Positions 1 to 64,000 of a DNA stretch of 64,000 bases are shown piece by piece (the stretch's first letter is position 1; each line of letters opens with the position of its first letter). The position numbers and the translations under genes are program-made. The DNA comes from Pontiella sulfatireligans (GTDB lineage: Bacteria; Verrucomicrobiota; Kiritimatiellia; Kiritimatiellales; Pontiellaceae): NCBI RefSeq assembly GCF_900890705.1, contig NZ_CAAHFH010000002.1, forward strand, positions 868,001 to 932,000, given 5' to 3'. The notes beneath the pieces are model-generated. The model made no database searches, was not told the DNA's origin, and saw only the letters and a program-made list of their open reading frames with translations.

Positions 1-447
1 GCGGTGGACTGCTACTACAAGGCACACCATATTGTTTCGGCCTACGAAGAGCGCAACCTGAACAATGGGAAGCTGATTCTCGACGATTCGGGACAGCCTG
101 TTCCGGTGAACCCGTACATTCTGAAGGAAATGGAGATCGAGAAACACCCGGTGAGAGTCTACGACCTGCATGCCTATACCTCCCGCAACCAACGCGACAG
201 GGTAGGAGGCGAAATCCAGTTCTACAACCTCACCGGCAGCCTGCGCAACCAAGGCAAGCAATTGCTGCGCAATGTCGAGGTGGAGGTGCGCTACAAGGAC
301 ATTGGCAGAAACACGCTCGATGTCGAGTATGTCAAAATCGGCTCGTTGGGTCCGGGCGAAGTACGAGCGTTTTTGTCGCAGGCCGACAACTACGATAATT
401 TGTACAACATTGTGGACCACGAAGTAGAAGTTCACTGGCAGCAATAA
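1..447 (+). CDS. FxLYD-like domain protein, 3' part only
   Basis: The frame is open from the first base, so the true start lies upstream of the window; 148 residues are visible before the TAA stop. The visible C-terminal half reads as a small beta-rich domain (EIQFYNLTGSLRNQGKQ, then VEVEVRYKDIGRNTLD and PGEVRAFL). This resembles FxLYD domains, which compare rates of change in extracytoplasmic proteins. A gap of 23 bases separates it from the secretin-core gene, so it is probably in the same operon. The family call is from pattern memory only; the role is unknown. Confidence 0.5.
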   Translation, partial: AVDCYYKAHHIVSAYEERNLNNGKLILDDSGQPVPVNPYILKEMEIEKHPVRVYDLHAYTSRNQRDRVGGEIQFYNLTGSLRNQGKQLLRNVEVEVRYKDIGRNTLDVEYVKIGSLGPGEVRAFLSQADNYDNLYNIVDHEVEVHWQQ

Positions 448-470
448 CACATGCCAGCCAAAGAAATTTT

Positions 471-1397
471 ATGAAGATTTTGACTACAGGAAAACCGGCA
501 GCCGGATCGTGGCTCGGGGCGTTTTTGGCCTTGGGCTGCTTGGTGCCGGAAGCCAGGGCAATAGATGAGCGCCCCCAAGTGCGCATCGAGGCTCGCGTGC
601 TTGAATGGCAGCGCAGCGGCTCGCTGGACGTGGATTTTGCGGTGGCCTACCAGCGCAACTCGGACAGCGACTCGAACGTGGATAGCGCCAGCCTGACGTT
701 GACGCCAAACCAGCCCCTGACTTCAGCCGCACGTATCTTTTTCGACGACTTGGAGACATCGGCAGGAAATTTCGAAGCGGTGATCGAAACCTTGGAGACC
801 GCAGGGTCGGTGCATATTCTCAGCAAGCCCTACAATGTGGTGACCTCGGCCGAAATCCCCGAATCCGAATTCAACATTTTGAAAGAGTCCTCACCCGACT
901 ATACGGCCACCTTGAGCAACGTAACCGAAATCCCCTACGAAAGCGCCAAGGTGGCTGGCCAGAATCTGGTATCGGTGACTGAATACCAAAAATCGGGCGT
1001 TTCGCTGGAGGTCAGCGTTCAGAAAGTGATCGAAAACAACCTGATCGTGCTGACCATGGACATGAACGTATCCGACGTCACGGGTTTCGTGAACGTAGGC
1101 CTGAATAAACAAAAAGAACCCATGCGCGTGCCTACGGTGGACCGGCGGTCGATCAAAAGCCGGGTGATCGTGCCCGACGGACAGATCTTCATTGCAGGCC
1201 TGATGAAAACCACGCAGCAAATTGAAATGCGGCGCGGCATTCCGTGGCTTGGCGAACTGCCGTTGCTGAAATACATCTTTTCCAGCACCCGCACCATCGA
1301 CATGGAAAACGAGTTGGTGTTTCTCGTGAAAGCCGAGATTCTGACTCCCTACAAGCCCTACTTCGGAGAAGAGGAAGGCGCGGGTGAAAAACAATGA
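471..1397 (+). CDS. Secretin-core protein (type II/III secretion secretin domain)
   Basis: This 308-residue protein has an N-terminal hydrophobic signal (about residues 1-30, ending PEARA). Secretin-core hallmarks follow: PQVRIEARVLEW, an ALE-like segment ending VHILSKPYNVV, SRVIVPDGQIFIAGLMK, and the terminal PWLGELPLLKYIFSS before the last strand. Secretins form outer-membrane multimeric channels for type II/III secretion or type IV pili. The usual N0/N1 periplasmic domains are missing, so it is about half normal length. It overlaps the next gene, a second secretin-core protein, by 4 bases (ATGA). I see no ATPase or pilin nearby, so the machine it serves is unknown. Confidence 0.75.
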   Translation: MKILTTGKPAAGSWLGAFLALGCLVPEARAIDERPQVRIEARVLEWQRSGSLDVDFAVAYQRNSDSDSNVDSASLTLTPNQPLTSAARIFFDDLETSAGNFEAVIETLETAGSVHILSKPYNVVTSAEIPESEFNILKESSPDYTATLSNVTEIPYESAKVAGQNLVSVTEYQKSGVSLEVSVQKVIENNLIVLTMDMNVSDVTGFVNVGLNKQKEPMRVPTVDRRSIKSRVIVPDGQIFIAGLMKTTQQIEMRRGIPWLGELPLLKYIFSSTRTIDMENELVFLVKAEILTPYKPYFGEEEGAGEKQ

Positions 1398-2458
1398 AGC
1401 GCATAGCTTGCATAGGTGCGTCCTGGATTTTGGCAGCGGCCTGCGCCGTCGCCGCGCAAACCGACCAGCAAAGCAGCGCGGAAGTGCTGGCCCACCTCAA
1501 AAAACTGCCCCAAAGCAAACCCTTTGCATTCCCTCTCGAAAAGAGCGGCAAACCGGCGCTGAAGGAAAATCCCATTCCTGAAAAGATGCGCTACAAAAAC
1601 AAGCTCGACTGGCACATGGTAGCGATCGAGGCGCTGGTGGTTGAAGTGAACGAGGAACGGACACGCCAACTGGGGTTTACCTACGGCCTCTCGCAAACCT
1701 CCGACTCGAGCTCGCTGGACGGAGCGAACGTGAGCTTAGGCTCACAAAAATTGGGCCTGACCTCCGTACCCCTACTCGCAACGAGCCCCGACGGCTCCAC
1801 CAGCATCAGCTTCGCCGACCGCATGCCCGGCCTGGGCATCAGCCTGTCGGGCATCGATGTGGACTCCTCCGTGGTTGCCGCGCAACTGCGCATGCTGCTC
1901 GACCGCGGCGAAGCCGTTATACGAACGCGTCCGATTGGCGTGGCGCTCAACAAGACCGAGGTGTCCATCGAGACCGTCGACGAGATCCCTTATGTAGACC
2001 TGGACAGCAAGGGCAAGCTTGTGGTCGCCAAAAAGGCGGCGGGGGTCAAGCTGAAGGTCACGCCAACCATCGTGCCTGACCATCCGGGGGCGGTAACGCT
2101 CGACATTTCAAATATCGAAATTTCCACCGCTTCCAGTTTCATTACGTTGCAAAACATCAACAGGCCGGTGCTCAATGTTTCAAAAACCCACACCAAGATC
2201 ACGCTGCGCGAAGGCGAAACCTTCATCATCGGCGGCCTAAAAACCAGACGCAAGGCGATCGAGGAAGACAGGATACCCATCCTAGGGCGCATCCCAATGA
2301 TTAAATGGCTGTTTACCAGCCGCAACGAAGTGGAACGGAACATGGATGTGCTGTTCTTCATCACCCCCAACATCCTTGCTCCTGGTGAAAACTTCCTATT
2401 GCCCTACGACTTCAAGAACCAGGAGCCGCTGGGCCTAAACGAAAGCACGAACCGGTAA
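1394..2458 (+). CDS. Second secretin-core protein
   Basis: This 354-residue protein starts with an export signal (MKRIACIGASWILAAACAVA, cleavage near AAQ). Secretin-core signatures include MVAIEALVVEVNEER, FRAD-like middle segments, LREGETFIIGGLKTRRK and IPILGRIPMIKWLFTS, followed by VLFFITPNIL. Like the gene before it, it lacks recognisable N-domains. The start ATG overlaps the previous stop, so the two are translationally coupled. It may form a hetero-oligomer with its neighbour or be a reduced secretin; this is inference. No terminator for this plus-strand unit is obvious; the hairpin downstream has its T-tract on the other strand. Confidence 0.75.
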   Translation: MKRIACIGASWILAAACAVAAQTDQQSSAEVLAHLKKLPQSKPFAFPLEKSGKPALKENPIPEKMRYKNKLDWHMVAIEALVVEVNEERTRQLGFTYGLSQTSDSSSLDGANVSLGSQKLGLTSVPLLATSPDGSTSISFADRMPGLGISLSGIDVDSSVVAAQLRMLLDRGEAVIRTRPIGVALNKTEVSIETVDEIPYVDLDSKGKLVVAKKAAGVKLKVTPTIVPDHPGAVTLDISNIEISTASSFITLQNINRPVLNVSKTHTKITLREGETFIIGGLKTRRKAIEEDRIPILGRIPMIKWLFTSRNEVERNMDVLFFITPNILAPGENFLLPYDFKNQEPLGLNESTNR

Positions 2459-2486
2459 ACCTGACGGCTTCTTGTCGCGCAACACG

Positions 2487-2513
2487 AAAAAAGCCTGCCC
2501 CGAAAAGGCAGGC
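2487..2513 (-). terminator. Rho-independent terminator of yebC
   Basis: A 7-bp stem (GCCTGCC at 2493-2499 with GGCAGGC at 2507-2513) is preceded on the plus strand by six A residues. Read on the minus strand this is stem-loop then U-tract, placed 30 bases after the yebC stop. Confidence 0.8.
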
Positions 2514-2542
2514 CATTCCCAACCGCACTCTTTCTTGACGGA

Positions 2543-3298
2543 CTATTCCGCTTCGAGTTGCGCGGCAATTTCGTCGGAGATGTCGAAGTTGGAGTAGACA
2601 TCTTGAACGTCGTCGAGCTCTTCGAGCGCATCGATGAAGCGCATGATGGAATTCGCCTTATTCAAATCGGTGACTTCAACCACCAGATCGGGAATCAGCG
2701 TAATTTCGGATTCGGCCATGTCGATCCCGGCTTTGGTGATGGCATCAGACACCGCATCGAAATCGTTAGGGTCGGTAATGACTTCGAACTGGTCGCCGTC
2801 GGTCTTCAGATCTTCCCCGCCCGCTTCGAGCACGAGATCCATCAGGGTATCCTCGTCGGTCTTGTCCTTGTCGATGAAGATCTGGCCCTTGCGCTGGAAC
2901 ATACGGCTGACGGCACCCTGGTCGGCCATGTTAGCGCCGGCCTTGGTGAAGGCATGGCGCACTTCGGCGATCGAACGGTTTTTATTGTCGGTCAGGACCT
3001 TCACCACCACGGCAACGCCGCCGGCGGCGTAACCCTCGTAGGAGCCCTCTTCGAGCTGCCCGCCTTCGAGTTCACCCGTGCCCTTTTTGATGGCGCGGTC
3101 GATGTTGTCCTTCGGCATCGAAACGCCTTTGGCTTTCTGCACCAGTGCACGCAGCGAAATATTGTCGTCCACGTTTCCGCCGCCGGCGCTGGCCGCCACC
3201 ATGATATCTTTTCCGATTTTACTGAAAATCTTGCCGCGGGCAGCGTCAGCCCGGCCCTTACGGTGTTTAATATTTGCCCACTTGCTATGTCCTGACAT
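2543..3298 (-). CDS. yebC: YebC/PmpR (TACO1) family protein
   Basis: The 251-residue protein opens with the family signature MSGHSKWANIKHRKGRADAARGK and continues with the usual three-domain TACO1 fold (GKIFSKIGKDIM, KAKGVSMPKDNIDRAIKKG, YEGYAAGGVAVVVK). Full length is typical. The family binds DNA as transcriptional regulators and is also implicated in ribosome function at difficult motifs; it acts in the cytoplasm. A GGAG lies about 11 bases before the ATG. It lies downstream of tyrS on the same strand, 79 bases away, with a small palindrome between. Confidence 0.95.
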   Translation of the reverse strand: MSGHSKWANIKHRKGRADAARGKIFSKIGKDIMVAASAGGGNVDDNISLRALVQKAKGVSMPKDNIDRAIKKGTGELEGGQLEEGSYEGYAAGGVAVVVKVLTDNKNRSIAEVRHAFTKAGANMADQGAVSRMFQRKGQIFIDKDKTDEDTLMDLVLEAGGEDLKTDGDQFEVITDPNDFDAVSDAITKAGIDMAESEITLIPDLVVEVTDLNKANSIMRFIDALEELDDVQDVYSNFDISDEIAAQLEAE

Positions 3299-3335
3299 TG
3301 CTCAAATCTCCGTGTTGTTTGCGTGAAACGTGAGG

Positions 3336-3353
3336 CGTGATTTCCCGATCACG
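3336..3353. repeat. Small palindrome between tyrS and yebC
   Basis: CGTGAT and ATCACG are perfect 6-bp arms around TTCCCG, inside a stretch rich in CGTGA/TCACG words (3320-3375). It resembles dispersed gene-end palindromes seen elsewhere in this window. Confidence 0.4.
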
Positions 3354-3377
3354 ACTCAATCGTCACTCGTCACTTTT

Positions 3378-4583
3378 TTATCCAATCTTAACCTTCGCAA
3401 AACCGCGCTTCCCGGAACGGATGATCATTCCATCCTCCGGAACAATCTGTGCGCGGTCGTCGCTGACTTTTTCGTCGTTGATCTTTACTGCCCCCTGCTT
3501 AATGAGGCGGCGCGCCTCGCCGTTGCTCTTGGCGAGTCCGGCCTGAACCATCAGGCTCAGCAGGCCGGTCTCTTCGGCGGACAAGACCACTTCCGGAATC
3601 TCGTCCGGCAAATCTTTGTTTCTAAAAATTCGAATAAATTCAGCTGAGGCATCTTCAGCCGCTTCAGCACCATGAAAGCGGGCAACAACCCGCTTACCCA
3701 AAATGTCTTTCATTTCACGAGGATGCGTTGCCCCACTCTCCACAGCACTCTTCCACTCTTCAACTTTTGAACTTGGAACTTGTGCAACATAAGAAAAATA
3801 TTTCCACATCAGGGCGTCCGGCACGCTCATGAGCTTGCCGTACATGTCGCGCGGGGCTTCATCGATGCCGACATAGTTATTGAGGCTCTTGCTCATTTTC
3901 TGAACGCCGTCGAGGCCTTCGATGAGCGGAAGGGTCATAACGCACTGCGGCGGCTGCCCCATCACCTTCTGCAGCTCACGGCCGAGCAGCAGGTTGAAAA
4001 GCTGGTCGGTGCCGCCGAGTTCGAGGTCGGCTTCGACCATGACGGAGTCGTAGGCCTGCACAAGCGGATAGAGAAATTCCACCATCGAGATCGGCTGGTT
4101 GGCGGCGTAGCGCTTGGAAAAATCATCGCGGGCGAGCATCTGCGCCACGGTCACGTGGGCGGAAAGACGGATGACATCGGAAAAGTCCATTTTACCGCAC
4201 CATTCGGAATTAAAGCGGATCTCCGTCTTGTCCTTATCGAGAATCTTGAAGATCTGTTCCTGGTAGGACTTGGCGTTTACGGTTACCTGCTCCTTGGTCA
4301 GCGGTTTCCGCGTTTGCGACTTGCCGGATGGATCGCCGATCATGCCGGTAAAGTCGCCAATGATGAAGACAACGGTGTGGCCGGCATCCTGAAACTCGCG
4401 CAGCTTGTTCAGCCCGACCACGTGCCCGAGATGGATGTCCGGAGCGGACGGGTCGGCGCCGTATTTGATGCGCAGGCCGCGTCCTTCGGACTGGGCCTTT
4501 TCGAGCTTCTTTTTAAGGTCGTCGCGCGAAAAGAAATCAACGGCGCGCGCCGACAGGAAATCCAATTGTTCTTCAATATTCAT
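3378..4583 (-). CDS. tyrS: Tyrosyl-tRNA synthetase
   Basis: This cytoplasmic class I enzyme charges tRNA-Tyr. The 401 residues show the HIGH-type motif as HLGH (GADPSAPDIHLGHVVGLNK), the tyrosine-binding region (PLVQAYDSVMVEADLELGGTDQLFNLL), KMSKS (GVQKMSKSLNNY) and a C-terminal S4 RNA-binding domain (about residues 340-401). I chose the ATG at 4583 because the family begins with MNIEEQL-like sequence; the 19 codons open upstream look like leader. It is shorter than E. coli TyrS and resembles the TyrZ/type 2 subgroup. Confidence 0.95.
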   Translation of the reverse strand: MNIEEQLDFLSARAVDFFSRDDLKKKLEKAQSEGRGLRIKYGADPSAPDIHLGHVVGLNKLREFQDAGHTVVFIIGDFTGMIGDPSGKSQTRKPLTKEQVTVNAKSYQEQIFKILDKDKTEIRFNSEWCGKMDFSDVIRLSAHVTVAQMLARDDFSKRYAANQPISMVEFLYPLVQAYDSVMVEADLELGGTDQLFNLLLGRELQKVMGQPPQCVMTLPLIEGLDGVQKMSKSLNNYVGIDEAPRDMYGKLMSVPDALMWKYFSYVAQVPSSKVEEWKSAVESGATHPREMKDILGKRVVARFHGAEAAEDASAEFIRIFRNKDLPDEIPEVVLSAEETGLLSLMVQAGLAKSNGEARRLIKQGAVKINDEKVSDDRAQIVPEDGMIIRSGKRGFAKVKIG

Positions 4584-4662
4584 TTTATTCGTCCAAATAA
4601 CAGTTTCCCCACATGGGAAAGAAAGCGCGCATTTAGCCATAAAACCTGCGGGAAGTCACAGG

Positions 4663-4685
4663 AAAACCCGAGGGAAATCCTCAGG
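4663..4685 (-). terminator. Probable terminator after the exported repeat protein
   Basis: On the minus strand CCTGAGG (4685-4679) pairs with CCTCGGG (4673-4667) with one G-U pair, followed by TTTT. It lies between the end of the 4769-7612 gene and the tyrS start, so tyrS probably has its own promoter. Confidence 0.5.
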
Positions 4686-4768
4686 TTGGACTGTAATTTT
4701 ACGGTTGTTGGCGGATGCGCCCGCCTAAACGCTCCGGTGCCATTCAGTTTATGGCAACTCACCTAGAT

Positions 4769-7612
4769 TCAAGGCACCATCTCAGCCTTGAGCCGCATGA
4801 AGCCGTTGGTGGTGAACGGAAAGCTCGCTTCCCAGGTTTCCTGTTCAGCGGTTTCTCCGGTTTTTTGGAGCGTCATGCCTGTGCTCGACCACGCGCCTGC
4901 ATCAGACAGGGCCTCGGTATGTTCCGGGAAAACGGTTACATCAGAAACGCCTTTGGCCTTTTGATAGGTCACGACAAAGGCCGCGGCATTCGTCGGCGTT
5001 CCGGATACCACGGCATAGTCGAACAGATTGCTTACATAGGTGCCGGACGGCAGACCGCAGGCATATTTCATAAGGTTGGCAATGCCGTCGCCGTCGGGGC
5101 GGTCGGCCTGGCCACGCTGGCCGGGATCGGCAATGCCCGCAGACCAGCCATCGAAACCGACTGGGATTTCTTCAACCACGGCATAAAGCGTAGAGTTGCT
5201 CGTGAACAAACCGGACACCGAGGTTGTGCCATCCCCCCAAACAGACACGTCCGATGCATTCAGACTAGAGGAAAGACTTCCCGAAGCGGTTGCCAGCGCG
5301 ACGGTACCGGCGAAATAGTTTCCGCCGGCATCAATCGTCCAGTCGCAGCCGCTGTTAAGCGTTAGGCTGCTCCCGCTCAGAACGCTTCCCGACTGCGTAG
5401 TGATGCGGCTTCCAGCCAAAGCCACGAATCCAGAAACCTGCAACTGGGCCGGGACATAAACTGCGACGTTCATCCCCGAACTCAGCACCCAGGTTGCACC
5501 GTTCACCGACAGCGCACCACCTTCGACCACGACACCGCCAAGAAACTCACCAGATTCACTCAACAATATATTACCGGAACCCTCTGCCTGGTACAGGGAC
5601 TCGATCATGGGCGAACCGGACAGCGCAATGTTGTTTACACCAGCCAACCGAACCAGGTCGAAGCTCCCTCCGGAAATTGATGCAGATGAATTATTCAAAC
5701 ACAGTCCAGCACCGTCATATTCTCCGTAATAGGCCTCTCCTCCAGAAAACACGCCACCCGTAATGGAAACCGAAGCATTATATGCTTCCACTCCATTGCC
5801 ACCATCTGTGGTAGCGCCATAACCGGAATCTCCTCCGGTAAATAAACCGCCGGAGATCGTGGCTATAGCCCCCTGTTCTAGGAACAGCCCCGCGCCGCCA
5901 TCGGATACAGACGCAGAGTCAAAGGCAAGTCCGCCATTGCCTCCGGCAAACAGGCCGTCGGTTATGAGCAATTGCCCTGTTCCCAGAGATCCTTCAACCC
6001 AAGCACCATGCCCGCCGCCAACGTCGACTAAGGTATACCCAAGGCCATCGGCCTCGCCGCCGTCTCCGCCAATGAACTGCCCTCCGTTCAGTTGAATGGA
6101 ATGCCGCATGTTGTTGATTGCCACAAAGCCGCTTCCTCCACGAGCATTCCCCGTCGCCCCAAACACGTCAGAAAAGAGATTCCCCCCATTTCCGCCCATC
6201 GCCGTCATGTTATCGAGAACCAGGCTGGATGCCGTTGGACTGGTGAATTCTATGCCATTGCCCCCGACCACGCTGGCCGCGCTGGAACTGGTATTCTGCA
6301 AGGAAATCCCCTTGCCTCCCACTGCGGTAAAGCTGGGGTTCGATGCTGCCAAAGAGACCGTGTCTATATTTTCCAGCGAGAGCCCAGATCCCCCATCTTT
6401 CCCAGTGAACAAGCAGTCATAAACCTGCAAACCGCCAAAGCTCCCAATAGTCGCTGAGGCGCTTCCCGCATCGCTCACAAAGGTCTTATTGCTGAGAATC
6501 AAAGGATCGGCGCCCACCCCAATATTCACATAGCCCAGCTCAAGTGCAGGGTGCTTGATGACGATATCGAAAGAATCGCTCTTGGTGATTCCTCCGTCTG
6601 AATAGCTCGCCGAAACAGTAGCCTCTTCGAGCACTTCAACCTCGCTCGCGATCAGCTCGCCGACGGCATCAATGCTCCCGACTGCTCCCGAAGCACTCCA
6701 CTGCACCGCATCAGTCACATTGCTCTGGCTTCCGCCCGTATAAAAGGCCGTGCAGGTATAGTTGTTGGTACTGCCGCCATCCACGGTCGCAGGACCGGAA
6801 ATCGTGATGGAGGAAAGCTCAACCGATGGCACTGGCTGATAGGCGGCCTCTAGCCACAAATCGAACGGTGGCATGGTTACCGTCAGCACAGGATTATTCC
6901 AATTGCTCCAGTAGTACATCAATTGATCATAATCACCGACATCATATTCCAAGTAGTTAAGAAAATCATTAAAACCCCCGCCCCACCCGGCAAACTCCAT
7001 GCCGGCAGACGGCGCATCCGCTACAACGGAAACCTCAATGCCTTCGTCATAATAGCCGCTGCCGGTTCCTGATGTTATATCCAAAAAATATGCTCCACCC
7101 CCGCTTCCGAGCGGATAACTCATTTCAGGAGACCAAGCGAAGGCGCCTATACCCAAGTCGTCTGCATACTCAACCTCAACCATAACCTGTAAGCTTGCAA
7201 ATGCAATTTCGAGGCGGTTGGTGACTGAAACCATTCCCAAGATTTCATCCCCTTCCCCGACGAACTCCCACGGAACTGCAGACCAGTTCCCAAAAACAGG
7301 ATCTTCATTCACATAAATCGTGTAGGCCAAATCGGCATCAGTCCGGCGTTCGGCATGAACCAAATAGAGCCATTCGGCACCATCTGCATTCACCACGGAC
7401 AACTCCGGCTCAACCCCTCTATAGGAACCATCTACAGGATTGCCATCAAATGCATATTCAAGCAGGTTGACCGCATCATCAAAGTCATCATCCCCACACG
7501 CATCGGGCGTAACCGGCCATATACCACACCAAGCCTCGAATCCTCCACCCCTCACGCTGGACAGCCCCATGCACAAAAACGCCAACATACACACAAACGC
7601 TCTTATCTTCAT
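4769..7612 (-). CDS. Large exported repeat protein without a beta-barrel
   Basis: The 947-residue protein has a signal peptide (residues 1-22, ending SSVRG). Next come an EF-like DDDFDDAVNLLEYAFDG module and a bacterial Ig-like domain (about 260-350, SITISGPATVDGGSTNNYTC). A long array of right-handed-helix-like repeats follows (about 360-780), with recurring ISGGxFxGGxGG units. The C-terminus carries a GDGIANLMKYACGLPSG module common in Verrucomicrobia/Kiritimatiellota surface proteins. The repeats closely resemble the passenger of the autotransporter at 32172-35177, but no C-terminal barrel is present. It may be secreted or surface-attached by another route, possibly binding or cleaving glycans; no catalytic motif is visible. 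Confidence 0.7.
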   Translation of the reverse strand: MKIRAFVCMLAFLCMGLSSVRGGGFEAWCGIWPVTPDACGDDDFDDAVNLLEYAFDGNPVDGSYRGVEPELSVVNADGAEWLYLVHAERRTDADLAYTIYVNEDPVFGNWSAVPWEFVGEGDEILGMVSVTNRLEIAFASLQVMVEVEYADDLGIGAFAWSPEMSYPLGSGGGAYFLDITSGTGSGYYDEGIEVSVVADAPSAGMEFAGWGGGFNDFLNYLEYDVGDYDQLMYYWSNWNNPVLTVTMPPFDLWLEAAYQPVPSVELSSITISGPATVDGGSTNNYTCTAFYTGGSQSNVTDAVQWSASGAVGSIDAVGELIASEVEVLEEATVSASYSDGGITKSDSFDIVIKHPALELGYVNIGVGADPLILSNKTFVSDAGSASATIGSFGGLQVYDCLFTGKDGGSGLSLENIDTVSLAASNPSFTAVGGKGISLQNTSSSAASVVGGNGIEFTSPTASSLVLDNMTAMGGNGGNLFSDVFGATGNARGGSGFVAINNMRHSIQLNGGQFIGGDGGEADGLGYTLVDVGGGHGAWVEGSLGTGQLLITDGLFAGGNGGLAFDSASVSDGGAGLFLEQGAIATISGGLFTGGDSGYGATTDGGNGVEAYNASVSITGGVFSGGEAYYGEYDGAGLCLNNSSASISGGSFDLVRLAGVNNIALSGSPMIESLYQAEGSGNILLSESGEFLGGVVVEGGALSVNGATWVLSSGMNVAVYVPAQLQVSGFVALAGSRITTQSGSVLSGSSLTLNSGCDWTIDAGGNYFAGTVALATASGSLSSSLNASDVSVWGDGTTSVSGLFTSNSTLYAVVEEIPVGFDGWSAGIADPGQRGQADRPDGDGIANLMKYACGLPSGTYVSNLFDYAVVSGTPTNAAAFVVTYQKAKGVSDVTVFPEHTEALSDAGAWSSTGMTLQKTGETAEQETWEASFPFTTNGFMRLKAEMVP

Positions 7613-7712
7613 TTAATACCTCGCTCCTAAATGGTTACGACACCACCAACAACATAAACGCTTGAATAGAACTCACATGATGACGAATTACTGATTCAGA
7701 GCACACGTTTTA

Positions 7713-7740
7713 AATGTACCTATATAAAAAGACTTTTCAA
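7713..7740 (-). promoter_or_regulatory. Candidate sigma70 promoter of the exported repeat protein
   Basis: On the minus strand TTGAAA (7740-7735) and TACATT (7718-7713) are separated by 16 bases in an AT-rich stretch, about 100 bases before the start codon. Pattern match only. Confidence 0.35.
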
Positions 7741-7753
7741 TCTATATAAACAC

Positions 7754-7785
7754 AAAAAAGCCCGCCGGTTGGGGCGGGCTTTTTT
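7754..7785. terminator. Bidirectional terminator after rpsA
   Basis: Perfect 7-bp stem GCCCGCC (7760-7766) with GGCGGGC (7773-7779), flanked by A6 on the left and T6 on the right, so it works in either direction. It lies 20 bases past the rpsA stop. Confidence 0.85.
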
Positions 7786-7805
7786 ATGCATTGAAGAGAC
7801 GAAGC

Positions 7806-9602
7806 CTACTCGGCTTTTTTGTCTTCTTCTTTGTCTTCGCCTTCTTCTTTGTCTTCGCCTTCTTCTTTATCTCCGCTCTTGGTGGCATCACCCGGATGCC
7901 ACTCTTCGAGCTTGTCGCCGAAGGCGCTATCAAACGCACCGGCGAGGTTGACGAGCTCGGCTCCAGGCTGGAGGCCTTCGAGCATCTCTTCGCGGACTTC
8001 GAAGTCGGCGTCTTCGACGCTGGCGGCCTTGACGCTCAGACCGATGCGGTGTTCAACCGGATCAACCTTCACCACACGGGCTTCGATGGTGTCGCCCACG
8101 TTCATCACGTCTTTAACACGCTCAACATGGTCGTCGGAGATCTGACTGATGTGCACCAGGCCATCAATGCCTTCTTCGATTTCGACGAATGCGCCGAACG
8201 AGGAGATCTTCGTAACGATGCCGCTGACTTTTGCGCCAATCGGATAGCGGTCGACAATGCCGGCCCACGGATCGTCCTGAGCCTGCTTGAGGCCGAGGCT
8301 GATGCGCTGGCTGTTGGAGTCGATTTCGAGAACGACGGTTTCGACTTCTTCGCCCTTCTTAAGGACTTCGGAAGGATGGTTGACCTTGCGGGTCCAAGAC
8401 ATGTCGGACACGTGGATCATGCCGTCAACGCCTTCTTCGAGCTCCACGAACGCGCCGTAGGAGGTAAAGTTGCGAACCTGGCCCTGGACGAGCGATCCAA
8501 TCGGATACTTGCCGGCCACGACTTCCCAAGGATTGTCTTCGGTCTGACGCATGCCGAGCGAGATCTTCTTGTCGTCGGTGCTGACATTAAGAACCACAGC
8601 ATCGACTTCGTCGCCCACGTTAAGAACGTCGGCCGCACGCTGGATGCGCTTGGTCCAAGACATTTCGGAAACGTGTACGAGACCTTCAACACCCTCTTCG
8701 AGCTCAACAAACGCACCGTACGGAGCGAGGTTGACGACTTTGCCGTGTACACGGGCGCCAATCGGGTAGCGGGCTTCGATTTCCTGCCACGGATTGTCCA
8801 TGGTCTGCTTGAGCCCGAGGCTGATGCGCTCTTTCTCGAGATCGATTTCGAGAATCATCACTTCGAGCTCGTCGCCCACCTTCAGGATTTCGGAAGGATG
8901 GTTGATGCGGCCCCAAGTCATGTCGGTGACATGCAACAGGCCGTCGATGCCGTTGAGATCGACGAATGCACCGAAGTCGGTGATGTTCTTGACCTGACCC
9001 TTGCGGAGCTCGCCGGTCTGGATTTCCGCCAAGATCTTGCGACGGCCTTCGCGACGGGACTCTTCGATGAGTTCGCGGCGGGAAACAACGATGTTCTTGC
9101 GCTCAAGGTTAATCTTGAGGATGCGGAACTGATAGGTCTTGCCCATGTGTTCTTCGGGATTGCGGACCGGAGTGACATCGAGTTGGGAGCCGGGGAGGAA
9201 CGCATCCACACCCACGTCGACAATGAAGCCGCCCTTGACGATGTTCTTGATGGTGCCTTCAACGACGCTGCCTTCTTCGCATTCGTTGACGACATAGTCC
9301 CATGCGCGCTGCTGTTCGGCGCGGCGCTTACTGATGACGATCATGCCCTCTTTGTCCTCGAGCTGCTCGAGGAATACTTCGACTTCCTGCCCGATTGGAT
9401 CCTCTTCGAGATCCTTGAATTCCTGGGCGGAAATGATGCCTTCGGATTTGTATCCAATGTCAATAAGCACATCGCCGTCGATGACACTGAGGATTTTCCC
9501 GGGAACGATAGACCCTTCGGTGAAGTTCTTGAGGGTTTCGTCGTACATTGCTTCCATGGCTGCGTTGTCCACACCCACGTTTGTGTTGGTTGTTAATTCC
9601 AT
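7806..9602 (-). CDS. rpsA: 30S ribosomal protein S1
   Basis: The 598-residue protein carries six consecutive S1 (OB-fold) RNA-binding domains. Domains 1-2 are divergent (EGSIVPGKILSVIDGDVLID, EGSVVEGTIKNIVKGGFIVD) and domains 3-6 have the canonical GAFVELEEGVEGLVHVSEMSW pattern. S1 delivers mRNA to the 30S subunit. I placed the start at ATG 9602 (MELTTNTN), since the open frame upstream is unlike S1; MEAMYDETLKN 14 residues later is an alternative. No strong Shine-Dalgarno is visible. The extreme C-terminus is a lysine/glutamate tail encoded by an 18-bp tandem repeat. Confidence 0.95.
   Translation of the reverse strand: MELTTNTNVGVDNAAMEAMYDETLKNFTEGSIVPGKILSVIDGDVLIDIGYKSEGIISAQEFKDLEEDPIGQEVEVFLEQLEDKEGMIVISKRRAEQQRAWDYVVNECEEGSVVEGTIKNIVKGGFIVDVGVDAFLPGSQLDVTPVRNPEEHMGKTYQFRILKINLERKNIVVSRRELIEESRREGRRKILAEIQTGELRKGQVKNITDFGAFVDLNGIDGLLHVTDMTWGRINHPSEILKVGDELEVMILEIDLEKERISLGLKQTMDNPWQEIEARYPIGARVHGKVVNLAPYGAFVELEEGVEGLVHVSEMSWTKRIQRAADVLNVGDEVDAVVLNVSTDDKKISLGMRQTEDNPWEVVAGKYPIGSLVQGQVRNFTSYGAFVELEEGVDGMIHVSDMSWTRKVNHPSEVLKKGEEVETVVLEIDSNSQRISLGLKQAQDDPWAGIVDRYPIGAKVSGIVTKISSFGAFVEIEEGIDGLVHISQISDDHVERVKDVMNVGDTIEARVVKVDPVEHRIGLSVKAASVEDADFEVREEMLEGLQPGAELVNLAGAFDSAFGDKLEEWHPGDATKSGDKEEGEDKEEGEDKEEDKKAE
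7823..7876. repeat. Three 18-bp tandem repeats in the 3' end of rpsA
   Basis: Units at 7823-7840 and 7841-7858 are identical (cttcttctttgtcttcgc); 7859-7876 is a two-substitution copy. They encode the repeated GEDKEE tail of S1 and stay in frame because each unit is six codons. Confidence 0.85.
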
Positions 9603-9711
9603 ACGATTAAAGCGGGAACACACGCTCCCTGGCCTTTTGTTGTTTTTATGTTTCAAAAGGAAAGCGCCAGCCGCTCGGCCGGAACACACCTCCCCCGTAA
9701 ATAAGCGCGTC
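9603..9711 (-). promoter_or_regulatory. Leader of rpsA mRNA
   Basis: About 100 bases lie between the predicted start site and the chosen ATG, with no strong ribosome binding site. In other bacteria the S1 leader is folded and autoregulated by S1; whether this one is cannot be judged by eye. Confidence 0.3.
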
Positions 9712-9739
9712 ATAGTAGACGTATCCCCCTGTCATGCAA
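9712..9739 (-). promoter_or_regulatory. Candidate rpsA promoter
   Basis: On the minus strand TTGCAT (9739-9734), 16 bases, then TACTAT (9717-9712). The spacing and -10 box are good for a sigma70-type promoter. Confidence 0.5.
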
Positions 9740-9952
9740 GCTGTAAATAAAGAAAAACCATGCCCCTCAAAACCTGGCGAGACGCCGGCTTTGCTGGGCA
9801 AAAAACCAATCCGTCTACATTCGGCAAATTAACGCAACCGAAAAACCGCGCCGGGCTACATGACTGATGCGCCCAGCCGGTTAAAACTCTGCGAATAAAA
9901 GGAATGGGATTTTTTGCGGCACATTTCCGCGGAATTTCTTTTTACTTCCGGC

Positions 9953-10822
9953 ATGAAACAGAACATTCAAATGCCGAATCCACGCGAACAACAGATCCTT
10001 GATCGCCTGACGATTCGCCTCATCCGTAGGGATGAGCATGGCCGCTATGAGCAGTTGATCGATGAACAGCACTGCCTCAAGAGTGCGCAACTCGTGGGCG
10101 AACAGCTCCGCTATGTGGTCGAAGACGACGGCGGATGGAGTGCGGAGCAACGGCGCATCCGGCTTCTGTGTGCAGAACAAATGCCCGAACTCTGGGCCGG
10201 CGACAAGCTGGAGGGAAAGCTCCGCTGCCGTGCCAAGGCGGCCGAACTGCGCTCCATCCGCGAACACTTTGCGGGCATGGAAGACTACCGCAAGGGGCAC
10301 AACTGGCCATACACCCTCTCGGGGTTGTACACGCTGGCCTTCTGCGCATCGCTCGCCGGGGTGAGCAGCGGGCAGCGCGACCTGGCCGAATACGCTCGGG
10401 ACATAGGCCAAGGGCAGTTGCGCGCGCTCGGGTTCCGGCAGAACCGGAAAACCAGCGAGATTCCTGCCCCGGCGAAGCCTCCTTCTTCCGTCTGCTGAGC
10501 AAAACCGACCCCGAAAAACTGCAGGAGGCGCTGCTCAACTGCCTGGACGACCTGCTCGGCCCCCGCCCGGGGCAGCCTGGTCATCATCGACGGCAAGGCG
10601 CTGCGCGGCTCGCGCGGGCTCCAGCTCGTAAGCGCCTTTTGCGGAGAAACCGGCCGCTGGCTCGGCACTAGGCCCGTTGGAGAAAAATCCAACGAAATTC
10701 CCGTCGCCCGTAAGCTTGCAAAGGAGTGCGCCGAGGATGGAGCCATGATCCTACGCGACCACCTCCGGGCAGGTTTGCTTCCCCCACGCAAAAAGCGCGG
10801 CGATGCTCATGCAATGCACTGA
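9953..10822 (+). pseudogene. Degraded ISAs1-family transposase with DruA-like N-terminus
   Basis: The first 60 or so codons resemble the start of DUF4338/DruA domains (AQLVGEQLRYVVEDDGGW); an ISAs1 transposase N-terminus then follows abruptly (EDYRKGHNWPYTLSGLYTLAFCASLAGV). A one-base loss in the C run at 10467-10470 and a one-base gain in the C run at 10560-10564 shift the frame. Allowing for these, the text continues as ASFFRLLSKTDPEKLQEALL, VIIDGKALRGSRGLQLVSAF and GEKSNEIPVARKLAKE, which are ISAs1 hallmarks. After about 10755 the similarity ends, so the catalytic C-terminal part is gone. The middle of the DruA-like part also appears deleted. Confidence 0.7.
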
Positions 10823-10965
10823 TCAAGGCAAAGATCCCTCCCCAGCTCCTTCGCGATATTGGATTCACTCATGCCTGCCTTTAAAAAGCCCTCAATTAAA
10901 ATGCGCTCGTTCCAGTTCAAATACTTGCCCTTGCGTGTTTGGGTGCCGCCTTTCCCTTGCTCCAT
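10807..10965 (-). pseudogene. N-terminal remnant of an IS30-family transposase
   Basis: A 52-codon minus-strand frame starts at ATG 10965 behind GATAGGAG. It reads YLNWNERILIEGFLKAGMSESNIAKELGRD, matching the helix-turn-helix that opens IS30 transposases. It then runs into unrelated sequence and a stop. The rest of the element is missing; the break near 10830 abuts the decayed ISAs1 remnant. Confidence 0.6.
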
Positions 10966-11146
10966 GCCGATGCTCCTATCCTCGTTTGTGGTGAATTGAA
11001 GAAAGGTTCATTCTGGCATGGGGCTCTAGATTTCCAAACTGGGCATTTTAATTTACAGTCTGCCTCCGTCGGGCTATGGGTTCTTGTTTACTTATTCGCC
11101 CTGAAATGAGACGGTCTAATGGAGCCGTATTAAAAGGTGAAGCTGC

Positions 11147-12292
11147 ATGGCCAATGTTCACTTAGAGCGTGTATCCAAAAAATTCGAGGACGGCGTCGAG
11201 GTCGTTCGCGGCATCAATCTTCAAATCGAAGATGGTGAATTCCTTGTGCTGGTCGGGCCTTCGGGATGCGGGAAATCCACGACGCTGCGCATGGTGGCGG
11301 GGCTTGAAGAGATCAGCTCGGGCACCATCCGCATCGGAAACCTTGTAGTGAACAACGTGCCGCCAAAGGACCGCGACATCGCGATGGTGTTCCAGAACTA
11401 TGCGCTCTACCCGCACATGACGGTGTATGACAACATGGCGTTCGGCCTTAAGCTGCGGAAAATCCCCAAGGCTAAAATCAATGACCGCGTCATGAAGGCG
11501 GCGGCTATCCTGGGGCTGGAGGATTTGCTGAAGCGCAAACCCAAGGCGCTGTCCGGCGGGCAGCGGCAGCGGGTGGCCATGGGACGCGCGATTGTCCGCA
11601 AACCGGCCGTCTTCCTGTTCGACGAGCCGCTCTCCAACCTCGACGCCAAAAAGCGGGTGGAGATGCGCAAGGAAATCCTGCAGTTGCACCGGCGCCTTCA
11701 GACCACGATGATCTATGTTACGCACGACCAGATCGAGGCGATGACGCTGGGCAACCGGATCTGCGTGATGAACGAAGGCGGAATTGAGCAAGTGGGCCCC
11801 CCTTCCGTAATCTTCGACCATCCGGCCTCGCTGTTTGTGGCCCGCTTCATCGGCACCCCGCCCATGAATATTTTCGAGGGGACGCTCGTGATGAACCAGA
11901 AGCTGACCTTTAATGCCGGAAGCTTCAGCATCCCGCTTCCCGAAGAGCAGGCGGCTTTGCTCGCAGCGCATGAAGGCAAAAACGTGTGCCTCGGCATCCG
12001 GCCGCGTGCACTCAGCATTGCAGACGGCAGCAAAAACCGGGAAGGCCTGATTTCCGGCACGGTTGAGGTTTCTGAAATGCTGGGCGAAGAGGTTCTGCTG
12101 CATATGGCCTGCGAAGGGCATGAATTCATTGCCAGCATCCACCCGCACGAAGCCACGTCGATTCAAAAAGAACAGGTGCACTTTGCCCCGGACCTGCGGC
12201 TGGCGCATGTTTTCGATGCCGAAACCGGACGCAACCTCACCCTGCCCGCTGAAGTGGCGCAATCCACCCTTCCAGAAGGGGCTTCGGGATGA
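11147..12292 (+). CDS. Sugar ABC transporter ATPase (UgpC/MsmK/MalK type)
   Basis: The 381-residue ATPase energises carbohydrate import. Visible motifs are Walker [11 protein letters not shown] (about residue 39), the Q-loop [16 protein letters not shown], signature [15 protein letters not shown], Walker [14 protein letters not shown] and the H-loop VTHD. A C-terminal OB-like regulatory domain (about 240-381) is typical of the MalK/UgpC group. It is the first gene of a four-gene operon and its stop overlaps the next start (ATGA). The substrate is unknown; oligosaccharide or glycerol-phosphate are typical. Confidence 0.92.
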
Positions 12293-13158
12293 GAGGCCAG
12301 GCGCTTAAAGGCTATCTATTCATCAGTCCATGGCTGATCGGATTCGCACTGCTGGTGGCGGCACCCTTCATTGCCAGCATCTACTTATCCTTCACGCACT
12401 ACGACATCATATCCCCGGCGGAGTGGGTCGGCGGCTCGAACTACAAACGGCTCTTCACCGAAGACCCGCTCTTTTGGAAGTCGCTGGTGGTCACCCTTAA
12501 ATATGCCCTCGTCGCCGTGCCGGTCGGAACGGTTCTGGGCGTGGGCATGGCGCTCCTGCTGAATCTGGACGTCCGCGGCATCCGCTTTTACCGCACCGCT
12601 TTTTATCTGCCGTCCATCGTGCCGATGGTGGCTTCGTGCGCCGTCTTCTCGTGGGTGCTCAATCCACATATCGGACTGATGAACAGCATACTGCGCGGCA
12701 TAGGGGTAGAGGGCCCCGCCTGGCTGACCAGCGAGCCGTGGGCGTTCTATTCGCTGGTGATGATGTCGCTCTGGTCGGTCGGAGGGAGCATGATCATTTA
12801 TCTAGCGGGGCTCAAGGATGTTCCGGCGTCGCTCTACGAAGCCGCCGTGGTCGACGGCGCCAACGCCTGGCAGCGGACGGTGCACATCACCCTGCCGATG
12901 CTCACGCCGGTCATCTTTTTCAATTTGGTGATGGGCACCATCAATGCCTTCCAATATTTCGCACAAGCCTACATCATGACGGAGGGCGGCCCCGAAGACA
13001 GCACCACCTTCTATGCGCTCTATCTGTTCCAGCGGTCATGGCGCTACCTCGATATGGGCTATGCCAGCGCCATGGCATGGATCTTGTTTGTCATCATCAT
13101 GCTGATTACCGCCCTGCTGTTCAAAACGCACAAAAAATGGGTGCATTATGGACGGTGA
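12289..13158 (+). CDS. Sugar ABC transporter permease (MalF/UgpA type)
   Basis: The 289-residue inner-membrane protein has six predicted hydrophobic segments, starting [20 protein letters not shown]. It carries the EAA coupling loop [22 protein letters not shown] that docks on the ATPase. It overlaps the ATPase gene by 4 bases and the following binding-protein gene by 11 bases, showing tight translational coupling. Confidence 0.9.
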
Positions 13159-14557
13159 ACGGCGCAGAAAACTAAAGAAGGCGGCGACGGCGGCCGGCGC
13201 ATGCATTCTGGCGGCGTTCCTCTTTGGCTGGTTTCTTGAAAGCCCGGAACCGCGGAAGTACCCCGAGCGGGAACCGGTCGTTTTCTGGCACATGTGGACG
13301 ACGGAATGGAAAGTGATTGTCGATGACATCTGCACCCGCTTCAACGAAAGCCAGGATGTGTATGAAGTGATTCCCCTATCCCTCCCCAAAGGCGTCGCCG
13401 ACTCTAAATTCCTGCTGGCGGCGGCCGGAGGGGAACCGCCCGACTGCATGGCCGAATGGCACCAGGTGGTTCCCCAGTTCGCCAATAGCAAGCTGATCCT
13501 GCCGCTGGATGAAATCATGACCGCCGAGGAACTCGCAACGTTCCGCAGCCAAGCCTACCCCATCGCCCAGAAAATATCGGCATTCAACGGACGGCCTTAC
13601 TGCATGCCGCTGGCGCTGGACGTCCGGGCCTGCTACTACCGTCTCGACCATCTTCACCAAGCCGGATTGATCCCGGCGTCAGCCCCTGCCCGCGTCGCCA
13701 CCCAAGCGGAATTCGAGGAGCTTCGCGCCGTCCTGCCGCAAACGCTGGAGGAATTGACGGAGTGGGGGAGGAAACTCAACGTGTTCGACTCCAAGGGGCG
13801 GCTCGTCCGGTTGGGATTCATCCCGCAATGGTTCCGCATGTTTGCCTCGGTTTTCGGCGGTGGCTTCTACGACTGGGAAAACAATGAGCTGCTCATCTCC
13901 ACCCCCGAAAACCTGCAGGCCCTCACCTTTCTGGCCGAGCAGCAAAAGGCCATTGGGTTTGACCGGATGGAGCGCTTCCTCTCCTCGCTCACCACCAGCC
14001 ACGGCGCCGACTGGCCTTTTGCCACCGGGAAACGCTCCGTCTCGATCGATGGCCAGTGGAAAGTCCAGCAGCTGCACAAATTCGCGCCGGACATTCCCTA
14101 CATGACCACCCCCATTCCGCCGCCGAAGTCCGGCGGAAAAAAGATGGCCGGATGGGTGCACGGCAATTTCATGACCTTTCCAAAAGGGGCAAAAAACACG
14201 GCCGGCGCGTGGGCGTTCACCCTGTTCTGGACCGGGCAGGACAACCCGGAACGCGCCTCCGAATTCTACACGCGCGCGGGCTGGCTGCCGCCGAGCCCGG
14301 CGATTGCCGAAACCCGCCGCTACCGGGCCTATGTCCGCGAACACCCCCAGTTCCAGACGTTCATCGATATCCTGGCCAGCCCGAACATCGAATCCACCCC
14401 GCCCGTGCCCTTCCAGCTGCAGCTTTACGACCTGATCAAGCGGGCGGATGAATCGGCCATGCGCGGCAGCCTCACCCCGGAGCAGGCCCTGCGGAAACTC
14501 AATGATGAAGTGGACGAAATTCTAAACCGCAGGAAGGAGTTCGGGCATGAAAACTAA
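13148..14557 (+). CDS. Extracellular sugar-binding protein (family 1), membrane-anchored
   Basis: The 469-residue protein matches family 1 solute-binding proteins: VVFWHMWTTEWKVIVDDICTRFNES near the start, a central LPLALDVRACYYRLD-like hinge, and GKRSVSIDGQWKV with PIPPPKSGGKKMAGW late. The N-terminus is positively charged, then a single hydrophobic stretch (about residues 12-30) with no lipobox cysteine after it, so it may remain anchored by an uncleaved helix. Lying between the two permease genes and overlapping each by 11 bases is a less usual gene order. Ligand unknown. Confidence 0.88.
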   Translation: MDGERRRKLKKAATAAGACILAAFLFGWFLESPEPRKYPEREPVVFWHMWTTEWKVIVDDICTRFNESQDVYEVIPLSLPKGVADSKFLLAAAGGEPPDCMAEWHQVVPQFANSKLILPLDEIMTAEELATFRSQAYPIAQKISAFNGRPYCMPLALDVRACYYRLDHLHQAGLIPASAPARVATQAEFEELRAVLPQTLEELTEWGRKLNVFDSKGRLVRLGFIPQWFRMFASVFGGGFYDWENNELLISTPENLQALTFLAEQQKAIGFDRMERFLSSLTTSHGADWPFATGKRSVSIDGQWKVQQLHKFAPDIPYMTTPIPPPKSGGKKMAGWVHGNFMTFPKGAKNTAGAWAFTLFWTGQDNPERASEFYTRAGWLPPSPAIAETRRYRAYVREHPQFQTFIDILASPNIESTPPVPFQLQLYDLIKRADESAMRGSLTPEQALRKLNDEVDEILNRRKEFGHEN

Positions 14558-15419
14558 ATCCCCCCTCTCCCTTACCCGCCGGCAAAAGTGGGCGGCGCAC
14601 GTGGTGCTCGTTGTGCTCTGCATCCCCTTCCTGATGCCCATCGTGTGGATGGTCGCCACATCGCTGAAATCGAACGAGGATATTTTCCCGCAGGAGAACC
14701 AGGCGGCCATCACCTTCAACATTTCCAGCATGCTCCCAAAAGATCCGCAGTGGCAGAACTATAAGGCGGCGCTGCAGACCGGCCCCTTTCATCTCTACCT
14801 GAGAAATTCCCTGCTGCTGTGCACGCTGAACGTCATCGGCGCCGTCTTTTCCAGCGCCTTGGCGGCCTACGGCTTTGCCCGCCTGCGGTTTCCGGGAAAG
14901 GAAGGCCTGTTCATTCTTCTCATTGCCACCATGGCGCTGCCCCGCCACGTCACCATGATCCCCGTTTTCACCATTTTTAAAATGCTGGGCTGGTACGGCA
15001 CGCTGCTGCCGCTGATCGTGCCGGCTTTCTTCGGCAATCCCTTCTTCATCTTTTTGCTGCGCCAGTTTTTCCAAACCATCCCGGCGGACCTGGCCGAAGC
15101 CGGCACCATTGACGGCGCCGGCGAGTTCCGCATTTTTTCGCAAATCATGCTGCCGCTGGCCAAGCCCGCGCTCATCACCTGTGCCCTGTTCCAGTTCCTC
15201 GCCACTTGGAACGACTTTTTCGGACCGCTGCTCTACATCAACGATCCGGCGAAATATACCGTGGCCTACGGGCTTCAGCAATTCATGGGCAGCCACGGCA
15301 CCGCATGGGCACAACTGATGGCGGTGGCCACCTTGTTCACGCTCCCGATCGTCATCCTCTTTTTCTGCGCCCAGAAGGTCTTCATCCAAGGCATTTCCAC
15401 CACTGGAGCAACGCGCTAA
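14547..15419 (+). CDS. Sugar ABC transporter permease (MalG/UgpE type)
   Basis: The 290-residue second permease has six hydrophobic segments and the EAA loop LAEAGTIDGAGEFRIFSQIMLP. GGAAGGAG-like sequence precedes the start. Its stop codon TAA is the last three bases of a CTAA target duplication; a 303-bp insertion begins on the very next base. Confidence 0.9.
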   Translation: MKTKSPLSLTRRQKWAAHVVLVVLCIPFLMPIVWMVATSLKSNEDIFPQENQAAITFNISSMLPKDPQWQNYKAALQTGPFHLYLRNSLLLCTLNVIGAVFSSALAAYGFARLRFPGKEGLFILLIATMALPRHVTMIPVFTIFKMLGWYGTLLPLIVPAFFGNPFFIFLLRQFFQTIPADLAEAGTIDGAGEFRIFSQIMLPLAKPALITCALFQFLATWNDFFGPLLYINDPAKYTVAYGLQQFMGSHGTAWAQLMAVATLFTLPIVILFFCAQKVFIQGISTTGATR

Positions 15420-15722
15420 CCCAAGTTTCTTAAATGGTCGTTTGAAAACGGCTGAATCGCACTTTTCTGACGGTTTTCGGAGGATCGGGTTCTGTAAGTC
15501 TCGTATTTCCAACGCCCGGCTCCCGCTCGAAGATGGGCGCGAAGTATCCATCCGCAGGCCCAGCCATCCGGATCCTGAACAAGAGCGGGTGTATTCGTGA
15601 TCGACTGGAAACGCACCTATCCCCCGCACAAAACGGAACTGAAACAATAACGACTTTGTAGTGCCACAAAAAGCCCGATCGTTGATTCGCAACGACTTAC
15701 GCTTTTGGATAAGAAACTTGGG
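15420..15722. mobile_element. MITE-like element, 303 bp, 13-bp terminal inverted repeats
   Basis: CCCAAGTTTCTTA (15420-15432) and its exact complement TAAGAAACTTGGG (15710-15722) bound the element. CTAA flanks it on both sides (15416-15419 and 15723-15726) as a 4-bp target duplication, as IS5-type elements make. The interior shows no long frame and no protein I recognise. Removing it and one CTAA rebuilds an uninterrupted gene end followed by a half palindrome (GCCGGAACTACGAAC). Confidence 0.7.
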
Positions 15723-15746
15723 CTAAAGCCGGAACTACGAACCCGT

Positions 15747-16550
15747 TTACTTCAAGAAGCCGGATTCGCGCATCCACGCCTCGCAAAGCGTCGGCCATTG
15801 CGAAACAGGATGCGCCGAAGGCCGCAAGCCGTAGCCGTGCCCCCCCTTGGCAAACAGGTGCAGTTCAACCGGAATGCCCTGCGCATCCAGCGCAACGGAG
15901 TATGCCAAGCTGCTGCGATAGTGCTTGCGGTCATCCCAGGCCTGAACCACGAATGCGGGCGGCGTCTCAGCATCCACCCGGATTTCATCGACCAACTCCA
16001 CGCCGCCCTTTTGAAAGAGATAGGCCGGATAAACCAAAACCGTGAAATCGGGGCGGTCGACCGAGGCGCTGCACGCCGCCGCCAAATGCCCGCCGGCGGA
16101 AAAACCGAGCATGCCAATGCGCTGGGGATTAATGTTCCACTCCTTCGACTTTTCGCGGGCCATCCGTACCGCACGGCGCGCATCCTGCAACGCGCCCTCC
16201 CGGTTGCTGGGACAGCGGTATTTGAGCACCGCGGCGGAAACGCCAATGGAGTTGAGCCATTCCGCCACCTCGGTTCCCTCCTTGTCCATGCTGAGAATGT
16301 TGTAGCCGCCGCCGGGGCAGACGATGACCATCGGGGCCGGCGCACCGGCAGGCGTGGCGGGATAGAAGGCCAGCGTCGGCTCACTCACGTTCGTCAGCCG
16401 GATGACGCCGTCGCCCTTATCCGGTTTGAGGCCTTCGGCCTGAGCTGCGCCCTCGCCGGGCATGTCGCCCTTCCATAGTGGAAATTCAGTTTGAGCCATG
16501 GCCATAAGCGGTCCCGTCAATAAGAGTAAAGTTATGATTTTCATGGTCAT
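15747..16550 (-). CDS. Secreted alpha/beta-hydrolase, acetylesterase/lipase type
   Basis: The 267-residue protein has a signal peptide (MTMKIITLLLLTGPLMAMAQ). The oxyanion-hole motif is PMVIVCPGGGYNI, the nucleophile elbow GFSAGGHLAAA (Ser about residue 150) and the catalytic His near the C-terminus in GGHGYGLRPS. This layout matches BD-FAE/Axe-type carbohydrate esterases that remove acetyl or feruloyl groups from polysaccharides in the periplasm or outside. ATG 16544 is an alternative start. It is convergent with the sugar transporter operon and may act on the same substrates (inference). Confidence 0.85.
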   Translation of the reverse strand: MTMKIITLLLLTGPLMAMAQTEFPLWKGDMPGEGAAQAEGLKPDKGDGVIRLTNVSEPTLAFYPATPAGAPAPMVIVCPGGGYNILSMDKEGTEVAEWLNSIGVSAAVLKYRCPSNREGALQDARRAVRMAREKSKEWNINPQRIGMLGFSAGGHLAAACSASVDRPDFTVLVYPAYLFQKGGVELVDEIRVDAETPPAFVVQAWDDRKHYRSSLAYSVALDAQGIPVELHLFAKGGHGYGLRPSAHPVSQWPTLCEAWMRESGFLK

Positions 16551-17058
16551 ACATTAAAGCGCGCCCTCCCCTGCAGTCAAACGTTTACGCAATGAAGCCT
16601 CAAACGATGGGGGTACCATTTGGGACAGCATGAAAAAAGGGCATATTTTTTTCTCGCCACCGACGTAAAAACGTGGTGAATATGCATGCGTTCTCAGGAA
16701 CAAAGTTGTACTGTTCTTTAATAATTTCAAAAATGGGTATCTATGTTGGGTTCCCGTTTTCCGGTGTGTGGTTTCCCTCCTCTTTTCCACGCACCGTTTT
16801 TTTTACCTGTACGACACGATTAAAACCCCTCCCTTGTTTGAGACTTCATTTCTGCCGAGCACGTTTTCCTTTGTAAACTCAAGTGAAATGTGGCTACACC
16901 AAAAGAGGGTGTAGTATCGCTTCACCGGCCGAAGGGCGGAAAGCGATCTTTCTGCGTAAGTCTAATGCATGAAAAATCCGGGCTTGCCCGGAGGGGATCT
17001 TAAAGACAGGATTTCTCTTACCCCGCAACGCACGGCAATCCCCGTTGCCTCTTTTTTC
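16551..17058. other. Non-coding stretch between esterase and padR
   Basis: No supported gene lies in this roughly 500-base region. It holds a 7-bp hairpin (CTACACC 16894-16900 with GGTGTAG 16908-16914) and a terminator-like hairpin at 16973-16991. The right side carries the padR promoter region. The left side should contain the esterase promoter; I see no convincing boxes. Confidence 0.5.
16973..16991 (-). terminator. Orphan minus-strand terminator hairpin
   Basis: CCGGG, CAAG loop, CCCGG then ATTTTT on the minus strand. No minus-strand gene ends here, so it may end a small or antisense RNA starting near the padR promoter. Confidence 0.4.
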
Positions 17059-17107
17059 TTGCACTACCCCGCAATCCGGTATACTGCTATACGTAGTACC
17101 GAGGGAG
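17059..17107 (+). promoter_or_regulatory. padR promoter with candidate autoregulatory operator
   Basis: TTGCAC (17059-17064), 15 bases, TATACT (17080-17085). An inverted repeat GTATA-N4-TATAC (17079-17092) covers the -10 box, where a PadR dimer could repress its own gene. GAGGGAG at 17101-17107 is the ribosome binding site. The operator role is inferred from position only. Confidence 0.4.
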
Positions 17108-17111
17108 CTGA

Positions 17112-17453
17112 ATGAGTACATGGGTTACACAACTGAGAAAAGGACTGATCGAATTCAGCATTCTGAACCTCCTGCAGCATGGAGAAAGCTATGGCTATGA
17201 AATCCTGCAGTCGCTCCAGCAGATCGATGAACTGGTAGTGACCGATAGCACGGTCTATCCGATTCTCAGCCGCCTGAGGAAGGATGGTTATTTGAAGGTA
17301 CAGGTCCAACCATCGACCTCCGGCCCGCCGCGCCGCTATTTTTCACTGACTGCGCTGGGACAGCAGCGTATCCGGGAAATGAATCTCTATTGGGACAACC
17401 TGCAGTCGGCCATTGAAAAATTGAAACAGGGAAAACCCGGAGGGGAATCATGA
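17112..17453 (+). CDS. PadR-family transcriptional regulator
   Basis: The 113-residue protein is a small PadR (subfamily 2) winged-helix repressor: LRKGLIEFSILNLLQHGESYGYEILQ, the recognition region STVYPILSRLRKDGYLK, the wing PPRRYFSLT and a short C-terminal dimerisation helix. It overlaps the following membrane-protein gene by 4 bases. Such pairs usually have the partner modulating or being controlled by the regulator. Confidence 0.93.
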   Translation: MSTWVTQLRKGLIEFSILNLLQHGESYGYEILQSLQQIDELVVTDSTVYPILSRLRKDGYLKVQVQPSTSGPPRRYFSLTALGQQRIREMNLYWDNLQSAIEKLKQGKPGGES

Positions 17454-18595
17454 ATCTTTCCATCGAATTGAAAACCCGCATCTATAACCACATCGGAAAA
17501 ATCCAGCAGCACCTTGACGCATTCGAGGCCGATGAGCAGCGCGAAATTGTCGAATCCATTGAAACGCATATTCATGATGCGCTTGAAGCCCGCACCGCCG
17601 GAGAACCGACCATGGCCCTGCTCGATGCGATTATCGCCGAAATGGATCCACCGGAATCCTATGGATCGGCACCTCTCATCGCTCCGTCAAACAGCACATC
17701 GCTTTCTTCAGGCCGGAAAATTTTCTTTTTTAGTTCAATTGCAACCCTGTGCATCCTGTTCATCGCCATTTGGCTGTCCGATCCATTTTCTTCCCACTGG
17801 ATGAGTGAAGCCGCTCCGGAAGAATCCGCAGCCTCCTCTAGAGCAATTCCTCCGGGCGGCGGCTTGAAAAAATCGACCGCAGTCAAACCATCGCCTCTTG
17901 TTGGTAAGTGGACCGCAATCGACCTCGTTTCCTCAATCAACGAATTCAATCCGTCCCAAACCAAGTGGACGGGCGAGCTGGAATTGAAAGGCCTTCAATT
18001 TTTCACGGATGGCACAACGGACAAGCCCTGGTGGACCTGGAAAGACGATCGCCTTTTTCACAGCGGCGATCAATCCGAAGCAGAATTCAGCATTAAAACC
18101 TTTGGAGACGTTGGCTATCTTTTTCTCGAATGGATGTCGGGCGATGTGCTCGAGAAAGGACTGCCCCCTAAATACTACGTGCTGAAACGCGGTGAATATT
18201 CGGAAGAGACGCTTGGGAATCAGATTGTCGCCGGCGTGGGTTGCGGGGCATTCAAAGTCGGTGCATCACGTGAGGACTTGATAGAAACATTGGGCATGCC
18301 TGATCCAGGATCCACCGACAGATGGCTGCAATGGAAGAAAAAACACCATATCCATTGTTTGATTGATTCGAGCCGAGACGCCTTCGAGCTCCGCTTCGAC
18401 CGAGGGTTCAACGGTAAAACAGCGGAAAGCATCGGGTTTGGCAGCACGGAAAAAGAGGCCGTGGCGGCCTATGGCCAACCCAACGACATATTGGACAAAG
18501 GCAGCGCAAAGAAGCTGGAATGGTCAAACCAAGGCATTCTTATGTGGATTTCTGATCAAGGAGTAACGCAAACCGTCATCTTTAAGCCCTACTGA
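17450..18595 (+). CDS. PadR-coupled membrane protein with HAAS-like and BlaR1-tail-like domains
   Basis: Residues 1-80 form a helical domain like the HAAS/DUF1700 domain found beside PadR genes (YNHIGKIQQHLDAFEADEQREIVESI). One transmembrane helix follows (about 88-107). Residues 150-250 (GKWTAIDLVSSINEFNPSQ, FTDGTTDKPWWTWKDDRLFH, YLFLEWMSGDVLEKG, KYYVLKRGEY) resemble the C-terminal sensor-like domain attached to some BlaR1/M56 proteins. Residues 265-381 contain two GFGSTEKEAVAAYGQP-type SmpA-like units. It could be an envelope sensor feeding back on PadR; this is inference from architecture. Confidence 0.6.
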   Translation: MNLSIELKTRIYNHIGKIQQHLDAFEADEQREIVESIETHIHDALEARTAGEPTMALLDAIIAEMDPPESYGSAPLIAPSNSTSLSSGRKIFFFSSIATLCILFIAIWLSDPFSSHWMSEAAPEESAASSRAIPPGGGLKKSTAVKPSPLVGKWTAIDLVSSINEFNPSQTKWTGELELKGLQFFTDGTTDKPWWTWKDDRLFHSGDQSEAEFSIKTFGDVGYLFLEWMSGDVLEKGLPPKYYVLKRGEYSEETLGNQIVAGVGCGAFKVGASREDLIETLGMPDPGSTDRWLQWKKKHHIHCLIDSSRDAFELRFDRGFNGKTAESIGFGSTEKEAVAAYGQPNDILDKGSAKKLEWSNQGILMWISDQGVTQTVIFKPY

Positions 18596-18686
18596 CCCAA
18601 CCCAAGCGTTGCGGATTGCCCGAATTTATAATCGGCATTCGGTGCCCAAACCTCTTAAATGGTCCCAATTTTTACAGGAGAAGTTT

Positions 18687-19346
18687 ATGGGCGGAATCGT
18701 TGTTGTTTTCATCTGCATCATCGGGGCGGTTATCTGGGGAATCATGGCCGGGAAAAAGCGGCGCGACGCCATGACCCTGCTGGCCGAGAAACTGGGACTG
18801 GACTTTAACCACGAGCGCAACTACCGCATCGCCGAGCGCTACCGCTTCCTCGACAAGCTCGACCAAGGCTCCAACCGCTACGCCTACAACCTCATGAGCG
18901 GCCCATTCCACGGCCGCCAAATCACCGCGTTCGACTACCACTACGAAACCCACTCCACCGACTCCAAGGGCCGGCGCCAGACGCACCACCACCACTTTTC
19001 CTTTTTCATCCTCTCGCTGGAAAAACAGTTTCCGGAACTGACCATCGCCAAAGAAGGGCTCCTTTCCAAGATTGCACAGGCCGTCGGCTACGACGACATC
19101 GACTTTGAGTCGCACGAGTTTTCCAAAAAGTTTGTGGTGCGCTCCAAAAACAAGAAATTCGCCTACGACTTCTGCAACGCGCAAATGATCGCCTACCTGC
19201 TCGACCACCCCGGCATCAACATCGAGATCGATCAAAGCTCGCTCGCGCTCGGCCTCGGCTCCTGCCTGAAGGTGGAGGAAATCGAGGCACATTTGAACCA
19301 GCTACTGGAAATCCGGTCACTCATTCCTGATTATGTCTTCGGGTGA
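18687..19346 (+). CDS. Membrane-anchored protein, LemA-neighbour family, copy 1
   Basis: The start is ATG 18687 behind CAGGAG. One N-terminal transmembrane helix (VVVFICIIGAVIWGIMAG) precedes a roughly 195-residue soluble domain with marks GPFHGRQITAFDYHYETH, FPELTIAKEGLLSKIAQAVGY, DIDFESHEFSKKFVVR and FAYDFCNAQMIAYLL. I do not know a functional name; similar proteins sit beside lemA in other bacteria. A histidine run (HHHH, near residue 95) is notable. It overlaps its paralogue by 14 bases. Confidence 0.7.
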   Translation: MGGIVVVFICIIGAVIWGIMAGKKRRDAMTLLAEKLGLDFNHERNYRIAERYRFLDKLDQGSNRYAYNLMSGPFHGRQITAFDYHYETHSTDSKGRRQTHHHHFSFFILSLEKQFPELTIAKEGLLSKIAQAVGYDDIDFESHEFSKKFVVRSKNKKFAYDFCNAQMIAYLLDHPGINIEIDQSSLALGLGSCLKVEEIEAHLNQLLEIRSLIPDYVFG

Positions 19347-20004
19347 TACAGATCTCATCGCACTGACCGTCTTGGGCGTTTTCGTCTTGATTGTCGTTGT
19401 GACGGAGCTGCGGCGCAAGAAAACCATCCCGATGACTATTCAAGATGTGGCCCTGAAGCTTGGACTATCCATTAAAACCTCGGGCAAGGATCAATTGCTC
19501 GATACGTATTCATTTATAAACAGGCTTCAATACAGCGGGAAGCAGCACATCCAGAATGTCCTTTGCGGCACCTACCGGAAAAGCGCGGTTACCGTTTTCG
19601 ACATGCGCTACGAAACCCGCGACATCGGCAAAGGGGGCAGTCAGGACTATTATTCTTTTTACATGGTCGAGCTCCCGAAAACGTTCCCCGAACTAACGAT
19701 CTACAAAGAAGGCCTGATCTCAAAGCTCTACCAGGCAACGGGGCATAGCGACATCGATTTTGAATCCTACGAGTTTTCTGCAAAGTTTCGAGTGAGGGCG
19801 GCCAACGCTAAGTTTGCATACGACTTCTGCAATGCATTGATGATCGACTACCTGCTTGCCAACACGGACCTTAGCATCGAGATCGACCGGAACATTCTTT
19901 GCATCAGCTTCGAAAAACCGCTTAGCTTTGAGACCGTAGGACATAGCCTGGACCGGCTCCTTAAGATTCGCTCACTGATGCCAAACTACCTTTTCGAGGA
20001 ATGA
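19333..20004 (+). CDS. Membrane-anchored protein, LemA-neighbour family, copy 2
   Basis: The 223-residue paralogue of the upstream gene has the same plan: N-terminal helix (LTVLGVFVLIVVVTEL), then DMRYETRDIG, FPELTIYKEGLISKLYQATGHSDIDFESYEFSAKFRVR and FAYDFCNALMIDYLL. The copies share whole phrases but differ elsewhere, so the duplication is old. The start lies inside the end of copy 1, so the two are coupled. Function unknown. Confidence 0.7.
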   Translation: MSSGDTDLIALTVLGVFVLIVVVTELRRKKTIPMTIQDVALKLGLSIKTSGKDQLLDTYSFINRLQYSGKQHIQNVLCGTYRKSAVTVFDMRYETRDIGKGGSQDYYSFYMVELPKTFPELTIYKEGLISKLYQATGHSDIDFESYEFSAKFRVRAANAKFAYDFCNALMIDYLLANTDLSIEIDRNILCISFEKPLSFETVGHSLDRLLKIRSLMPNYLFEE

Positions 20005-20008
20005 CTTT

Positions 20009-20079
20009 TGACAGGATAACAGGATAAACTGGATATTGGCGGCATAATTTGGAATCCTATCCATCCTATTATCCTGTCA
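20009..20079. repeat. 17-bp inverted repeat, acaggataacagg type
   Basis: tgacaggataacaggat (20009-20025) pairs with atcctattatcctgtca (20063-20079) with one mismatch. This kind of palindrome is dispersed in many bacterial genomes. It separates the paralogue pair from lemA. Confidence 0.75.
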
Positions 20080-20095
20080 GAAATAAAGGAACGAA

Positions 20096-20653
20096 ATGGA
20101 ACTGATCATTGTTGCTGTGGTTTTGCTGATGCCGGTCGTTTATGCGATCGCCACATACAACACGCTTGTGGCGCTGCGGAACCACATTTCCGAAGCATGG
20201 AGCAATGTCGATACGGAGCTGAAGCGGCGCTACGAGCTGATCCCGAACCTGGTCTCCACCGTGAAGGGCTATGCCGCACATGAACGCGAAACGCTCGAGC
20301 GCGTGGTAGAGCTTCGCAACCAATGCGCGGCCGACCACGGCAGCGTCAGCCATCAGGAAGGCACCGAAAAGCAGCTCGTCGGCGCCGTGCAAAAACTGTT
20401 CGCGCTGGCGGAGGGCTACCCCAAGCTGAAGGCCGACCAAAACTTTTTGGAGCTGCAGAAGGAACTGGTCAACACCGAAGACCGCATCCAGGCGGCGCGG
20501 CGCTTCTACAACGGCAACGTGCGCGACTACCGCAACAAATGCGAAGCCTTCCCCAGCAACCTGGTCGCCGGCCTATTCAGCTTTAAGCCCCGCGACTTTT
20601 TCGATGTCGATCCCGCCGTCCGGGAAAACCCGTCCTTAAACCTTAACACTTAA
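20096..20653 (+). CDS. lemA: LemA family protein
   Basis: The 185-residue protein has an N-terminal membrane helix (LIIVAVVLLMPVVYAIATYN) followed by the LemA helical domain: VALRNHISEAWSNVDTELKRRYELIPNLV, AEGYPKLKADQNFLELQKEL and ARRFYNGNVRDYRNKCEAFPSN. AAAGGA precedes the start. LemA proteins are membrane-anchored and poorly understood, often beside TPM-domain proteins; here the neighbours are instead the two paralogues upstream. Confidence 0.93.
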   Translation: MELIIVAVVLLMPVVYAIATYNTLVALRNHISEAWSNVDTELKRRYELIPNLVSTVKGYAAHERETLERVVELRNQCAADHGSVSHQEGTEKQLVGAVQKLFALAEGYPKLKADQNFLELQKELVNTEDRIQAARRFYNGNVRDYRNKCEAFPSNLVAGLFSFKPRDFFDVDPAVRENPSLNLNT

Positions 20654-20675
20654 CACCTGAAACTGGAGCTCCCTC

Positions 20676-21401
20676 ATGATTGCACCGCCAAAAGCTTTTG
20701 AAAACATTTCGTTCCTGAACAGCCCCTATTGCCGGCCGGTGCGTCTGCAGCTGGAATACCTCCATCCGGAAGTCACCATGACCGAGGAAGGAGTGAAGTC
20801 CACCATTGTGCTGTTCGGCAGCGCGCGCATCCCCTCGCCCGAAACCGCCGCCGACTGCAAAAACCCAAAACTGGCCGAGCTGGTGCCCTTCTACGAAGAG
20901 GCGCGGAAGCTCGCGAACATCGTCAGCGCCGCCTGCCAAACCAACCACGAATACGAATATGTCGTCATCACCGGCGGCGGCGGCGGCATCATGGAAGCCG
21001 GCAACCGCGGCGCCGACGAAGCCGACTGCAAATCGATCTCGCTCAACATCGAGCTGCCGTTTGAACAAGAGGCCAACCCCTATGTTTCCCCCGGACTCAA
21101 CTTTGAGTTTCATTATTTCCACATGCGCAAGATGCACTTTCTGCAGCGCGCCAAAGCCGTCTGCATTTTTCCTGGAGGCTTCGGCACGTTCGACGAGCTT
21201 TTCGAAGCGCTGACCCTGATCCAGACCAAAAAAGTCGATCCAATGCCCGTGATCCTCTTCGGCTCCGAACATTGGAAACGGCTGATCGACTGGGAATACC
21301 TTGCCGAATGCGGCCTGATCAGCCCAAAGGACCTCGACCTGATCACCTTCTGCGACACCGCCGAAGACGCTTGGAAAACCATTGCCGATTATTATGCGTA
21401 A
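20676..21401 (+). CDS. LOG family protein (lysine-decarboxylase-like fold)
   Basis: The 241-residue protein shows a Rossmann-type nucleotide-binding start (STIVLFGSARIPSPE), VVITGGGGGIMEAGNRGA and the hallmark PGGFGTFDELFEALT. LOG proteins are phosphoribohydrolases that release adenine-type bases from nucleoside 5'-monophosphates; the family is often annotated TIGR00730. GGAG lies just ahead of the start. Specific substrate not assignable. Confidence 0.88.
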   Translation: MIAPPKAFENISFLNSPYCRPVRLQLEYLHPEVTMTEEGVKSTIVLFGSARIPSPETAADCKNPKLAELVPFYEEARKLANIVSAACQTNHEYEYVVITGGGGGIMEAGNRGADEADCKSISLNIELPFEQEANPYVSPGLNFEFHYFHMRKMHFLQRAKAVCIFPGGFGTFDELFEALTLIQTKKVDPMPVILFGSEHWKRLIDWEYLAECGLISPKDLDLITFCDTAEDAWKTIADYYA

Positions 21402-21461
21402 ACATTTTCCAACCCTAAGAAAACACACTATGGTTTCAATATTTTGAACAGGAGGCGCAAA

Positions 21462-21701
21462 ATGAAAACAGCGATCAACATGGGACTGGCCGCGTTGGCG
21501 GCCGCAGTTCTGTCCGGATGCGCGGCGGCGGCATTCAACCGGGTCAGCCTAACCACCAACCGCAACATCACCGTTGGGCAGGAACTTCTCGACCTGCAAG
21601 CCGCTCACGAGAAAGGCATCATCAACGATTCAGAATACAAAATGGCCAAGCAGGACCTGCTGAAAATGGTATCTTCGCTGGCGGAACTCAAAGACGACTA
21701 G
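21462..21701 (+). CDS. Small lipoprotein with SHOCT-like tail
   Basis: The 79-residue protein starts at ATG 21462 behind GGAGGC. Its signal ends in the lipobox LSGC (Cys 20). The C-terminal half (GQELLDLQAAHEKGIINDSEYKMAKQDLLK) resembles the SHOCT oligomerisation motif, where a short two-helix unit tails membrane or signalling proteins. Role unknown; likely co-transcribed with the monooxygenase-like gene 9 bases later. Confidence 0.7.
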   Translation: MKTAINMGLAALAAAVLSGCAAAAFNRVSLTTNRNITVGQELLDLQAAHEKGIINDSEYKMAKQDLLKMVSSLAELKDD

Positions 21702-21710
21702 GAAAATAAT

Positions 21711-22016
21711 ATGATCCATGTAATTGCATCAATCGGAGTCAAGCCGGGCAAACGCGCGGCGTTCATCAAAATCTTCAAAGCCAACGTGCCGGCGGTGCAG
21801 GCCGAAGACGGCTGCGTTGAATACATCCCGACCATCGACACCAACAGCGGCATCGAAGCCCAGTGGAAAGACGAAACGGTGGTGACCATCATTGAAAAGT
21901 GGAAAACCATCGAGGCGCTGCACGTTCATTTGGCCGCGTCGCACATGGAACAGTTCAAGAAAGACACCGCGAATCTGGTTGAAGACGTTTCACTAACGGT
22001 GCTTGAAGATGCGTAG
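21711..22016 (+). CDS. Antibiotic biosynthesis monooxygenase (YgiN-like) domain protein
   Basis: The 101-residue single-domain ABM protein has VIASIGVKPGKRAAFIKIFKANVPAVQAEDGCVEYIP, TIIEKWKTIEALHVHLAASHM and a terminal valine-rich strand. These dimeric alpha+beta barrels act on quinol-type or small aromatic substrates, or merely bind them. The stop lies 8 bases inside the following sulfatase gene. Confidence 0.87.
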   Translation: MIHVIASIGVKPGKRAAFIKIFKANVPAVQAEDGCVEYIPTIDTNSGIEAQWKDETVVTIIEKWKTIEALHVHLAASHMEQFKKDTANLVEDVSLTVLEDA

Positions 22017-23934
22017 GCGCCGGTTCATCCAAGCAGGGGCGGTCGCGGCCGCCAGCGTCGCCGCCACGAAAGCGGCCGCCATCGAAAAGCCGAACATTCT
22101 TTGGCTGACGTGCGAGGACAACAACGTCAACTGGGTCGGCTGCTACGGCAACCCCCATGCGGATACGCCGAACATTGACCAACTGGCGAAAGACGGCTTC
22201 CAATACATGCACGCCTATGCCAGCGCCCCGGTCTGCGCCCCGTCGCGCAGCACCTGGATCACCGGCATCAACGCCATCTCGATGGGCACCCACCCGATGC
22301 GCAGCCGTTACACCATTCCTCTCAATCACATTCAATACTATCCCGACCACCTCCGCGCCAACGGCTACTACTGCGGCAACGACACAAAAACCGACTACAA
22401 CCTTTGCGATAAAAAGGACCTCGGCGGCCGGCCGGACAAGGAATGCTGGGACAATCCCGGAAAGGTCGACTGGGAGGCGCTCAAGCAAAACCAGCCCTTC
22501 TTCCAGGTCATCAACTCCACGCAGTCGCACGAAAGCAAGGCCTTCGGCGATGTCTTCAAGACCGAACACGACCCCGCCGACACCCAGCTGCGCAAGTACC
22601 ACCCCGACGTTCCCGGCATGCGTGAAAACTATGCCCACTACCACGACGCCATGAAAAAGATGGACGCCGAAATCGGCGCGTCGCTCCAAGCATTGGAAGA
22701 CGCCGGGCTGACTGAAAACACCATCGTCATTCATAACTCCGACCACGGCGGCGTGATGCCTCGCAGCAAGCGCTACCTCTTCGGCAGCGGCCTCCACTGC
22801 CCCCTTATCATTCGCTTCCCGAACCGATTCAAGCACCTCTGGCCAGCGCCCAAGCCCGGCATGCAGGTTGACCGGCTCGTTAGCTTTGTCGATATGCCCA
22901 AGACGTGGCTGAGCCTCACCGGCTCCAAAGTGCCGGACTATATGCAAGGAACGGTTTTCCTCGGCGCAAAAGCCGAGCCGGAAAAACCCTACCACTTTGC
23001 CTTTCGCGGCCGCATGGACGAGCGGTGCGAGAACGCGCGCGCGGTCTGCGACAAACAGTTCCTTTATCTCCGCAACTACATGCCCTACGCCCCGTGGATG
23101 CAGCAGTTGAATTATCTCTGGAAAATGACGGCTACCCAAGTTTGGGAAAAACATGTCCTATCCGGCAAGGCCAGCGAAATCGAGTCGCGCTTCTTTGCGC
23201 CCAAGGATTGGACGGAAGAACTCTACGACATACAAAAGGATCCGGACAACGTCAACAACCTGATCGAGAATCCGGAGTACAGGCAGGTCGCCGCGCGCAT
23301 GAACGTTGCCCTGCGCGGCTGGCAGGAACAGATCCACGACGCCAGCCTGCTTCCGGAAGCCGAGATGGTTAAACGCGCAACGGAAAACAACACCACCATC
23401 TACGAAATGGTACGCAATCCCGATCTCTACAACCTGACCGCCCTGCTCAATGCCGCCGACCTGGCGCTCGAAAAGGATCCGGCCAACCTTCCTGCCCTTG
23501 GAAAACTGCTGAAGAGTTCCGACTGCGGACTGCGCTACTGGGGCATCGTCGGCTGCTTCCTGCTCAACGATCCCAAGGGCGGCTTCCTGTGCCTCGATGA
23601 CGATTCGCACGAGGTGCGCGCCATGGCCGCCTGGCTGCTGATCAATACAGGACAGCAGGAAAAGGGCCTCCAAGGCTTGGAAAACCTGATCCGGGAAGAG
23701 TCCTACGCCCTGCTCAAGGTACTCAACATTATCGACTGGATGGGCGATGACGGCAAAAGCCTGATTCCCGCCGTCCGGGCCATCAAGTTCACGGACGCCA
23801 ACAACGAGCTGATGCAGGACTACAAGAACATCCAGGGCTATCAAAAGCGGCTACAGGAGCAACTGCTGGAGAAATACGGAATCAAGGCCCCGGCCCCGGC
23901 CCCGAAAAAAAAGCGCAAAGGGAAAAAAGCGTAG
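22009..23934 (+). CDS. Twin-arginine-exported sulfatase
   Basis: The 641-residue protein begins MRRRRFIQAGAVAAASVAA, a Tat-type signal. The sulfatase signature is VCAPSRSTWITG, with Cys 76 the residue converted to formylglycine. Metal-ligand motifs TCEDN (about 34-38) and HNSDHGG (about 240) are present. The C-terminal third contains HEAT-like helices and a lysine-rich end. ATG 22009 is preferred over the TTG at 22003. It probably desulfates algal polysaccharide in the periplasm; the maturase is not in this window. PsiE-like follows with no gap. Confidence 0.9.
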   Translation: MRRRRFIQAGAVAAASVAATKAAAIEKPNILWLTCEDNNVNWVGCYGNPHADTPNIDQLAKDGFQYMHAYASAPVCAPSRSTWITGINAISMGTHPMRSRYTIPLNHIQYYPDHLRANGYYCGNDTKTDYNLCDKKDLGGRPDKECWDNPGKVDWEALKQNQPFFQVINSTQSHESKAFGDVFKTEHDPADTQLRKYHPDVPGMRENYAHYHDAMKKMDAEIGASLQALEDAGLTENTIVIHNSDHGGVMPRSKRYLFGSGLHCPLIIRFPNRFKHLWPAPKPGMQVDRLVSFVDMPKTWLSLTGSKVPDYMQGTVFLGAKAEPEKPYHFAFRGRMDERCENARAVCDKQFLYLRNYMPYAPWMQQLNYLWKMTATQVWEKHVLSGKASEIESRFFAPKDWTEELYDIQKDPDNVNNLIENPEYRQVAARMNVALRGWQEQIHDASLLPEAEMVKRATENNTTIYEMVRNPDLYNLTALLNAADLALEKDPANLPALGKLLKSSDCGLRYWGIVGCFLLNDPKGGFLCLDDDSHEVRAMAAWLLINTGQQEKGLQGLENLIREESYALLKVLNIIDWMGDDGKSLIPAVRAIKFTDANNELMQDYKNIQGYQKRLQEQLLEKYGIKAPAPAPKKKRKGKKA

Positions 23935-24363
23935 ATGGAAAAACTACTCGGGAAATTTGAGCGGATTATCGTGCTGACCCTGATGGGCTTCATGATGCTG
24001 GTCATTCTGTTGGCCACCGTGGAAGTCGGCGTGATTCTGTGGAAAGAACTCGTCAAGCCGCCCTGCATGCTCCTCAACGTGAAAGAAATGATGGAGGTCT
24101 TCGGCTTCATTCTGATGGTCGTCATCGGGCTGGAGCTGCTCGAAAGCATCAGGGGCTATCTCACGGAGCATGTGGTGCATGTGGAGGTGGTGCTGCTGGT
24201 GGCGATTGTGGCCGTGGCTCGGAAGGTGATCATTCTCGACTACAAGGAAGTTACCCCGCATTTGCTGTTGGCCATCGCCGCACTGATTATAGCGCTGTCT
24301 GCCGGATTTTTTATTATCCGCCGCGCCCTGAACAGGATCCCGCCCCAAAAAACCGGTGAATAA
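23935..24363 (+). CDS. PsiE-like small membrane protein
   Basis: The 142-residue protein has four hydrophobic helices (IVLTLMGFMMLVILLATVEV, MEVFGFILMVVIGLELLESI, VVLLVAIVAVARKVIIL, LLLAIAALIIALSAGFFII). The middle sequence ELLESIRGYLTEHVVHVEVV is typical of the phosphate-starvation-inducible PsiE family. It begins on the base after the sulfatase stop, so it is coupled to it. Function of the family is unknown. Confidence 0.78.
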   Translation: MEKLLGKFERIIVLTLMGFMMLVILLATVEVGVILWKELVKPPCMLLNVKEMMEVFGFILMVVIGLELLESIRGYLTEHVVHVEVVLLVAIVAVARKVIILDYKEVTPHLLLAIAALIIALSAGFFIIRRALNRIPPQKTGE

Positions 24364-24468
24364 AGAAACAAAACCGCCCATTTGCTGAACTAAATCGGTA
24401 TTCATTCTCGACAGCAACCCGTCAAGATAGCTAGCTTCCTAAGAATAAATTATCGGGAGTTTGCAGTT

Positions 24469-25611
24469 ATGAAGAAAATAATCCTTTTTGTTCTGACCGG
24501 CGCGGTGCTCTATTCCACCGGGTGTTCTAAGAAAAACGAATTCCAGGCTCCGCCTCCGCCCGAGGTGACCGTGCAGCATCCTCAACAAAAGGATGTTATC
24601 GTTTATAAAAGCTTTCCCGGCCGGCTGGAGGCCTCGGACGAGGTGGATATCACCGCCCGCGTTAAAGGCTTTCTGAAAACGATCAACTTCGAGGACGGCC
24701 AGCGCGTAAACGAGGGCGACCTGCTCTTTACGATTGAAGACCAGGAATATCAGAACAACGTAAAGTCGGCGGAAGCCAAGCTCCTGCAGGCCGAAGCGAA
24801 CCTTGATCTAGCCGATACTACGCTCAAGCGCATGCAGAAGGCCTTTCAAACCAAGGCGGTATCCGAACTCGACGTTAGTAAGGCCGAAGCGGAACAGGCG
24901 GGAGCAAACGGCGTTGTTATCGAAGCCAAGGCCGCGCTAGACCAAGCGAAGCTCAACCTTTCCTATACACAGATCCACGCCCCGATGGGCGGGCGGGTGG
25001 CCAAACGTCTGCTCAGCGTAGGCAATCTGGTGGGCGATGGGCAAGCGACGTTGCTGACCACCCTGGTGGTGGAATCGCCGATCGATGTCTTTTTCAATAT
25101 TGATGAGCGCTCCATCATGCCCTTCCTGAAAAAGGGTGACCGCGAGGTTAAGGCTGGAGTTAAGGCCCCGCCGGTTAAAGTGGAACTGGCGGATGGGTCA
25201 ATCTCCGAGGAAGAAGGGAAAATTAACTATTTCGACCCACAAGTTGATCCGAATACCGGAACCCTGCAGGCCAGGGCCGTTTTCGCCAACAAGAATCTCA
25301 AACTCCTGCCCGGTCTATACGGAAAAATTCTGGTTCCGGATCCCCACAAAGACGCCATCCTGGTTCCGGATCTTGCGGTTCAACGCGATATGACCGGAGC
25401 CTTTGTGCTGGTTGTGAATGCGGAAAACATGGTGGAGAGCCGCTATATCAAGGGCGGCCCGGTGCTGGAAAGCCAACGTATCGTCGAAGAAGGCCTATCC
25501 GCCGAAGACCGTGTGATTGTCGAGGGCATCCAACGCGCCCGGCCGGGCATTCCCGTACGTTTATCTGCGCCGAAGAACGACGAACCCTCTGCCGCCGAAG
25601 CGGCTGAATAG
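24469..25611 (+). CDS. RND efflux periplasmic adaptor (AcrA/MexA type)
   Basis: The 380-residue membrane-fusion protein has a signal with a likely lipid-modified cysteine (YSTGC, Cys 19). The order is beta-barrel and lipoyl half-motifs (RVKGFLKTINFEDGQRVNEGDLLFTI), a helical hairpin (about 95-165), then SYTQIHAPMGGRVAKRLLSVGNLV. It links the inner-membrane pump to an outer-membrane channel. It starts the efflux operon, 14 bases ahead of the pump gene. Codon use here is less GC-rich than the neighbours, which may reflect transfer. Confidence 0.92.
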   Translation: MKKIILFVLTGAVLYSTGCSKKNEFQAPPPPEVTVQHPQQKDVIVYKSFPGRLEASDEVDITARVKGFLKTINFEDGQRVNEGDLLFTIEDQEYQNNVKSAEAKLLQAEANLDLADTTLKRMQKAFQTKAVSELDVSKAEAEQAGANGVVIEAKAALDQAKLNLSYTQIHAPMGGRVAKRLLSVGNLVGDGQATLLTTLVVESPIDVFFNIDERSIMPFLKKGDREVKAGVKAPPVKVELADGSISEEEGKINYFDPQVDPNTGTLQARAVFANKNLKLLPGLYGKILVPDPHKDAILVPDLAVQRDMTGAFVLVVNAENMVESRYIKGGPVLESQRIVEEGLSAEDRVIVEGIQRARPGIPVRLSAPKNDEPSAAEAAE

Positions 25612-25625
25612 ACTGGAGATCCGAT

Positions 25626-28600
25626 ATGTTCAGCCACTTCTTTATTGACCGCCCTATCTTTGCGGGTGTCATCGCGATTGTTATCATGCTGCTGGGCGGC
25701 TTTGCGATGGTGAGCCTGCCGGTCGAACGCTACCCCGACATTTCCCCCCCTTCGATTACGGTTGAGGCCACCTATCCGGGAGCCGATGCCAATACGGTAG
25801 CGGATACCGTTGCCGCCGTGATTGAAAAAGAGGTCAACGGGGTTGAAGGCATGATCTACATGAATTCGGTCAGCGCCAACGACGGAACCATGAATCTGAC
25901 GGTCACCTTCGAAACCGGTGTCGATCTTGACATGGCCAACGTCCTTACGCAAAACCGCGTAGCCAAAGCCATTCCGCAGCTGCCGCAGGAAGTCCAGCGT
26001 CTGGGGGTTAAGACCCAGAAAAAATCAACCGATGCCAACCTGTATATTGGCTTTTACAGCCCAGACGGTGATTACGACGATATCTTTCTGGCCAACTTTG
26101 TGGCCCTGCGGGTGAAAGACGAAGTGGCCCGCGTCCCCGGCGTCGGGGAAGTTTTTGCCTTCGGGGCCGGCGATTATTCCATGCGGATCTGGCTCGATCC
26201 CGAGTTGATGAAGTCACTCGACGTGACCGCGGATGATGTCGTCAATGCCGTGCGCGAACAAAACCTGCAGGTTGCCGCCGGACAGATCGGCGAACCCCCC
26301 GTACCCAAGGGGCAGGCCTACCAAATGACGATGAACGTGAAAGGCCGCCTGCTCGAAGCCGAAGAGTTTGAAGACATCGTCATCCGCACCGGCGAAGACG
26401 GCCGACTGCTGCGCATCAAAGATGTCGCCAAGGTGGAGCTTGGCGCAAAAACCTATGTCATGGGCTCCTCCCTGAACGGCAAAGACTCCAACACGCTGGC
26501 TGTGTATCAGATTCCCGGCGAAAACGCGCTGAATGTCGTAAAAGGCGTCAGAGAAAAAATGACGGAGCTGGAGCCCAACTTCCCGGACGGACTTGAGTAT
26601 AAAATCATATTTGACAATACCGACGTGATTGTCGCGTCAATCAATGAAGTGAAAGAAACCCTCGTCATCACTCTGATTCTTGTGATCCTGACCGTCTATG
26701 TCTTCCTGCAGAATTTCCGCGCCACCATTATTCCCTCCGTCACCATTCCTGTATCACTGATCGGCACCTTCGCGGCCATGTCGGCCCTTGGCTATTCCAT
26801 CAACACGTTTACCCTGTTCGGCCTTGTTCTGGTGATCGGTATCGTGGTGGATGACGCCATCGTGGTGGTGGAAAACTGTACCCGCCTAATCGACGAAGAG
26901 GGTCTGGATCCTAAAGCGGCGGCCAAACGCGCCATGACTGAAATTTCCGGCCCGGTGATCGCCACCACGCTGGTGCTGCTTTCGGTATTTATTCCGACCA
27001 CCTTTATGCCCGGGATCACCGGACAGCTGTTCAAACAGTTTGCCGTAACGATTTCTGTGGCGACGGTCTTCAGTACCATTAATGCCTTAACCCTGAGTCC
27101 GGCGCTCTGCGGCATTCTGCTCCGGCCTTCGAAACAGGGCGCAAAGAAAGGTTTATTCGGTTTATTCAACCGTTCGTTGGACACCACCAAAAAGGGGTAT
27201 CTCAAAGTGGTGACCCAGGCTCTGCGGAAATCCTTTATCGGCCTGTTGCTGTTTATCGGATTGGCCGTCGTGGCCTTCATGGGCTTCGGAAATCTTCCCG
27301 GTGGTTTTGTTCCTCAGGAAGATGAAGGATACTGCATGATCAATGTAACCCTGCCGGAAGCCTCTTCGCTGGAACGCACCAGAGAATTTATTGAAAAAGT
27401 GAATGCCGTCATCGGCGAAACGCCCGGTTTACGGGACTACATGACCATTGCGGGTTACTCCATTCTTGACGGGGCCGCGATCCCCAACGCCGGCTTCAGC
27501 GTCATGGTATTCGAACAATGGGACAAGCGCGGAAAAGGTGAACATCAGGCGGATATTATCATGAGCCTCAACCAGCGGCTTTCCCAATTAAAAGAAGGCC
27601 TTGCCTTCGCCTTCCCGGTGCCCTCTCTTCCCGGCGTCGGTATGTCCGGCGGACTCGTCATGCAATTGCAGGACCGCGGCGGAGCCGGCATGACCACCCT
27701 CCAGAAGGTGGCTGACGAATTCATGAACGATGGAAATTCCCAGTCGGGACTCGAGGGCATGTATACCACCTTTCGGGCCAACGTACCGCAGCTTTTTGTC
27801 GATATCGACCGCGATCAGGTGCTCTCTAAAGACGTCTCTATGAGTGCTGTATTCAATGCCTTGCAATATTTCTATGGATCGGTTTACTTAAATGACTTCA
27901 CCTACATGAACCGGGTATTCCAGGTAAAAGCACAGGCGGCTCCGGACTTCCGCCGCGAAGCGGATCAGATTCGTGATATGCCGATCCGCAGTCGCAACGG
28001 CAACATGCTCCCCCTTGGAGCGGTTCTCGATATTCACGAGATTCTCGGCCCGCAATCGGTCACCCGGTATAACATGTATCCTGCCGCGAAAATCATGGGA
28101 CAGCCGGCAGCCGGCTACAGTACGGGACAGGCTATGGAGCTGATCGAAGATATGGGGAAAACCAAACTGCCCGCCTCGATGGGCGTGGAATGGACCGAAC
28201 TGTCTTATCAGGAAAAAGCGGCGCAGGGTTCGTCGAACATCATCTACTTGCTGGCCATCATCCTCGTCTACCTCGTACTGGCAGCACAGTATGAAAGCTG
28301 GAGCATTCCGGTATCCGTCTGCCTGTCGGTACCGACGGCGCTGCTCGGAGCGGTGATTGCACTGATGGTCGGCAAAATGGATAATAATGTTTATGCACAG
28401 GTCGGGATCGTACTGCTGATCGGGCTCTGCACCAAAACCGCGATTTTAATCGTCGAGTTCGCCAAGGTGGAACACGATGAAGGCAAAAGCGTCTTTGACG
28501 CCGCCATGAGCGCCGCCAACCTGCGCTTCCGCGCCGTACTGATGACGGCCTTCTCCTTCATCCTCGGCGTAATCCCGCTGCTCCTCGCCAGCGGCGCCGG

Positions 28601-28766
28601 CGCAGAAAGCAGAAAGGTGCTGGGGGCAACCGTGTTCGGAGGCATGCTTGTGGCCACCGTCGCCAGCTTGATCTTCGTGCCGATGCTCTACTTCATCGTC
28701 CAGAACCTCAGCGAAAAATCCACTAGCAAAAAACAGGTGAAGGAAGTCCCGAAATGCGAAGACTAA
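25626..28766 (+). CDS. RND multidrug efflux pump (AcrB/MexF, HAE1 type)
   Basis: The 1046-residue inner-membrane proton antiporter has full length for HAE1. Features include FFIDRPIFAGVIAIVIMLLGG at the start, the porter domain GIYMNSVSANDGTMNLTV-like segment, the proton-relay helix GLVLVIGIVVDDAIVVVEN (two adjacent Asp) and a second half repeating the fold (GVIPLLLASGAGAESRKVLG). It extrudes hydrophobic compounds with the adaptor. The stop overlaps the next gene by 13 bases. Confidence 0.95.
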   Translation: MFSHFFIDRPIFAGVIAIVIMLLGGFAMVSLPVERYPDISPPSITVEATYPGADANTVADTVAAVIEKEVNGVEGMIYMNSVSANDGTMNLTVTFETGVDLDMANVLTQNRVAKAIPQLPQEVQRLGVKTQKKSTDANLYIGFYSPDGDYDDIFLANFVALRVKDEVARVPGVGEVFAFGAGDYSMRIWLDPELMKSLDVTADDVVNAVREQNLQVAAGQIGEPPVPKGQAYQMTMNVKGRLLEAEEFEDIVIRTGEDGRLLRIKDVAKVELGAKTYVMGSSLNGKDSNTLAVYQIPGENALNVVKGVREKMTELEPNFPDGLEYKIIFDNTDVIVASINEVKETLVITLILVILTVYVFLQNFRATIIPSVTIPVSLIGTFAAMSALGYSINTFTLFGLVLVIGIVVDDAIVVVENCTRLIDEEGLDPKAAAKRAMTEISGPVIATTLVLLSVFIPTTFMPGITGQLFKQFAVTISVATVFSTINALTLSPALCGILLRPSKQGAKKGLFGLFNRSLDTTKKGYLKVVTQALRKSFIGLLLFIGLAVVAFMGFGNLPGGFVPQEDEGYCMINVTLPEASSLERTREFIEKVNAVIGETPGLRDYMTIAGYSILDGAAIPNAGFSVMVFEQWDKRGKGEHQADIIMSLNQRLSQLKEGLAFAFPVPSLPGVGMSGGLVMQLQDRGGAGMTTLQKVADEFMNDGNSQSGLEGMYTTFRANVPQLFVDIDRDQVLSKDVSMSAVFNALQYFYGSVYLNDFTYMNRVFQVKAQAAPDFRREADQIRDMPIRSRNGNMLPLGAVLDIHEILGPQSVTRYNMYPAAKIMGQPAAGYSTGQAMELIEDMGKTKLPASMGVEWTELSYQEKAAQGSSNIIYLLAIILVYLVLAAQYESWSIPVSVCLSVPTALLGAVIALMVGKMDNNVYAQVGIVLLIGLCTKTAILIVEFAKVEHDEGKSVFDAAMSAANLRFRAVLMTAFSFILGVIPLLLASGAGAESRKVLGATVFGGMLVATVASLIFVPMLYFIVQNLSEKSTSKKQVKEVPKCED

Positions 28767-29446
28767 CCCCGGCTCTGGTCGCCGTCATCCTGTTGTCCAG
28801 CTCCGCCCCCCTGTTTGCCCAGGGTCTCCACGAATACGATGAGTGGTACGAGAACTACACCGTACAGGCCCTGCTTGGCGCCATGAAGTTCGACGACCTT
28901 AAGATCGACGTTGAAGGCAGCGGCACGCAAGAAAAAGCAGACCTGAGCACCGTGCCGCAGGTCGGTGGCGCATGGGGAACGCTGCCCTTGGGCAACCGGA
29001 TACAGGTCGGATTGGAAGCCACCTTTCTCGTGGGGTGGAGAACGGACAACATCGAATATATCGAAATCAACTCCGGACTGCGCGCCAGAGTCTCCACCTC
29101 AATGTGGATGTTCGACCTCGCTGGAGGCCCGTACATCAATCTCTTTCTCGACGAGGGGAAAAGGGTCCGCGTCTACGGCGCAGCCGGCCCTCTGCTGATG
29201 TATGCCAACTACGACGCCGACAAAGATTACGACGGTGACAATTCGTATGACGAAAACGACGACAGCGAATCCGCCTTCGGCTTCGGCGCATATGGCCGTG
29301 CGGGCATCGAATTCCGCATCCACGAGCGCGGCATGCTGGGCATGGGGGCCCGCATCCTCTACGCCAACCTCGATCTCTCAGATGTGGGCGGAACAACGGA
29401 CGTGAAGGGCATCGCAGGCTTCGTAACCTACACCGCCGGCTTCTAA
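28754..29446 (+). CDS. Outer-membrane beta-barrel protein, third gene of efflux operon
   Basis: The 230-residue protein has a signal peptide (LVAVILLSSSAPLFAQ), then alternating strands ending with a terminal phenylalanine (GFVTYTAGF), typical of OmpA/OmpW-like small barrels. An acidic loop (ADKDYDGDNSYDENDDSES, about 152-172) could bind cations. It replaces the TolC-type channel one expects third in such operons. It is too small and strand-like to be TolC, so a channel elsewhere probably completes the pump. Confidence 0.75.
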   Translation: MRRLTPALVAVILLSSSAPLFAQGLHEYDEWYENYTVQALLGAMKFDDLKIDVEGSGTQEKADLSTVPQVGGAWGTLPLGNRIQVGLEATFLVGWRTDNIEYIEINSGLRARVSTSMWMFDLAGGPYINLFLDEGKRVRVYGAAGPLLMYANYDADKDYDGDNSYDENDDSESAFGFGAYGRAGIEFRIHERGMLGMGARILYANLDLSDVGGTTDVKGIAGFVTYTAGF

Positions 29447-29773
29447 ATCCCCCGCCTGCAGGACCATGGCGTTTTAAATATCCCAGTCCAATCATCCTCG
29501 ACAAAACGGCTGCGGCGAAATCTGGATTGACCATTCCATAGATCTGAAGAAGTGAGCCGTTGGAGCGAAGCGGAAACAGCGTTTGCGGAGTCGCGAAGCA
29601 TAATTTCCGGCAGGAAATAGTGTCGTAGACACGGTTCAATAGCGCAGCGCTTCAAAATCCCCCAATCCTATCTTTGCATTTTTCCCGCTTTCACTACCTA
29701 TCGAACCCACCAACGCCGTCCCCGCCGATGCGGGAAACGCCTTTGCTTCATAGGTTTTTGGCTTCCGCGCCAA
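29447..29773. other. Non-coding stretch upstream of thrS
   Basis: No supported gene. It contains a run of small palindromes (29603-29651) and a C-rich stretch, ending at the thrS promoter. A minus-strand 70-codon frame here has no features I would call coding. Confidence 0.5.
29603..29651. repeat. Three successive small palindromes
   Basis: ATTTCC-GGCA-GGAAAT (29603-29618), GTGTC-GTA-GACAC (29620-29632) and AGCGC-A-GCGCT (29641-29651) lie in a row. Each is perfect. It could be a structured RNA element or a dispersed repeat. Confidence 0.5.
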
Positions 29774-29802
29774 TTGACACCGCGCGGTGTTCCCCCTATA
29801 TT
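29774..29802 (+). promoter_or_regulatory. Strong sigma70-type promoter of thrS-infC
   Basis: TTGACA (29774-29779), exactly 17 bases, TATATT (29797-29802). This is the best promoter match in the window, and a short leader with AGGAG follows before the thrS ATG. Confidence 0.75.
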
Positions 29803-29835
29803 CGCCGTCTTTTTACAGGAGATTTTTTCATTCAT

Positions 29836-31590
29836 ATGAAAACTGAGCAAATGACTGATTTGGAAAAACTGCGCCACAGCTCGGCGCACGTGATGGCGGC
29901 GGCCGTTTGCCGTCTGTTCGACAATGTGCAGCTCGACATCGGCCCGTCAACCGACGACGGGTTCTATTACGACTTTGACCTCGAAGCCCGCATCACCCCG
30001 GACGACTTTGAGCGCATCGAAGCCGAAATGAAGAAAATCATCGAAGAAGACCATGCTTTCGAATGCATGACCGTCTCCCGCGACGAAGCGAAGGAGCTGC
30101 TCAAAGACCAGAAATACAAGCTCGAACGCCTAGCCGATATCCCCGAAGGCGACGCCATTACCTTTTACACCTGCGGCGAATTCATGGACCTCTGCCGTGG
30201 CCCGCACGTCGAGAGCACCGGCAAACTCCGCACATTCCAGCTGATGAACGTAGCGGGCTCCTATTTCCGGGGGCACGAAACCAATCCGATGCTGCAGCGC
30301 CTCTACGGCACGGCCTTCACCAATCCGAAGCAGCTTCGCCTCTACCTCAAGCAGATTGAAGAAGCCCAGAAGCGCGACCATCGCCGGCTCGGCAAGGATC
30401 TCGACCTCTACTCGATTTCCGAAAACGTCGGACCGGGGCTGGTCAACTGGCACCCGAAGGGCGCACGCATCCGCTCGACCATCGAGGACTTCTGGAAGAA
30501 GGAGCACTTCAAGAACGGCTACGACTTGGTCTACACCCCGCACATCGGCAAAGCCAACCTGTGGGAAACATCAGGACATCTGGACTTTTACCGCGAAGGC
30601 ATGTTCGCCGCCATGGATATCGACGGCCAGGAATACTTCGCCAAACCGATGAACTGCCCCTTCCATGTGGAAATCTATAAAACCGGCCTGCGCTCCTACC
30701 GCGAGCTGCCGCTGCGCTGGGCCGAGCTCGGCACGGTCTACCGCTACGAAAAAGCCGGCACCCTGCACGGCCTCTTCCGCGTCCGCGGCTTCACCCAGGA
30801 CGACGCGCACATTTTCTGCACCACCGACCAGATTGAAGACGAAGTGAAGGAAGTCATCCGCTTCTGCAACTTTATCTGGAAAACCTTCGGCTTCACGGAA
30901 GTGAAAGCCTACCTTTCCACCCGCCCCGAAAAAGCGGTCGGCGAGCCGGAACGCTGGGACCAGGCCACCCAATCGCTCGAAGCGGCGATTAAGGCGGAAG
31001 GCCTGCCCTACGAAATCGACGAAGGCGGAGGCGCCTTCTACGGCCCGAAGATCGACCTCAAGGTCAAGGATGCGATCGGCCGCGAATGGCAGACGAGCAC
31101 CATCCAGTTCGACTTCAACCTGCCGGAGCGCTTCGACCTGAAATACATCGGCGCCGACGGCAACGCGCACCGCCCCTACATGGTGCATCGCGCGCTCTTC
31201 GGCAGCATGGAGCGCTTTTTCGGCATCCTGATCGAGCACTATGCCGGCGGCTTCCCCGTCTGGCTCGCGCCGGAACAGGTGCGCGTACTTCCCCTTTCCG
31301 ACGACCAGGAACAGTATGCCAACGAAATCCTCGCCGCGCTCCGCCAGGCCGAAATCCGCGCCAGCGTCGACAAACGCCAAGGCAAGCTCAACGGAAAAGT
31401 TAAGAATGCGCAACTGGACAAAGTGCCGTATATGCTTATTATTGGCGGCAAGGAACAGGAGAACAAGCAAGTGGCCGTCCGCCACCGCCTCAAAGGCATG
31501 AAGGGCGAGTGCAGCTTGGAAGAATTTATCGCCCAGCTCAAACAGGAAGAGCTGGATAAAAGAACAGTAGACACGGAGGTCTCAGATTAG
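29836..31590 (+). CDS. thrS: Threonyl-tRNA synthetase, lacking TGS domain
   Basis: The 584-residue class II enzyme is shorter than the usual roughly 640 because it starts directly in the editing (SAD) domain (LRHSSAHVMAAAVCRLF). Motif 2 (RWAELGTVYRYEKAGTLHGLFRVRGFTQDDAH) and motif 3 (HRALFGSMERFFGILIEHYAG) are clear. The zinc ligand region begins MNCPFHVEIYK. The anticodon-binding domain occupies about 480-575. I chose ATG 29836, behind AGGAG, over the longer frame. The stop overlaps the infC AUU start. Confidence 0.95.
   Translation: MKTEQMTDLEKLRHSSAHVMAAAVCRLFDNVQLDIGPSTDDGFYYDFDLEARITPDDFERIEAEMKKIIEEDHAFECMTVSRDEAKELLKDQKYKLERLADIPEGDAITFYTCGEFMDLCRGPHVESTGKLRTFQLMNVAGSYFRGHETNPMLQRLYGTAFTNPKQLRLYLKQIEEAQKRDHRRLGKDLDLYSISENVGPGLVNWHPKGARIRSTIEDFWKKEHFKNGYDLVYTPHIGKANLWETSGHLDFYREGMFAAMDIDGQEYFAKPMNCPFHVEIYKTGLRSYRELPLRWAELGTVYRYEKAGTLHGLFRVRGFTQDDAHIFCTTDQIEDEVKEVIRFCNFIWKTFGFTEVKAYLSTRPEKAVGEPERWDQATQSLEAAIKAEGLPYEIDEGGGAFYGPKIDLKVKDAIGREWQTSTIQFDFNLPERFDLKYIGADGNAHRPYMVHRALFGSMERFFGILIEHYAGGFPVWLAPEQVRVLPLSDDQEQYANEILAALRQAEIRASVDKRQGKLNGKVKNAQLDKVPYMLIIGGKEQENKQVAVRHRLKGMKGECSLEEFIAQLKQEELDKRTVDTEVSD
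31575..31588 (+). promoter_or_regulatory. infC ribosome binding site and AUU start
   Basis: GGAGGT (31575-31580), five bases, then ATT (31586-31588), whose last T is also the first base of the thrS stop TAG. A near-perfect Shine-Dalgarno at ideal spacing supports AUU as the start codon. Confidence 0.85.
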
Positions 31591-32137
31591 AAAACAAAAC
31601 TTCAGAGGCAGGCAGCAACGCGAGCCGCAAGTAAGGATCAACCAGCGCATCCGCGTGCCGGAAGTCCGGTTGCTCGACTATAACGGCGCCGAACTCGGCG
31701 TCGTGAAAACCAGCGATGCGCTTAAGCGCGCCGGCGAATACGGGATTGATCTGGTGGAGGTTTCCCCCACCGCCAAACCGCCCGTATGCCGCATCATGGA
31801 TTACGGCAAATACAAGTATGAGCAGGAAAAGCGCAAAAAAGAGCAAAAGAAGCACCAGGTGCAGATCAAGCTCAAGGAAGTTAAGTTCCACGTCAACGTG
31901 GGCGACCACGACTACGAAACCAAGATGCGCAACCTCAAGAAATTCATTGAGCACGGCGACCGCGTAAAGCTTTCGCTCATGTTCCGCGGCCGTGAAAACG
32001 CCCACCGCGAACTTGGCTTCGAGGTTATCAAACGCGTGATTGCCGATGCCGATCCCTACACCAGCGTGGATCAGATGCCGCGGCTGCAGGGCCGTTTTGT
32101 ATCCGCCATTCTCGTACCCAAGAAAACCAAAATCTAA
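31586..32137 (+). CDS. infC: Translation initiation factor IF-3, AUU start
   Basis: From ATT the protein is 183 residues, full family length: RGRQQREPQVRINQRIRVPEVR, then DYNGAELGVV, EVSPTAKPPVCRIMDYGKYKYE, the linker KKEQKKHQ, and the C-domain VNVGDHDYETKMRNLKKFIEHGDRVKLSLMFRGRE. Starting at the GTG at 31655 would lose 23 conserved N-terminal residues. IF-3 rejects non-standard start codons, so AUU lets it limit its own synthesis, as known in E. coli. The usual rpmI-rplT do not follow. Confidence 0.93.
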   Translation: MRKQNFRGRQQREPQVRINQRIRVPEVRLLDYNGAELGVVKTSDALKRAGEYGIDLVEVSPTAKPPVCRIMDYGKYKYEQEKRKKEQKKHQVQIKLKEVKFHVNVGDHDYETKMRNLKKFIEHGDRVKLSLMFRGRENAHRELGFEVIKRVIADADPYTSVDQMPRLQGRFVSAILVPKKTKI

Positions 32138-32171
32138 TCCAGTAAACCCAGCCTCGACCAGGAATAGTTCC

Positions 32172-35100
32172 ATGATGAAGATGCACTTGAATCGACTCTG
32201 GACGGTCAAGGGCGAAAACAAGGCGAAGCACCTTTTGGGGCTCGCCTTTTTTTTGTGCGCCCTCACCGCCCTGCCCGTACGCGCCAGCACGAATTCGGCT
32301 ACAGGGACGGCTTACGGCACCGACCCAGCGAACTGGGATAATGTTATCTCGATTTCCTCGAAATCGAACGGCCCAGGCTCGCTGATCATCGGCGATGAGG
32401 TCACCACGAGCCTGACGCTGGATAACGCCATCCGCGGCTCCATCACCATCACCAACGGATTCAGCAACTTTGACATCATCGCCACCGGCGCCTCGGTCAG
32501 CAATACAGCTGGCGCCGTCCTGTTTGTAGCGGGCGGAACCAACCTTGCCATCACCGGTGGCACGTTCCGGGGCGCCAGCGGTTCGGGCGGCTATGTGCTG
32601 CCGCCGTTGCCCGGCGAGAACATCATTACCAACTCCACCTCTTCGGCCGCCATAGGCGCCTATTTTTCCGGCACGAAAAAAGTGGTGGTTTCAAAAGCCG
32701 CCTTTTCTGGAGGCGCCTACATGCTCGACGACGGCACCTCCCAAGGCACCGACGGCATCCAGGCGCTCAACGTGAGCAACTTTGTGTTCACCGCTGACAG
32801 CGGCGGTTCCACCCTCACCGGCGGTTCAGCAAAGGCCGTTTCCTATACGGACGGCGACGCGCTTTCCACAGGCGGGCGGGGACTGTTTGCCTCCGGCACC
32901 ACGCTGACGGTCAGCAACGGAACCTTCAAAGGCGGCAGCGCAGGCAACGCCGTTTCCGCTTCGTCCTATAGTGCGGTTTCGCGTGGCGGCGACGCGGTTG
33001 CTGCCACCGGATCCACCATCAGTATTTTCAAAGGCAGCTTTACCGGCGGAAGCGCCGGATCAGCAACCAATTCCGGCAGCGGCACGGCCGCCGCACTCGG
33101 CGGCGCGGGCCTCCGCGCCACGGCATCGGACGTGAACATTTATGGCGGCTCCTTTAAAGGAGGCAACGCAGGCGATGCCGCCGACGACAGCCGGGGAGGA
33201 GCAGGCCTGTATGTCGTAGGCTCAACCGTCTCTATCGGCGGAGGCAGCAACGCTCCGTCCTTTACCGGCGGCGCAAACGGCGTCGGCATGCTCGCCATCG
33301 ACAGCGGTCTCGACATTGACGGGGGCACCTTCACCGGCGGAGCCTACGGCAGCGGCAAGCAGTTCGGCCTCGCGACGGTGGCCAATGCTGGAGGCACGAA
33401 CGTAATCGACATCAGCGCGGGCACCTTTAGCTCCATTAACTTTTCCGGTTCAGGGCTTCAGAACTTTACGGCGGGCAGCAATCTGACGGTGAACGGCTAT
33501 GTGGTTCAAGACGGCGGCACCGTAGTGGTCGACCACCTTTCGGACGCCCCGTTCCAGCAAACCCTCGTCCGCTCCGGCTCTATGGAATTCGCCAACGCTT
33601 TCACTTTAGCCGACGGAGGCCTGTTTACACTAGACAGTGCAAGCAGCCGGGCGTCCTTCTCCGACATCAATGTTGAGTCGGGCGGATCGCTCAACATTGG
33701 TCAAGGCGAACTAACGGCCTCGGGCGCATTCGGTCTGGAAACCGGCGGACAGCTTTCCGTTTCAGTAGTCAACCTAGAAAACGGCACCCTTTATGCGGAC
33801 ACCGCGACATTCCAAACCAACTCGTCTCTTTATATTGATTCCACCCAAGCGGGCTTCGCCGGCGGCTCAACGACTGCGGTCACGGTTGTTTCAACCGACT
33901 CTGGAATCTTAGTGGCTGATGCCGGCGGGGCAACGAACAACGCCACGGATGGCAATATTTCCGAAAACGTGCTCCTTGGATCCGACACCGCCGGACGAAC
34001 CTCTCTTACCGGCCTCTCCATTGACGGCGATAACCTAAAGGCGGAGTTCGCCACGGAAACCCTGCGGGAATACTGGAACGCCGACGGCCAGATGGGCACC
34101 TTGGCCGATGATCTGGACGCCATCAACAACACCAACATGATGGCCATCATCGACAGCATCGACAACCCGGAAGAATCCAAGAAGGCTACGGAGCAAACCT
34201 ACTTCACCACTCCAAACACTTTCCAAACCTCGCTGCTGGGCCTGCAGACGGCGATGGGCCAGGCCGCCGCTCGCGGAACGGAGTTCCGCGAGCAGCTCAA
34301 ACTCATCCCCCCCGGCGTCAAAGGGCCGGAGCGCAACAACGAGATCCGCGCCTGGGCCAAATACTACGGCAACTTTGTCAACCACGACTCCGACGGCCTG
34401 AACGACGGCTACGACACCACGCTGCACGGGGGCACGTTCGGGGCAGACAAAAGCTTCGGCCACCTGCTCGTCGGCATCAGCGGCGGAGCGGGAAAGTACA
34501 CGACCACGTCAGACCACCACGACGCCAAGGAAGACATCAATGCCTACCACGGCGCAGTTTACGGCACCTACGACTTTTCCCGCGCCTACATCGACGCCGG
34601 CATTGCATACGGCTTCAACGATGTTTCCACGAAAACACGCAAGCCGTTCGTGATGCATGGCGATTTCGACGCCCAGCTCATCTGCACCTACATCGGTGGC
34701 GGCTACGACCTCATCGACACCGAACACGGCACCGTTTTCACGCCGGAAGCATCGCTGCAGTACACCTACTACGAGCAGGACAGCTACAACGAAAGAAGCA
34801 ATGATGCCGTGCCGCGCCGCATCGACGATTACGATGCGGACTCGTTGCGCTCCAGCCTCGGACTGAACATTTCCATGCTCAACTCGCTCGAATTGAAACA
34901 TTACGGGTTCAAGATCGACGGCCGCCTCCACTGGATTCACGAGTTTAACTCCGACACCGACGACATGTCGTTCAAGCTGGAAGGAGGCAACGCAAACTAT
35001 CAGCTGTCACCGCCGGACCTCGACGAAGACCTGTTCCGTGCGGGCATCGGCTTCTCGTTCTTCAACACCGAGAAACAGAAGCCCAAGAACGTATTGTTCC

Positions 35101-35177
35101 GGGTGGATTTCGACGAGCTCTTCGGCGAAAACTTTAACTCGCACAACCTCACCCTTAAGGTCGTCTACGCTTTTTAG
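32172..35177 (+). CDS. Type V autotransporter with GG-rich passenger
   Basis: The 1001-residue protein starts at ATG 32172 behind AGGA. Its signal (about residues 17-37, ending LPVRAS) is followed by a passenger of GGSFTGGSAG-type repeats (about 50-450), likely a beta-helix. A linker leads to a C-terminal 12-strand-type autotransporter barrel (about 725-1001) beginning IRAWAKYYGNFVNHDSD and ending LTLKVVYAF, with terminal phenylalanine as in outer-membrane barrels. Barrel phrases such as YYEQDSYNERSNDAVPR recur in the other two autotransporters here. The passenger is probably surface-displayed; function unknown. Confidence 0.88.
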   Translation: MMKMHLNRLWTVKGENKAKHLLGLAFFLCALTALPVRASTNSATGTAYGTDPANWDNVISISSKSNGPGSLIIGDEVTTSLTLDNAIRGSITITNGFSNFDIIATGASVSNTAGAVLFVAGGTNLAITGGTFRGASGSGGYVLPPLPGENIITNSTSSAAIGAYFSGTKKVVVSKAAFSGGAYMLDDGTSQGTDGIQALNVSNFVFTADSGGSTLTGGSAKAVSYTDGDALSTGGRGLFASGTTLTVSNGTFKGGSAGNAVSASSYSAVSRGGDAVAATGSTISIFKGSFTGGSAGSATNSGSGTAAALGGAGLRATASDVNIYGGSFKGGNAGDAADDSRGGAGLYVVGSTVSIGGGSNAPSFTGGANGVGMLAIDSGLDIDGGTFTGGAYGSGKQFGLATVANAGGTNVIDISAGTFSSINFSGSGLQNFTAGSNLTVNGYVVQDGGTVVVDHLSDAPFQQTLVRSGSMEFANAFTLADGGLFTLDSASSRASFSDINVESGGSLNIGQGELTASGAFGLETGGQLSVSVVNLENGTLYADTATFQTNSSLYIDSTQAGFAGGSTTAVTVVSTDSGILVADAGGATNNATDGNISENVLLGSDTAGRTSLTGLSIDGDNLKAEFATETLREYWNADGQMGTLADDLDAINNTNMMAIIDSIDNPEESKKATEQTYFTTPNTFQTSLLGLQTAMGQAAARGTEFREQLKLIPPGVKGPERNNEIRAWAKYYGNFVNHDSDGLNDGYDTTLHGGTFGADKSFGHLLVGISGGAGKYTTTSDHHDAKEDINAYHGAVYGTYDFSRAYIDAGIAYGFNDVSTKTRKPFVMHGDFDAQLICTYIGGGYDLIDTEHGTVFTPEASLQYTYYEQDSYNERSNDAVPRRIDDYDADSLRSSLGLNISMLNSLELKHYGFKIDGRLHWIHEFNSDTDDMSFKLEGGNANYQLSPPDLDEDLFRAGIGFSFFNTEKQKPKNVLFRVDFDELFGENFNSHNLTLKVVYAF

Positions 35178-35194
35178 AACAGAGGACTTTATTC

Positions 35195-35262
35195 GTGGGG
35201 CCGGATTCCGATCCGGCGTCCTACTAAGGCACGGAGGCGCCAGATTGGAATCCGGCCCCACG
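35195..35262. repeat. Palindromic repeat between autotransporter and pyrG
   Basis: cgtggggccggattccgatc (35195-35214) pairs with gattggaatccggccccacg (35243-35262) with one mismatch. A related half copy lies at 42618-42650. It sits between two convergent genes and may act as a terminator. Confidence 0.75.
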
Positions 35263-35272
35263 TTGCTGAAGC

Positions 35273-36916
<1,644 letters not shown>

Positions 36917-37032
36917 TCAAAAAACACGGGAATGGATGGTATCCGCTTTCCCCAACCATCCCAAACCAAAAATCCAACTAATGGGGGAAATCCGCCACCC
37001 ACACCCGCAATCGGCAAAGTAGCGCAAACTTA

Positions 37033-37061
37033 TTGTTTTTGAATCGGGCGACCTGTAGATT
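37033..37061 (+). promoter_or_regulatory. Candidate promoter of the second autotransporter
   Basis: TTGTTT (37033-37038), 17 bases, TAGATT (37056-37061). The boxes are moderate, but spacing and position (63 bases ahead of the ATG) fit. Confidence 0.35.
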
Positions 37062-37123
37062 GCTCGGGTTTAACGTATGGGCGGCGTGTGTTTCCGCCTT
37101 CTTTTCAAGGGAGATAGTCTGTT

Positions 37124-40100
37124 ATGAAATTCAACTGTTCCATCTTGCCGGCCGCCGTGCTGGTTTTGAGCATCTCGGCACTGTCCGCCTTCGGCGGCGA
37201 CATAAAATTCGATAGCGGCCAACCGGCATCCATCGAAGGAGCCATCACCAATGGAACCACCTTGTTTGTTGGAGAATACGCCAACAACAACGCGCTTACC
37301 ATCAGCAACGCCGGTGGCGTTTCGGTGGCCAACGCGCAACTCGGCCAGTTTTCCGACAACAACTCGATTCTCGTTTCCGGAGAGCTGTCATCCCTTCAAG
37401 TTGAGGAAAAACTGACCATCGGCCAAGCCGGCGACGACAACAGCCTGACGGCCGCCGACGGCGGCTGGATTGTAGTGGGCGAATCCGACCCAGGCCTGCT
37501 CTTGGGCGTCAATACGGGAATCATGGTCGGCAACACCAACGGCACAGCCCAGCTCTCGACCGGCGAAGGGTCTTCCATCAATGCGGACTTCCTCTACCTC
37601 GGCGCGGGAAGCAACGACACCGGCCGCATCGATCTTTCGGGCAGCGGCTCCCAGATGACCGTGGCCGACACGGCCTACGTCGGCTACGAAGGCAGCGGCA
37701 GCGAGCTGCTCGTCGGCGGAGGAGCAACCCTCACGGTTTCCAACCTGCTGCAAATCGGAACCGGCGCCAACTCCAATAACGTGCTTAACATCAATAGTGG
37801 CGGAAAAGCCGTCATCGCAGGCACCGTGGCCGTGAACAATCCCGGCGAAAACACGATCAACGTCAACAGCGGAGGCCGCATTACTTACACCGGCAACGCC
37901 AACCTCGACAATGCGGCGGCGCTCGGAGTCAACTTCAACACCGGCTCCACCCTCGAAGCCGGCGGCGAACTGACCTACGGCGAAATCAACGACGGCCTCT
38001 CCATCGTCCTCAACAACAGCCTCAACACCAACCTGACCGCCTCGTGGGACACCGGCTCCGACAACATGTATGTCGGCAAGGAGGTCGGAGGCAATTCGCT
38101 GACCCTGCTGGACGGCGCGCAAGCGGCGGCCAGCAGCGCCGACGCCATCATTGGCCAAACCTCGAACAACAACAGCATCGATGTTGAAGGCGACGGCTCG
38201 CTCCTCGACATCAGCGGACAGTTGCTCGTGGGTGTGACGTCCGACAGCAATGCGCTCAACCTGAGCGACGGCGGGGAAGCCCAGATCGGCACCGACCTCA
38301 TTCTCGGGCTCAGAGACGCCGCCAACGACAACGAAGTGAACCTCAGCGGCGAAGACACCCTCCTGACGGTCGGCGGAGCGATTATTGTCGGCCAGGACGG
38401 CATCGACAACTCACTGAACCTTTCCGACGGCGCGGCAGCCGTCGCCCAAAGCCTGCAACTCGGCCAGAGCGCCGGCGCCGACGGCAACTCAGCCACCCTC
38501 TCGGACGACGCCTTGCTGGACATCGCCATGAATGTGGAGCTCGGCTCAGCCAGCTCGGACAACAGCCTGACGGTCGACAACGCCGCACTCGACATCGGTG
38601 GAGGTCTCTTCATCGGAGCCGATGGCTCCGACAACGCCGTCACGCTGACCGGCAGCAACGCTTGGATCAATGCAGGCGGCATGCTCCTCGGAGGCAGCGG
38701 AAGCGACAACAGCCTGGATATTGAAGCCGGAGCAAAACTGATGCTCGCCGGCGACGCCTTCTTGGGCACCAACTCCGCAAACAACTCCATTTACGTGACC
38801 GGGACCAACTCGCTGCTCGACATCTCGGGAAGCCTGACGATGGGCACCTTGGCAGAGACCAATTCAAATTCCGGCAACACCTTGTCCGCGTTTGACGCGG
38901 CGCGCATCGCCATCGGCCTCGACCTGAACGTGGGCAACGGCTCGCTTATTAAAATCGAGTCCGGTTCTCAAGTCACCGTCGACGGCGACTACACGCAGGA
39001 TGCCAGCTCCACGCTGGAATTGTCGGTCGGCTCGTCCAACATGGGCCTCACCAACCTCGTCGTGGGCGGAACGGCCTCCTTCGCGAGCAACACGACCATC
39101 CACGTCTTCGACGCCGGCATCACCGGCCCCACCAACGAATTTGACGAGGTGGCCGTAGCGGCCGGAGAGCTTCTGATCGACGATCTCGCCGCAACAACCG
39201 CCCTGCTCAACAACACCAACGTCATCAACTTCGTCAACGACCTGCTAGGCATCGACGCCATGGTGGCCGACAACTCCATCGTGCTGAAGACCGAGTTCCT
39301 GCCGATCGCCGAAAACTCCGGCCTCACCGGCACCTACCTCGAACCCGTCGCCGACGAAATCGACGGCCTCGCCAAAGCCGGCGGCACCAACGCCATCTCC
39401 ATGCGCAACATTATGGGCGTCGATATGGACGAGGACGGACGCAACCAGGCAATGAAGGACTACTACGGCAAACAGGAAAGCACCTCCCCCGGCCACAACA
39501 TCATCAACATGGGCATCCAAAGCGTATCGGAACAGCTGACGATGCGCGCGGACAGCACCCGCGCCCGCATGGGCTCCGCTACGTCTTCAACCATCAACCC
39601 CGAAGCGGCGCCAGAAGGCGCCATGGGGCCGCACGCGCAAGGCCAGGAGCTGCAGGGCTGGATCTCCGCCTTCAACACCTGGGTCGACCAAAGCAAAGAC
39701 GGCAACTATAGATCCTACGATGGAAGCATGGGCGGCTTCATGATTGGCGCCGACTTCTCGGTTGCCGAAAACCTGCTCGTCGGCGTGGCCGGCGGCGCCA
39801 GCAGCAGCGACATGGACCAAGACCGCGGAGGCAAAGTTGAAACAGATACCACCTACGGCGCCATCTACGCTTCGGCCGGCACCAAAGACTGGTATATCGA
39901 CAGCAGCCTGCTCTACGGCGGCAGCACCATAAAGCACCGCCTCGGCAACGTCTTCAAAACCAAGGCAGACTACGATGCCCAAAACATGGCGTTCTATCTC
40001 GGCGGAGGCAAGGAATACACCGGGGACTACCTCATCATCACCCCGCAAGTCTCGATGCTCGCCAACTACTACAGCCAAGACAGCTATAAGGAAAAATCCA

Positions 40101-40456
40101 AGGACGCCGTCGGCCGGAAAGTGGACAGCTTCGACCAGTTCTATTTTCAGAGTTCCATCGGCTGCAGCCTCGGCATGTACACCAGCCTGGGTGAAACCAC
40201 CCTCCGGCCGGAAGTCCGCATTCACTGGCTGCACGAGTTCAATGCCAGCGAGGAAGACCTGGACTACCGGCTGATCGGCGGCTCAGGAAACTACAAAATG
40301 GAGCTGCAGGCCCCCGAAAAGGACATCCTTAAGATTGGCGCCGGCGTGGTCGCTAAAATGGGCGAATACCTCGAGTTGCGCGCCGATCTCGACACCCGGC
40401 AGGGGGACAACTATTCCGACTTCACCATGCTCGGCTCCATCCGCTACCAGTTCTAA
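37124..40456 (+). CDS. Type V autotransporter with NN-rich repeat passenger
   Basis: The 1110-residue protein starts behind AGGGAGA. Its signal (residues 1-24) ends SALSAFGG. The passenger (about 30-780) is built of repeated IIVGQDGIDNSLNLSDGA-type units of roughly 26 residues with paired asparagines, probably a beta-helix. The C-terminal barrel (about 842-1110) runs from LQGWISAFNTWVDQSKDG to a final RYQF. Conserved barrel phrases include YYSQDSYKEKSKDAVGRKVDSFD. It is similar in barrel to the autotransporters at 32172 and 60847 but not in most of the passenger. Confidence 0.88.
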   Translation: MKFNCSILPAAVLVLSISALSAFGGDIKFDSGQPASIEGAITNGTTLFVGEYANNNALTISNAGGVSVANAQLGQFSDNNSILVSGELSSLQVEEKLTIGQAGDDNSLTAADGGWIVVGESDPGLLLGVNTGIMVGNTNGTAQLSTGEGSSINADFLYLGAGSNDTGRIDLSGSGSQMTVADTAYVGYEGSGSELLVGGGATLTVSNLLQIGTGANSNNVLNINSGGKAVIAGTVAVNNPGENTINVNSGGRITYTGNANLDNAAALGVNFNTGSTLEAGGELTYGEINDGLSIVLNNSLNTNLTASWDTGSDNMYVGKEVGGNSLTLLDGAQAAASSADAIIGQTSNNNSIDVEGDGSLLDISGQLLVGVTSDSNALNLSDGGEAQIGTDLILGLRDAANDNEVNLSGEDTLLTVGGAIIVGQDGIDNSLNLSDGAAAVAQSLQLGQSAGADGNSATLSDDALLDIAMNVELGSASSDNSLTVDNAALDIGGGLFIGADGSDNAVTLTGSNAWINAGGMLLGGSGSDNSLDIEAGAKLMLAGDAFLGTNSANNSIYVTGTNSLLDISGSLTMGTLAETNSNSGNTLSAFDAARIAIGLDLNVGNGSLIKIESGSQVTVDGDYTQDASSTLELSVGSSNMGLTNLVVGGTASFASNTTIHVFDAGITGPTNEFDEVAVAAGELLIDDLAATTALLNNTNVINFVNDLLGIDAMVADNSIVLKTEFLPIAENSGLTGTYLEPVADEIDGLAKAGGTNAISMRNIMGVDMDEDGRNQAMKDYYGKQESTSPGHNIINMGIQSVSEQLTMRADSTRARMGSATSSTINPEAAPEGAMGPHAQGQELQGWISAFNTWVDQSKDGNYRSYDGSMGGFMIGADFSVAENLLVGVAGGASSSDMDQDRGGKVETDTTYGAIYASAGTKDWYIDSSLLYGGSTIKHRLGNVFKTKADYDAQNMAFYLGGGKEYTGDYLIITPQVSMLANYYSQDSYKEKSKDAVGRKVDSFDQFYFQSSIGCSLGMYTSLGETTLRPEVRIHWLHEFNASEEDLDYRLIGGSGNYKMELQAPEKDILKIGAGVVAKMGEYLELRADLDTRQGDNYSDFTMLGSIRYQF

Positions 40457-40473
40457 TTCCCCGCGCGTGGAAA

Positions 40474-40554
40474 ATCGAGTAGGACAAGGCTGAGTGATCA
40501 AGCTCAGCCTTGTTCCTCTCACAGAACCGTGCGTACGGACCTCGTACACGGCTC
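40474..40554 (-). ncRNA. Group II intron domains V and VI
   Basis: Domain V (40554-40524) starts GAGCCGTGTACG and ends CGTACGCACGGTTC around a short AGGTC-like tetraloop region, with the AGC triad. Domain VI follows with arms AAGGCTGAG and CTCAGCCTT, then CCTACTCGAT at the intron end. Confidence 0.75.
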
Positions 40555-40564
40555 CTGTTTACTT

Positions 40565-41878
40565 TTATCCCCGATTCAATGGGGAAAGCGTTCCGGTCTC
40601 TACTTGATCGGCGGCGTATAGCCCGATCTCGTTGAACCAGCGGTTGGGCATCGCCATATGGGCGAGCTGGCAGGAGGCGTTGCGCCATGAGGCCATTTTG
40701 ATCCGCTTAAACTCTCCCTTGTAGCCCAGTTGCCTGAGCCGTCGGTGGAGCTTCTGCGGTTTCTTCCACAGCTTCATTTGTATGGCGCGCAACCTCCGTC
40801 TTAGCCAACTCATCAGCTTCTTCAACTCCGTCTTGCAGTTCGCAACCTTAAAATAGTTCACGAACCCGCGCAGGACGGGATTGAGGTCGCGTATCACTTT
40901 GGCGAGATTCACGGGCGTGTTTCTGCGCGTGACGGCTTTGAGCTTGGCCTTGATTCGGGCGATTTTCTTGGCCTGTATTTTCGTATAGGTCAAACCGATC
41001 TCCACTCCCAGAAAGGCGACGCCCTCCTGCAACTCGGTCACATGCGTCTTGCGACGGTTGACCACGAGTTCGAGCTTTCCTTCAAGGTAGTCCTCGGCCA
41101 CCCGAAGTGCGTTTTGTGCGCCTTTCGGGCTACCCTTGAAAATCAGAATGTCGTCCGCATAACGTACGACCCGATGCCCTCGTCCCGCCATATGCTGGTC
41201 GAATTCGTCCAGATAAATATTGGCGAGAAGCGGACTGATAACTCCGCCCTGCGGGCTTCCGGTTTCCGTTCGAGCAAACAGGCCATGGTTCATGACTCCG
41301 CTCTCCAAGAACATTCTGATGAGCGCAAGGATACTGCCGTCAGCCACCTTGCGCCGTACCGCTTTTAAGATCAGATCATGATCCAGCAGGTCGAAGCATT
41401 TGCTCAAATCCATATCCACCACATGCTCCAACCCCTCCTCGCGCATTCGTGCGGTTGCCTCTGCAATCGCTCCATGTGCGCTTCGTTTGGGTCGGTAGCC
41501 ATAGCTTCCAGAATGAAACCCTGCTTCAAAGATCGGCTCAATCGCCATCTTCAATGCCTGCTGCACCACGCGGTCGCGCACCGTCGGTATCCCAATCAAG
41601 CGGATACCTCCATCCGGCTTTTCAAGCTCCACCCGTTTCACGGGGCTGGGTCGATAAGCCTTTGTGCGCAACGCCTCAAGAAGTTCGGCGATATTTTCCG
41701 ACTGGTTCAGCGCAAAGCCTTTGCAGGACTGCCCGTCTATTCCGGGAGCTCCATTGCTCGACTTCACCTTTTTGAACGCCGTTTCCAACACCTGAGCGTG
41801 GAGTAAGCGATCATATAAACTGTACCAAACCCGCATCCTATCGTTCATCCTCGCTTCTTTGTGCTTCGCTCCGTCCAT
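40565..41878 (-). CDS. ltrA: Group II intron reverse transcriptase/maturase
   Basis: The 437-residue protein contains reverse transcriptase blocks: GAPGIDGQSCKGF, RPSPVKRVELEKPDGGIRLIGIPTVRDRVVQQAL, GYRPKRSAHGAI, the TGSPQGGVISPLLANIYLDEFD turn, and the catalytic YADD (VVRYADDILIF). The X/maturase domain follows (about 300-430). I see no HNH endonuclease domain. It helps the intron splice and copies it into new sites. ATG 41848 is an alternative start. All key residues appear intact, so it may be active. Confidence 0.93.
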   Translation of the reverse strand: MDGAKHKEARMNDRMRVWYSLYDRLLHAQVLETAFKKVKSSNGAPGIDGQSCKGFALNQSENIAELLEALRTKAYRPSPVKRVELEKPDGGIRLIGIPTVRDRVVQQALKMAIEPIFEAGFHSGSYGYRPKRSAHGAIAEATARMREEGLEHVVDMDLSKCFDLLDHDLILKAVRRKVADGSILALIRMFLESGVMNHGLFARTETGSPQGGVISPLLANIYLDEFDQHMAGRGHRVVRYADDILIFKGSPKGAQNALRVAEDYLEGKLELVVNRRKTHVTELQEGVAFLGVEIGLTYTKIQAKKIARIKAKLKAVTRRNTPVNLAKVIRDLNPVLRGFVNYFKVANCKTELKKLMSWLRRRLRAIQMKLWKKPQKLHRRLRQLGYKGEFKRIKMASWRNASCQLAHMAMPNRWFNEIGLYAADQVETGTLSPLNRG

Positions 41879-42588
41879 CTTCCGTTTTCACGATCTCGTT
41901 CGATTCTTCAGCGGGCTTCCAAGGGCTTGTATCCGGTTCAACGGCAATATGCCTTTTCAACTCCACCTACTCCGAAGGAACAGTTTGCCTCCAGTCCGCT
42001 CGTTCCCGAGTTCGCCCAAGACCACTTGCCCGCCTTGCGACGGCTTACCTCCCCGAAACCGCGTCCCGTCAATTGACGTAGCTTTCAAGTAAACTTCACC
42101 CCTTCGCATCCAGCCGACGCTTTTGGCCATCGACCGTCCCGGCGAACAAGCCGCAGGTCGATCCGGTTTTGCCCTCCACACCCTCACGGGCTTTCACAGG
42201 CCGGATCTTCATCACTACTACGGGCTCATCTGCCACCCTGCACGCTTCGCCCAGCTCCTTGAACTTCTTCTTGGAGCCAAACTATTGCGCTCTCGCACAA
42301 ACCATGCAGGGCTTCCCCGGTTATGACTCCGGCTCCCTGTGAACGATTCCATCCTCAATCACAAACGCAGTCTGTCCGAGTACCAGGCTTCGCGCTATTT
42401 TGCACGCTTACCTTCTGCGCCTGCCGAATCAGGTTTACAACCGTTATGTACCGTTCACTTCCTATCGCTTCCTTCAGACCCCGCCGTTACCAGCAACGCC
42501 CTTGCGATTCGGATTTACTTCCCCTCGGACGGGGTGTTATCGCCTTCTTTCAGGCGACTGGGTTTGCCGGCTTTGCCGGGCAAACAAG

Positions 42589-42616
42589 AAAAGGGACCGC
42601 CAAAGCGGTCCCTTTT
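42589..42616 (-). terminator. Terminator of the FAH-family gene
   Basis: Perfect 12-bp stem AAAAGGGACCGC (42589-42600) with GCGGTCCCTTTT (42605-42616). On the minus strand it ends in T's and a T-rich tail, and the group II intron begins right after it. Confidence 0.8.
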
Positions 42617-42617
42617 T

Positions 42618-42650
42618 CGTGGCACCGGACTCCGATCCGGCGCCGGCGTT
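42618..42650. repeat. Half copy of the 35195-35262 palindrome
   Basis: cgtggcaccggactccgatc followed by cggcgcc matches the left arm of the 35195 repeat with a few substitutions. It abuts the stop codon of the FAH-family gene. Confidence 0.5.
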
Positions 42651-43499
42651 CTACTGCACAGTCGAACGCTGCGCCCCCACTCCGTCGACGCCCGCTTCAA
42701 CCACATCGCCGGCCTGCATCAGCACCTTCGGCTCGCGAGCCGACCCAATGCCGCTCGGCGTTCCGGTCGAGATCACATCCCCCGGCAGCAACGTCATGCC
42801 CCGCGAGATGTATTCAATCAGGAAAGGCACATCAAACATCATATCGGCCGTATTCCCGTCTTGGAGCACCACCCCGTTATGCTTCTGCCATACCCGCAGG
42901 CTTCCGATCGAGGGAATTTCGTCGGGCGTCACAAGAAACGGCCCCATCGGGCAGAAGGTGTCGAAGCCTTTGCCCCGCATCCACTGGCCGTTGGCCTTTT
43001 GCACGATGCGCTCGGTGGCATCGTTCAAAACCGTATAGCCGGCCACATAATCCAGCGCATCCGCCGCCTGAACCCTGGAAGCGGTCTTCCCAATAACCAC
43101 AGCAAGCTCCGACTCGCTGTCAACCACCTGCGCCTCGGCCGGAAGTGCAATCGGATCAAACGGACCGTTGACGGCTGACGTCGCCTTGAAAAACAGGATC
43201 GGCTCCGAGGGGATTTCGTGGCCGAACTCCTTGGCATGGTCGGCATAGTTCGCGCCCACGCAAATGATTTTTGACGGGCGTGCAATAGGCGCGCCCAGCC
43301 GGATGCCGGCGGCATCAACAAACTTGGCGCCGGGATCATTCACCAGCTCGGCCAACTGTTCTACGCCATGATGGGTAAAAAAGTGCTCGTTATAATCCTC
43401 GATATGGAACGCCAGCGCCCGTACATCCAGAATCCGCCCATCGCCCATCCATACGCCTGGACGCTCTTTTCCCTTTTCTCCAAACCGAACCAGCCTCAT
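42651..43499 (-). CDS. Fumarylacetoacetate hydrolase family protein
   Basis: The 282-residue cytosolic enzyme starts at ATG 43499 behind AGGAGG. The FAH fold signature is IICVGANYADHAKEFGHEIPSEP, with the metal-binding acidic cluster VDSESELAVVIG. Later motifs are RGKGFDTFCPMGPFLV and ISTGTPSGIGSAREP. Family members hydrolyse or decarboxylate/isomerise 2-oxo acids from aromatic or sugar-acid breakdown; the exact substrate cannot be assigned. The C-terminus near the half palindrome may have been reshaped by it. Confidence 0.9.
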   Translation of the reverse strand: MRLVRFGEKGKERPGVWMGDGRILDVRALAFHIEDYNEHFFTHHGVEQLAELVNDPGAKFVDAAGIRLGAPIARPSKIICVGANYADHAKEFGHEIPSEPILFFKATSAVNGPFDPIALPAEAQVVDSESELAVVIGKTASRVQAADALDYVAGYTVLNDATERIVQKANGQWMRGKGFDTFCPMGPFLVTPDEIPSIGSLRVWQKHNGVVLQDGNTADMMFDVPFLIEYISRGMTLLPGDVISTGTPSGIGSAREPKVLMQAGDVVEAGVDGVGAQRSTVQ

Positions 43500-43631
43500 G
43501 TAAACCTCCTGATATAAAACAGGGAAATTAGCAGAAGAGCACGAAGGTCGCGAAGCAAACAAACGGCCTCTCTTCGCGACCGTTGCGATCTTGGTGTTGA
43601 AAATTTAACGCATGCAGTCCATCTTCCCCCC

Positions 43632-44285
43632 ATGTGCGGACGCTTTACACAAACTAAAAGCCGGAAAGAGGCGGTCGAAGCCCTTGGCGGGATTGAACTC
43701 CCCCCACTGTTTCATGGGCGCTACAACATTGCTCCAACGCAAAGCGTTGCCGTCATCCGGCAGGAAGATCCCTCCCGCGCCGAGGAGTGCATCTGGGGCT
43801 TTAAGAACCCGCGCTCCAACGGCGTGGTGATCAACGCGCGCTCGGAAACCCTCTCGGAACGCCCCCTCTTCAAGGACCTGCTGTTTACCAACCGCTGCCT
43901 GATTCCCGCCGACGGCTTCTACGAATGGAAAGCCCGGCAGCCCTACTATTTCCAAACGGCGGAAAAGCGGCTCTTCGCCTTTGCCGGGCTTTGGCGCGAC
44001 GGACGATGCGTCGTCATCACCCGCGCCGCCGACGCCAACATGCAGGGCATCCACGACCGCATGCCCGTCATCCTTCCCCCGAACCGCTGGAACGACTGGC
44101 TGCTCGTTCATCCGATTGGTAAATCCAGACTGACGATCGTCACTCTGGATTTACCCCCCATCCCCGAAGCGCTGACGGCCCGGCCGGTCTCCCGCCGCGT
44201 CAACAAGGTCGCCAACGACGACTCCGCCTGCCTCGACCCCGGAGAGGAGCAGGCCGATCTATCCTTGTTTCCCAGCGAGGAGTAA
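43632..44285 (+). CDS. SOS response-associated peptidase (SRAP, YedK/HMCES)
   Basis: The 217-residue protein starts MCGRF: Cys 2 becomes N-terminal and crosslinks to abasic sites in single-stranded DNA, shielding them. Other active-site parts are NARSET, GFYEWK (Glu) and IHDRMPVIL (His). The required Cys 2 fixes the start codon despite no clear ribosome binding site. A palindrome-like REP stretch (43525-43600) lies upstream. Confidence 0.93.
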   Translation: MCGRFTQTKSRKEAVEALGGIELPPLFHGRYNIAPTQSVAVIRQEDPSRAEECIWGFKNPRSNGVVINARSETLSERPLFKDLLFTNRCLIPADGFYEWKARQPYYFQTAEKRLFAFAGLWRDGRCVVITRAADANMQGIHDRMPVILPPNRWNDWLLVHPIGKSRLTIVTLDLPPIPEALTARPVSRRVNKVANDDSACLDPGEEQADLSLFPSEE

Positions 44286-44314
44286 TCTACCTTTTTCAAA
44301 CCTTGGAGGAAAAC

Positions 44315-44752
44315 ATGAAGATACTGGTGCTGAACGGACCCAACCTGAATTTGCTCGGAACACGCGAACCCGAAATCTACGGCCATGAAACCCTCGCCGA
44401 CATCGAAACGGAAATGAAGGCGGTTTGCCCAGAAGTCGAGATAGAGTTCCGTCAATCCAATGCGGAATCGGATTTGATTACCTGGATCGGTGCAGCGCGC
44501 GGGCAGTTCGACGGCATCATCATCAACCCGGCCGCCCTCACCCACACCAGCCTCGGCGTGTGCGATGCGCTCAAGGCGGTCGCCGACGTGGTTCCGGCAG
44601 TGGAAGTCCACCTGAGCAACACCCACAAGCGCGAGGAAATCCGGCACACGAGTCTGACGGCATCGGCCTGCATCGGCCAGATTATGGGATTTCAGGGCTT
44701 CGGCTACACGCTCGCGCTGCGCGCGCTGGTGAATAGGCTTGAGCGTTCGTAG
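44315..44752 (+). CDS. aroQ: 3-Dehydroquinate dehydratase, type II
   Basis: The 145-residue enzyme catalyses the third shikimate-pathway step as a dodecamer. Visible: LVLNGPNLNLLGTREPEIYG (catalytic Tyr in the flexible loop), FRQSNAESDLI, GIIINPAALTHTS, and VEVHLSNTHKREEIRHTS (His). ATG 44315 follows GGAGGA by four bases. Its stop codon lies inside one arm of a palindromic repeat. Confidence 0.95.
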   Translation: MKILVLNGPNLNLLGTREPEIYGHETLADIETEMKAVCPEVEIEFRQSNAESDLITWIGAARGQFDGIIINPAALTHTSLGVCDALKAVADVVPAVEVHLSNTHKREEIRHTSLTASACIGQIMGFQGFGYTLALRALVNRLERS

Positions 44753-44779
44753 TTCCGCCTTAAGGTGGAACTACGAACG
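44744..44779. repeat. Palindromic repeat joining the ends of aroQ and holB
   Basis: cgttcgtagttccgcc (44744-44759), ttaa, ggtggaactacgaacg (44764-44779), one mismatch. The TAG of each arm is the stop codon of one of the two convergent genes. A half arm (ggaactacgaac) recurs at 15731. Confidence 0.85.
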
Positions 44780-45760
44780 TATTGCAAGCTTGCGGAAGGC
44801 TTCGTCGAAAACCTGCAGGTCAGGAATGTTGCGCTCCAGCCGGCGGGCCATTCCTTCCACCACCTGAATCGCCTGCAAAGCCGAAGCCGGTGTATGGGAC
44901 TTGGCCTGTTCTTCTAAAATGCGCTGCTCGCCAGAAAAGGCAAGATGGCGGCTGTCAATATTAGATGCCAGCATCAGCACGTCGCGGTGCCAGTCGAGCA
45001 TGATGCGGAACACATCCGCCTGCACTTCCTTGAGGAGCGAGCTGGTGCGCGCCTCTAAAATCACCTTCAATTTCGATTCATCAAGCGCCTCTTCGCCGAG
45101 ATCGAGATCGTTCTCAACCGCATCGGCAATGCCCGCCTTGAGCAGGTCGAACAGGCCTTTGAGCCGGCTGGCCAAACGGGCGGCATCCAAGCCGCCCATC
45201 GGAGGAAGGTCGCGCAGAATGCCCATCAGCGGCTCCTCCCAATCAGCGTCCATCTCCCCGGCCTTGCCTTCCGAAAGCACGATCTTTTGGCAGCGGGAAA
45301 TAATGGTGGGGAGCAAAGCCTGCGGCGAACTGGTGACCAGCAGTAGAATGGTCTTGGGCGGAGGCTCTTCAAGCGTCTTTAAGAGCACGTTTGCCGAGTT
45401 GGTGTTCATGCATTCCGCCGAAAGAATAATGCCCGCCTTCCAGCCGCCTTCAAACGAAGTTTGCGTCATGCGATGCACCAGCGCCCGCACCTCGTCGGCC
45501 TTGATCTGACGTGATTTGCTCTGCGGCTCGATCCATAGCGTGTCGACATGCTTGTGCGCCTCGACTTTTCGACAAGCAACGCATTCGTTGCAGGGCTTCT
45601 CGGCGCTTTCACAAAAGAGCAGCTTCAGGAATGATTCCGCAAAATGCAGCGCGTTGCCGCGCGGAGAGCCGACAATGACGTAGGCGTGCGCCAACCGGCC
45701 GGTTTCGAATCCGTTGCGAATGCCTTCCCAAGCCTCTGCATGCATATCGACAGCTTCCAT
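44771..45760 (-). CDS. holB: DNA polymerase III delta' subunit
   Basis: The 329-residue clamp-loader subunit has LAHAYVIVGSPRGNA in place of a standard Walker A. A four-cysteine zinc module follows (FCESAEKPCNECVACRKVEAH), then NVLLKTLEEPPPKTILLLVTSSPQALLPTIISRC, including the SRC motif. The start at 45760 is supported by AAGGAGGTG nine bases ahead; it overlaps the tmk stop by one base. The tmk-holB order is common. Confidence 0.9.
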   Translation of the reverse strand: MEAVDMHAEAWEGIRNGFETGRLAHAYVIVGSPRGNALHFAESFLKLLFCESAEKPCNECVACRKVEAHKHVDTLWIEPQSKSRQIKADEVRALVHRMTQTSFEGGWKAGIILSAECMNTNSANVLLKTLEEPPPKTILLLVTSSPQALLPTIISRCQKIVLSEGKAGEMDADWEEPLMGILRDLPPMGGLDAARLASRLKGLFDLLKAGIADAVENDLDLGEEALDESKLKVILEARTSSLLKEVQADVFRIMLDWHRDVLMLASNIDSRHLAFSGEQRILEEQAKSHTPASALQAIQVVEGMARRLERNIPDLQVFDEAFRKLAIRS

Positions 45761-46398
45761 TACAGCAGCACCTCCTTCACAACATCCCAAACACAGGAAG
45801 CCACCTCTTCGACCGATCCGGATGCATCAACAATGCGAAAACGTTCCGGCTCGCGCTCGGCAAGCTGGTGGTAGCCGTCACGCACGCGACGATGAAAATC
45901 GCGCGCTTCGAGCTCAAAGCGATCATGCGTTGCTTCGCCGTCTGCATAACGCGCAGCCAAACGCTGAAAACCCAGCTCTATGTCAAAATCGAGCAACAGG
46001 GTGAGATCGGGTTTGCGTCCATAAATGGCAAAATCGTTGACCGCGTCGAGCGTGTCGATGTCCATGCCCCTGGCAAAACCCTGATAGGCCATGGTGGAGT
46101 CAATAAAACGGTCGCATAAAACCCAGCCACCCTTTTCAAGGGTTGGAAGGATGACCTGATCCATCAGCTGCGCGCGACTGGCCGTGAAGAGCAGCAGCTC
46201 GGCACGGTCCGACAAAGGTTCGCCGGCAGCATCGTGCTGCAAAATATTGCGAACCGCCTCGCCGGTGGCGGTGCCTCCCGGCTCGCGGGAGCAAACCACT
46301 TCGATGCCCTGCACTTCGAGCGTTTCAGCCAGCAGGCGGATCTGCGTCGATTTCCCGCTGCCTTCCGGCCCCTCGAAGGTGATGAATCTACCGCTCAT
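45760..46398 (-). CDS. tmk: Thymidylate kinase
   Basis: The 212-residue enzyme phosphorylates dTMP to dTDP. It shows the P-loop FEGPEGSGKST, the DR motif VLCDRFIDSTMAYQG and the LID region with arginines. It overlaps holB by one base. Its partner in dTMP supply, ThyX, is at 57328. Confidence 0.95.
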   Translation of the reverse strand: MSGRFITFEGPEGSGKSTQIRLLAETLEVQGIEVVCSREPGGTATGEAVRNILQHDAAGEPLSDRAELLLFTASRAQLMDQVILPTLEKGGWVLCDRFIDSTMAYQGFARGMDIDTLDAVNDFAIYGRKPDLTLLLDFDIELGFQRLAARYADGEATHDRFELEARDFHRRVRDGYHQLAEREPERFRIVDASGSVEEVASCVWDVVKEVLL

Positions 46399-46488
46399 AA
46401 AACCCTAAATTCTAATTTCTAAATCCTAAGCAAATTCCAAGCGGCCAATTACAAAACAACCAATTTTTCAGGTTTCACATTTCAAGTT

Positions 46489-47892
46489 TCAGGCAAGCTT
46501 CCTGAGTTTCGGCCCCTCGGGCGTGTCTTTGACGGTCCAACCCAGCTCGGCCAAGCGGTCGCGGATGCGGTCGGACTCGGCCCAGTTTTTTTCAGCACGC
46601 GCAACAGTGCGCGCTTCGAGCAGTTCCGTTACTTCGTCGTCAATTTTCTCTTCCTGGGGAATGAGCAGGCCGAGAACGGCATCGAGCTCCTTCCAAAGAT
46701 TGGAGATCGCCAGTGCCTGTTTTCCTGTTAGAGGAGCTTCGGCCATTGCCTTGTTGCCGGCATGCACGGTATCGAAGACAGCTGCCATCGCGCCGGAAAT
46801 GTTCATGTCGTCATCCATCGCCTCAGCAAACTTACTGCGGGCATTGGATGCCCATTCCGGCAGATCCCCGGCTTCCGTTTCGGAGCCGGCGGCTTCCATG
46901 ATGGTGGCATAGAATTCGTCGAGGCGCTTGAGCGCCGCGCGGTTGGCATCAAGCGACTTAAAGGCAAAGTTGAGCGATTGGCGATAGTGGGACGAGAGCA
47001 ATTCGTAGCGGACTTCGCGCCCAGTGTAGCCCATGTCGAGAATTTCGCGCAGGGTGTAGAAATTGCCGACGGACTTACTCATCTTCTTGCCGTCAACAAC
47101 GAGGTAGCCGCAGTGCATCCAGTATTTGGAGTAAGGCTTGCCAGTGGCGGCTTCGGACTGCGCGATTTCGTCTTCGTGGTGCGGGAAAATATTATCGACC
47201 CCACCGGTATGGATATCGAAGCTTTCACCCAGCAGCTTCATGCTCATGGCGGAACACTCAATGTGCCACCCCGGACGGCCGCGCCCCCAAGGGGAATCCC
47301 AGACGACGTCGCCGTCTTCCGGCACGTAGGCCTTCCAGAGCGCGAAGTCGGCGGCGTTGTCTTTGTCGTATTCGTCTTGATCGACGCGCGCGCCGGACTG
47401 CATTCCTTCACGGTCCAAGCGGGCAAGCTTTCCGTATTCAGCAAACTTGTCGATGCTGTAGTAGACGGATCCGTCGTCGGACTGATAGGCGTAGCCCTTT
47501 TCAAAAAGCGTTTCGATGATTGCGATCATCTCGGGGATGTAGTCGGTCGCTGCGGGATAGTGCTCGGCCGGCTCAATGTCGAGCTTGGCGAGATCGGAAA
47601 AAAAAGCATCGATATAGGTTTTGGTATATTCTTTCAGGGGCAGGCCCTGCTCGATGGAAGACCGGATCGTCTTGTCGTCCACGTCGGTGAGGTTCTGCAC
47701 CTGGGTGACTTCAAAGCCGCAGAACTTAATGTAGCGGCGGAGCAGATCCTCAAACATGTAGGCGCGGAAGTTGCCGATATGGGCATAGTTGTACACCGTG
47801 GGACCGCAAGTATACATGCGGACATGCTTTCCATCCAAAGGAAGCAGCTCCTCCTTGGTTCGGCTCATGGTGTTGTAGACCCTGAACGCCAT
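46489..47892 (-). CDS. cysS: Cysteinyl-tRNA synthetase
   Basis: The 467-residue class I enzyme has [26 protein letters not shown] (HIGH as HIGN, zinc Cys), the zinc-site C/H residues around WHIECSAMS and [13 protein letters not shown], and [10 protein letters not shown]. The C-terminal anticodon domain ends [21 protein letters not shown]. Two bases separate it from rsfS, indicating one transcript. Confidence 0.96.
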
Positions 47893-47894
47893 TG

Positions 47895-48245
47895 CTATAT
47901 CCCCTCGAGATCTACGATGGGCGCATCCTTCCAGAGCTTTTCAAGGTCGTAGAATTCACGAAGTTCTCGCTCGAAGATATGAACCATCACACCGTGGTAG
48001 TCCATGATCATCCACCCGCTGTCGGGCACGCCTTCCCGGTGGTAGCCCTTGAACCCCGCATCCTTGAAGAGGCGTCGCAAGCCGTCGTAGAGCGCCTTGA
48101 GGTGAGGCTTGTTGGCGCCGGTGGCGATGATGAAGTAGTCCGCGATATTCGAGTGTTCGCGCAGATCCAACGCGACAATCTCTTCCGCCTTCCGATCGCC
48201 CAAAAACTCGACAATTTCTTTAATGATTTCTAAATCTTTTTCCAT
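47895..48245 (-). CDS. rsfS: Ribosomal silencing factor RsfS
   Basis: The 116-residue protein binds uL14 on the 50S subunit and blocks subunit joining in starvation. Signatures: ALDLREHSNIADYFIIATG, the H-L-K loop, and GVPDSGWMIMDYHGVMVHIFERELREFYDLEKLW. The nadD-rsfS order is conserved in many bacteria. Confidence 0.95.
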   Translation of the reverse strand: MEKDLEIIKEIVEFLGDRKAEEIVALDLREHSNIADYFIIATGANKPHLKALYDGLRRLFKDAGFKGYHREGVPDSGWMIMDYHGVMVHIFERELREFYDLEKLWKDAPIVDLEGI

Positions 48246-48256
48246 ATCTTCCTTAC

Positions 48257-48886
48257 TCAGCCCCGGTAGAGGCCGTGTTCAAATATATACATTTCCACTT
48301 CGGGCGACACCAGATAGCGGACCGACAACCCTTCAGCAACGCGCATGCGTATTTCCGATGATGACACCTCGACCAAATGCATATCAACCACATTGCGCAT
48401 CAGCTTGTCTTTCCGCTCATCGGGCAGCCGCACTTTTTCGGCAATCGATTCGAGGGCCGACTCGCCCGGACGAAGAAACGTTGCAACTTCGCATAAATCC
48501 AGCAACTCGTCTATTTTATACCAATTGTGAAGATCCACCAAGGTGTCGCTGCCGACGACCAGCACCCATTCCGCATCCGGGATCGATTGCTTGAGCTGAC
48601 GCACCGTATCAATCGTATAGGAGACGCCGCCCCGCACCAGCTCTTCATCCGACACCGAAAAACGGATATCGGACTCCACGGCCAGCTTAAGCATGTTCAA
48701 CCGGTGCCCGTCATCAGCGAGAGACAGATGCTGCTTGTGGGGGGGGACAGCGGCGGGAACAAAAACAACTTCGCTCAGCTCCATCCGCTCTACGGCATCT
48801 TGGGCAATGACCAGATGCCCGATGTGAACCGGGTCAAAAGAGCCTCCCATAATACCGATGCGTTTCGCGGTAGATCGAGACTCCAT
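48257..48886 (-). CDS. nadD: Nicotinate-nucleotide adenylyltransferase
   Basis: The 209-residue enzyme makes deamido-NAD from nicotinate mononucleotide and ATP. It opens with IGIMGGSFDPVHIGHLVIAQ (T/HxGH motif) and ends with the SSSEIRMRVAEGLSVRYLVSP motif, both diagnostic. Start supported by GAGGGGCGG. Confidence 0.95.
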   Translation of the reverse strand: MESRSTAKRIGIMGGSFDPVHIGHLVIAQDAVERMELSEVVFVPAAVPPHKQHLSLADDGHRLNMLKLAVESDIRFSVSDEELVRGGVSYTIDTVRQLKQSIPDAEWVLVVGSDTLVDLHNWYKIDELLDLCEVATFLRPGESALESIAEKVRLPDERKDKLMRNVVDMHLVEVSSSEIRMRVAEGLSVRYLVSPEVEMYIFEHGLYRG

Positions 48887-48913
48887 TATCCGCCCCTCGT
48901 GCAGGCCGTTAGA

Positions 48914-49555
48914 TTAATACCACTGCTGCCAGACCTTGATTACATCGCCGGCATTGATTTTAACATCCTTGGAAGGATCTTTTTCCAGTGTCTTGGCATT
49001 GTAGGTGTAAATTTTTCCCTGCCGCGTAATGGTCACTTTTTTCTGATTCGCAAACGGCGTGTAGCCCCGTGCGCCGGCAATCGCCTGCAGAAGAGTGGTT
49101 CCGCTCATCAATTGGAACTGCCCCGGTTGACTCACTTCGCCCTGAACATAGTAAACCTTGGCCGTCATGGTCACGTTTACAGAAACATTCTTATAGATAG
49201 CACCATCGACATAGAGCCGCTCGATCTTGTCCTCAAGCGCGGAAGTGGTCAATCCGGAGGCCTGGATGGGCTCTGCAATATGCAGCAAACTGATTTCCCC
49301 ATTTTCATCAATGACGAGATCAAGGGTCTGCTGATCCATGATGCCACTGAAGCGGATGTAGACCGGATCCCGCGGTTTCAGCCGATAGGCGCCGAGGCTC
49401 GCGGCCTCCGCATCATCAACCGTCGCTACCGACGCTACCGACGGAGCGCTCCCGTTTGACGATGGAGCATCTCCAGAATTTAACGGCTGCACGACACAAC
49501 CGCCAAGGAACAGCGAGGACACCAGCATAAACAATACACTAACTTTGCGATTCAT
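48914..49555 (-). CDS. Polysaccharide export protein (Wza-like lipoprotein)
   Basis: The 213-residue protein has a lipobox (LFLGGC, Cys 20). The polysaccharide export domain starts AYRLKPRDPVYIRFSG, followed by VNVTMTAKVYYVQGEVSQPGQFQL and a SLBB-like unit. Wza-type octamers form the outer-membrane channel for exopolysaccharide. It lies downstream of the tyrosine autokinase gene in the same operon, 32 bases apart. Confidence 0.9.
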   Translation of the reverse strand: MNRKVSVLFMLVSSLFLGGCVVQPLNSGDAPSSNGSAPSVASVATVDDAEAASLGAYRLKPRDPVYIRFSGIMDQQTLDLVIDENGEISLLHIAEPIQASGLTTSALEDKIERLYVDGAIYKNVSVNVTMTAKVYYVQGEVSQPGQFQLMSGTTLLQAIAGARGYTPFANQKKVTITRQGKIYTYNAKTLEKDPSKDVKINAGDVIKVWQQWY

Positions 49556-49587
49556 ATTCTAAACCTCTTCCCAAAAAATAAAATGCA

Positions 49588-51690
49588 CTATACGGAATCG
49601 TCGCCCAGACCATCGCTGCCCTGCGAACTGCGGTAGTAGTCCGAATAGTATGAGTGGTAATAATAATAGTAGTCGTCGCGCATGACGTTGATGTTGTTGA
49701 GCACGGCACCGACCGCATTGACACCCAGCGCTTCCATCATGCTCTTCGCCTTGATCAGCATGTCACGCGGATACTTGCGGTATTGAACCACCAAAATCGC
49801 GCCATCGGCTTCCTTTGCAAGGATGGACGAATCGCTGATGCCGACCAACGGGGGCGTATCGATAAGAACAATGTCATACTTGGATTTCAAGCTCGAGATC
49901 AGCTCGCCAATGCGCTTCGGATCCAGCACGCCGAGCGAAGTACGGGGAAGGCGTCCGCTCGGAAGGAAGTGGAGATTCGGCACGCTGGTCGCTTTGATGG
50001 CTTCCTCAACAGGAACGTCGCGCAACAGTACATTGGTTAGACCAAAACGGTTAGAAACACCCAGAATGCTATGCTGCACTGGCCGGCGCAAGTCGGCGTC
50101 AACCAAAAGAACCTTCTCGCCCTGCTGTGCGCACACATACGCCAAGTTGAAAACCGTCGTGGATTTGCCTTCACCCGCACCGCCGCTCAACACACAAAAG
50201 GCGCCTCTATTCGAACCGCCTTCAGTAAAGGCCAGATTGGTACGCAGTACACGGTAGGCCTCGGCATGCTCGCTGTCGGGTCCTTCTTCAACCAGCGGAC
50301 GAACCTTCTGCGGAATCAAGCCCAACACAGGCAGGCCGAGAAGACGCTCGACATCGTCAGCCGTCTTGATGGACGTATCGAGATATTCAATGAAGTAAGC
50401 CAAGCCCACGCCCGCGCCCAGCCCCACAAAAATGCTTAGCAGCACGTTCATGAAAAGGTTGGGGCTAACCGGCCGGTTTTCCGGCTCGGCTACATCGATG
50501 ATTTCAACTGGGTTGCTAGGAACCTCCAGTGTAATGATTTCCTGCCGGTGCTTGGCTTTGAGCTGAGTGTAGATGAAGCGCTCTGATTCCAGATCCGCTT
50601 GGGCATTGCGAAACGGCCGGAACTTTGCTCCCTGTGACTCAATGTTGGTCGAACGCACCGAAGCCAGAATTGCCCCTAAATGCTCGAAATTGCTTTTTGC
50701 CCGCAAATATTCCGTTTCCAAGCCGTTTCGAAGCGCCTTGATGTGGTTGGTCAACGTTGCTTCCAAAGTGTCTCGCTGCATGCGGGTGCGCTGGACTTCG
50801 GGATGGTTTTCACCGTAGTCCGCGTTGAGCGAGCTCAGCTGGACATTGATGTCCTGAATCTGCTGCATGGTGCTCATGACAAACTGATCGAAGGTGATGT
50901 ACGAGGCCTGCTCGCTCAGATCCTTATCGCCCAGATCTTTCAGGATGTTAAGCTGCACCTCTTTATCAACCATCTCGCGCTGCGCGGCCAGGCGGTCGCC
51001 CTCAAGCTGCTGCAGCCGGACGTCCGTAACGTCCACGTTGCCTTCGCCACCGATTACAGCAATGTCCAGCTCTTTTCTGAGGTCTTCCACCACTTGCTCA
51101 GCCGCATCCACCCGCTCGCGCTGCGACTTCATGGCTTCGGCAATCTTGTCGATCGCAATGCGGGCGCCGTTATAAGCGAGGTCCAAGCGGGAGTCGCGGT
51201 ACACCTCGGAAATTTCATTGGCAATCTTGGCGGCTTCGTTGGGATTGTCGCGTTTGACGGATATCACGATCAGCGATGTGTCCCGCTGCTGAAAAACGCT
51301 AATGCTGTTTTTTAGGATTTTATAAGCCACGTCACGAGGAAGCTTCTCACCCGCCTTGCCCCACTCCTCTTGGAAATTGAGGCGGTTGATCACCTCGTAT
51401 AGCATAGGCTTCGACTGCAGCACCTCAAACTGGGTGCGCAAAAAATAGGGGTTGTATGAGGTGTAGTAGGACTGCCCCCCTGCCCCGAACGGATTGATTT
51501 CAGGAGCATCCTCCGACACCAAAATCCGGGCCGAAGCGGCATAGATATTAGGCAGCATCAGGGTATAGACAGTACCCGTGAGTACGACAAGAATGGCAAC
51601 AGCGAGTACAATTTCTTTTCTTGAGCGGATTACCCTCCAATAGTCTAAAAAGTGAAGGGTGCTTCCCTGCTGCTCGTTTTCATTGGTCAT
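49588..51690 (-). CDS. Polysaccharide copolymerase and BY-kinase (Wzc-like)
   Basis: The 700-residue inner-membrane protein has an N-terminal Wzz domain (two membrane helices near 30-50 and 410-430, coiled-coil between), then a cytoplasmic tyrosine autokinase. Kinase motifs are Walker A SGGAGEGKSTTVF (about 503), Walker A' VLLVDADLRRP and Walker B IVLIDTPPLVG. The C-terminal tyrosine cluster (DDYYYYYHSYYSDYYRSSQG) is the autophosphorylation tail. It controls chain length and export with the Wza-like partner. Confidence 0.93.
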   Translation of the reverse strand: MTNENEQQGSTLHFLDYWRVIRSRKEIVLAVAILVVLTGTVYTLMLPNIYAASARILVSEDAPEINPFGAGGQSYYTSYNPYFLRTQFEVLQSKPMLYEVINRLNFQEEWGKAGEKLPRDVAYKILKNSISVFQQRDTSLIVISVKRDNPNEAAKIANEISEVYRDSRLDLAYNGARIAIDKIAEAMKSQRERVDAAEQVVEDLRKELDIAVIGGEGNVDVTDVRLQQLEGDRLAAQREMVDKEVQLNILKDLGDKDLSEQASYITFDQFVMSTMQQIQDINVQLSSLNADYGENHPEVQRTRMQRDTLEATLTNHIKALRNGLETEYLRAKSNFEHLGAILASVRSTNIESQGAKFRPFRNAQADLESERFIYTQLKAKHRQEIITLEVPSNPVEIIDVAEPENRPVSPNLFMNVLLSIFVGLGAGVGLAYFIEYLDTSIKTADDVERLLGLPVLGLIPQKVRPLVEEGPDSEHAEAYRVLRTNLAFTEGGSNRGAFCVLSGGAGEGKSTTVFNLAYVCAQQGEKVLLVDADLRRPVQHSILGVSNRFGLTNVLLRDVPVEEAIKATSVPNLHFLPSGRLPRTSLGVLDPKRIGELISSLKSKYDIVLIDTPPLVGISDSSILAKEADGAILVVQYRKYPRDMLIKAKSMMEALGVNAVGAVLNNINVMRDDYYYYYHSYYSDYYRSSQGSDGLGDDSV

Positions 51691-51703
51691 CTACACTACT
51701 CCC

Positions 51704-51741
51704 TTTCAAAAAATCAAGATGGTGAAGGTAAACCTTCACCA
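51704..51741 (-). terminator. Terminator of the exopolysaccharide outer-membrane gene
   Basis: TGGTGAAGGT (51720-51729) and ACCTTCACCA (51732-51741) form a 10-bp stem, and the minus strand continues into a T-rich tail. It separates this gene from wzc. Confidence 0.7.
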
Positions 51742-51781
51742 CCTTGTCGTTCAAATCAAAACGCAAATAAACAGCTGCTTG

Positions 51782-52960
51782 CTAGAGGCGGATTCTCCAG
51801 CCGATATCCATGCGATTGCGGTCGTAATCTGCCAGAATGCCTTTATCCGTATCTCGGTTCGTGTACATATATCCGGCATCAACAAAGTTGTTGCGATTAA
51901 TCTGGTAAGAGGCCCGGATGCCCAACTGAAGATACTGTTCCTTCTCAGTCGGCAAGGTCTCAATCCGGGCATAGTCGCTTTCATACTTACTGAAGGTATA
52001 TGAAGCCGTGCCCGCCAAGCTGATCTTGGCTGTAATGTCGTGTCTTGCTCCGAAACGGAACGTTAAATCATCCTGAGCGTTATAGCCGGAGTTTTCACCC
52101 TGAGAAATAGTGTACCCAATCGAACCGTTAAAGCTGGATCTTGCAGTGGGATTGTATTCCAAGCCCGTCTGCAAATAAGGGTTGCTGGTGTCATAATCGC
52201 CGTCAAATGTATCCGTAACCGTGGAGAAGGAATAACCGAAGCGCCCGAAGCCCGTCAGGTTCGGATTAAAGTTTTGGTCAACGCCACCAAACAAAGCAAC
52301 CGAATCATACCCGCCACGAGATCCTTCATAGTCCACCGTCGTGTAGTTGGCCCCGCCAATCAGCTTGGTTTCATTGGGCCGAACCTCGCGGATGTAGGAT
52401 CCGTTTGCCGTATACTTGTCGAAGTTGTTTGCCGCCTCGCCTTTGCCATAGTCATCCTCGTCCCAAACCCTAAGCATATAACCCCCGCCCACCTTAATCT
52501 GGCTGACGGCGTTGATGGTGTAGTCTACAGACCCCATCAAATCATTCTCAATATAGCTTTGGTCGAACGAATTGATATCGCCGCTCTGCCCCTCTTTGTC
52601 TTGGTAGCGGAAGTGATCGGAAATCATCACAAACGTCCGCTGGGAAACGGCATGGTTCAAGCGGGCGTAGACGTCCTGATAGGTCACAAACTCATCACCC
52701 GGAACGTCGAACCAATACTTAAACTCCGGTTGCCAATGCAGCAGCATGTCTGTTCTTGATGAAAAGTTCAGCTTGGCCGATATGTTGATGATATCCGTAA
52801 TATACGCTGAGTCGATCTCGTCATCATCCGTCGCATACACATTGTCGTCGTATCCTAGACGGACTTGATTCTGCACCTTGATCACGCGTTCCTGAGCCGC
52901 AAAGACCGAACCTGACGCCAACCCCAAAGCAATAAGCACTAACAGCTTTTGTTTATTCAT
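51782..52960 (-). CDS. Outer-membrane beta-barrel protein, exopolysaccharide-linked
   Basis: The 392-residue protein has a signal peptide (residues 1-21, ending SVFAAQ) and a dense series of alternating strands (VQNQVRLGYDDNVYATDDDE, FGRFGYSFSTVTDTFDGDYD) ending GWRIRL. It looks like porin-like barrels found in exopolysaccharide loci. GGGAG lies before the start. Likely outer-membrane; a role in polymer export is inferred from its neighbours only. Confidence 0.7.
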   Translation of the reverse strand: MNKQKLLVLIALGLASGSVFAAQERVIKVQNQVRLGYDDNVYATDDDEIDSAYITDIINISAKLNFSSRTDMLLHWQPEFKYWFDVPGDEFVTYQDVYARLNHAVSQRTFVMISDHFRYQDKEGQSGDINSFDQSYIENDLMGSVDYTINAVSQIKVGGGYMLRVWDEDDYGKGEAANNFDKYTANGSYIREVRPNETKLIGGANYTTVDYEGSRGGYDSVALFGGVDQNFNPNLTGFGRFGYSFSTVTDTFDGDYDTSNPYLQTGLEYNPTARSSFNGSIGYTISQGENSGYNAQDDLTFRFGARHDITAKISLAGTASYTFSKYESDYARIETLPTEKEQYLQLGIRASYQINRNNFVDAGYMYTNRDTDKGILADYDRNRMDIGWRIRL

Positions 52961-53012
52961 AATAAAACTCCCTTAAAAACAACCCGATAAAAAGCAACCC
53001 ATAAACGCAATG

Positions 53013-53588
53013 TTATTCCGGCGTGGCAGGTTTTTCCCAATAACGGCCCCCGTGCGGAGACGTTGCATAAAACTTATCGAAAATACCCTGATAGAAGTCC
53101 TGCAAGTTTTGGGTATGCCAAGGCACGAAATAAGGATTCGGGGGATCGTATGCACGGCCGGGGCCTCCCCCTGTGTTTTTCTGCCCTTCCTTCCATTTGG
53201 CATGCTTGCTCTGGGCAGTTTCTTCTGGAATCGCCCCGCTCAAAGCTTCGGTCGCTCTACGCAGAGCGGACGCGCAATCTTCATAAGAAGCATCTGCTGC
53301 ATCCTCGTCGCCGCCTTCTTTTGCCTTTTCCAAAGCGGAGTAGGATTCAATGGCCTCAGCCATGATAGAGTCGATGGCATCGGCACGCGCCGAGGCTTCA
53401 GCAATCGCGTCTACATCGCCACTGCCGGCGACGGTCGCTAAATTCTGATTGGCCTGCACAACAATCGATGCAATATCGGCCAACATGCCACTGGCTTCAG
53501 CAGCATCCGCTGCGTGCGCCGGGGACAACCCAATAGTAGCGACCGCGGCAACAGCCAGAGCGAGTGTATAGAAATATTTCATTTTCAT
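53013..53588 (-). CDS. Small secreted alpha-helical protein, unknown
   Basis: The 191-residue protein has a clear signal (ending GLSPAHAAD). The central part is alanine/glutamate-rich helix (EASARADAIDSIMAEAIESYSALEKAKEGG). The C-terminal 60 residues are proline/aromatic-rich (PPNPYFVPWHTQNLQDFYQG). I recognise no family. AAGGAGTAGGA precedes the start. It lies in a run of three minus-strand exported proteins next to the exopolysaccharide genes. Confidence 0.7.
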   Translation of the reverse strand: MKMKYFYTLALAVAAVATIGLSPAHAADAAEASGMLADIASIVVQANQNLATVAGSGDVDAIAEASARADAIDSIMAEAIESYSALEKAKEGGDEDAADASYEDCASALRRATEALSGAIPEETAQSKHAKWKEGQKNTGGGPGRAYDPPNPYFVPWHTQNLQDFYQGIFDKFYATSPHGGRYWEKPATPE

Positions 53589-53599
53589 TATCCTACTCC

Positions 53600-54157
53600 T
53601 TAGTTGGAATATTTTCCCAAAATGAGCGCTTTGACGCGCTCATAATTGAACTGAACCTGCGAAGTGGCGGCAAGCGAATCCTGCATCGCCATTCTAATAA
53701 TATCCAATGCTTCGCCCTTGTTGCCGGCAACAGCATCAACAAAGAGCAGGCTGGTTTGCACCACTTTTGCGCCAGACAATGCGACGCGGGAGTTGACCTG
53801 AGCCAGCAACTTGTAGTCTTTCGCAACTTCAATGTTGGAAGCCGTGGAAATTTTAGAGGCGCTTTCTTTGGCCCCACTAAGCGAGTCCACAGCGATAGAC
53901 CAGTTCTCGGCGGCGGCCATTAGCATTTGCTTGACCTCCGACATCAAAGGTGAATCCGCGGGAATAACAGCAACAAGCTGTTTTCCATTTTCAATGGCTA
54001 TACGTGCCTGATCTACAGCGACCTCTGCAACCATAATGGATTTATTTGCATCACTGGCCAACTGATCCATGGCCTGATCTGCACGGGCAACCCCTGCAAT
54101 GCCACCGAAACCCACGGTGGCCGCAACCATTAACGAAACGAAATTATGTCTGTGCAT
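53600..54157 (-). CDS. Small secreted alpha-helical protein, unknown
   Basis: The 185-residue protein has a signal ending GVARAD. The rest is predicted helical with repeated alanine/serine (ASDANKSIMVAEVAVDQARIAIENGKQ). It resembles its neighbour in composition but not obviously in sequence. GAGGAAT precedes the start. No family recognised. Confidence 0.65.
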   Translation of the reverse strand: MHRHNFVSLMVAATVGFGGIAGVARADQAMDQLASDANKSIMVAEVAVDQARIAIENGKQLVAVIPADSPLMSEVKQMLMAAAENWSIAVDSLSGAKESASKISTASNIEVAKDYKLLAQVNSRVALSGAKVVQTSLLFVDAVAGNKGEALDIIRMAMQDSLAATSQVQFNYERVKALILGKYSN

Positions 54158-54219
54158 TCTTTATTCCTCGGGTTAGTGATCTGTAAAATATCAATATGGC
54201 TTCTTATAATCAAGACAAA

Positions 54220-54681
54220 CTATTCACTCAGCTTGACCATCGCCGACCGAACCAAAACACGCATTGATTCATAAGCCTCTACGTACTTCACATCGTTCAA
54301 GATACAGAATTCCTCCCAAGACTCAACATTTTTAGACAAATTTACTTTGCCGTGCGCATATTCCGCCTCGCCGGAAAAAACAAGCTCGATTTGGCCCATC
54401 GCACGGGCACAGTCTTCCACAGTGAATTCCGAGCCGTTCACCACCTCCAGCAAGCCGAAATAGATCCCGTGCTTGTTTAGGAACGACACGCACTCCGACA
54501 GGCTTGCATCCTTGCCCAAATACCGGTCGAACAAACCGGAATATCGCGCAAGAACAACAGCGGCATCAGCGTGGGTCAGCACGCGTTCGCTCCCCGCACC
54601 CCCATCTTGCGCATAAACACATCCGCCGGCAACCAGCATTGCCGCCGCCAGCCGCGCGGCACCTTTCGCCCATCTACCCAT
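54220..54681 (-). CDS. Small secreted protein, unknown
   Basis: About 153 residues, with a signal ending GCVYAQDGG; cleavage after VYA is more likely than lipidation. The mature part has two helical stretches. ATG 54681 is chosen over GTG 54684. It is the first gene of the minus-strand run and divergent from rnhC, so their promoters share the 90-base gap. Function unknown. Confidence 0.6.
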   Translation of the reverse strand: MGRWAKGAARLAAAMLVAGGCVYAQDGGAGSERVLTHADAAVVLARYSGLFDRYLGKDASLSECVSFLNKHGIYFGLLEVVNGSEFTVEDCARAMGQIELVFSGEAEYAHGKVNLSKNVESWEEFCILNDVKYVEAYESMRVLVRSAMVKLSE

Positions 54682-54774
54682 CACTGCCCGCCTTCATGAT
54701 ATTTTAAAAGTCGCTTTTGGATGACCATTGCATCTGCTATGTATGGCTGCTCACAAAGGAAACCGAATCCCCGC

Positions 54775-55722
54775 ATGAACAAAAACTCTTTTACATTTAA
54801 ACTAGATGAGCAGCAACAGCAAGCCATAAGCGATCTGCTCAAGAACCGTAACTACATTCCCGCCCAGGTGCCCCACACGCGGGTTGCCGTCTCCATTCCC
54901 GACTGTCGCATCAACCTGTATAATTCCGGCAAACTTCTGGTTCAGGGAAAAGCGGCCAAGGAATGGATTGAATTCACGCTGGAACCAGAGATCTTGAAGG
55001 AAGCGGCCTTTGGCTGCGACGAGATCGATGACCCAGAAGCCTTCCAGCCTCATATGGGCATCGACGAAAGCGGGAAAGGCGACTTCTTTGGACCGCTGGT
55101 CATCGCCTCCGCATATGTCGATGAAAACCTGGTTGAAAAGCTGCGCGCCATCGGCGTGCGCGACAGCAAGAAGATTACGTCCGACAACGTCTCGCTGGCC
55201 ATGGCCCGCGACATAAAGAAAATACTGGGCGACCGTTGCGCAATGGTCACCATCGGCCCGCGCTCCTACAACCGGATGTATGCCAAAATAAAGAATGTGA
55301 ATAAAATGCTGGCCTGGGGCCATGCCCGCGCCATCGAGAATCTGCTTGAAAAAGTGCCGGAATGCCCGCGCGCGCTATCCGATAAATTCGGTCCCACCCA
55401 CCAGATCGAGCGCGCGCTCATGGACAAGGGCAAAAAAATAAAACTCGACCAACGGACGAAGGCAGAATCGGACCCCGCCGTGGCGGCCGCCTCGGTTCTC
55501 GCGCGCGCAGGTTTCCTCTATGCCCTCAAGGCCATGGGCAAAGAACATGGCTTCGAAGTGCCCAAAGGCGCCTCCGAGAAAGTGCGTCGCGAGGCCGAAA
55601 AGCTAGTTGCCTACAAAGGTCCCGGCATTCTGCTCGACACCGCCAAATGCCATTTCCAAACCACCGACAAAGTGCTCGCCGAAGTCGGCTACACCCGCAA
55701 GGACCTACCGTCTCCATTCTGA
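54775..55722 (+). CDS. rnhC: Ribonuclease HIII
   Basis: The 315-residue enzyme removes RNA from RNA-DNA hybrids. An N-terminal TBP-like substrate-binding domain (1-80) precedes the catalytic domain with MGIDESGKGDFFGPLVIASA (Asp, Glu), RDSKKIT and ESDPAVAAASVLARA. The start at 54775 is preferred on family length; the upstream open frame adds 18 unconvincing residues. Confidence 0.92.
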   Translation: MNKNSFTFKLDEQQQQAISDLLKNRNYIPAQVPHTRVAVSIPDCRINLYNSGKLLVQGKAAKEWIEFTLEPEILKEAAFGCDEIDDPEAFQPHMGIDESGKGDFFGPLVIASAYVDENLVEKLRAIGVRDSKKITSDNVSLAMARDIKKILGDRCAMVTIGPRSYNRMYAKIKNVNKMLAWGHARAIENLLEKVPECPRALSDKFGPTHQIERALMDKGKKIKLDQRTKAESDPAVAAASVLARAGFLYALKAMGKEHGFEVPKGASEKVRREAEKLVAYKGPGILLDTAKCHFQTTDKVLAEVGYTRKDLPSPF

Positions 55723-55745
55723 CACTCCAATCTCTGGAGAACTAA

Positions 55746-55783
55746 AAAACCGGAAGCTCCATGATTTGGAAGCTTCCGGTTTT
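55746..55783. terminator. Bidirectional terminator between rnhC and the aldolase gene
   Basis: AAAACCGGAAGCT (55746-55758) pairs with AGCTTCCGGTTTT (55771-55783), a 13-bp stem with A's and T's on both sides, between two convergent genes. Confidence 0.85.
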
Positions 55784-55804
55784 CCAAGGTTTGACGCAAC
55801 GGAA

Positions 55805-56797
55805 CTAGATCGCCGCAATTTCGTCGTAAAACCCGGTGTAGTCATCCTTGCGATCGCTGTCGCGCAATGCAATGGCCGTCCGAGGATGTTCATTGTAATG
55901 GCCCGTAATCATATAGGGAATGCTGTAGCCCCAGTCGATTTCCTGACTCAGCGGGTGCATGGTTTCCTGCACAAACTGAAGGATCGGACGAATGTTGAAC
56001 TTGGGATTCTTGAGGAACCCGACCAATAGCTCAGTCGGGCAGTTTCCGGCACCGCGTCCCATTCCCATCAAAGTGGTATCCAGAAGCTTCACTCCGTTGA
56101 TCGCCGCATAGATGGTATTGGCATAGGCAAGCTGCTGATTGTTGTGCGCATGAATCCCGAGAGTCTTCCCGGTCTTTTTATAGCGGTTGATCAGATCACC
56201 GACCTGCTCATAGTAAAGTGAGCCAAAACTGTCGACCACATAAAGGAAGTCGATTTCATCAACCGCGGCCACCGCTTCAAGGCCGTTGTCCAGTTCGTAG
56301 TCCGGCACAGTGGAGACCGCCATCAGGTTCAGCGCCACCTCATAGCCCTTCTGCTTGGCATCCTTCACGATTTCCAGCGCCGCCGGAATCTGGTGGATGT
56401 AGGTCGCCACGCGAATCAAATCCAAAACACTATCTTCACGGGGAAGAATATCGTCCAGATTGGTGCGGCCGGTGTCGGCCATAGCGCACAACTTCAGGCT
56501 GGAATCATTGTCGCCCACCTCGCGGCGGATGTCCTCTTCGCTTGAAAACTTCCACGGACCATTGTCGTTTCCAGAAAACAGCTTTTTATCGGCCTTGTAT
56601 CCGACTTCCATATAGTCGATGCCGCCGGCAACGCAGGTGTCGTAGACTTTCCTGAAAAAGCCCTCTTCAAATTTGTGGGCATTGCAAAGCCCGCCGTCGC
56701 GCACGGTGCAGTCAACAATCTTCAGATTCGGGTCGAAAGTCACCCAACCCGCACTTTGGTCCGTTGGCTCACTGCTGATGTCTCTTGCTTTAGTCAT
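55805..56797 (-). CDS. DRE-TIM aldolase-domain protein (HMG-CoA lyase-like)
   Basis: The 330-residue protein starts at ATG 56797 behind AAAGGAG. The TIM-barrel opens VDCTVRDGGLCN (the DRE-type metal site), with IDYMEVGYKADK, IHAHNNQQLAYAN (metal histidines) and GRGAGNCPTELLVGF. Members act as aldolases or lyases on 2-oxo acids; related proteins occur in surface-polysaccharide loci. The preceding 68 codons, open in the same frame, look like an integrase N-terminus, so I treat them separately. Confidence 0.8.
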   Translation of the reverse strand: MTKARDISSEPTDQSAGWVTFDPNLKIVDCTVRDGGLCNAHKFEEGFFRKVYDTCVAGGIDYMEVGYKADKKLFSGNDNGPWKFSSEEDIRREVGDNDSSLKLCAMADTGRTNLDDILPREDSVLDLIRVATYIHQIPAALEIVKDAKQKGYEVALNLMAVSTVPDYELDNGLEAVAAVDEIDFLYVVDSFGSLYYEQVGDLINRYKKTGKTLGIHAHNNQQLAYANTIYAAINGVKLLDTTLMGMGRGAGNCPTELLVGFLKNPKFNIRPILQFVQETMHPLSQEIDWGYSIPYMITGHYNEHPRTAIALRDSDRKDDYTGFYDEIAAI

Positions 56798-57001
56798 TTT
56801 TTTCTCCTTTAAACCTGTTCCTTTTTTCACGGCATCCACCTTATCAGCCATCCGCCTCTCCGCTTCTTCACGGTCCCCTGTCTGAAGCGATTCAGAGTAC
56901 TGGACACCCCGGATCCTCTGCCGCCAGTAGTAAACACCGCCCCTCAACTTCAGATTCTTGATTCCTGTTCCCTCAAATGTCGGCATGCGCATCACTCCCA
57001 A
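56798..57001 (-). pseudogene. N-terminal remnant of a tyrosine recombinase, in frame with the aldolase
   Basis: The codons before the aldolase start read LKLRGGVYYWRQRIRGVQYSESLQ and TGDREEAERRMADKV. This is the SAM-like/Arm DNA-binding start of phage-type integrases (LKLRGGxWYxRxxVxGKxYxxSL, then EAERRLAE). It breaks off at the aldolase ribosome binding site without a stop, so a long fusion protein is theoretically possible from GTG/ATG near 57001. Confidence 0.65.
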
Positions 57002-57327
57002 TGATCACATTTTTTATCATGTGATGCGCATTGATGCGCTTTTGGTCCCGACATGTCAACCTTGCGCTTGAAGCAGTTTAAAACAGGAATTGCTCTTAAA
57101 AGCGCAGAACACGAAAAGAAACCCCATACATTTATGATCTGCGATCTCTGTCGCTCTACGAAGGCCCTGCCCGACCCAACATGTAGGCAGGGAGCCCTCA
57201 CCCGGGAAAATACGCCCGGCCGGAGGACCGGGCCTACGGTACGCCTCCGTTTTACCGATGGTCTATCTTGCAACCTTTCACATGAAGGTTTACCTTCCTT
57301 TTTTTGAATTTTGGAGGGAATCAAATC
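57002..57327. other. Gap upstream of thyX with repeats
   Basis: No gene. It contains a hairpin ATCACAT/ATGTGAT (57004-57025), a doubled tgatgcgc (57022-57039), and a palindrome GCCCGG/CCGGGC (57214-57233) within a cluster of GC-rich repeats. The integrase remnant starts at its left edge. Confidence 0.55.
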
Positions 57328-58152
57328 ATGGCACACATCACCGTACCCGAAGCCGAAGCGTTGCTGGACCAGGAAATCAAGGTGCTCGACCACGGATTTA
57401 TCCGGCTGATCGACTATATGGGCAGCGACGCCCGCATCGTGCAGACCGCCCGCGTCTCCTACGGCGCCGGCACCAAGACCCTCCGCGAGGACGCCGGACT
57501 CATCGACTATCTTCTGCGCCACGAGCACACCTCCCCCTTCGAGCACGTCGTTTTCGAGTTCCATTGCAAGATGCCGATCTTCGTCGCCCGCCAGTGGATC
57601 CGCCACCGCACCGCCCGCCTCAACGAAATTTCCGGTCGCTACTCCGTCATGAAAGACGAGTTTTATGTGCCGTCGCGCGACAAGATCAGCTTCCAAAGCG
57701 CCGACAACAAGCAAGGGCGCAACCCCCAAGACGTCCCCCCCGAACTGCAGGACAAAGTCCTTGAACTGCTCAAGCAGGATCAGGCCAACGTCTACGGCAA
57801 CTATCAGGAAATGATCGACGACGACATCGCCCGCGAGCTCGCCCGCATCAACCTGCCGCTTTCCACCTATACCGAGTGGTACTGGCAGATGGACCTCAAA
57901 AACATGTTCCACTTCCTGCGCCTGCGCATGGACAGCCACGCCCAATGGGAAATTCAGGAATACGGCCGCGCCATGGCCGAAGTCGTCAAAGCCGTCTGCC
58001 CGCTCGCCTATGCTTCATTCGAGCGCCACATGGTTAACGGCGCGCGCTTCTCCGCCGACGAGCTCGATGCCATCAAGAAAGTCATGGCCGGCGAAGCCAA
58101 CCCGCTCGAAGGCCGTCGCCTCGAAGAGTTCCAGGCCAAACTCAACAAGTAG
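57328..58152 (+). CDS. thyX: Flavin-dependent thymidylate synthase
   Basis: The 274-residue enzyme makes dTMP from dUMP using FAD and methylenetetrahydrofolate. The ThyX motif is RHRTARLNEISGRYS, with RVSYGAGTK and HEHTSPFEHVVFEFH before it. ATG 57328 follows GGAGGG. No thyA is visible. Confidence 0.96.
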   Translation: MAHITVPEAEALLDQEIKVLDHGFIRLIDYMGSDARIVQTARVSYGAGTKTLREDAGLIDYLLRHEHTSPFEHVVFEFHCKMPIFVARQWIRHRTARLNEISGRYSVMKDEFYVPSRDKISFQSADNKQGRNPQDVPPELQDKVLELLKQDQANVYGNYQEMIDDDIARELARINLPLSTYTEWYWQMDLKNMFHFLRLRMDSHAQWEIQEYGRAMAEVVKAVCPLAYASFERHMVNGARFSADELDAIKKVMAGEANPLEGRRLEEFQAKLNK

Positions 58153-58220
58153 GAATTAGCCCCGAAAGAACGCAGAGAACACAGAGGAATAGTCTTAGTT
58201 TTCTTTGCGTGCTTTTGTGG

Positions 58221-59351
58221 CTACTCATCCCCGCAAAGAATAGCCGCCACGTTTTCAGCGGCTTTTTTTGCGCCTAGGAGCTGGCGGACTTCCGCGTAAC
58301 CTTCAAGCATCGCCTTGCGCTCCGGCGTGTCGTCCATCAGCTGGGCGGTTGAGGCCGCCAGCGCTTCCGGCGTGGCGGCGTCCTGTAGGATTTCCGGGCA
58401 GACCGGCCGGCCGGCAATAATATTCACCAAGCCGACGTGCGCAATTTTCACGAGCTTCTTGCCCAGCCAAAAGGTAAGCCCGCTGGTTTTGTAGACGAGA
58501 ATATGGGGCGTGCCGATCAGCGCCGTCTCCAGCGTCGCCGTGCCCGACGTCACGATGGCTGCCTCGGCCTGCCGCATCGCCTCGCGTGCATTGCCGCAGA
58601 TCACATCCAACCGCGCTGGCTTTTCCAAACATTGGATAATCTGCTCGTTGACGATTTTTTCAATTCGTGCGTTCGGGGTGGCGATCATGAACGACAAACC
58701 GGGAAACTGCGCTTCCAACTTTTTGGCCGCTTCCAGCATGGTCGGGAGAATCCGCTCGATCTCCTGCTTGCGGCTGCCCGGCAACAGCGCAATCCGGCGC
58801 TCCGACCGCCACGGGAGCGGCTTCGCCTCACGCGAAATGAAATCATCGATCTGCGCCACCAGCGGGTTCCCGACAAAGTCGACCTGCAGGCCGGTGTCCT
58901 TGAACACCTCCACCTCGAACGGAAAGATCACCATCAGGCGATCAATCACCTGCGCCATTTTCGGAATGCGCTTTTTGTTCCACGCCCAAACTTTCGGGGA
59001 AATATAATAGTAGACCTTCACCCCGCGCTTCTTCAGTTCGGCGGCGAGGCACAGGTTGAAGCCGGGATAGTCGACCAGCAGCGCGGCATCCGGCTCGCGC
59101 TTGTCCACTTCATCGAGCACCTGCTGGAAAACCTGCTTGAAAAACCGGTATTGTTTGAGCACCTCGACAATGCCCATTACGCCCATCTGGTCAGTGTGTT
59201 GCAGCAACTCGACACCCTCGGCGCGCAAGTCGTCGCCGCCGATGCCCCAAAAGACGGTTTCCGGCGAGCGCGCCTTCACCGCCTGCACCGCCTTCGCGGC
59301 GTGCAGATCGCCCGATACCTCCCCTGCTATAACTAGAACCGACTTCTTCAT
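58221..59351 (-). CDS. lpxB: Lipid-A-disaccharide synthase
   Basis: The 376-residue inner-membrane-associated glycosyltransferase opens VLVIAGEVSGDLHAAKAV. Other family marks are VFWGIGGDDLRAEGVELL, LLVDYPGFNLCLAAELKKRGVKVYYYISPKVWAWN and LLPGSRKQEIERILP. It joins two UDP-glucosamine-derived monosaccharides in lipid A synthesis. GTG 59366 is an alternative start. It follows lpxI by 40 bases. Confidence 0.95.
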   Translation of the reverse strand: MKKSVLVIAGEVSGDLHAAKAVQAVKARSPETVFWGIGGDDLRAEGVELLQHTDQMGVMGIVEVLKQYRFFKQVFQQVLDEVDKREPDAALLVDYPGFNLCLAAELKKRGVKVYYYISPKVWAWNKKRIPKMAQVIDRLMVIFPFEVEVFKDTGLQVDFVGNPLVAQIDDFISREAKPLPWRSERRIALLPGSRKQEIERILPTMLEAAKKLEAQFPGLSFMIATPNARIEKIVNEQIIQCLEKPARLDVICGNAREAMRQAEAAIVTSGTATLETALIGTPHILVYKTSGLTFWLGKKLVKIAHVGLVNIIAGRPVCPEILQDAATPEALAASTAQLMDDTPERKAMLEGYAEVRQLLGAKKAAENVAAILCGDE

Positions 59352-59391
59352 GACATTATTAAACACCCGCTTCGCTCAAGACACTAAGGAC

Positions 59392-60255
59392 TCAAAGCTT
59401 CGTGTTCTTCGAGCCTTCGTGTTTAAAACGCTCCTGCGTCTGCACGGCCACGAACGCCATGTTGTATTGGTCGGCGAGCGCGATGAGTTTTTCCTTTTCG
59501 AGCAGGATGGTTTTCCCGGCCTCGACCGCCAGACAGGAAACCTTCGCCTTTTTCATGACCTTAAAGGTTTTGGCTCCAACCACTGGAATATCGAAGCGCA
59601 TATCGTGCCCGGTTTTGGGAACCTTTATGATCACGCACCCAGCCTTGCCTACCTTGCCCGCGCGTTTGATGGTTTGGTTCGTGCCCTCCCACGCCTCGAC
59701 GGCAATGATGATTCCGTCCTTGATGGCAACGGTCTGGCCGATCTCGAAATCGCTGGTGCCCCGCACCAGCTTCAGGCCGAGTTCGATGTCAGCCTGTTCG
59801 CGCTCCGTAGGCGCGCGCTTGCTGAGCTGCCCGGCTTCGGGCGTGTAGCACTCCATAAAGGCGTTTCCGGGGAGCACCTCGATGCCGAGCTTTTCAATCT
59901 CGTCCGCTACCGTTCCATAAATGCTGTGCGCATTGCGGGTCTCCAGCGACCGGTACAATTTCTTCGCCAGCTTATCCAGACGCAGGTGGAAAACATTGTG
60001 CATTCCAATCTGGCCCACCATCACCGCATGCTTGATTCCGGTGAATTGCAGCGTATCGAGAAAAAGACGCATGCTGCCCAGCGGCACCCAATGGACCTCG
60101 TCGGCCAGCGCGGCCATTTCCCGGTTCGTCTCACCCTTGAAGCCAAGCACGACAATACGTTGCACGCCGGCCGCGCGCGCGGCCTTCGCCAGCATCCGCG
60201 GATACTGGTCGCGACCGGATATAATAATGAGTGATTCAGGAACGTCGGGTTTCAT
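59392..60255 (-). CDS. lpxI: UDP-2,3-diacylglucosamine diphosphatase LpxI
   Basis: The 287-residue DUF1009 enzyme makes lipid X, the step before LpxB. Visible: VPLGSMRLFLDTLQFTGIKHAVMVGQI, IEVLPGNAFMECYTPEAG and the C-terminal VAVEAWEGTNQTIKRAG with KVPKTGHDMRFDIPVVGAKT. LpxI replaces the LpxH used by enterobacteria. It pairs with lpxB downstream. Confidence 0.93.
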   Translation of the reverse strand: MKPDVPESLIIISGRDQYPRMLAKAARAAGVQRIVVLGFKGETNREMAALADEVHWVPLGSMRLFLDTLQFTGIKHAVMVGQIGMHNVFHLRLDKLAKKLYRSLETRNAHSIYGTVADEIEKLGIEVLPGNAFMECYTPEAGQLSKRAPTEREQADIELGLKLVRGTSDFEIGQTVAIKDGIIIAVEAWEGTNQTIKRAGKVGKAGCVIIKVPKTGHDMRFDIPVVGAKTFKVMKKAKVSCLAVEAGKTILLEKEKLIALADQYNMAFVAVQTQERFKHEGSKNTKL

Positions 60256-60317
60256 ATCAGTCGCATAGTGCCAGAAACCGCTAATCCTTGGAAATGCAAA
60301 TGTGGCAGGGCTTCGCC

Positions 60318-60543
60318 CTACTTTTCAAATTCCGGCCTCGGAATCTGAGACTGGCGAATGATGGAAAGAAGCGTTCCCTTGCGGAGCTCTTTATGGTCGG
60401 GAACGGGCACCGGTGATGGTTGAAGGCCCGTCAATCTTCTTCTGCATGATCACATGGCTCCCACGCTGCCGGACCTCTGCAAAACCATGCCGCTGAAGAA
60501 TACGACAAACCTCTTTACCGGAAAATGTCCCCAGTTTAGGCAA
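60318..60543 (-). pseudogene. hicA: hicA toxin gene with a one-base frameshift
   Basis: From TTG 60543 the frame reads PKLGTFSGKEVCRILQRHGF and RQRGSHVIMQKK, the HicA start, with the catalytic His. At the doubled base 60410-60411 one extra base shifts the frame into a stop. Removing it gives TVPVPDHKELRKGTLLSIIR and IPRPEFEK, a perfect HicA ending. The toxin's C-terminal strand is lost unless slippage occurs. Confidence 0.8.
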
Positions 60544-60757
60544 CGGCAACCTCTAGTTGACCAACATAAACTTCTCTGTGCACGCGCTCCGATAGCTCTT
60601 CAGGCGATGCGGTCTCGAAGAAAAGCTCCATCGCCTCCTTAAGGTTTGCTCGGGCTTCGTCGATCGTATCGCCTTGGCTGGCCACATCCACTTCCGGGCA
60701 GAGAGCCACATAACCATCACCTTCGCGCTCAATCACCAATGTAAATTGTCGGGTCAT
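60536..60757 (-). CDS. hicB: HicB antitoxin
   Basis: The 73-residue protein folds as a small RNase H-like domain: FTLVIEREGDGYVALCPEVDVASQGDTIDEARANLKEAMELFFE. Its partner HicA is directly downstream but frameshifted. HicB lacks an obvious DNA-binding tail, as in short HicB forms. GAGGTAAGCG precedes the start. Confidence 0.88.
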   Translation of the reverse strand: MTRQFTLVIEREGDGYVALCPEVDVASQGDTIDEARANLKEAMELFFETASPEELSERVHREVYVGQLEVAVA

Positions 60758-60846
60758 CGCTTACCTCGCTTGTTGAGTGCATTGTAAAACATAAATCCTG
60801 CAGAATGTCAGTTCCAATTCCTTGATTTGCAAATGGGTGCCACGGA

Positions 60847-63800
60847 TTAAAACTCGTACATCACACGGGCGCTAACCGTGACCGCTTTGTATCGGTCGCT
60901 GAACTGACTGTCGACGTCGAGGACGATTTCGACCTGCTCGTCGAGCAACGTGCTGATGCCGGCGCCAAGCTCGAAGACGTTGTCGTCGGGCGCCTGCATG
61001 CCGAAGGTGTAGTTGCCGCCGGTGCCACCGGCGAGGGAGTAGCCGACCTTTTCGGGATCGTCTTTGAATTCGCGCAGCCAAAACGCGCGCACTTCCGGCT
61101 TGAGCAGCACCGAGCCGACCATCCGCTGCACGGCCAACGATGCGCCGAGGCGCGACTGCACGCTCCAGCGGTCGTATGAATCGACCTTGCGAGCAACGTA
61201 GTCCGATTTTTCGGTATAGCTTTCCTGATCGTACCAGCCCACAGACAGCGACATTTCGGGCGTGAACAAAACGCCGTCGCCGGCAAACTTGATTTCCCGG
61301 CCACCGCCGATATAAGCCGCATAGCTGTCGGCATCGAATTTGGCCTTCGCTTTGAACGCAGTGCCCGAATGGGTTTTAACGCGGCTGTGGCCGTAGCTGA
61401 AGTTTAGGTCGCCGAACCAATTGGCCGTGCCGAACGAGCTGTAGAGAATGCCGTAGCCGGTCTCCGCATCGGAGCCGTCGTGGTTGTTCTGGTCGATATC
61501 CGAATGGGCATAGCCACCGGCTGCACCGACCAAAATACCGCCATAGGATTTATCGAAACCGACCACCGTGCCGTAGACGTTCTGATCGTATCCGCTGAAC
61601 GAGCCGCTGCCGTCGCGGTCCGCCCAGGCGCCGTAGCCGCGCATCCAGCCGCGCAACCCTTGCTCTGCCTTGTGCGGCCCGGCGGCGCCTTCCGGCGTTG
61701 CGACGGAAGCTAGTGCGCCACGGCTCTGCGCCAGCACCTGCTTTTGCCCGCCAAACATGGCCTGCGCGTGCATATAGGTTGGGGCGCCCTGGTCGTAGCG
61801 CTGCGTCAGTTGCTTGCTCTGCTGCTCGCTCGACATGCCGTTGAGCAGATTGATCTGCGCCGCTGCGCCGGCGTCGCCGAGCATCGATATATCGTCGATC
61901 TCCTTCGAGAGCCGAGCCATTTCCGAACCGGGAGCGAACCCGGCGCTGTCGGCCAAATACTTGCGACCAACAAGGCCGTAGATATCCTGTTCGTTCTCCC
62001 ACAGCAGCACGTCCACCAGCGAGCCGTCGAGGTTGACCGCCTCGAGATCAATCGCATCGGCGTTGGTGACGCCGGCCACAATCAGCTGGTTCGCCTCAAC
62101 AATCAGGTTGGTGTAGAAAACGTCAAAGTCGAGCACGCCGACGTTGCTGTGGTACTGCAGCGTTGCGCCCTCTTCAAACTCGGCCGTTCCGCCGACGCTT
62201 ACGAGCGCGTTGAGCGGCGCGCCGGCCGCGTTGGTCTCGACGCCGAAGCGCAGGATGGACGTGGCATCCTGATAATAGTTGCTCGCCACCGAAACGTGGC
62301 CGCCAATCTCGATATCAACCAACGAATGGTTCCGGTTGTGCATATCGCGTCCGACCGACACCAATCCGCCGTCGCCGACATACAACGAGTTGCCCTGCCC
62401 GCCGTCGACCCACTCATTCTGCCAGCCATCGGAAGTCATGTAATAGTATTGCGACATCCGCCCGCCAATGTAGAGATCGCCGGAGTTGCGCCATTGGGAG
62501 TTGGTTCCAATCACCGAAACCGTATTGCTCCAGGCCGTGGCCGTTTCGCCAATAATTCCAGTCATGCTGAAGACCTGCGCGCCGTCTTCAACCAAAAGTG
62601 TATTGCCCGAGCCGCCCCGGCCCACCGACAGCTCGCCCCAACTGGCCATGGCCATTATGGGCTCCACCTGAATGGGGGGAGGACGATTGGTGATGGAAAT
62701 TGGCGCGTTGGTCGCGACAATGCCTCCAGCGCCACCGGTGAATATTCCATCCTGAATGACGAGGCTGTTGGTCGAACCAATCCAAAGTCCGGAGCCACCC
62801 GTGGCGCTTCCAAGACTGAGCTGGTTGGTGGAGACGGTCAACGTGCCGCCGCTGCCGCCCACAAAGCCACCGTTAGAAATGACCAGTTGATTGTTGGGAT
62901 TTAGATACAAGCCTTCCCCGCCCACAAACGATGCTCCGTTTGTCAAAATAAGCACACTGCCAGAGGGATTGTTTCCAATCACCAAAGAACCGCTTCCTGT
63001 AATCGATCCGCCACCCGGAATCACCGGCACCAGATTGGTTGGATACGGAGTTACAAAAGGCGGAGGGTTGGTAATTACGGGAGGCCAGCCAATCGGAGGC
63101 GTGATGACGATTGGCGGAAAATTCGTGCGCCAGGGAATTCCAATATCCGGGGGGACAGCAATAATTCGCTTCGAATACCAACCGCTGCTCAAGACGCTGT
63201 TTTCGCCGGACACCACCACCGAGTTATTGTCCGCGCCCTCGCCAAAGCCAATTGAACTTCCCCACCGCGTATGCGCATGGCCGCCATCCTCGATCCGCAG
63301 CGTATTGCCCGAACCGTTGTAGCCGACATGCAGCTGGCTGGAGCTGTCCCACATCGATCCTTCGCCGGACACCACGGCCGAATTTCCGGAAGCCGGCGCG
63401 GCGTAGCCAATGAAGCCTCCCGAGCTTTCAACCCGCCCGCCATCAACAATGGCCAGTTCATTTCCAGAACCATCGTAGCCCACATACAGGCTGGCGGAGT
63501 TATCCCACATCGACTCCTCGCCGGATACCAAGACCGAGTTGCCTGAGGCTGTCTCCTTATGGCCGATGTAGCCAAGCGTACTTTCAACCAATCCGCCATC
63601 AGCAATCAGCAAGCTGTTTCCTGTCCCCTCATAGCCCACGTTCAGGCCAACGGGTCCAACTGTAGAGCACACCCCTCCATAGCAGAGGTTGGTGCTGACA
63701 GGATAGAAGTCGTTAGCATTCCACAGCGCCCCCTCGCCGGACACTATCACCGTGTTCCCTGCTGAGGCTTCGCCCCCTCCAACATACCCGCCATAGCTCT

Positions 63801-64000
63801 CAAGACGGCCACCATTGAGGATGGACAGGCTGTTGCCCGAGCCTTCGCCACCAACAAACATGCTGCCGCTATTGCTCCAAACCGACCCGACGCCGTCAAT
63901 AAAAGCCGAGTTCCCGAACGCACCTTCGCTATGGCCTAAATATGCCACGAATGAAGAATCAACTCTGGCGCCATCTTCAATGCGCAGTGAATTTCCTGCC
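60847..64000 (-). CDS. Type V autotransporter, N-terminus outside window
   Basis: The frame stays open to base 64000 (reading AGNSLRIEDGARVDS before the first visible start-like codon), so the signal peptide lies outside. The passenger has roughly 54-residue repeats (SGEESMWDNSASLYVGYDG with SGNELAIVDGGRVESSGG), a proline-rich hinge (WRTNFPPIVITPPIGWPP), and GGFVGGSGG-type units. The C-terminal barrel (from about 61670 down) runs LRGWMRGYGAWADRDGSGSFS to VMYEF, with YDQESYTEKSDYVARKVDSYD in common with the other two autotransporters. Confidence 0.88.
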   Translation of the reverse strand, partial: AGNSLRIEDGARVDSSFVAYLGHSEGAFGNSAFIDGVGSVWSNSGSMFVGGEGSGNSLSILNGGRLESYGGYVGGGEASAGNTVIVSGEGALWNANDFYPVSTNLCYGGVCSTVGPVGLNVGYEGTGNSLLIADGGLVESTLGYIGHKETASGNSVLVSGEESMWDNSASLYVGYDGSGNELAIVDGGRVESSGGFIGYAAPASGNSAVVSGEGSMWDSSSQLHVGYNGSGNTLRIEDGGHAHTRWGSSIGFGEGADNNSVVVSGENSVLSSGWYSKRIIAVPPDIGIPWRTNFPPIVITPPIGWPPVITNPPPFVTPYPTNLVPVIPGGGSITGSGSLVIGNNPSGSVLILTNGASFVGGEGLYLNPNNQLVISNGGFVGGSGGTLTVSTNQLSLGSATGGSGLWIGSTNSLVIQDGIFTGGAGGIVATNAPISITNRPPPIQVEPIMAMASWGELSVGRGGSGNTLLVEDGAQVFSMTGIIGETATAWSNTVSVIGTNSQWRNSGDLYIGGRMSQYYYMTSDGWQNEWVDGGQGNSLYVGDGGLVSVGRDMHNRNHSLVDIEIGGHVSVASNYYQDATSILRFGVETNAAGAPLNALVSVGGTAEFEEGATLQYHSNVGVLDFDVFYTNLIVEANQLIVAGVTNADAIDLEAVNLDGSLVDVLLWENEQDIYGLVGRKYLADSAGFAPGSEMARLSKEIDDISMLGDAGAAAQINLLNGMSSEQQSKQLTQRYDQGAPTYMHAQAMFGGQKQVLAQSRGALASVATPEGAAGPHKAEQGLRGWMRGYGAWADRDGSGSFSGYDQNVYGTVVGFDKSYGGILVGAAGGYAHSDIDQNNHDGSDAETGYGILYSSFGTANWFGDLNFSYGHSRVKTHSGTAFKAKAKFDADSYAAYIGGGREIKFAGDGVLFTPEMSLSVGWYDQESYTEKSDYVARKVDSYDRWSVQSRLGASLAVQRMVGSVLLKPEVRAFWLREFKDDPEKVGYSLAGGTGGNYTFGMQAPDDNVFELGAGISTLLDEQVEIVLDVDSQFSDRYKAVTVSARVMYEF

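Follow-up and report, generated by a model that had tools for sequence, protein, structure and literature searches.

We identified, in a window of 64,000 nucleotides (the whole stretch of DNA analysed), a gene in which a DNA-binding-like domain of integrase type is joined in frame to a DRE-TIM aldolase. This is a real, conserved and apparently undescribed fusion of an enzyme with a DNA-binding domain; in the open literature, we found no paper on DUF6538, the family that the domain matches, and no description of an enzyme fused to a DUF6538-type domain. Since the fusion of these Pontiella-like marine bacteria is conserved in 21 related genomes, always behind the same repeat motif, the enzyme probably controls its own gene. 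The account that we cautiously favour is that the aldolase carries a domesticated integrase arm-binding domain with which it represses its own promoter, that an internal start yields the enzyme free of this domain, and that the segment of promoter, operator and domain has moved between aldolase lineages.

The minus strand carries an open frame from a TTG at 57001 to a stop at 55805-55807. A previous, sequence-only reading had placed an integrase-like N-terminus and the aldolase together in this frame, and the fusion indeed proved real. The sizes given there, 68 codons ahead of the aldolase and 397 residues overall, had to be revised. Upstream ATG codons are out of frame or missing in relatives, and the sole start common to them is the ATG that opens M-x-TFEGTG (ATG 56986 in the window), so the product should have 393 residues, comprising a 63-residue domain and the aldolase. 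In window coordinates, the gene is laid out as follows:

55805-56986, minus strand: fused coding sequence of 393 residues plus stop, with the arm-binding-like domain, a linker and the DRE-TIM aldolase (open frame; identical in-frame architecture in 21 genomes)
56798-56986, minus strand: N-terminal 63 codons, a DUF6538 / tyrosine-recombinase arm-binding-like domain (PF20172 match, hhalign, AlphaFold)
56804-56809, minus strand: internal Shine-Dalgarno sequence AAGGAG, preceding the aldolase start, ATG 56797 (AAGGAG in 19/21 fusions)
55808-56797, minus strand: DRE-TIM (HMGL-like) aldolase, 330 residues (PF00682, 74 bits; PDB 3dxi, E 1.3e-34)

The 63-residue domain matched Pfam DUF6538 (PF20172) at 31 bits against a cut-off of 27, and all 19 relatives tested matched this family at E<=1. 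Aligned by hhalign to the N-terminal regions of integrase-like proteins from the class and from the same genome, most of which, among those tested, carry PF00589, the domain reached a probability of 97.3 and an E-value of 2.3e-11 over 45 columns of the arm regions. Likeness to the DNA-binding start of a tyrosine recombinase had been proposed beforehand and made to depend on integrase similarity in a profile search; both searches recovered that similarity. A DUF6538 protein of the same genome is itself an integrase. Among phage records, the best match to the domain was a Pseudomonas phage integrase (35% identity), and among plasmid records a Sphingomonas frame of 691 codons that carries GLRNLRLRGGSYHWRRKI close to its start (41%), whose DUF6538 match is sub-threshold and which has no PF00589 match. 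Searches of the PDB by sequence and of PHROGs with the domain returned nothing, and viral contigs gave one weak match only, in a non-integrase frame. On these matches, we set aside the idea of a phage or viral donor of the domain.

The predicted structure is of the same kind. AlphaFold placed strands at residues 12-15, 18-25 and 28-34, followed by a helix at 39-54, with pLDDT of about 74-84 in the domain, moderate confidence for the model (pLDDT 74) and a low-confidence linker at about 61-82. The arm-binding fold has been described as three strands and one helix (PMC8138268). Foldseek found no significant PDB match for the small domain model, so the structural argument rests on topology and sequence. 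The catalytic PF00589 is absent from the fusion, in which Pfam reported no more than DUF6538, HMGL-like and a single weak match below threshold. Judged by its sequence, the fusion is therefore a member of the DUF6538/arm-domain family and, its catalytic domain being absent, not an integrase.

The aldolase part matched PF00682 at 74 bits, against a cut-off of 29, and PDB 3dxi, a ‘putative aldolase’, at E 1.3e-34. Residues D92, R96, D97, G98, H279 and H281, which form the DxxxRDG and HxH motifs, are invariant in 28 sequences. The top NCBIfam model was the 4-hydroxy-2-oxovalerate aldolase subfamily (TIGR03217), with 95.5 bits against an equivalog cut-off of 286. By profile and motif, the enzyme is a member of the DRE-TIM/HMGL-like superfamily. 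The aldolases split into type A, to which our locus belongs, and type B, which are 58-63% identical; in the tree, type B rows are fused without exception (15/15), and type A contains both fused and standalone genes.

We found the in-frame fusion in 21 genomes that represent three families of Kiritimatiellae, namely the family of the window (f1, n=7), f2 (n=12) and f25 (n=2); an eighth f1 genome, G014, shows an apparent C-terminal end of the domain at a contig edge. Conservation of the in-frame fusion in 21 genomes of three families excludes chance. These genomes are related and do not amount to 21 independent tests. No stop or frame change separates the domain from the aldolase in any of the 21 genomes. 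Nineteen aligned domains of 63 residues contain no indels and have a mean column identity of 83%, with the fold residues YYWRQ, SESLQT and EEA..RM conserved, and dN/dS of the domain is 0.10-0.12 among type A fusions. A peptide-pattern scan of 84,980 species genomes returned 12 records, all labelled Pontiellaceae, Kiritimatiellales, Kiritimatiellaeota or Verrucomicrobia, at least several of which are genomes already in our fusion set. By comparative sequence analysis, the fusion is old, common to the three families and under purifying selection. Whether all homologous aldolases share this N-terminus had been raised previously: many do, but some do not, among them orthologues at the same locus.

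At the border of the two parts, the codons TTA AAG GAG AAA AAA ATG also form a strong ribosome-binding site, as had been noticed from the sequence, and both the internal AAGGAG (56809-56804) and the aldolase ATG (56797) are conserved. AAGGAG stands at this border in 19 of the 21 fusions; the remaining two have AAGGAA and AAGGGG. Besides the border, it occurs just 4 times in 23,754 nt of fusion genes, where the synonymous AAA and GAA are common. Conservation of the border AAGGAG and ATG suggests two products: the fusion and a second, shorter one, the plain aldolase made from the internal start.

Upstream of the gene, all 21 fusions carry a direct pair of [G/A]CATCA copies at a spacing of 10 or 11 bp (one helical turn), together with an inverted TGATG[C/T] that precedes the ATG by 8-12 nt. 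This layout appeared in 0 of 105,000 shuffled upstream sequences, and the f25 fusions have a third direct copy upstream. The elements in the window are:

57054-57059, minus strand: presumed -35, TTGACA (in 21/21 fusions, TTGAC/TTGAT or a near variant precedes copy 1 by 20-22 nt)
57036-57031, minus strand: presumed -10, CATCAA (17 bp past the presumed -35, inside copy 1)
57032-57039, minus strand: operator-like direct copy 1, GCGCATCA (21/21 fusions, 10 or 11 bp from copy 2)
57022-57029, minus strand: operator-like direct copy 2, GCGCATCA (21/21 fusions, 10 or 11 bp from copy 1)
56987-56994, minus strand: inverted copy, TGATGCGC (adjoins the start codon on its upstream side and overlaps the ribosome-binding region)

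Because a -35-like hexamer lies 20-22 nt before copy 1, the presumed -10 would fall inside this copy and the transcription start near copy 2. A consensus promoter scan did not call this promoter in its own genome, and its -10, CATCAA, is poor; we therefore treat the assignment as presumptive. The inverted copy overlaps the ribosome-binding region (GGTGAT in many relatives). Overlap with promoter elements and with the ribosome site could account for part of the conservation of the repeats, and the repeats could be bound by another protein. Outside this promoter, the repeat pair at 10/11-bp spacing is not enriched in the searched genomes, which otherwise contain scattered single hits. We thus rejected a genome-wide regulon; a lack of pairs elsewhere is what is expected of a local autoregulator.

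Other readings of the repeats were set aside. The sequence-only reading had noted repeats at 57004-57039 and advised a search for attachment-like repeats in related genomes. The repeats are real and belong to the layout of all 21 fusions, and operator-like sites explain them better, given their identical placement over the presumed promoter and start and the absence of any sign of integration. In the few nearest integrases checked, we found no GCATCA repeats upstream. An RNA hairpin or attenuator formed with the inverted copy was likewise rejected. Four folded leaders did not outperform their shuffled versions (z -0.04 to -1.24), and variation among the copies shows no clear compensation, which favours recognition at the DNA level.

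Further upstream elements were seen in subsets of genomes. In type A fusions, direct copy 2 is separated from the inverted copy by a short inverted repeat, ATCACAT...ATGTGAT (57002-57025 in the window), whose arms differ among G000, G006, G005 and G017, seemingly keeping their pairing. Several f2 genomes (L165, L135, L136, L166) carry TTCAAA-N-TTTGAA some 10 bp ahead of the -35, which may be an additional site. Across the 21 fusions, direct copy 2 and the inverted copy stand either about 12-14 or about 31-34 bp apart, two classes that differ by roughly two helical turns.

Comparison of the two aldolase lineages pointed to transfer of the 5' part of the gene. Between type A and type B fusions, the domains are 73.8% identical and the aldolases 60.3%, with the domain higher in 60/60 pairs; within type B, the relation is reversed (domain 71.4%, aldolase 82.0%). 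When fused genes of both types were aligned with standalone type A genes, the type A fusions showed a pattern like MTKARDISSE-P-TDQSAGW, in which a type B start is joined to the type A M-SE-xxDKSAGW. The hexamer at the joint is common to the type B ...ISSE and the type A M-SE...:

56768-56773, minus strand: junction AGTGAG, where the putatively transferred 5' segment meets the type A aldolase (DNA alignment)

At the other end, DNA similarity to other type A fusions stops at about 57066-57082, just upstream of the -35. Given the identity pattern, the joint at AGTGAG and the end of similarity near the -35, a segment of about 300 bp that holds promoter, operator and domain most likely moved between the lineages as a unit. 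The fused type A aldolases do not form one clade (AU p 2e-5), and among type A fusions the synonymous difference of the domains is smaller than that of the aldolases, which together argue for more than one exchange or loss of the segment among type A genes. The standalone type A genes that we read are preceded by another conserved sequence, about TGCAAATAA.TGGTTAAAATATTCG; this sequence (in L005, L006, L008 and L010-L014) may be the operator of another regulator.

The fused gene has a divergent neighbour in the window:

57328-58152, plus strand: thyX, FAD-dependent thymidylate synthase (TIGR02170, 211 bits, cut-off 88)

Sixteen of the 21 fusions adjoin thyX (n=8) or thyA-folA (n=8), whose family assignments were confirmed, four standalone type A genes also adjoin thyX, and no thyA match was found in the genome of the window. 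At the level of gene order, the link of the aldolase to thymidylate and folate genes is clear. Our guess is that the aldolase supplies one-carbon units through 4-hydroxy-2-oxoacid aldol cleavage. In G006 (L125, 4288-4380 and 4493-5805), a 32-residue thyX remnant (residues 177-208) lies beside an intact thyA-folA ahead of the fusion, where relatives keep thyX; here one thymidylate synthase seems to have been replaced by the other, non-homologous one. In G046 (L142, 5799-7192), folB (dihydroneopterin aldolase) lies immediately beside the standalone aldolase, a further folate link. Elsewhere in the window, a 1033-codon frame at 60847-63948 has repeated glycine-rich units and an end like an autotransporter barrel.

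In the mechanism that we propose, the oligomeric aldolase would make the full-length protein multivalent, and its N-terminal domains would bind the tandem GCATCA repeats, where the bound fusion would block RNA polymerase. The level of the enzyme, perhaps in a substrate-dependent manner that would amount to metabolic sensing, would thereby set its own transcription. Initiation at the internal start would produce aldolase lacking the DNA-binding domain, thus supplying enzyme and tuning the valency of the repressor. A wider proposal, which we put forward tentatively and hold to be possible, is that an integrase arm domain was domesticated together with its repeats and promoter, yielding a compact autoregulatory cassette (about 300 bp) that could be transferred and was added to two aldolase lineages next to thymidylate synthase genes; the enzyme would then repress itself by DNA recognition of the recombinase type.

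The 63 codons might instead be mainly a translated leader, opening or coupling to the internal AAGGAG/ATG, with the plain aldolase as the main product and the fusion as a by-product. The nearly invariant internal AAGGAG and ATG, the domain-less standalone orthologues at the same locus and the fact that, in type A genes, the domain has diverged less at synonymous sites than the aldolase all agree with this. Such a leader would have no need of an integrase fold, yet YYWRQ, SESLQT and EEA..RM are conserved at a dN/dS of about 0.1, and the frame is kept unbroken between the parts in 21 genomes; we therefore regard a leader as unlikely.

Equally improbable in our view is a domain that functions without autoregulation, through oligomerisation, RNA binding or localisation, beside GCATCA sites that are the operator of another regulator. 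Co-occurrence is the sole tie between domain and repeats, and the structure search with the domain gave no significant match, both of which leave room for such a role; against it, domain and repeats are found together in 21/21 fusions, the standalone type A genes that we read have a different conserved sequence upstream instead, and hairpins of the leader RNA fold no better than shuffles. We rejected, as very improbable, a local remnant in which the 5' end of a mobile-element integrase landed before the aldolase, in frame by chance. Homology of the domain to integrase N-termini would fit this origin, but the domain is strongly constrained across three families, and the genome holds no second close copy of it. 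The same observations speak against one of the two alternatives offered earlier, that a mobile element had lost its catalytic part on joining.

If self-regulation by the fused aldolase holds true, it illustrates how the DNA-recognition part of a mobile-element recombinase can turn into a regulator of its host: this part stays together with its repeats and promoter, is linked to an enzyme and travels as one small unit. The few enzymes known to control their own genes would then be extended by a new DNA-binding fold, and DUF6538-type domains would gain a testable binding motif, GCATCA. It would also draw attention to an aldolase, so far uncharacterised, that has ties to genes of thymidylate and folate metabolism.

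Among known proteins, the arm-binding domains of tyrosine recombinases (PF20172; IntTn916-type fold) resemble the N-terminus of the fusion in sequence, predicted fold and N-terminal position, and both are associated with short tandem DNA repeats, binding being predicted in the fusion. Unlike tyrosine recombinases, the fusion has no core-binding or catalytic domain, is joined to a metabolic enzyme and shows no sign of recombination. With 4-hydroxy-2-oxovalerate aldolase and PDB 3dxi, it has the DRE-TIM/HMGL-like catalytic family in common, whereas its NCBIfam equivalog score lies far under the cut-off for the former. A related three-strand/one-helix DNA-binding fold was recruited for transcription control in the AP2/ERF and ApiAP2 transcription factors. 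Those factors (AP2-integrase fold; PMC6631176) are eukaryotic and dedicated to this role, and not enzyme fusions as here. Integrases such as phage P4 Int and IntI of PAI I-536 repress their own promoters (PMC7286903), and an arm-binding protein at sites over its own promoter would follow the same logic, although the fusion is not a recombinase. Among trigger enzymes, PutA is an accepted enzyme-repressor (PMC6978683). Like PutA, the fusion combines, at the sequence level, a catalytic enzyme and a DNA-binding module in one polypeptide, with operator-like repeats at its own promoter. Its DNA-binding fold and its enzyme differ from those of PutA, its autoregulation is predicted, and the internal start may give a second form; if binding holds, the fusion would work like a trigger enzyme.
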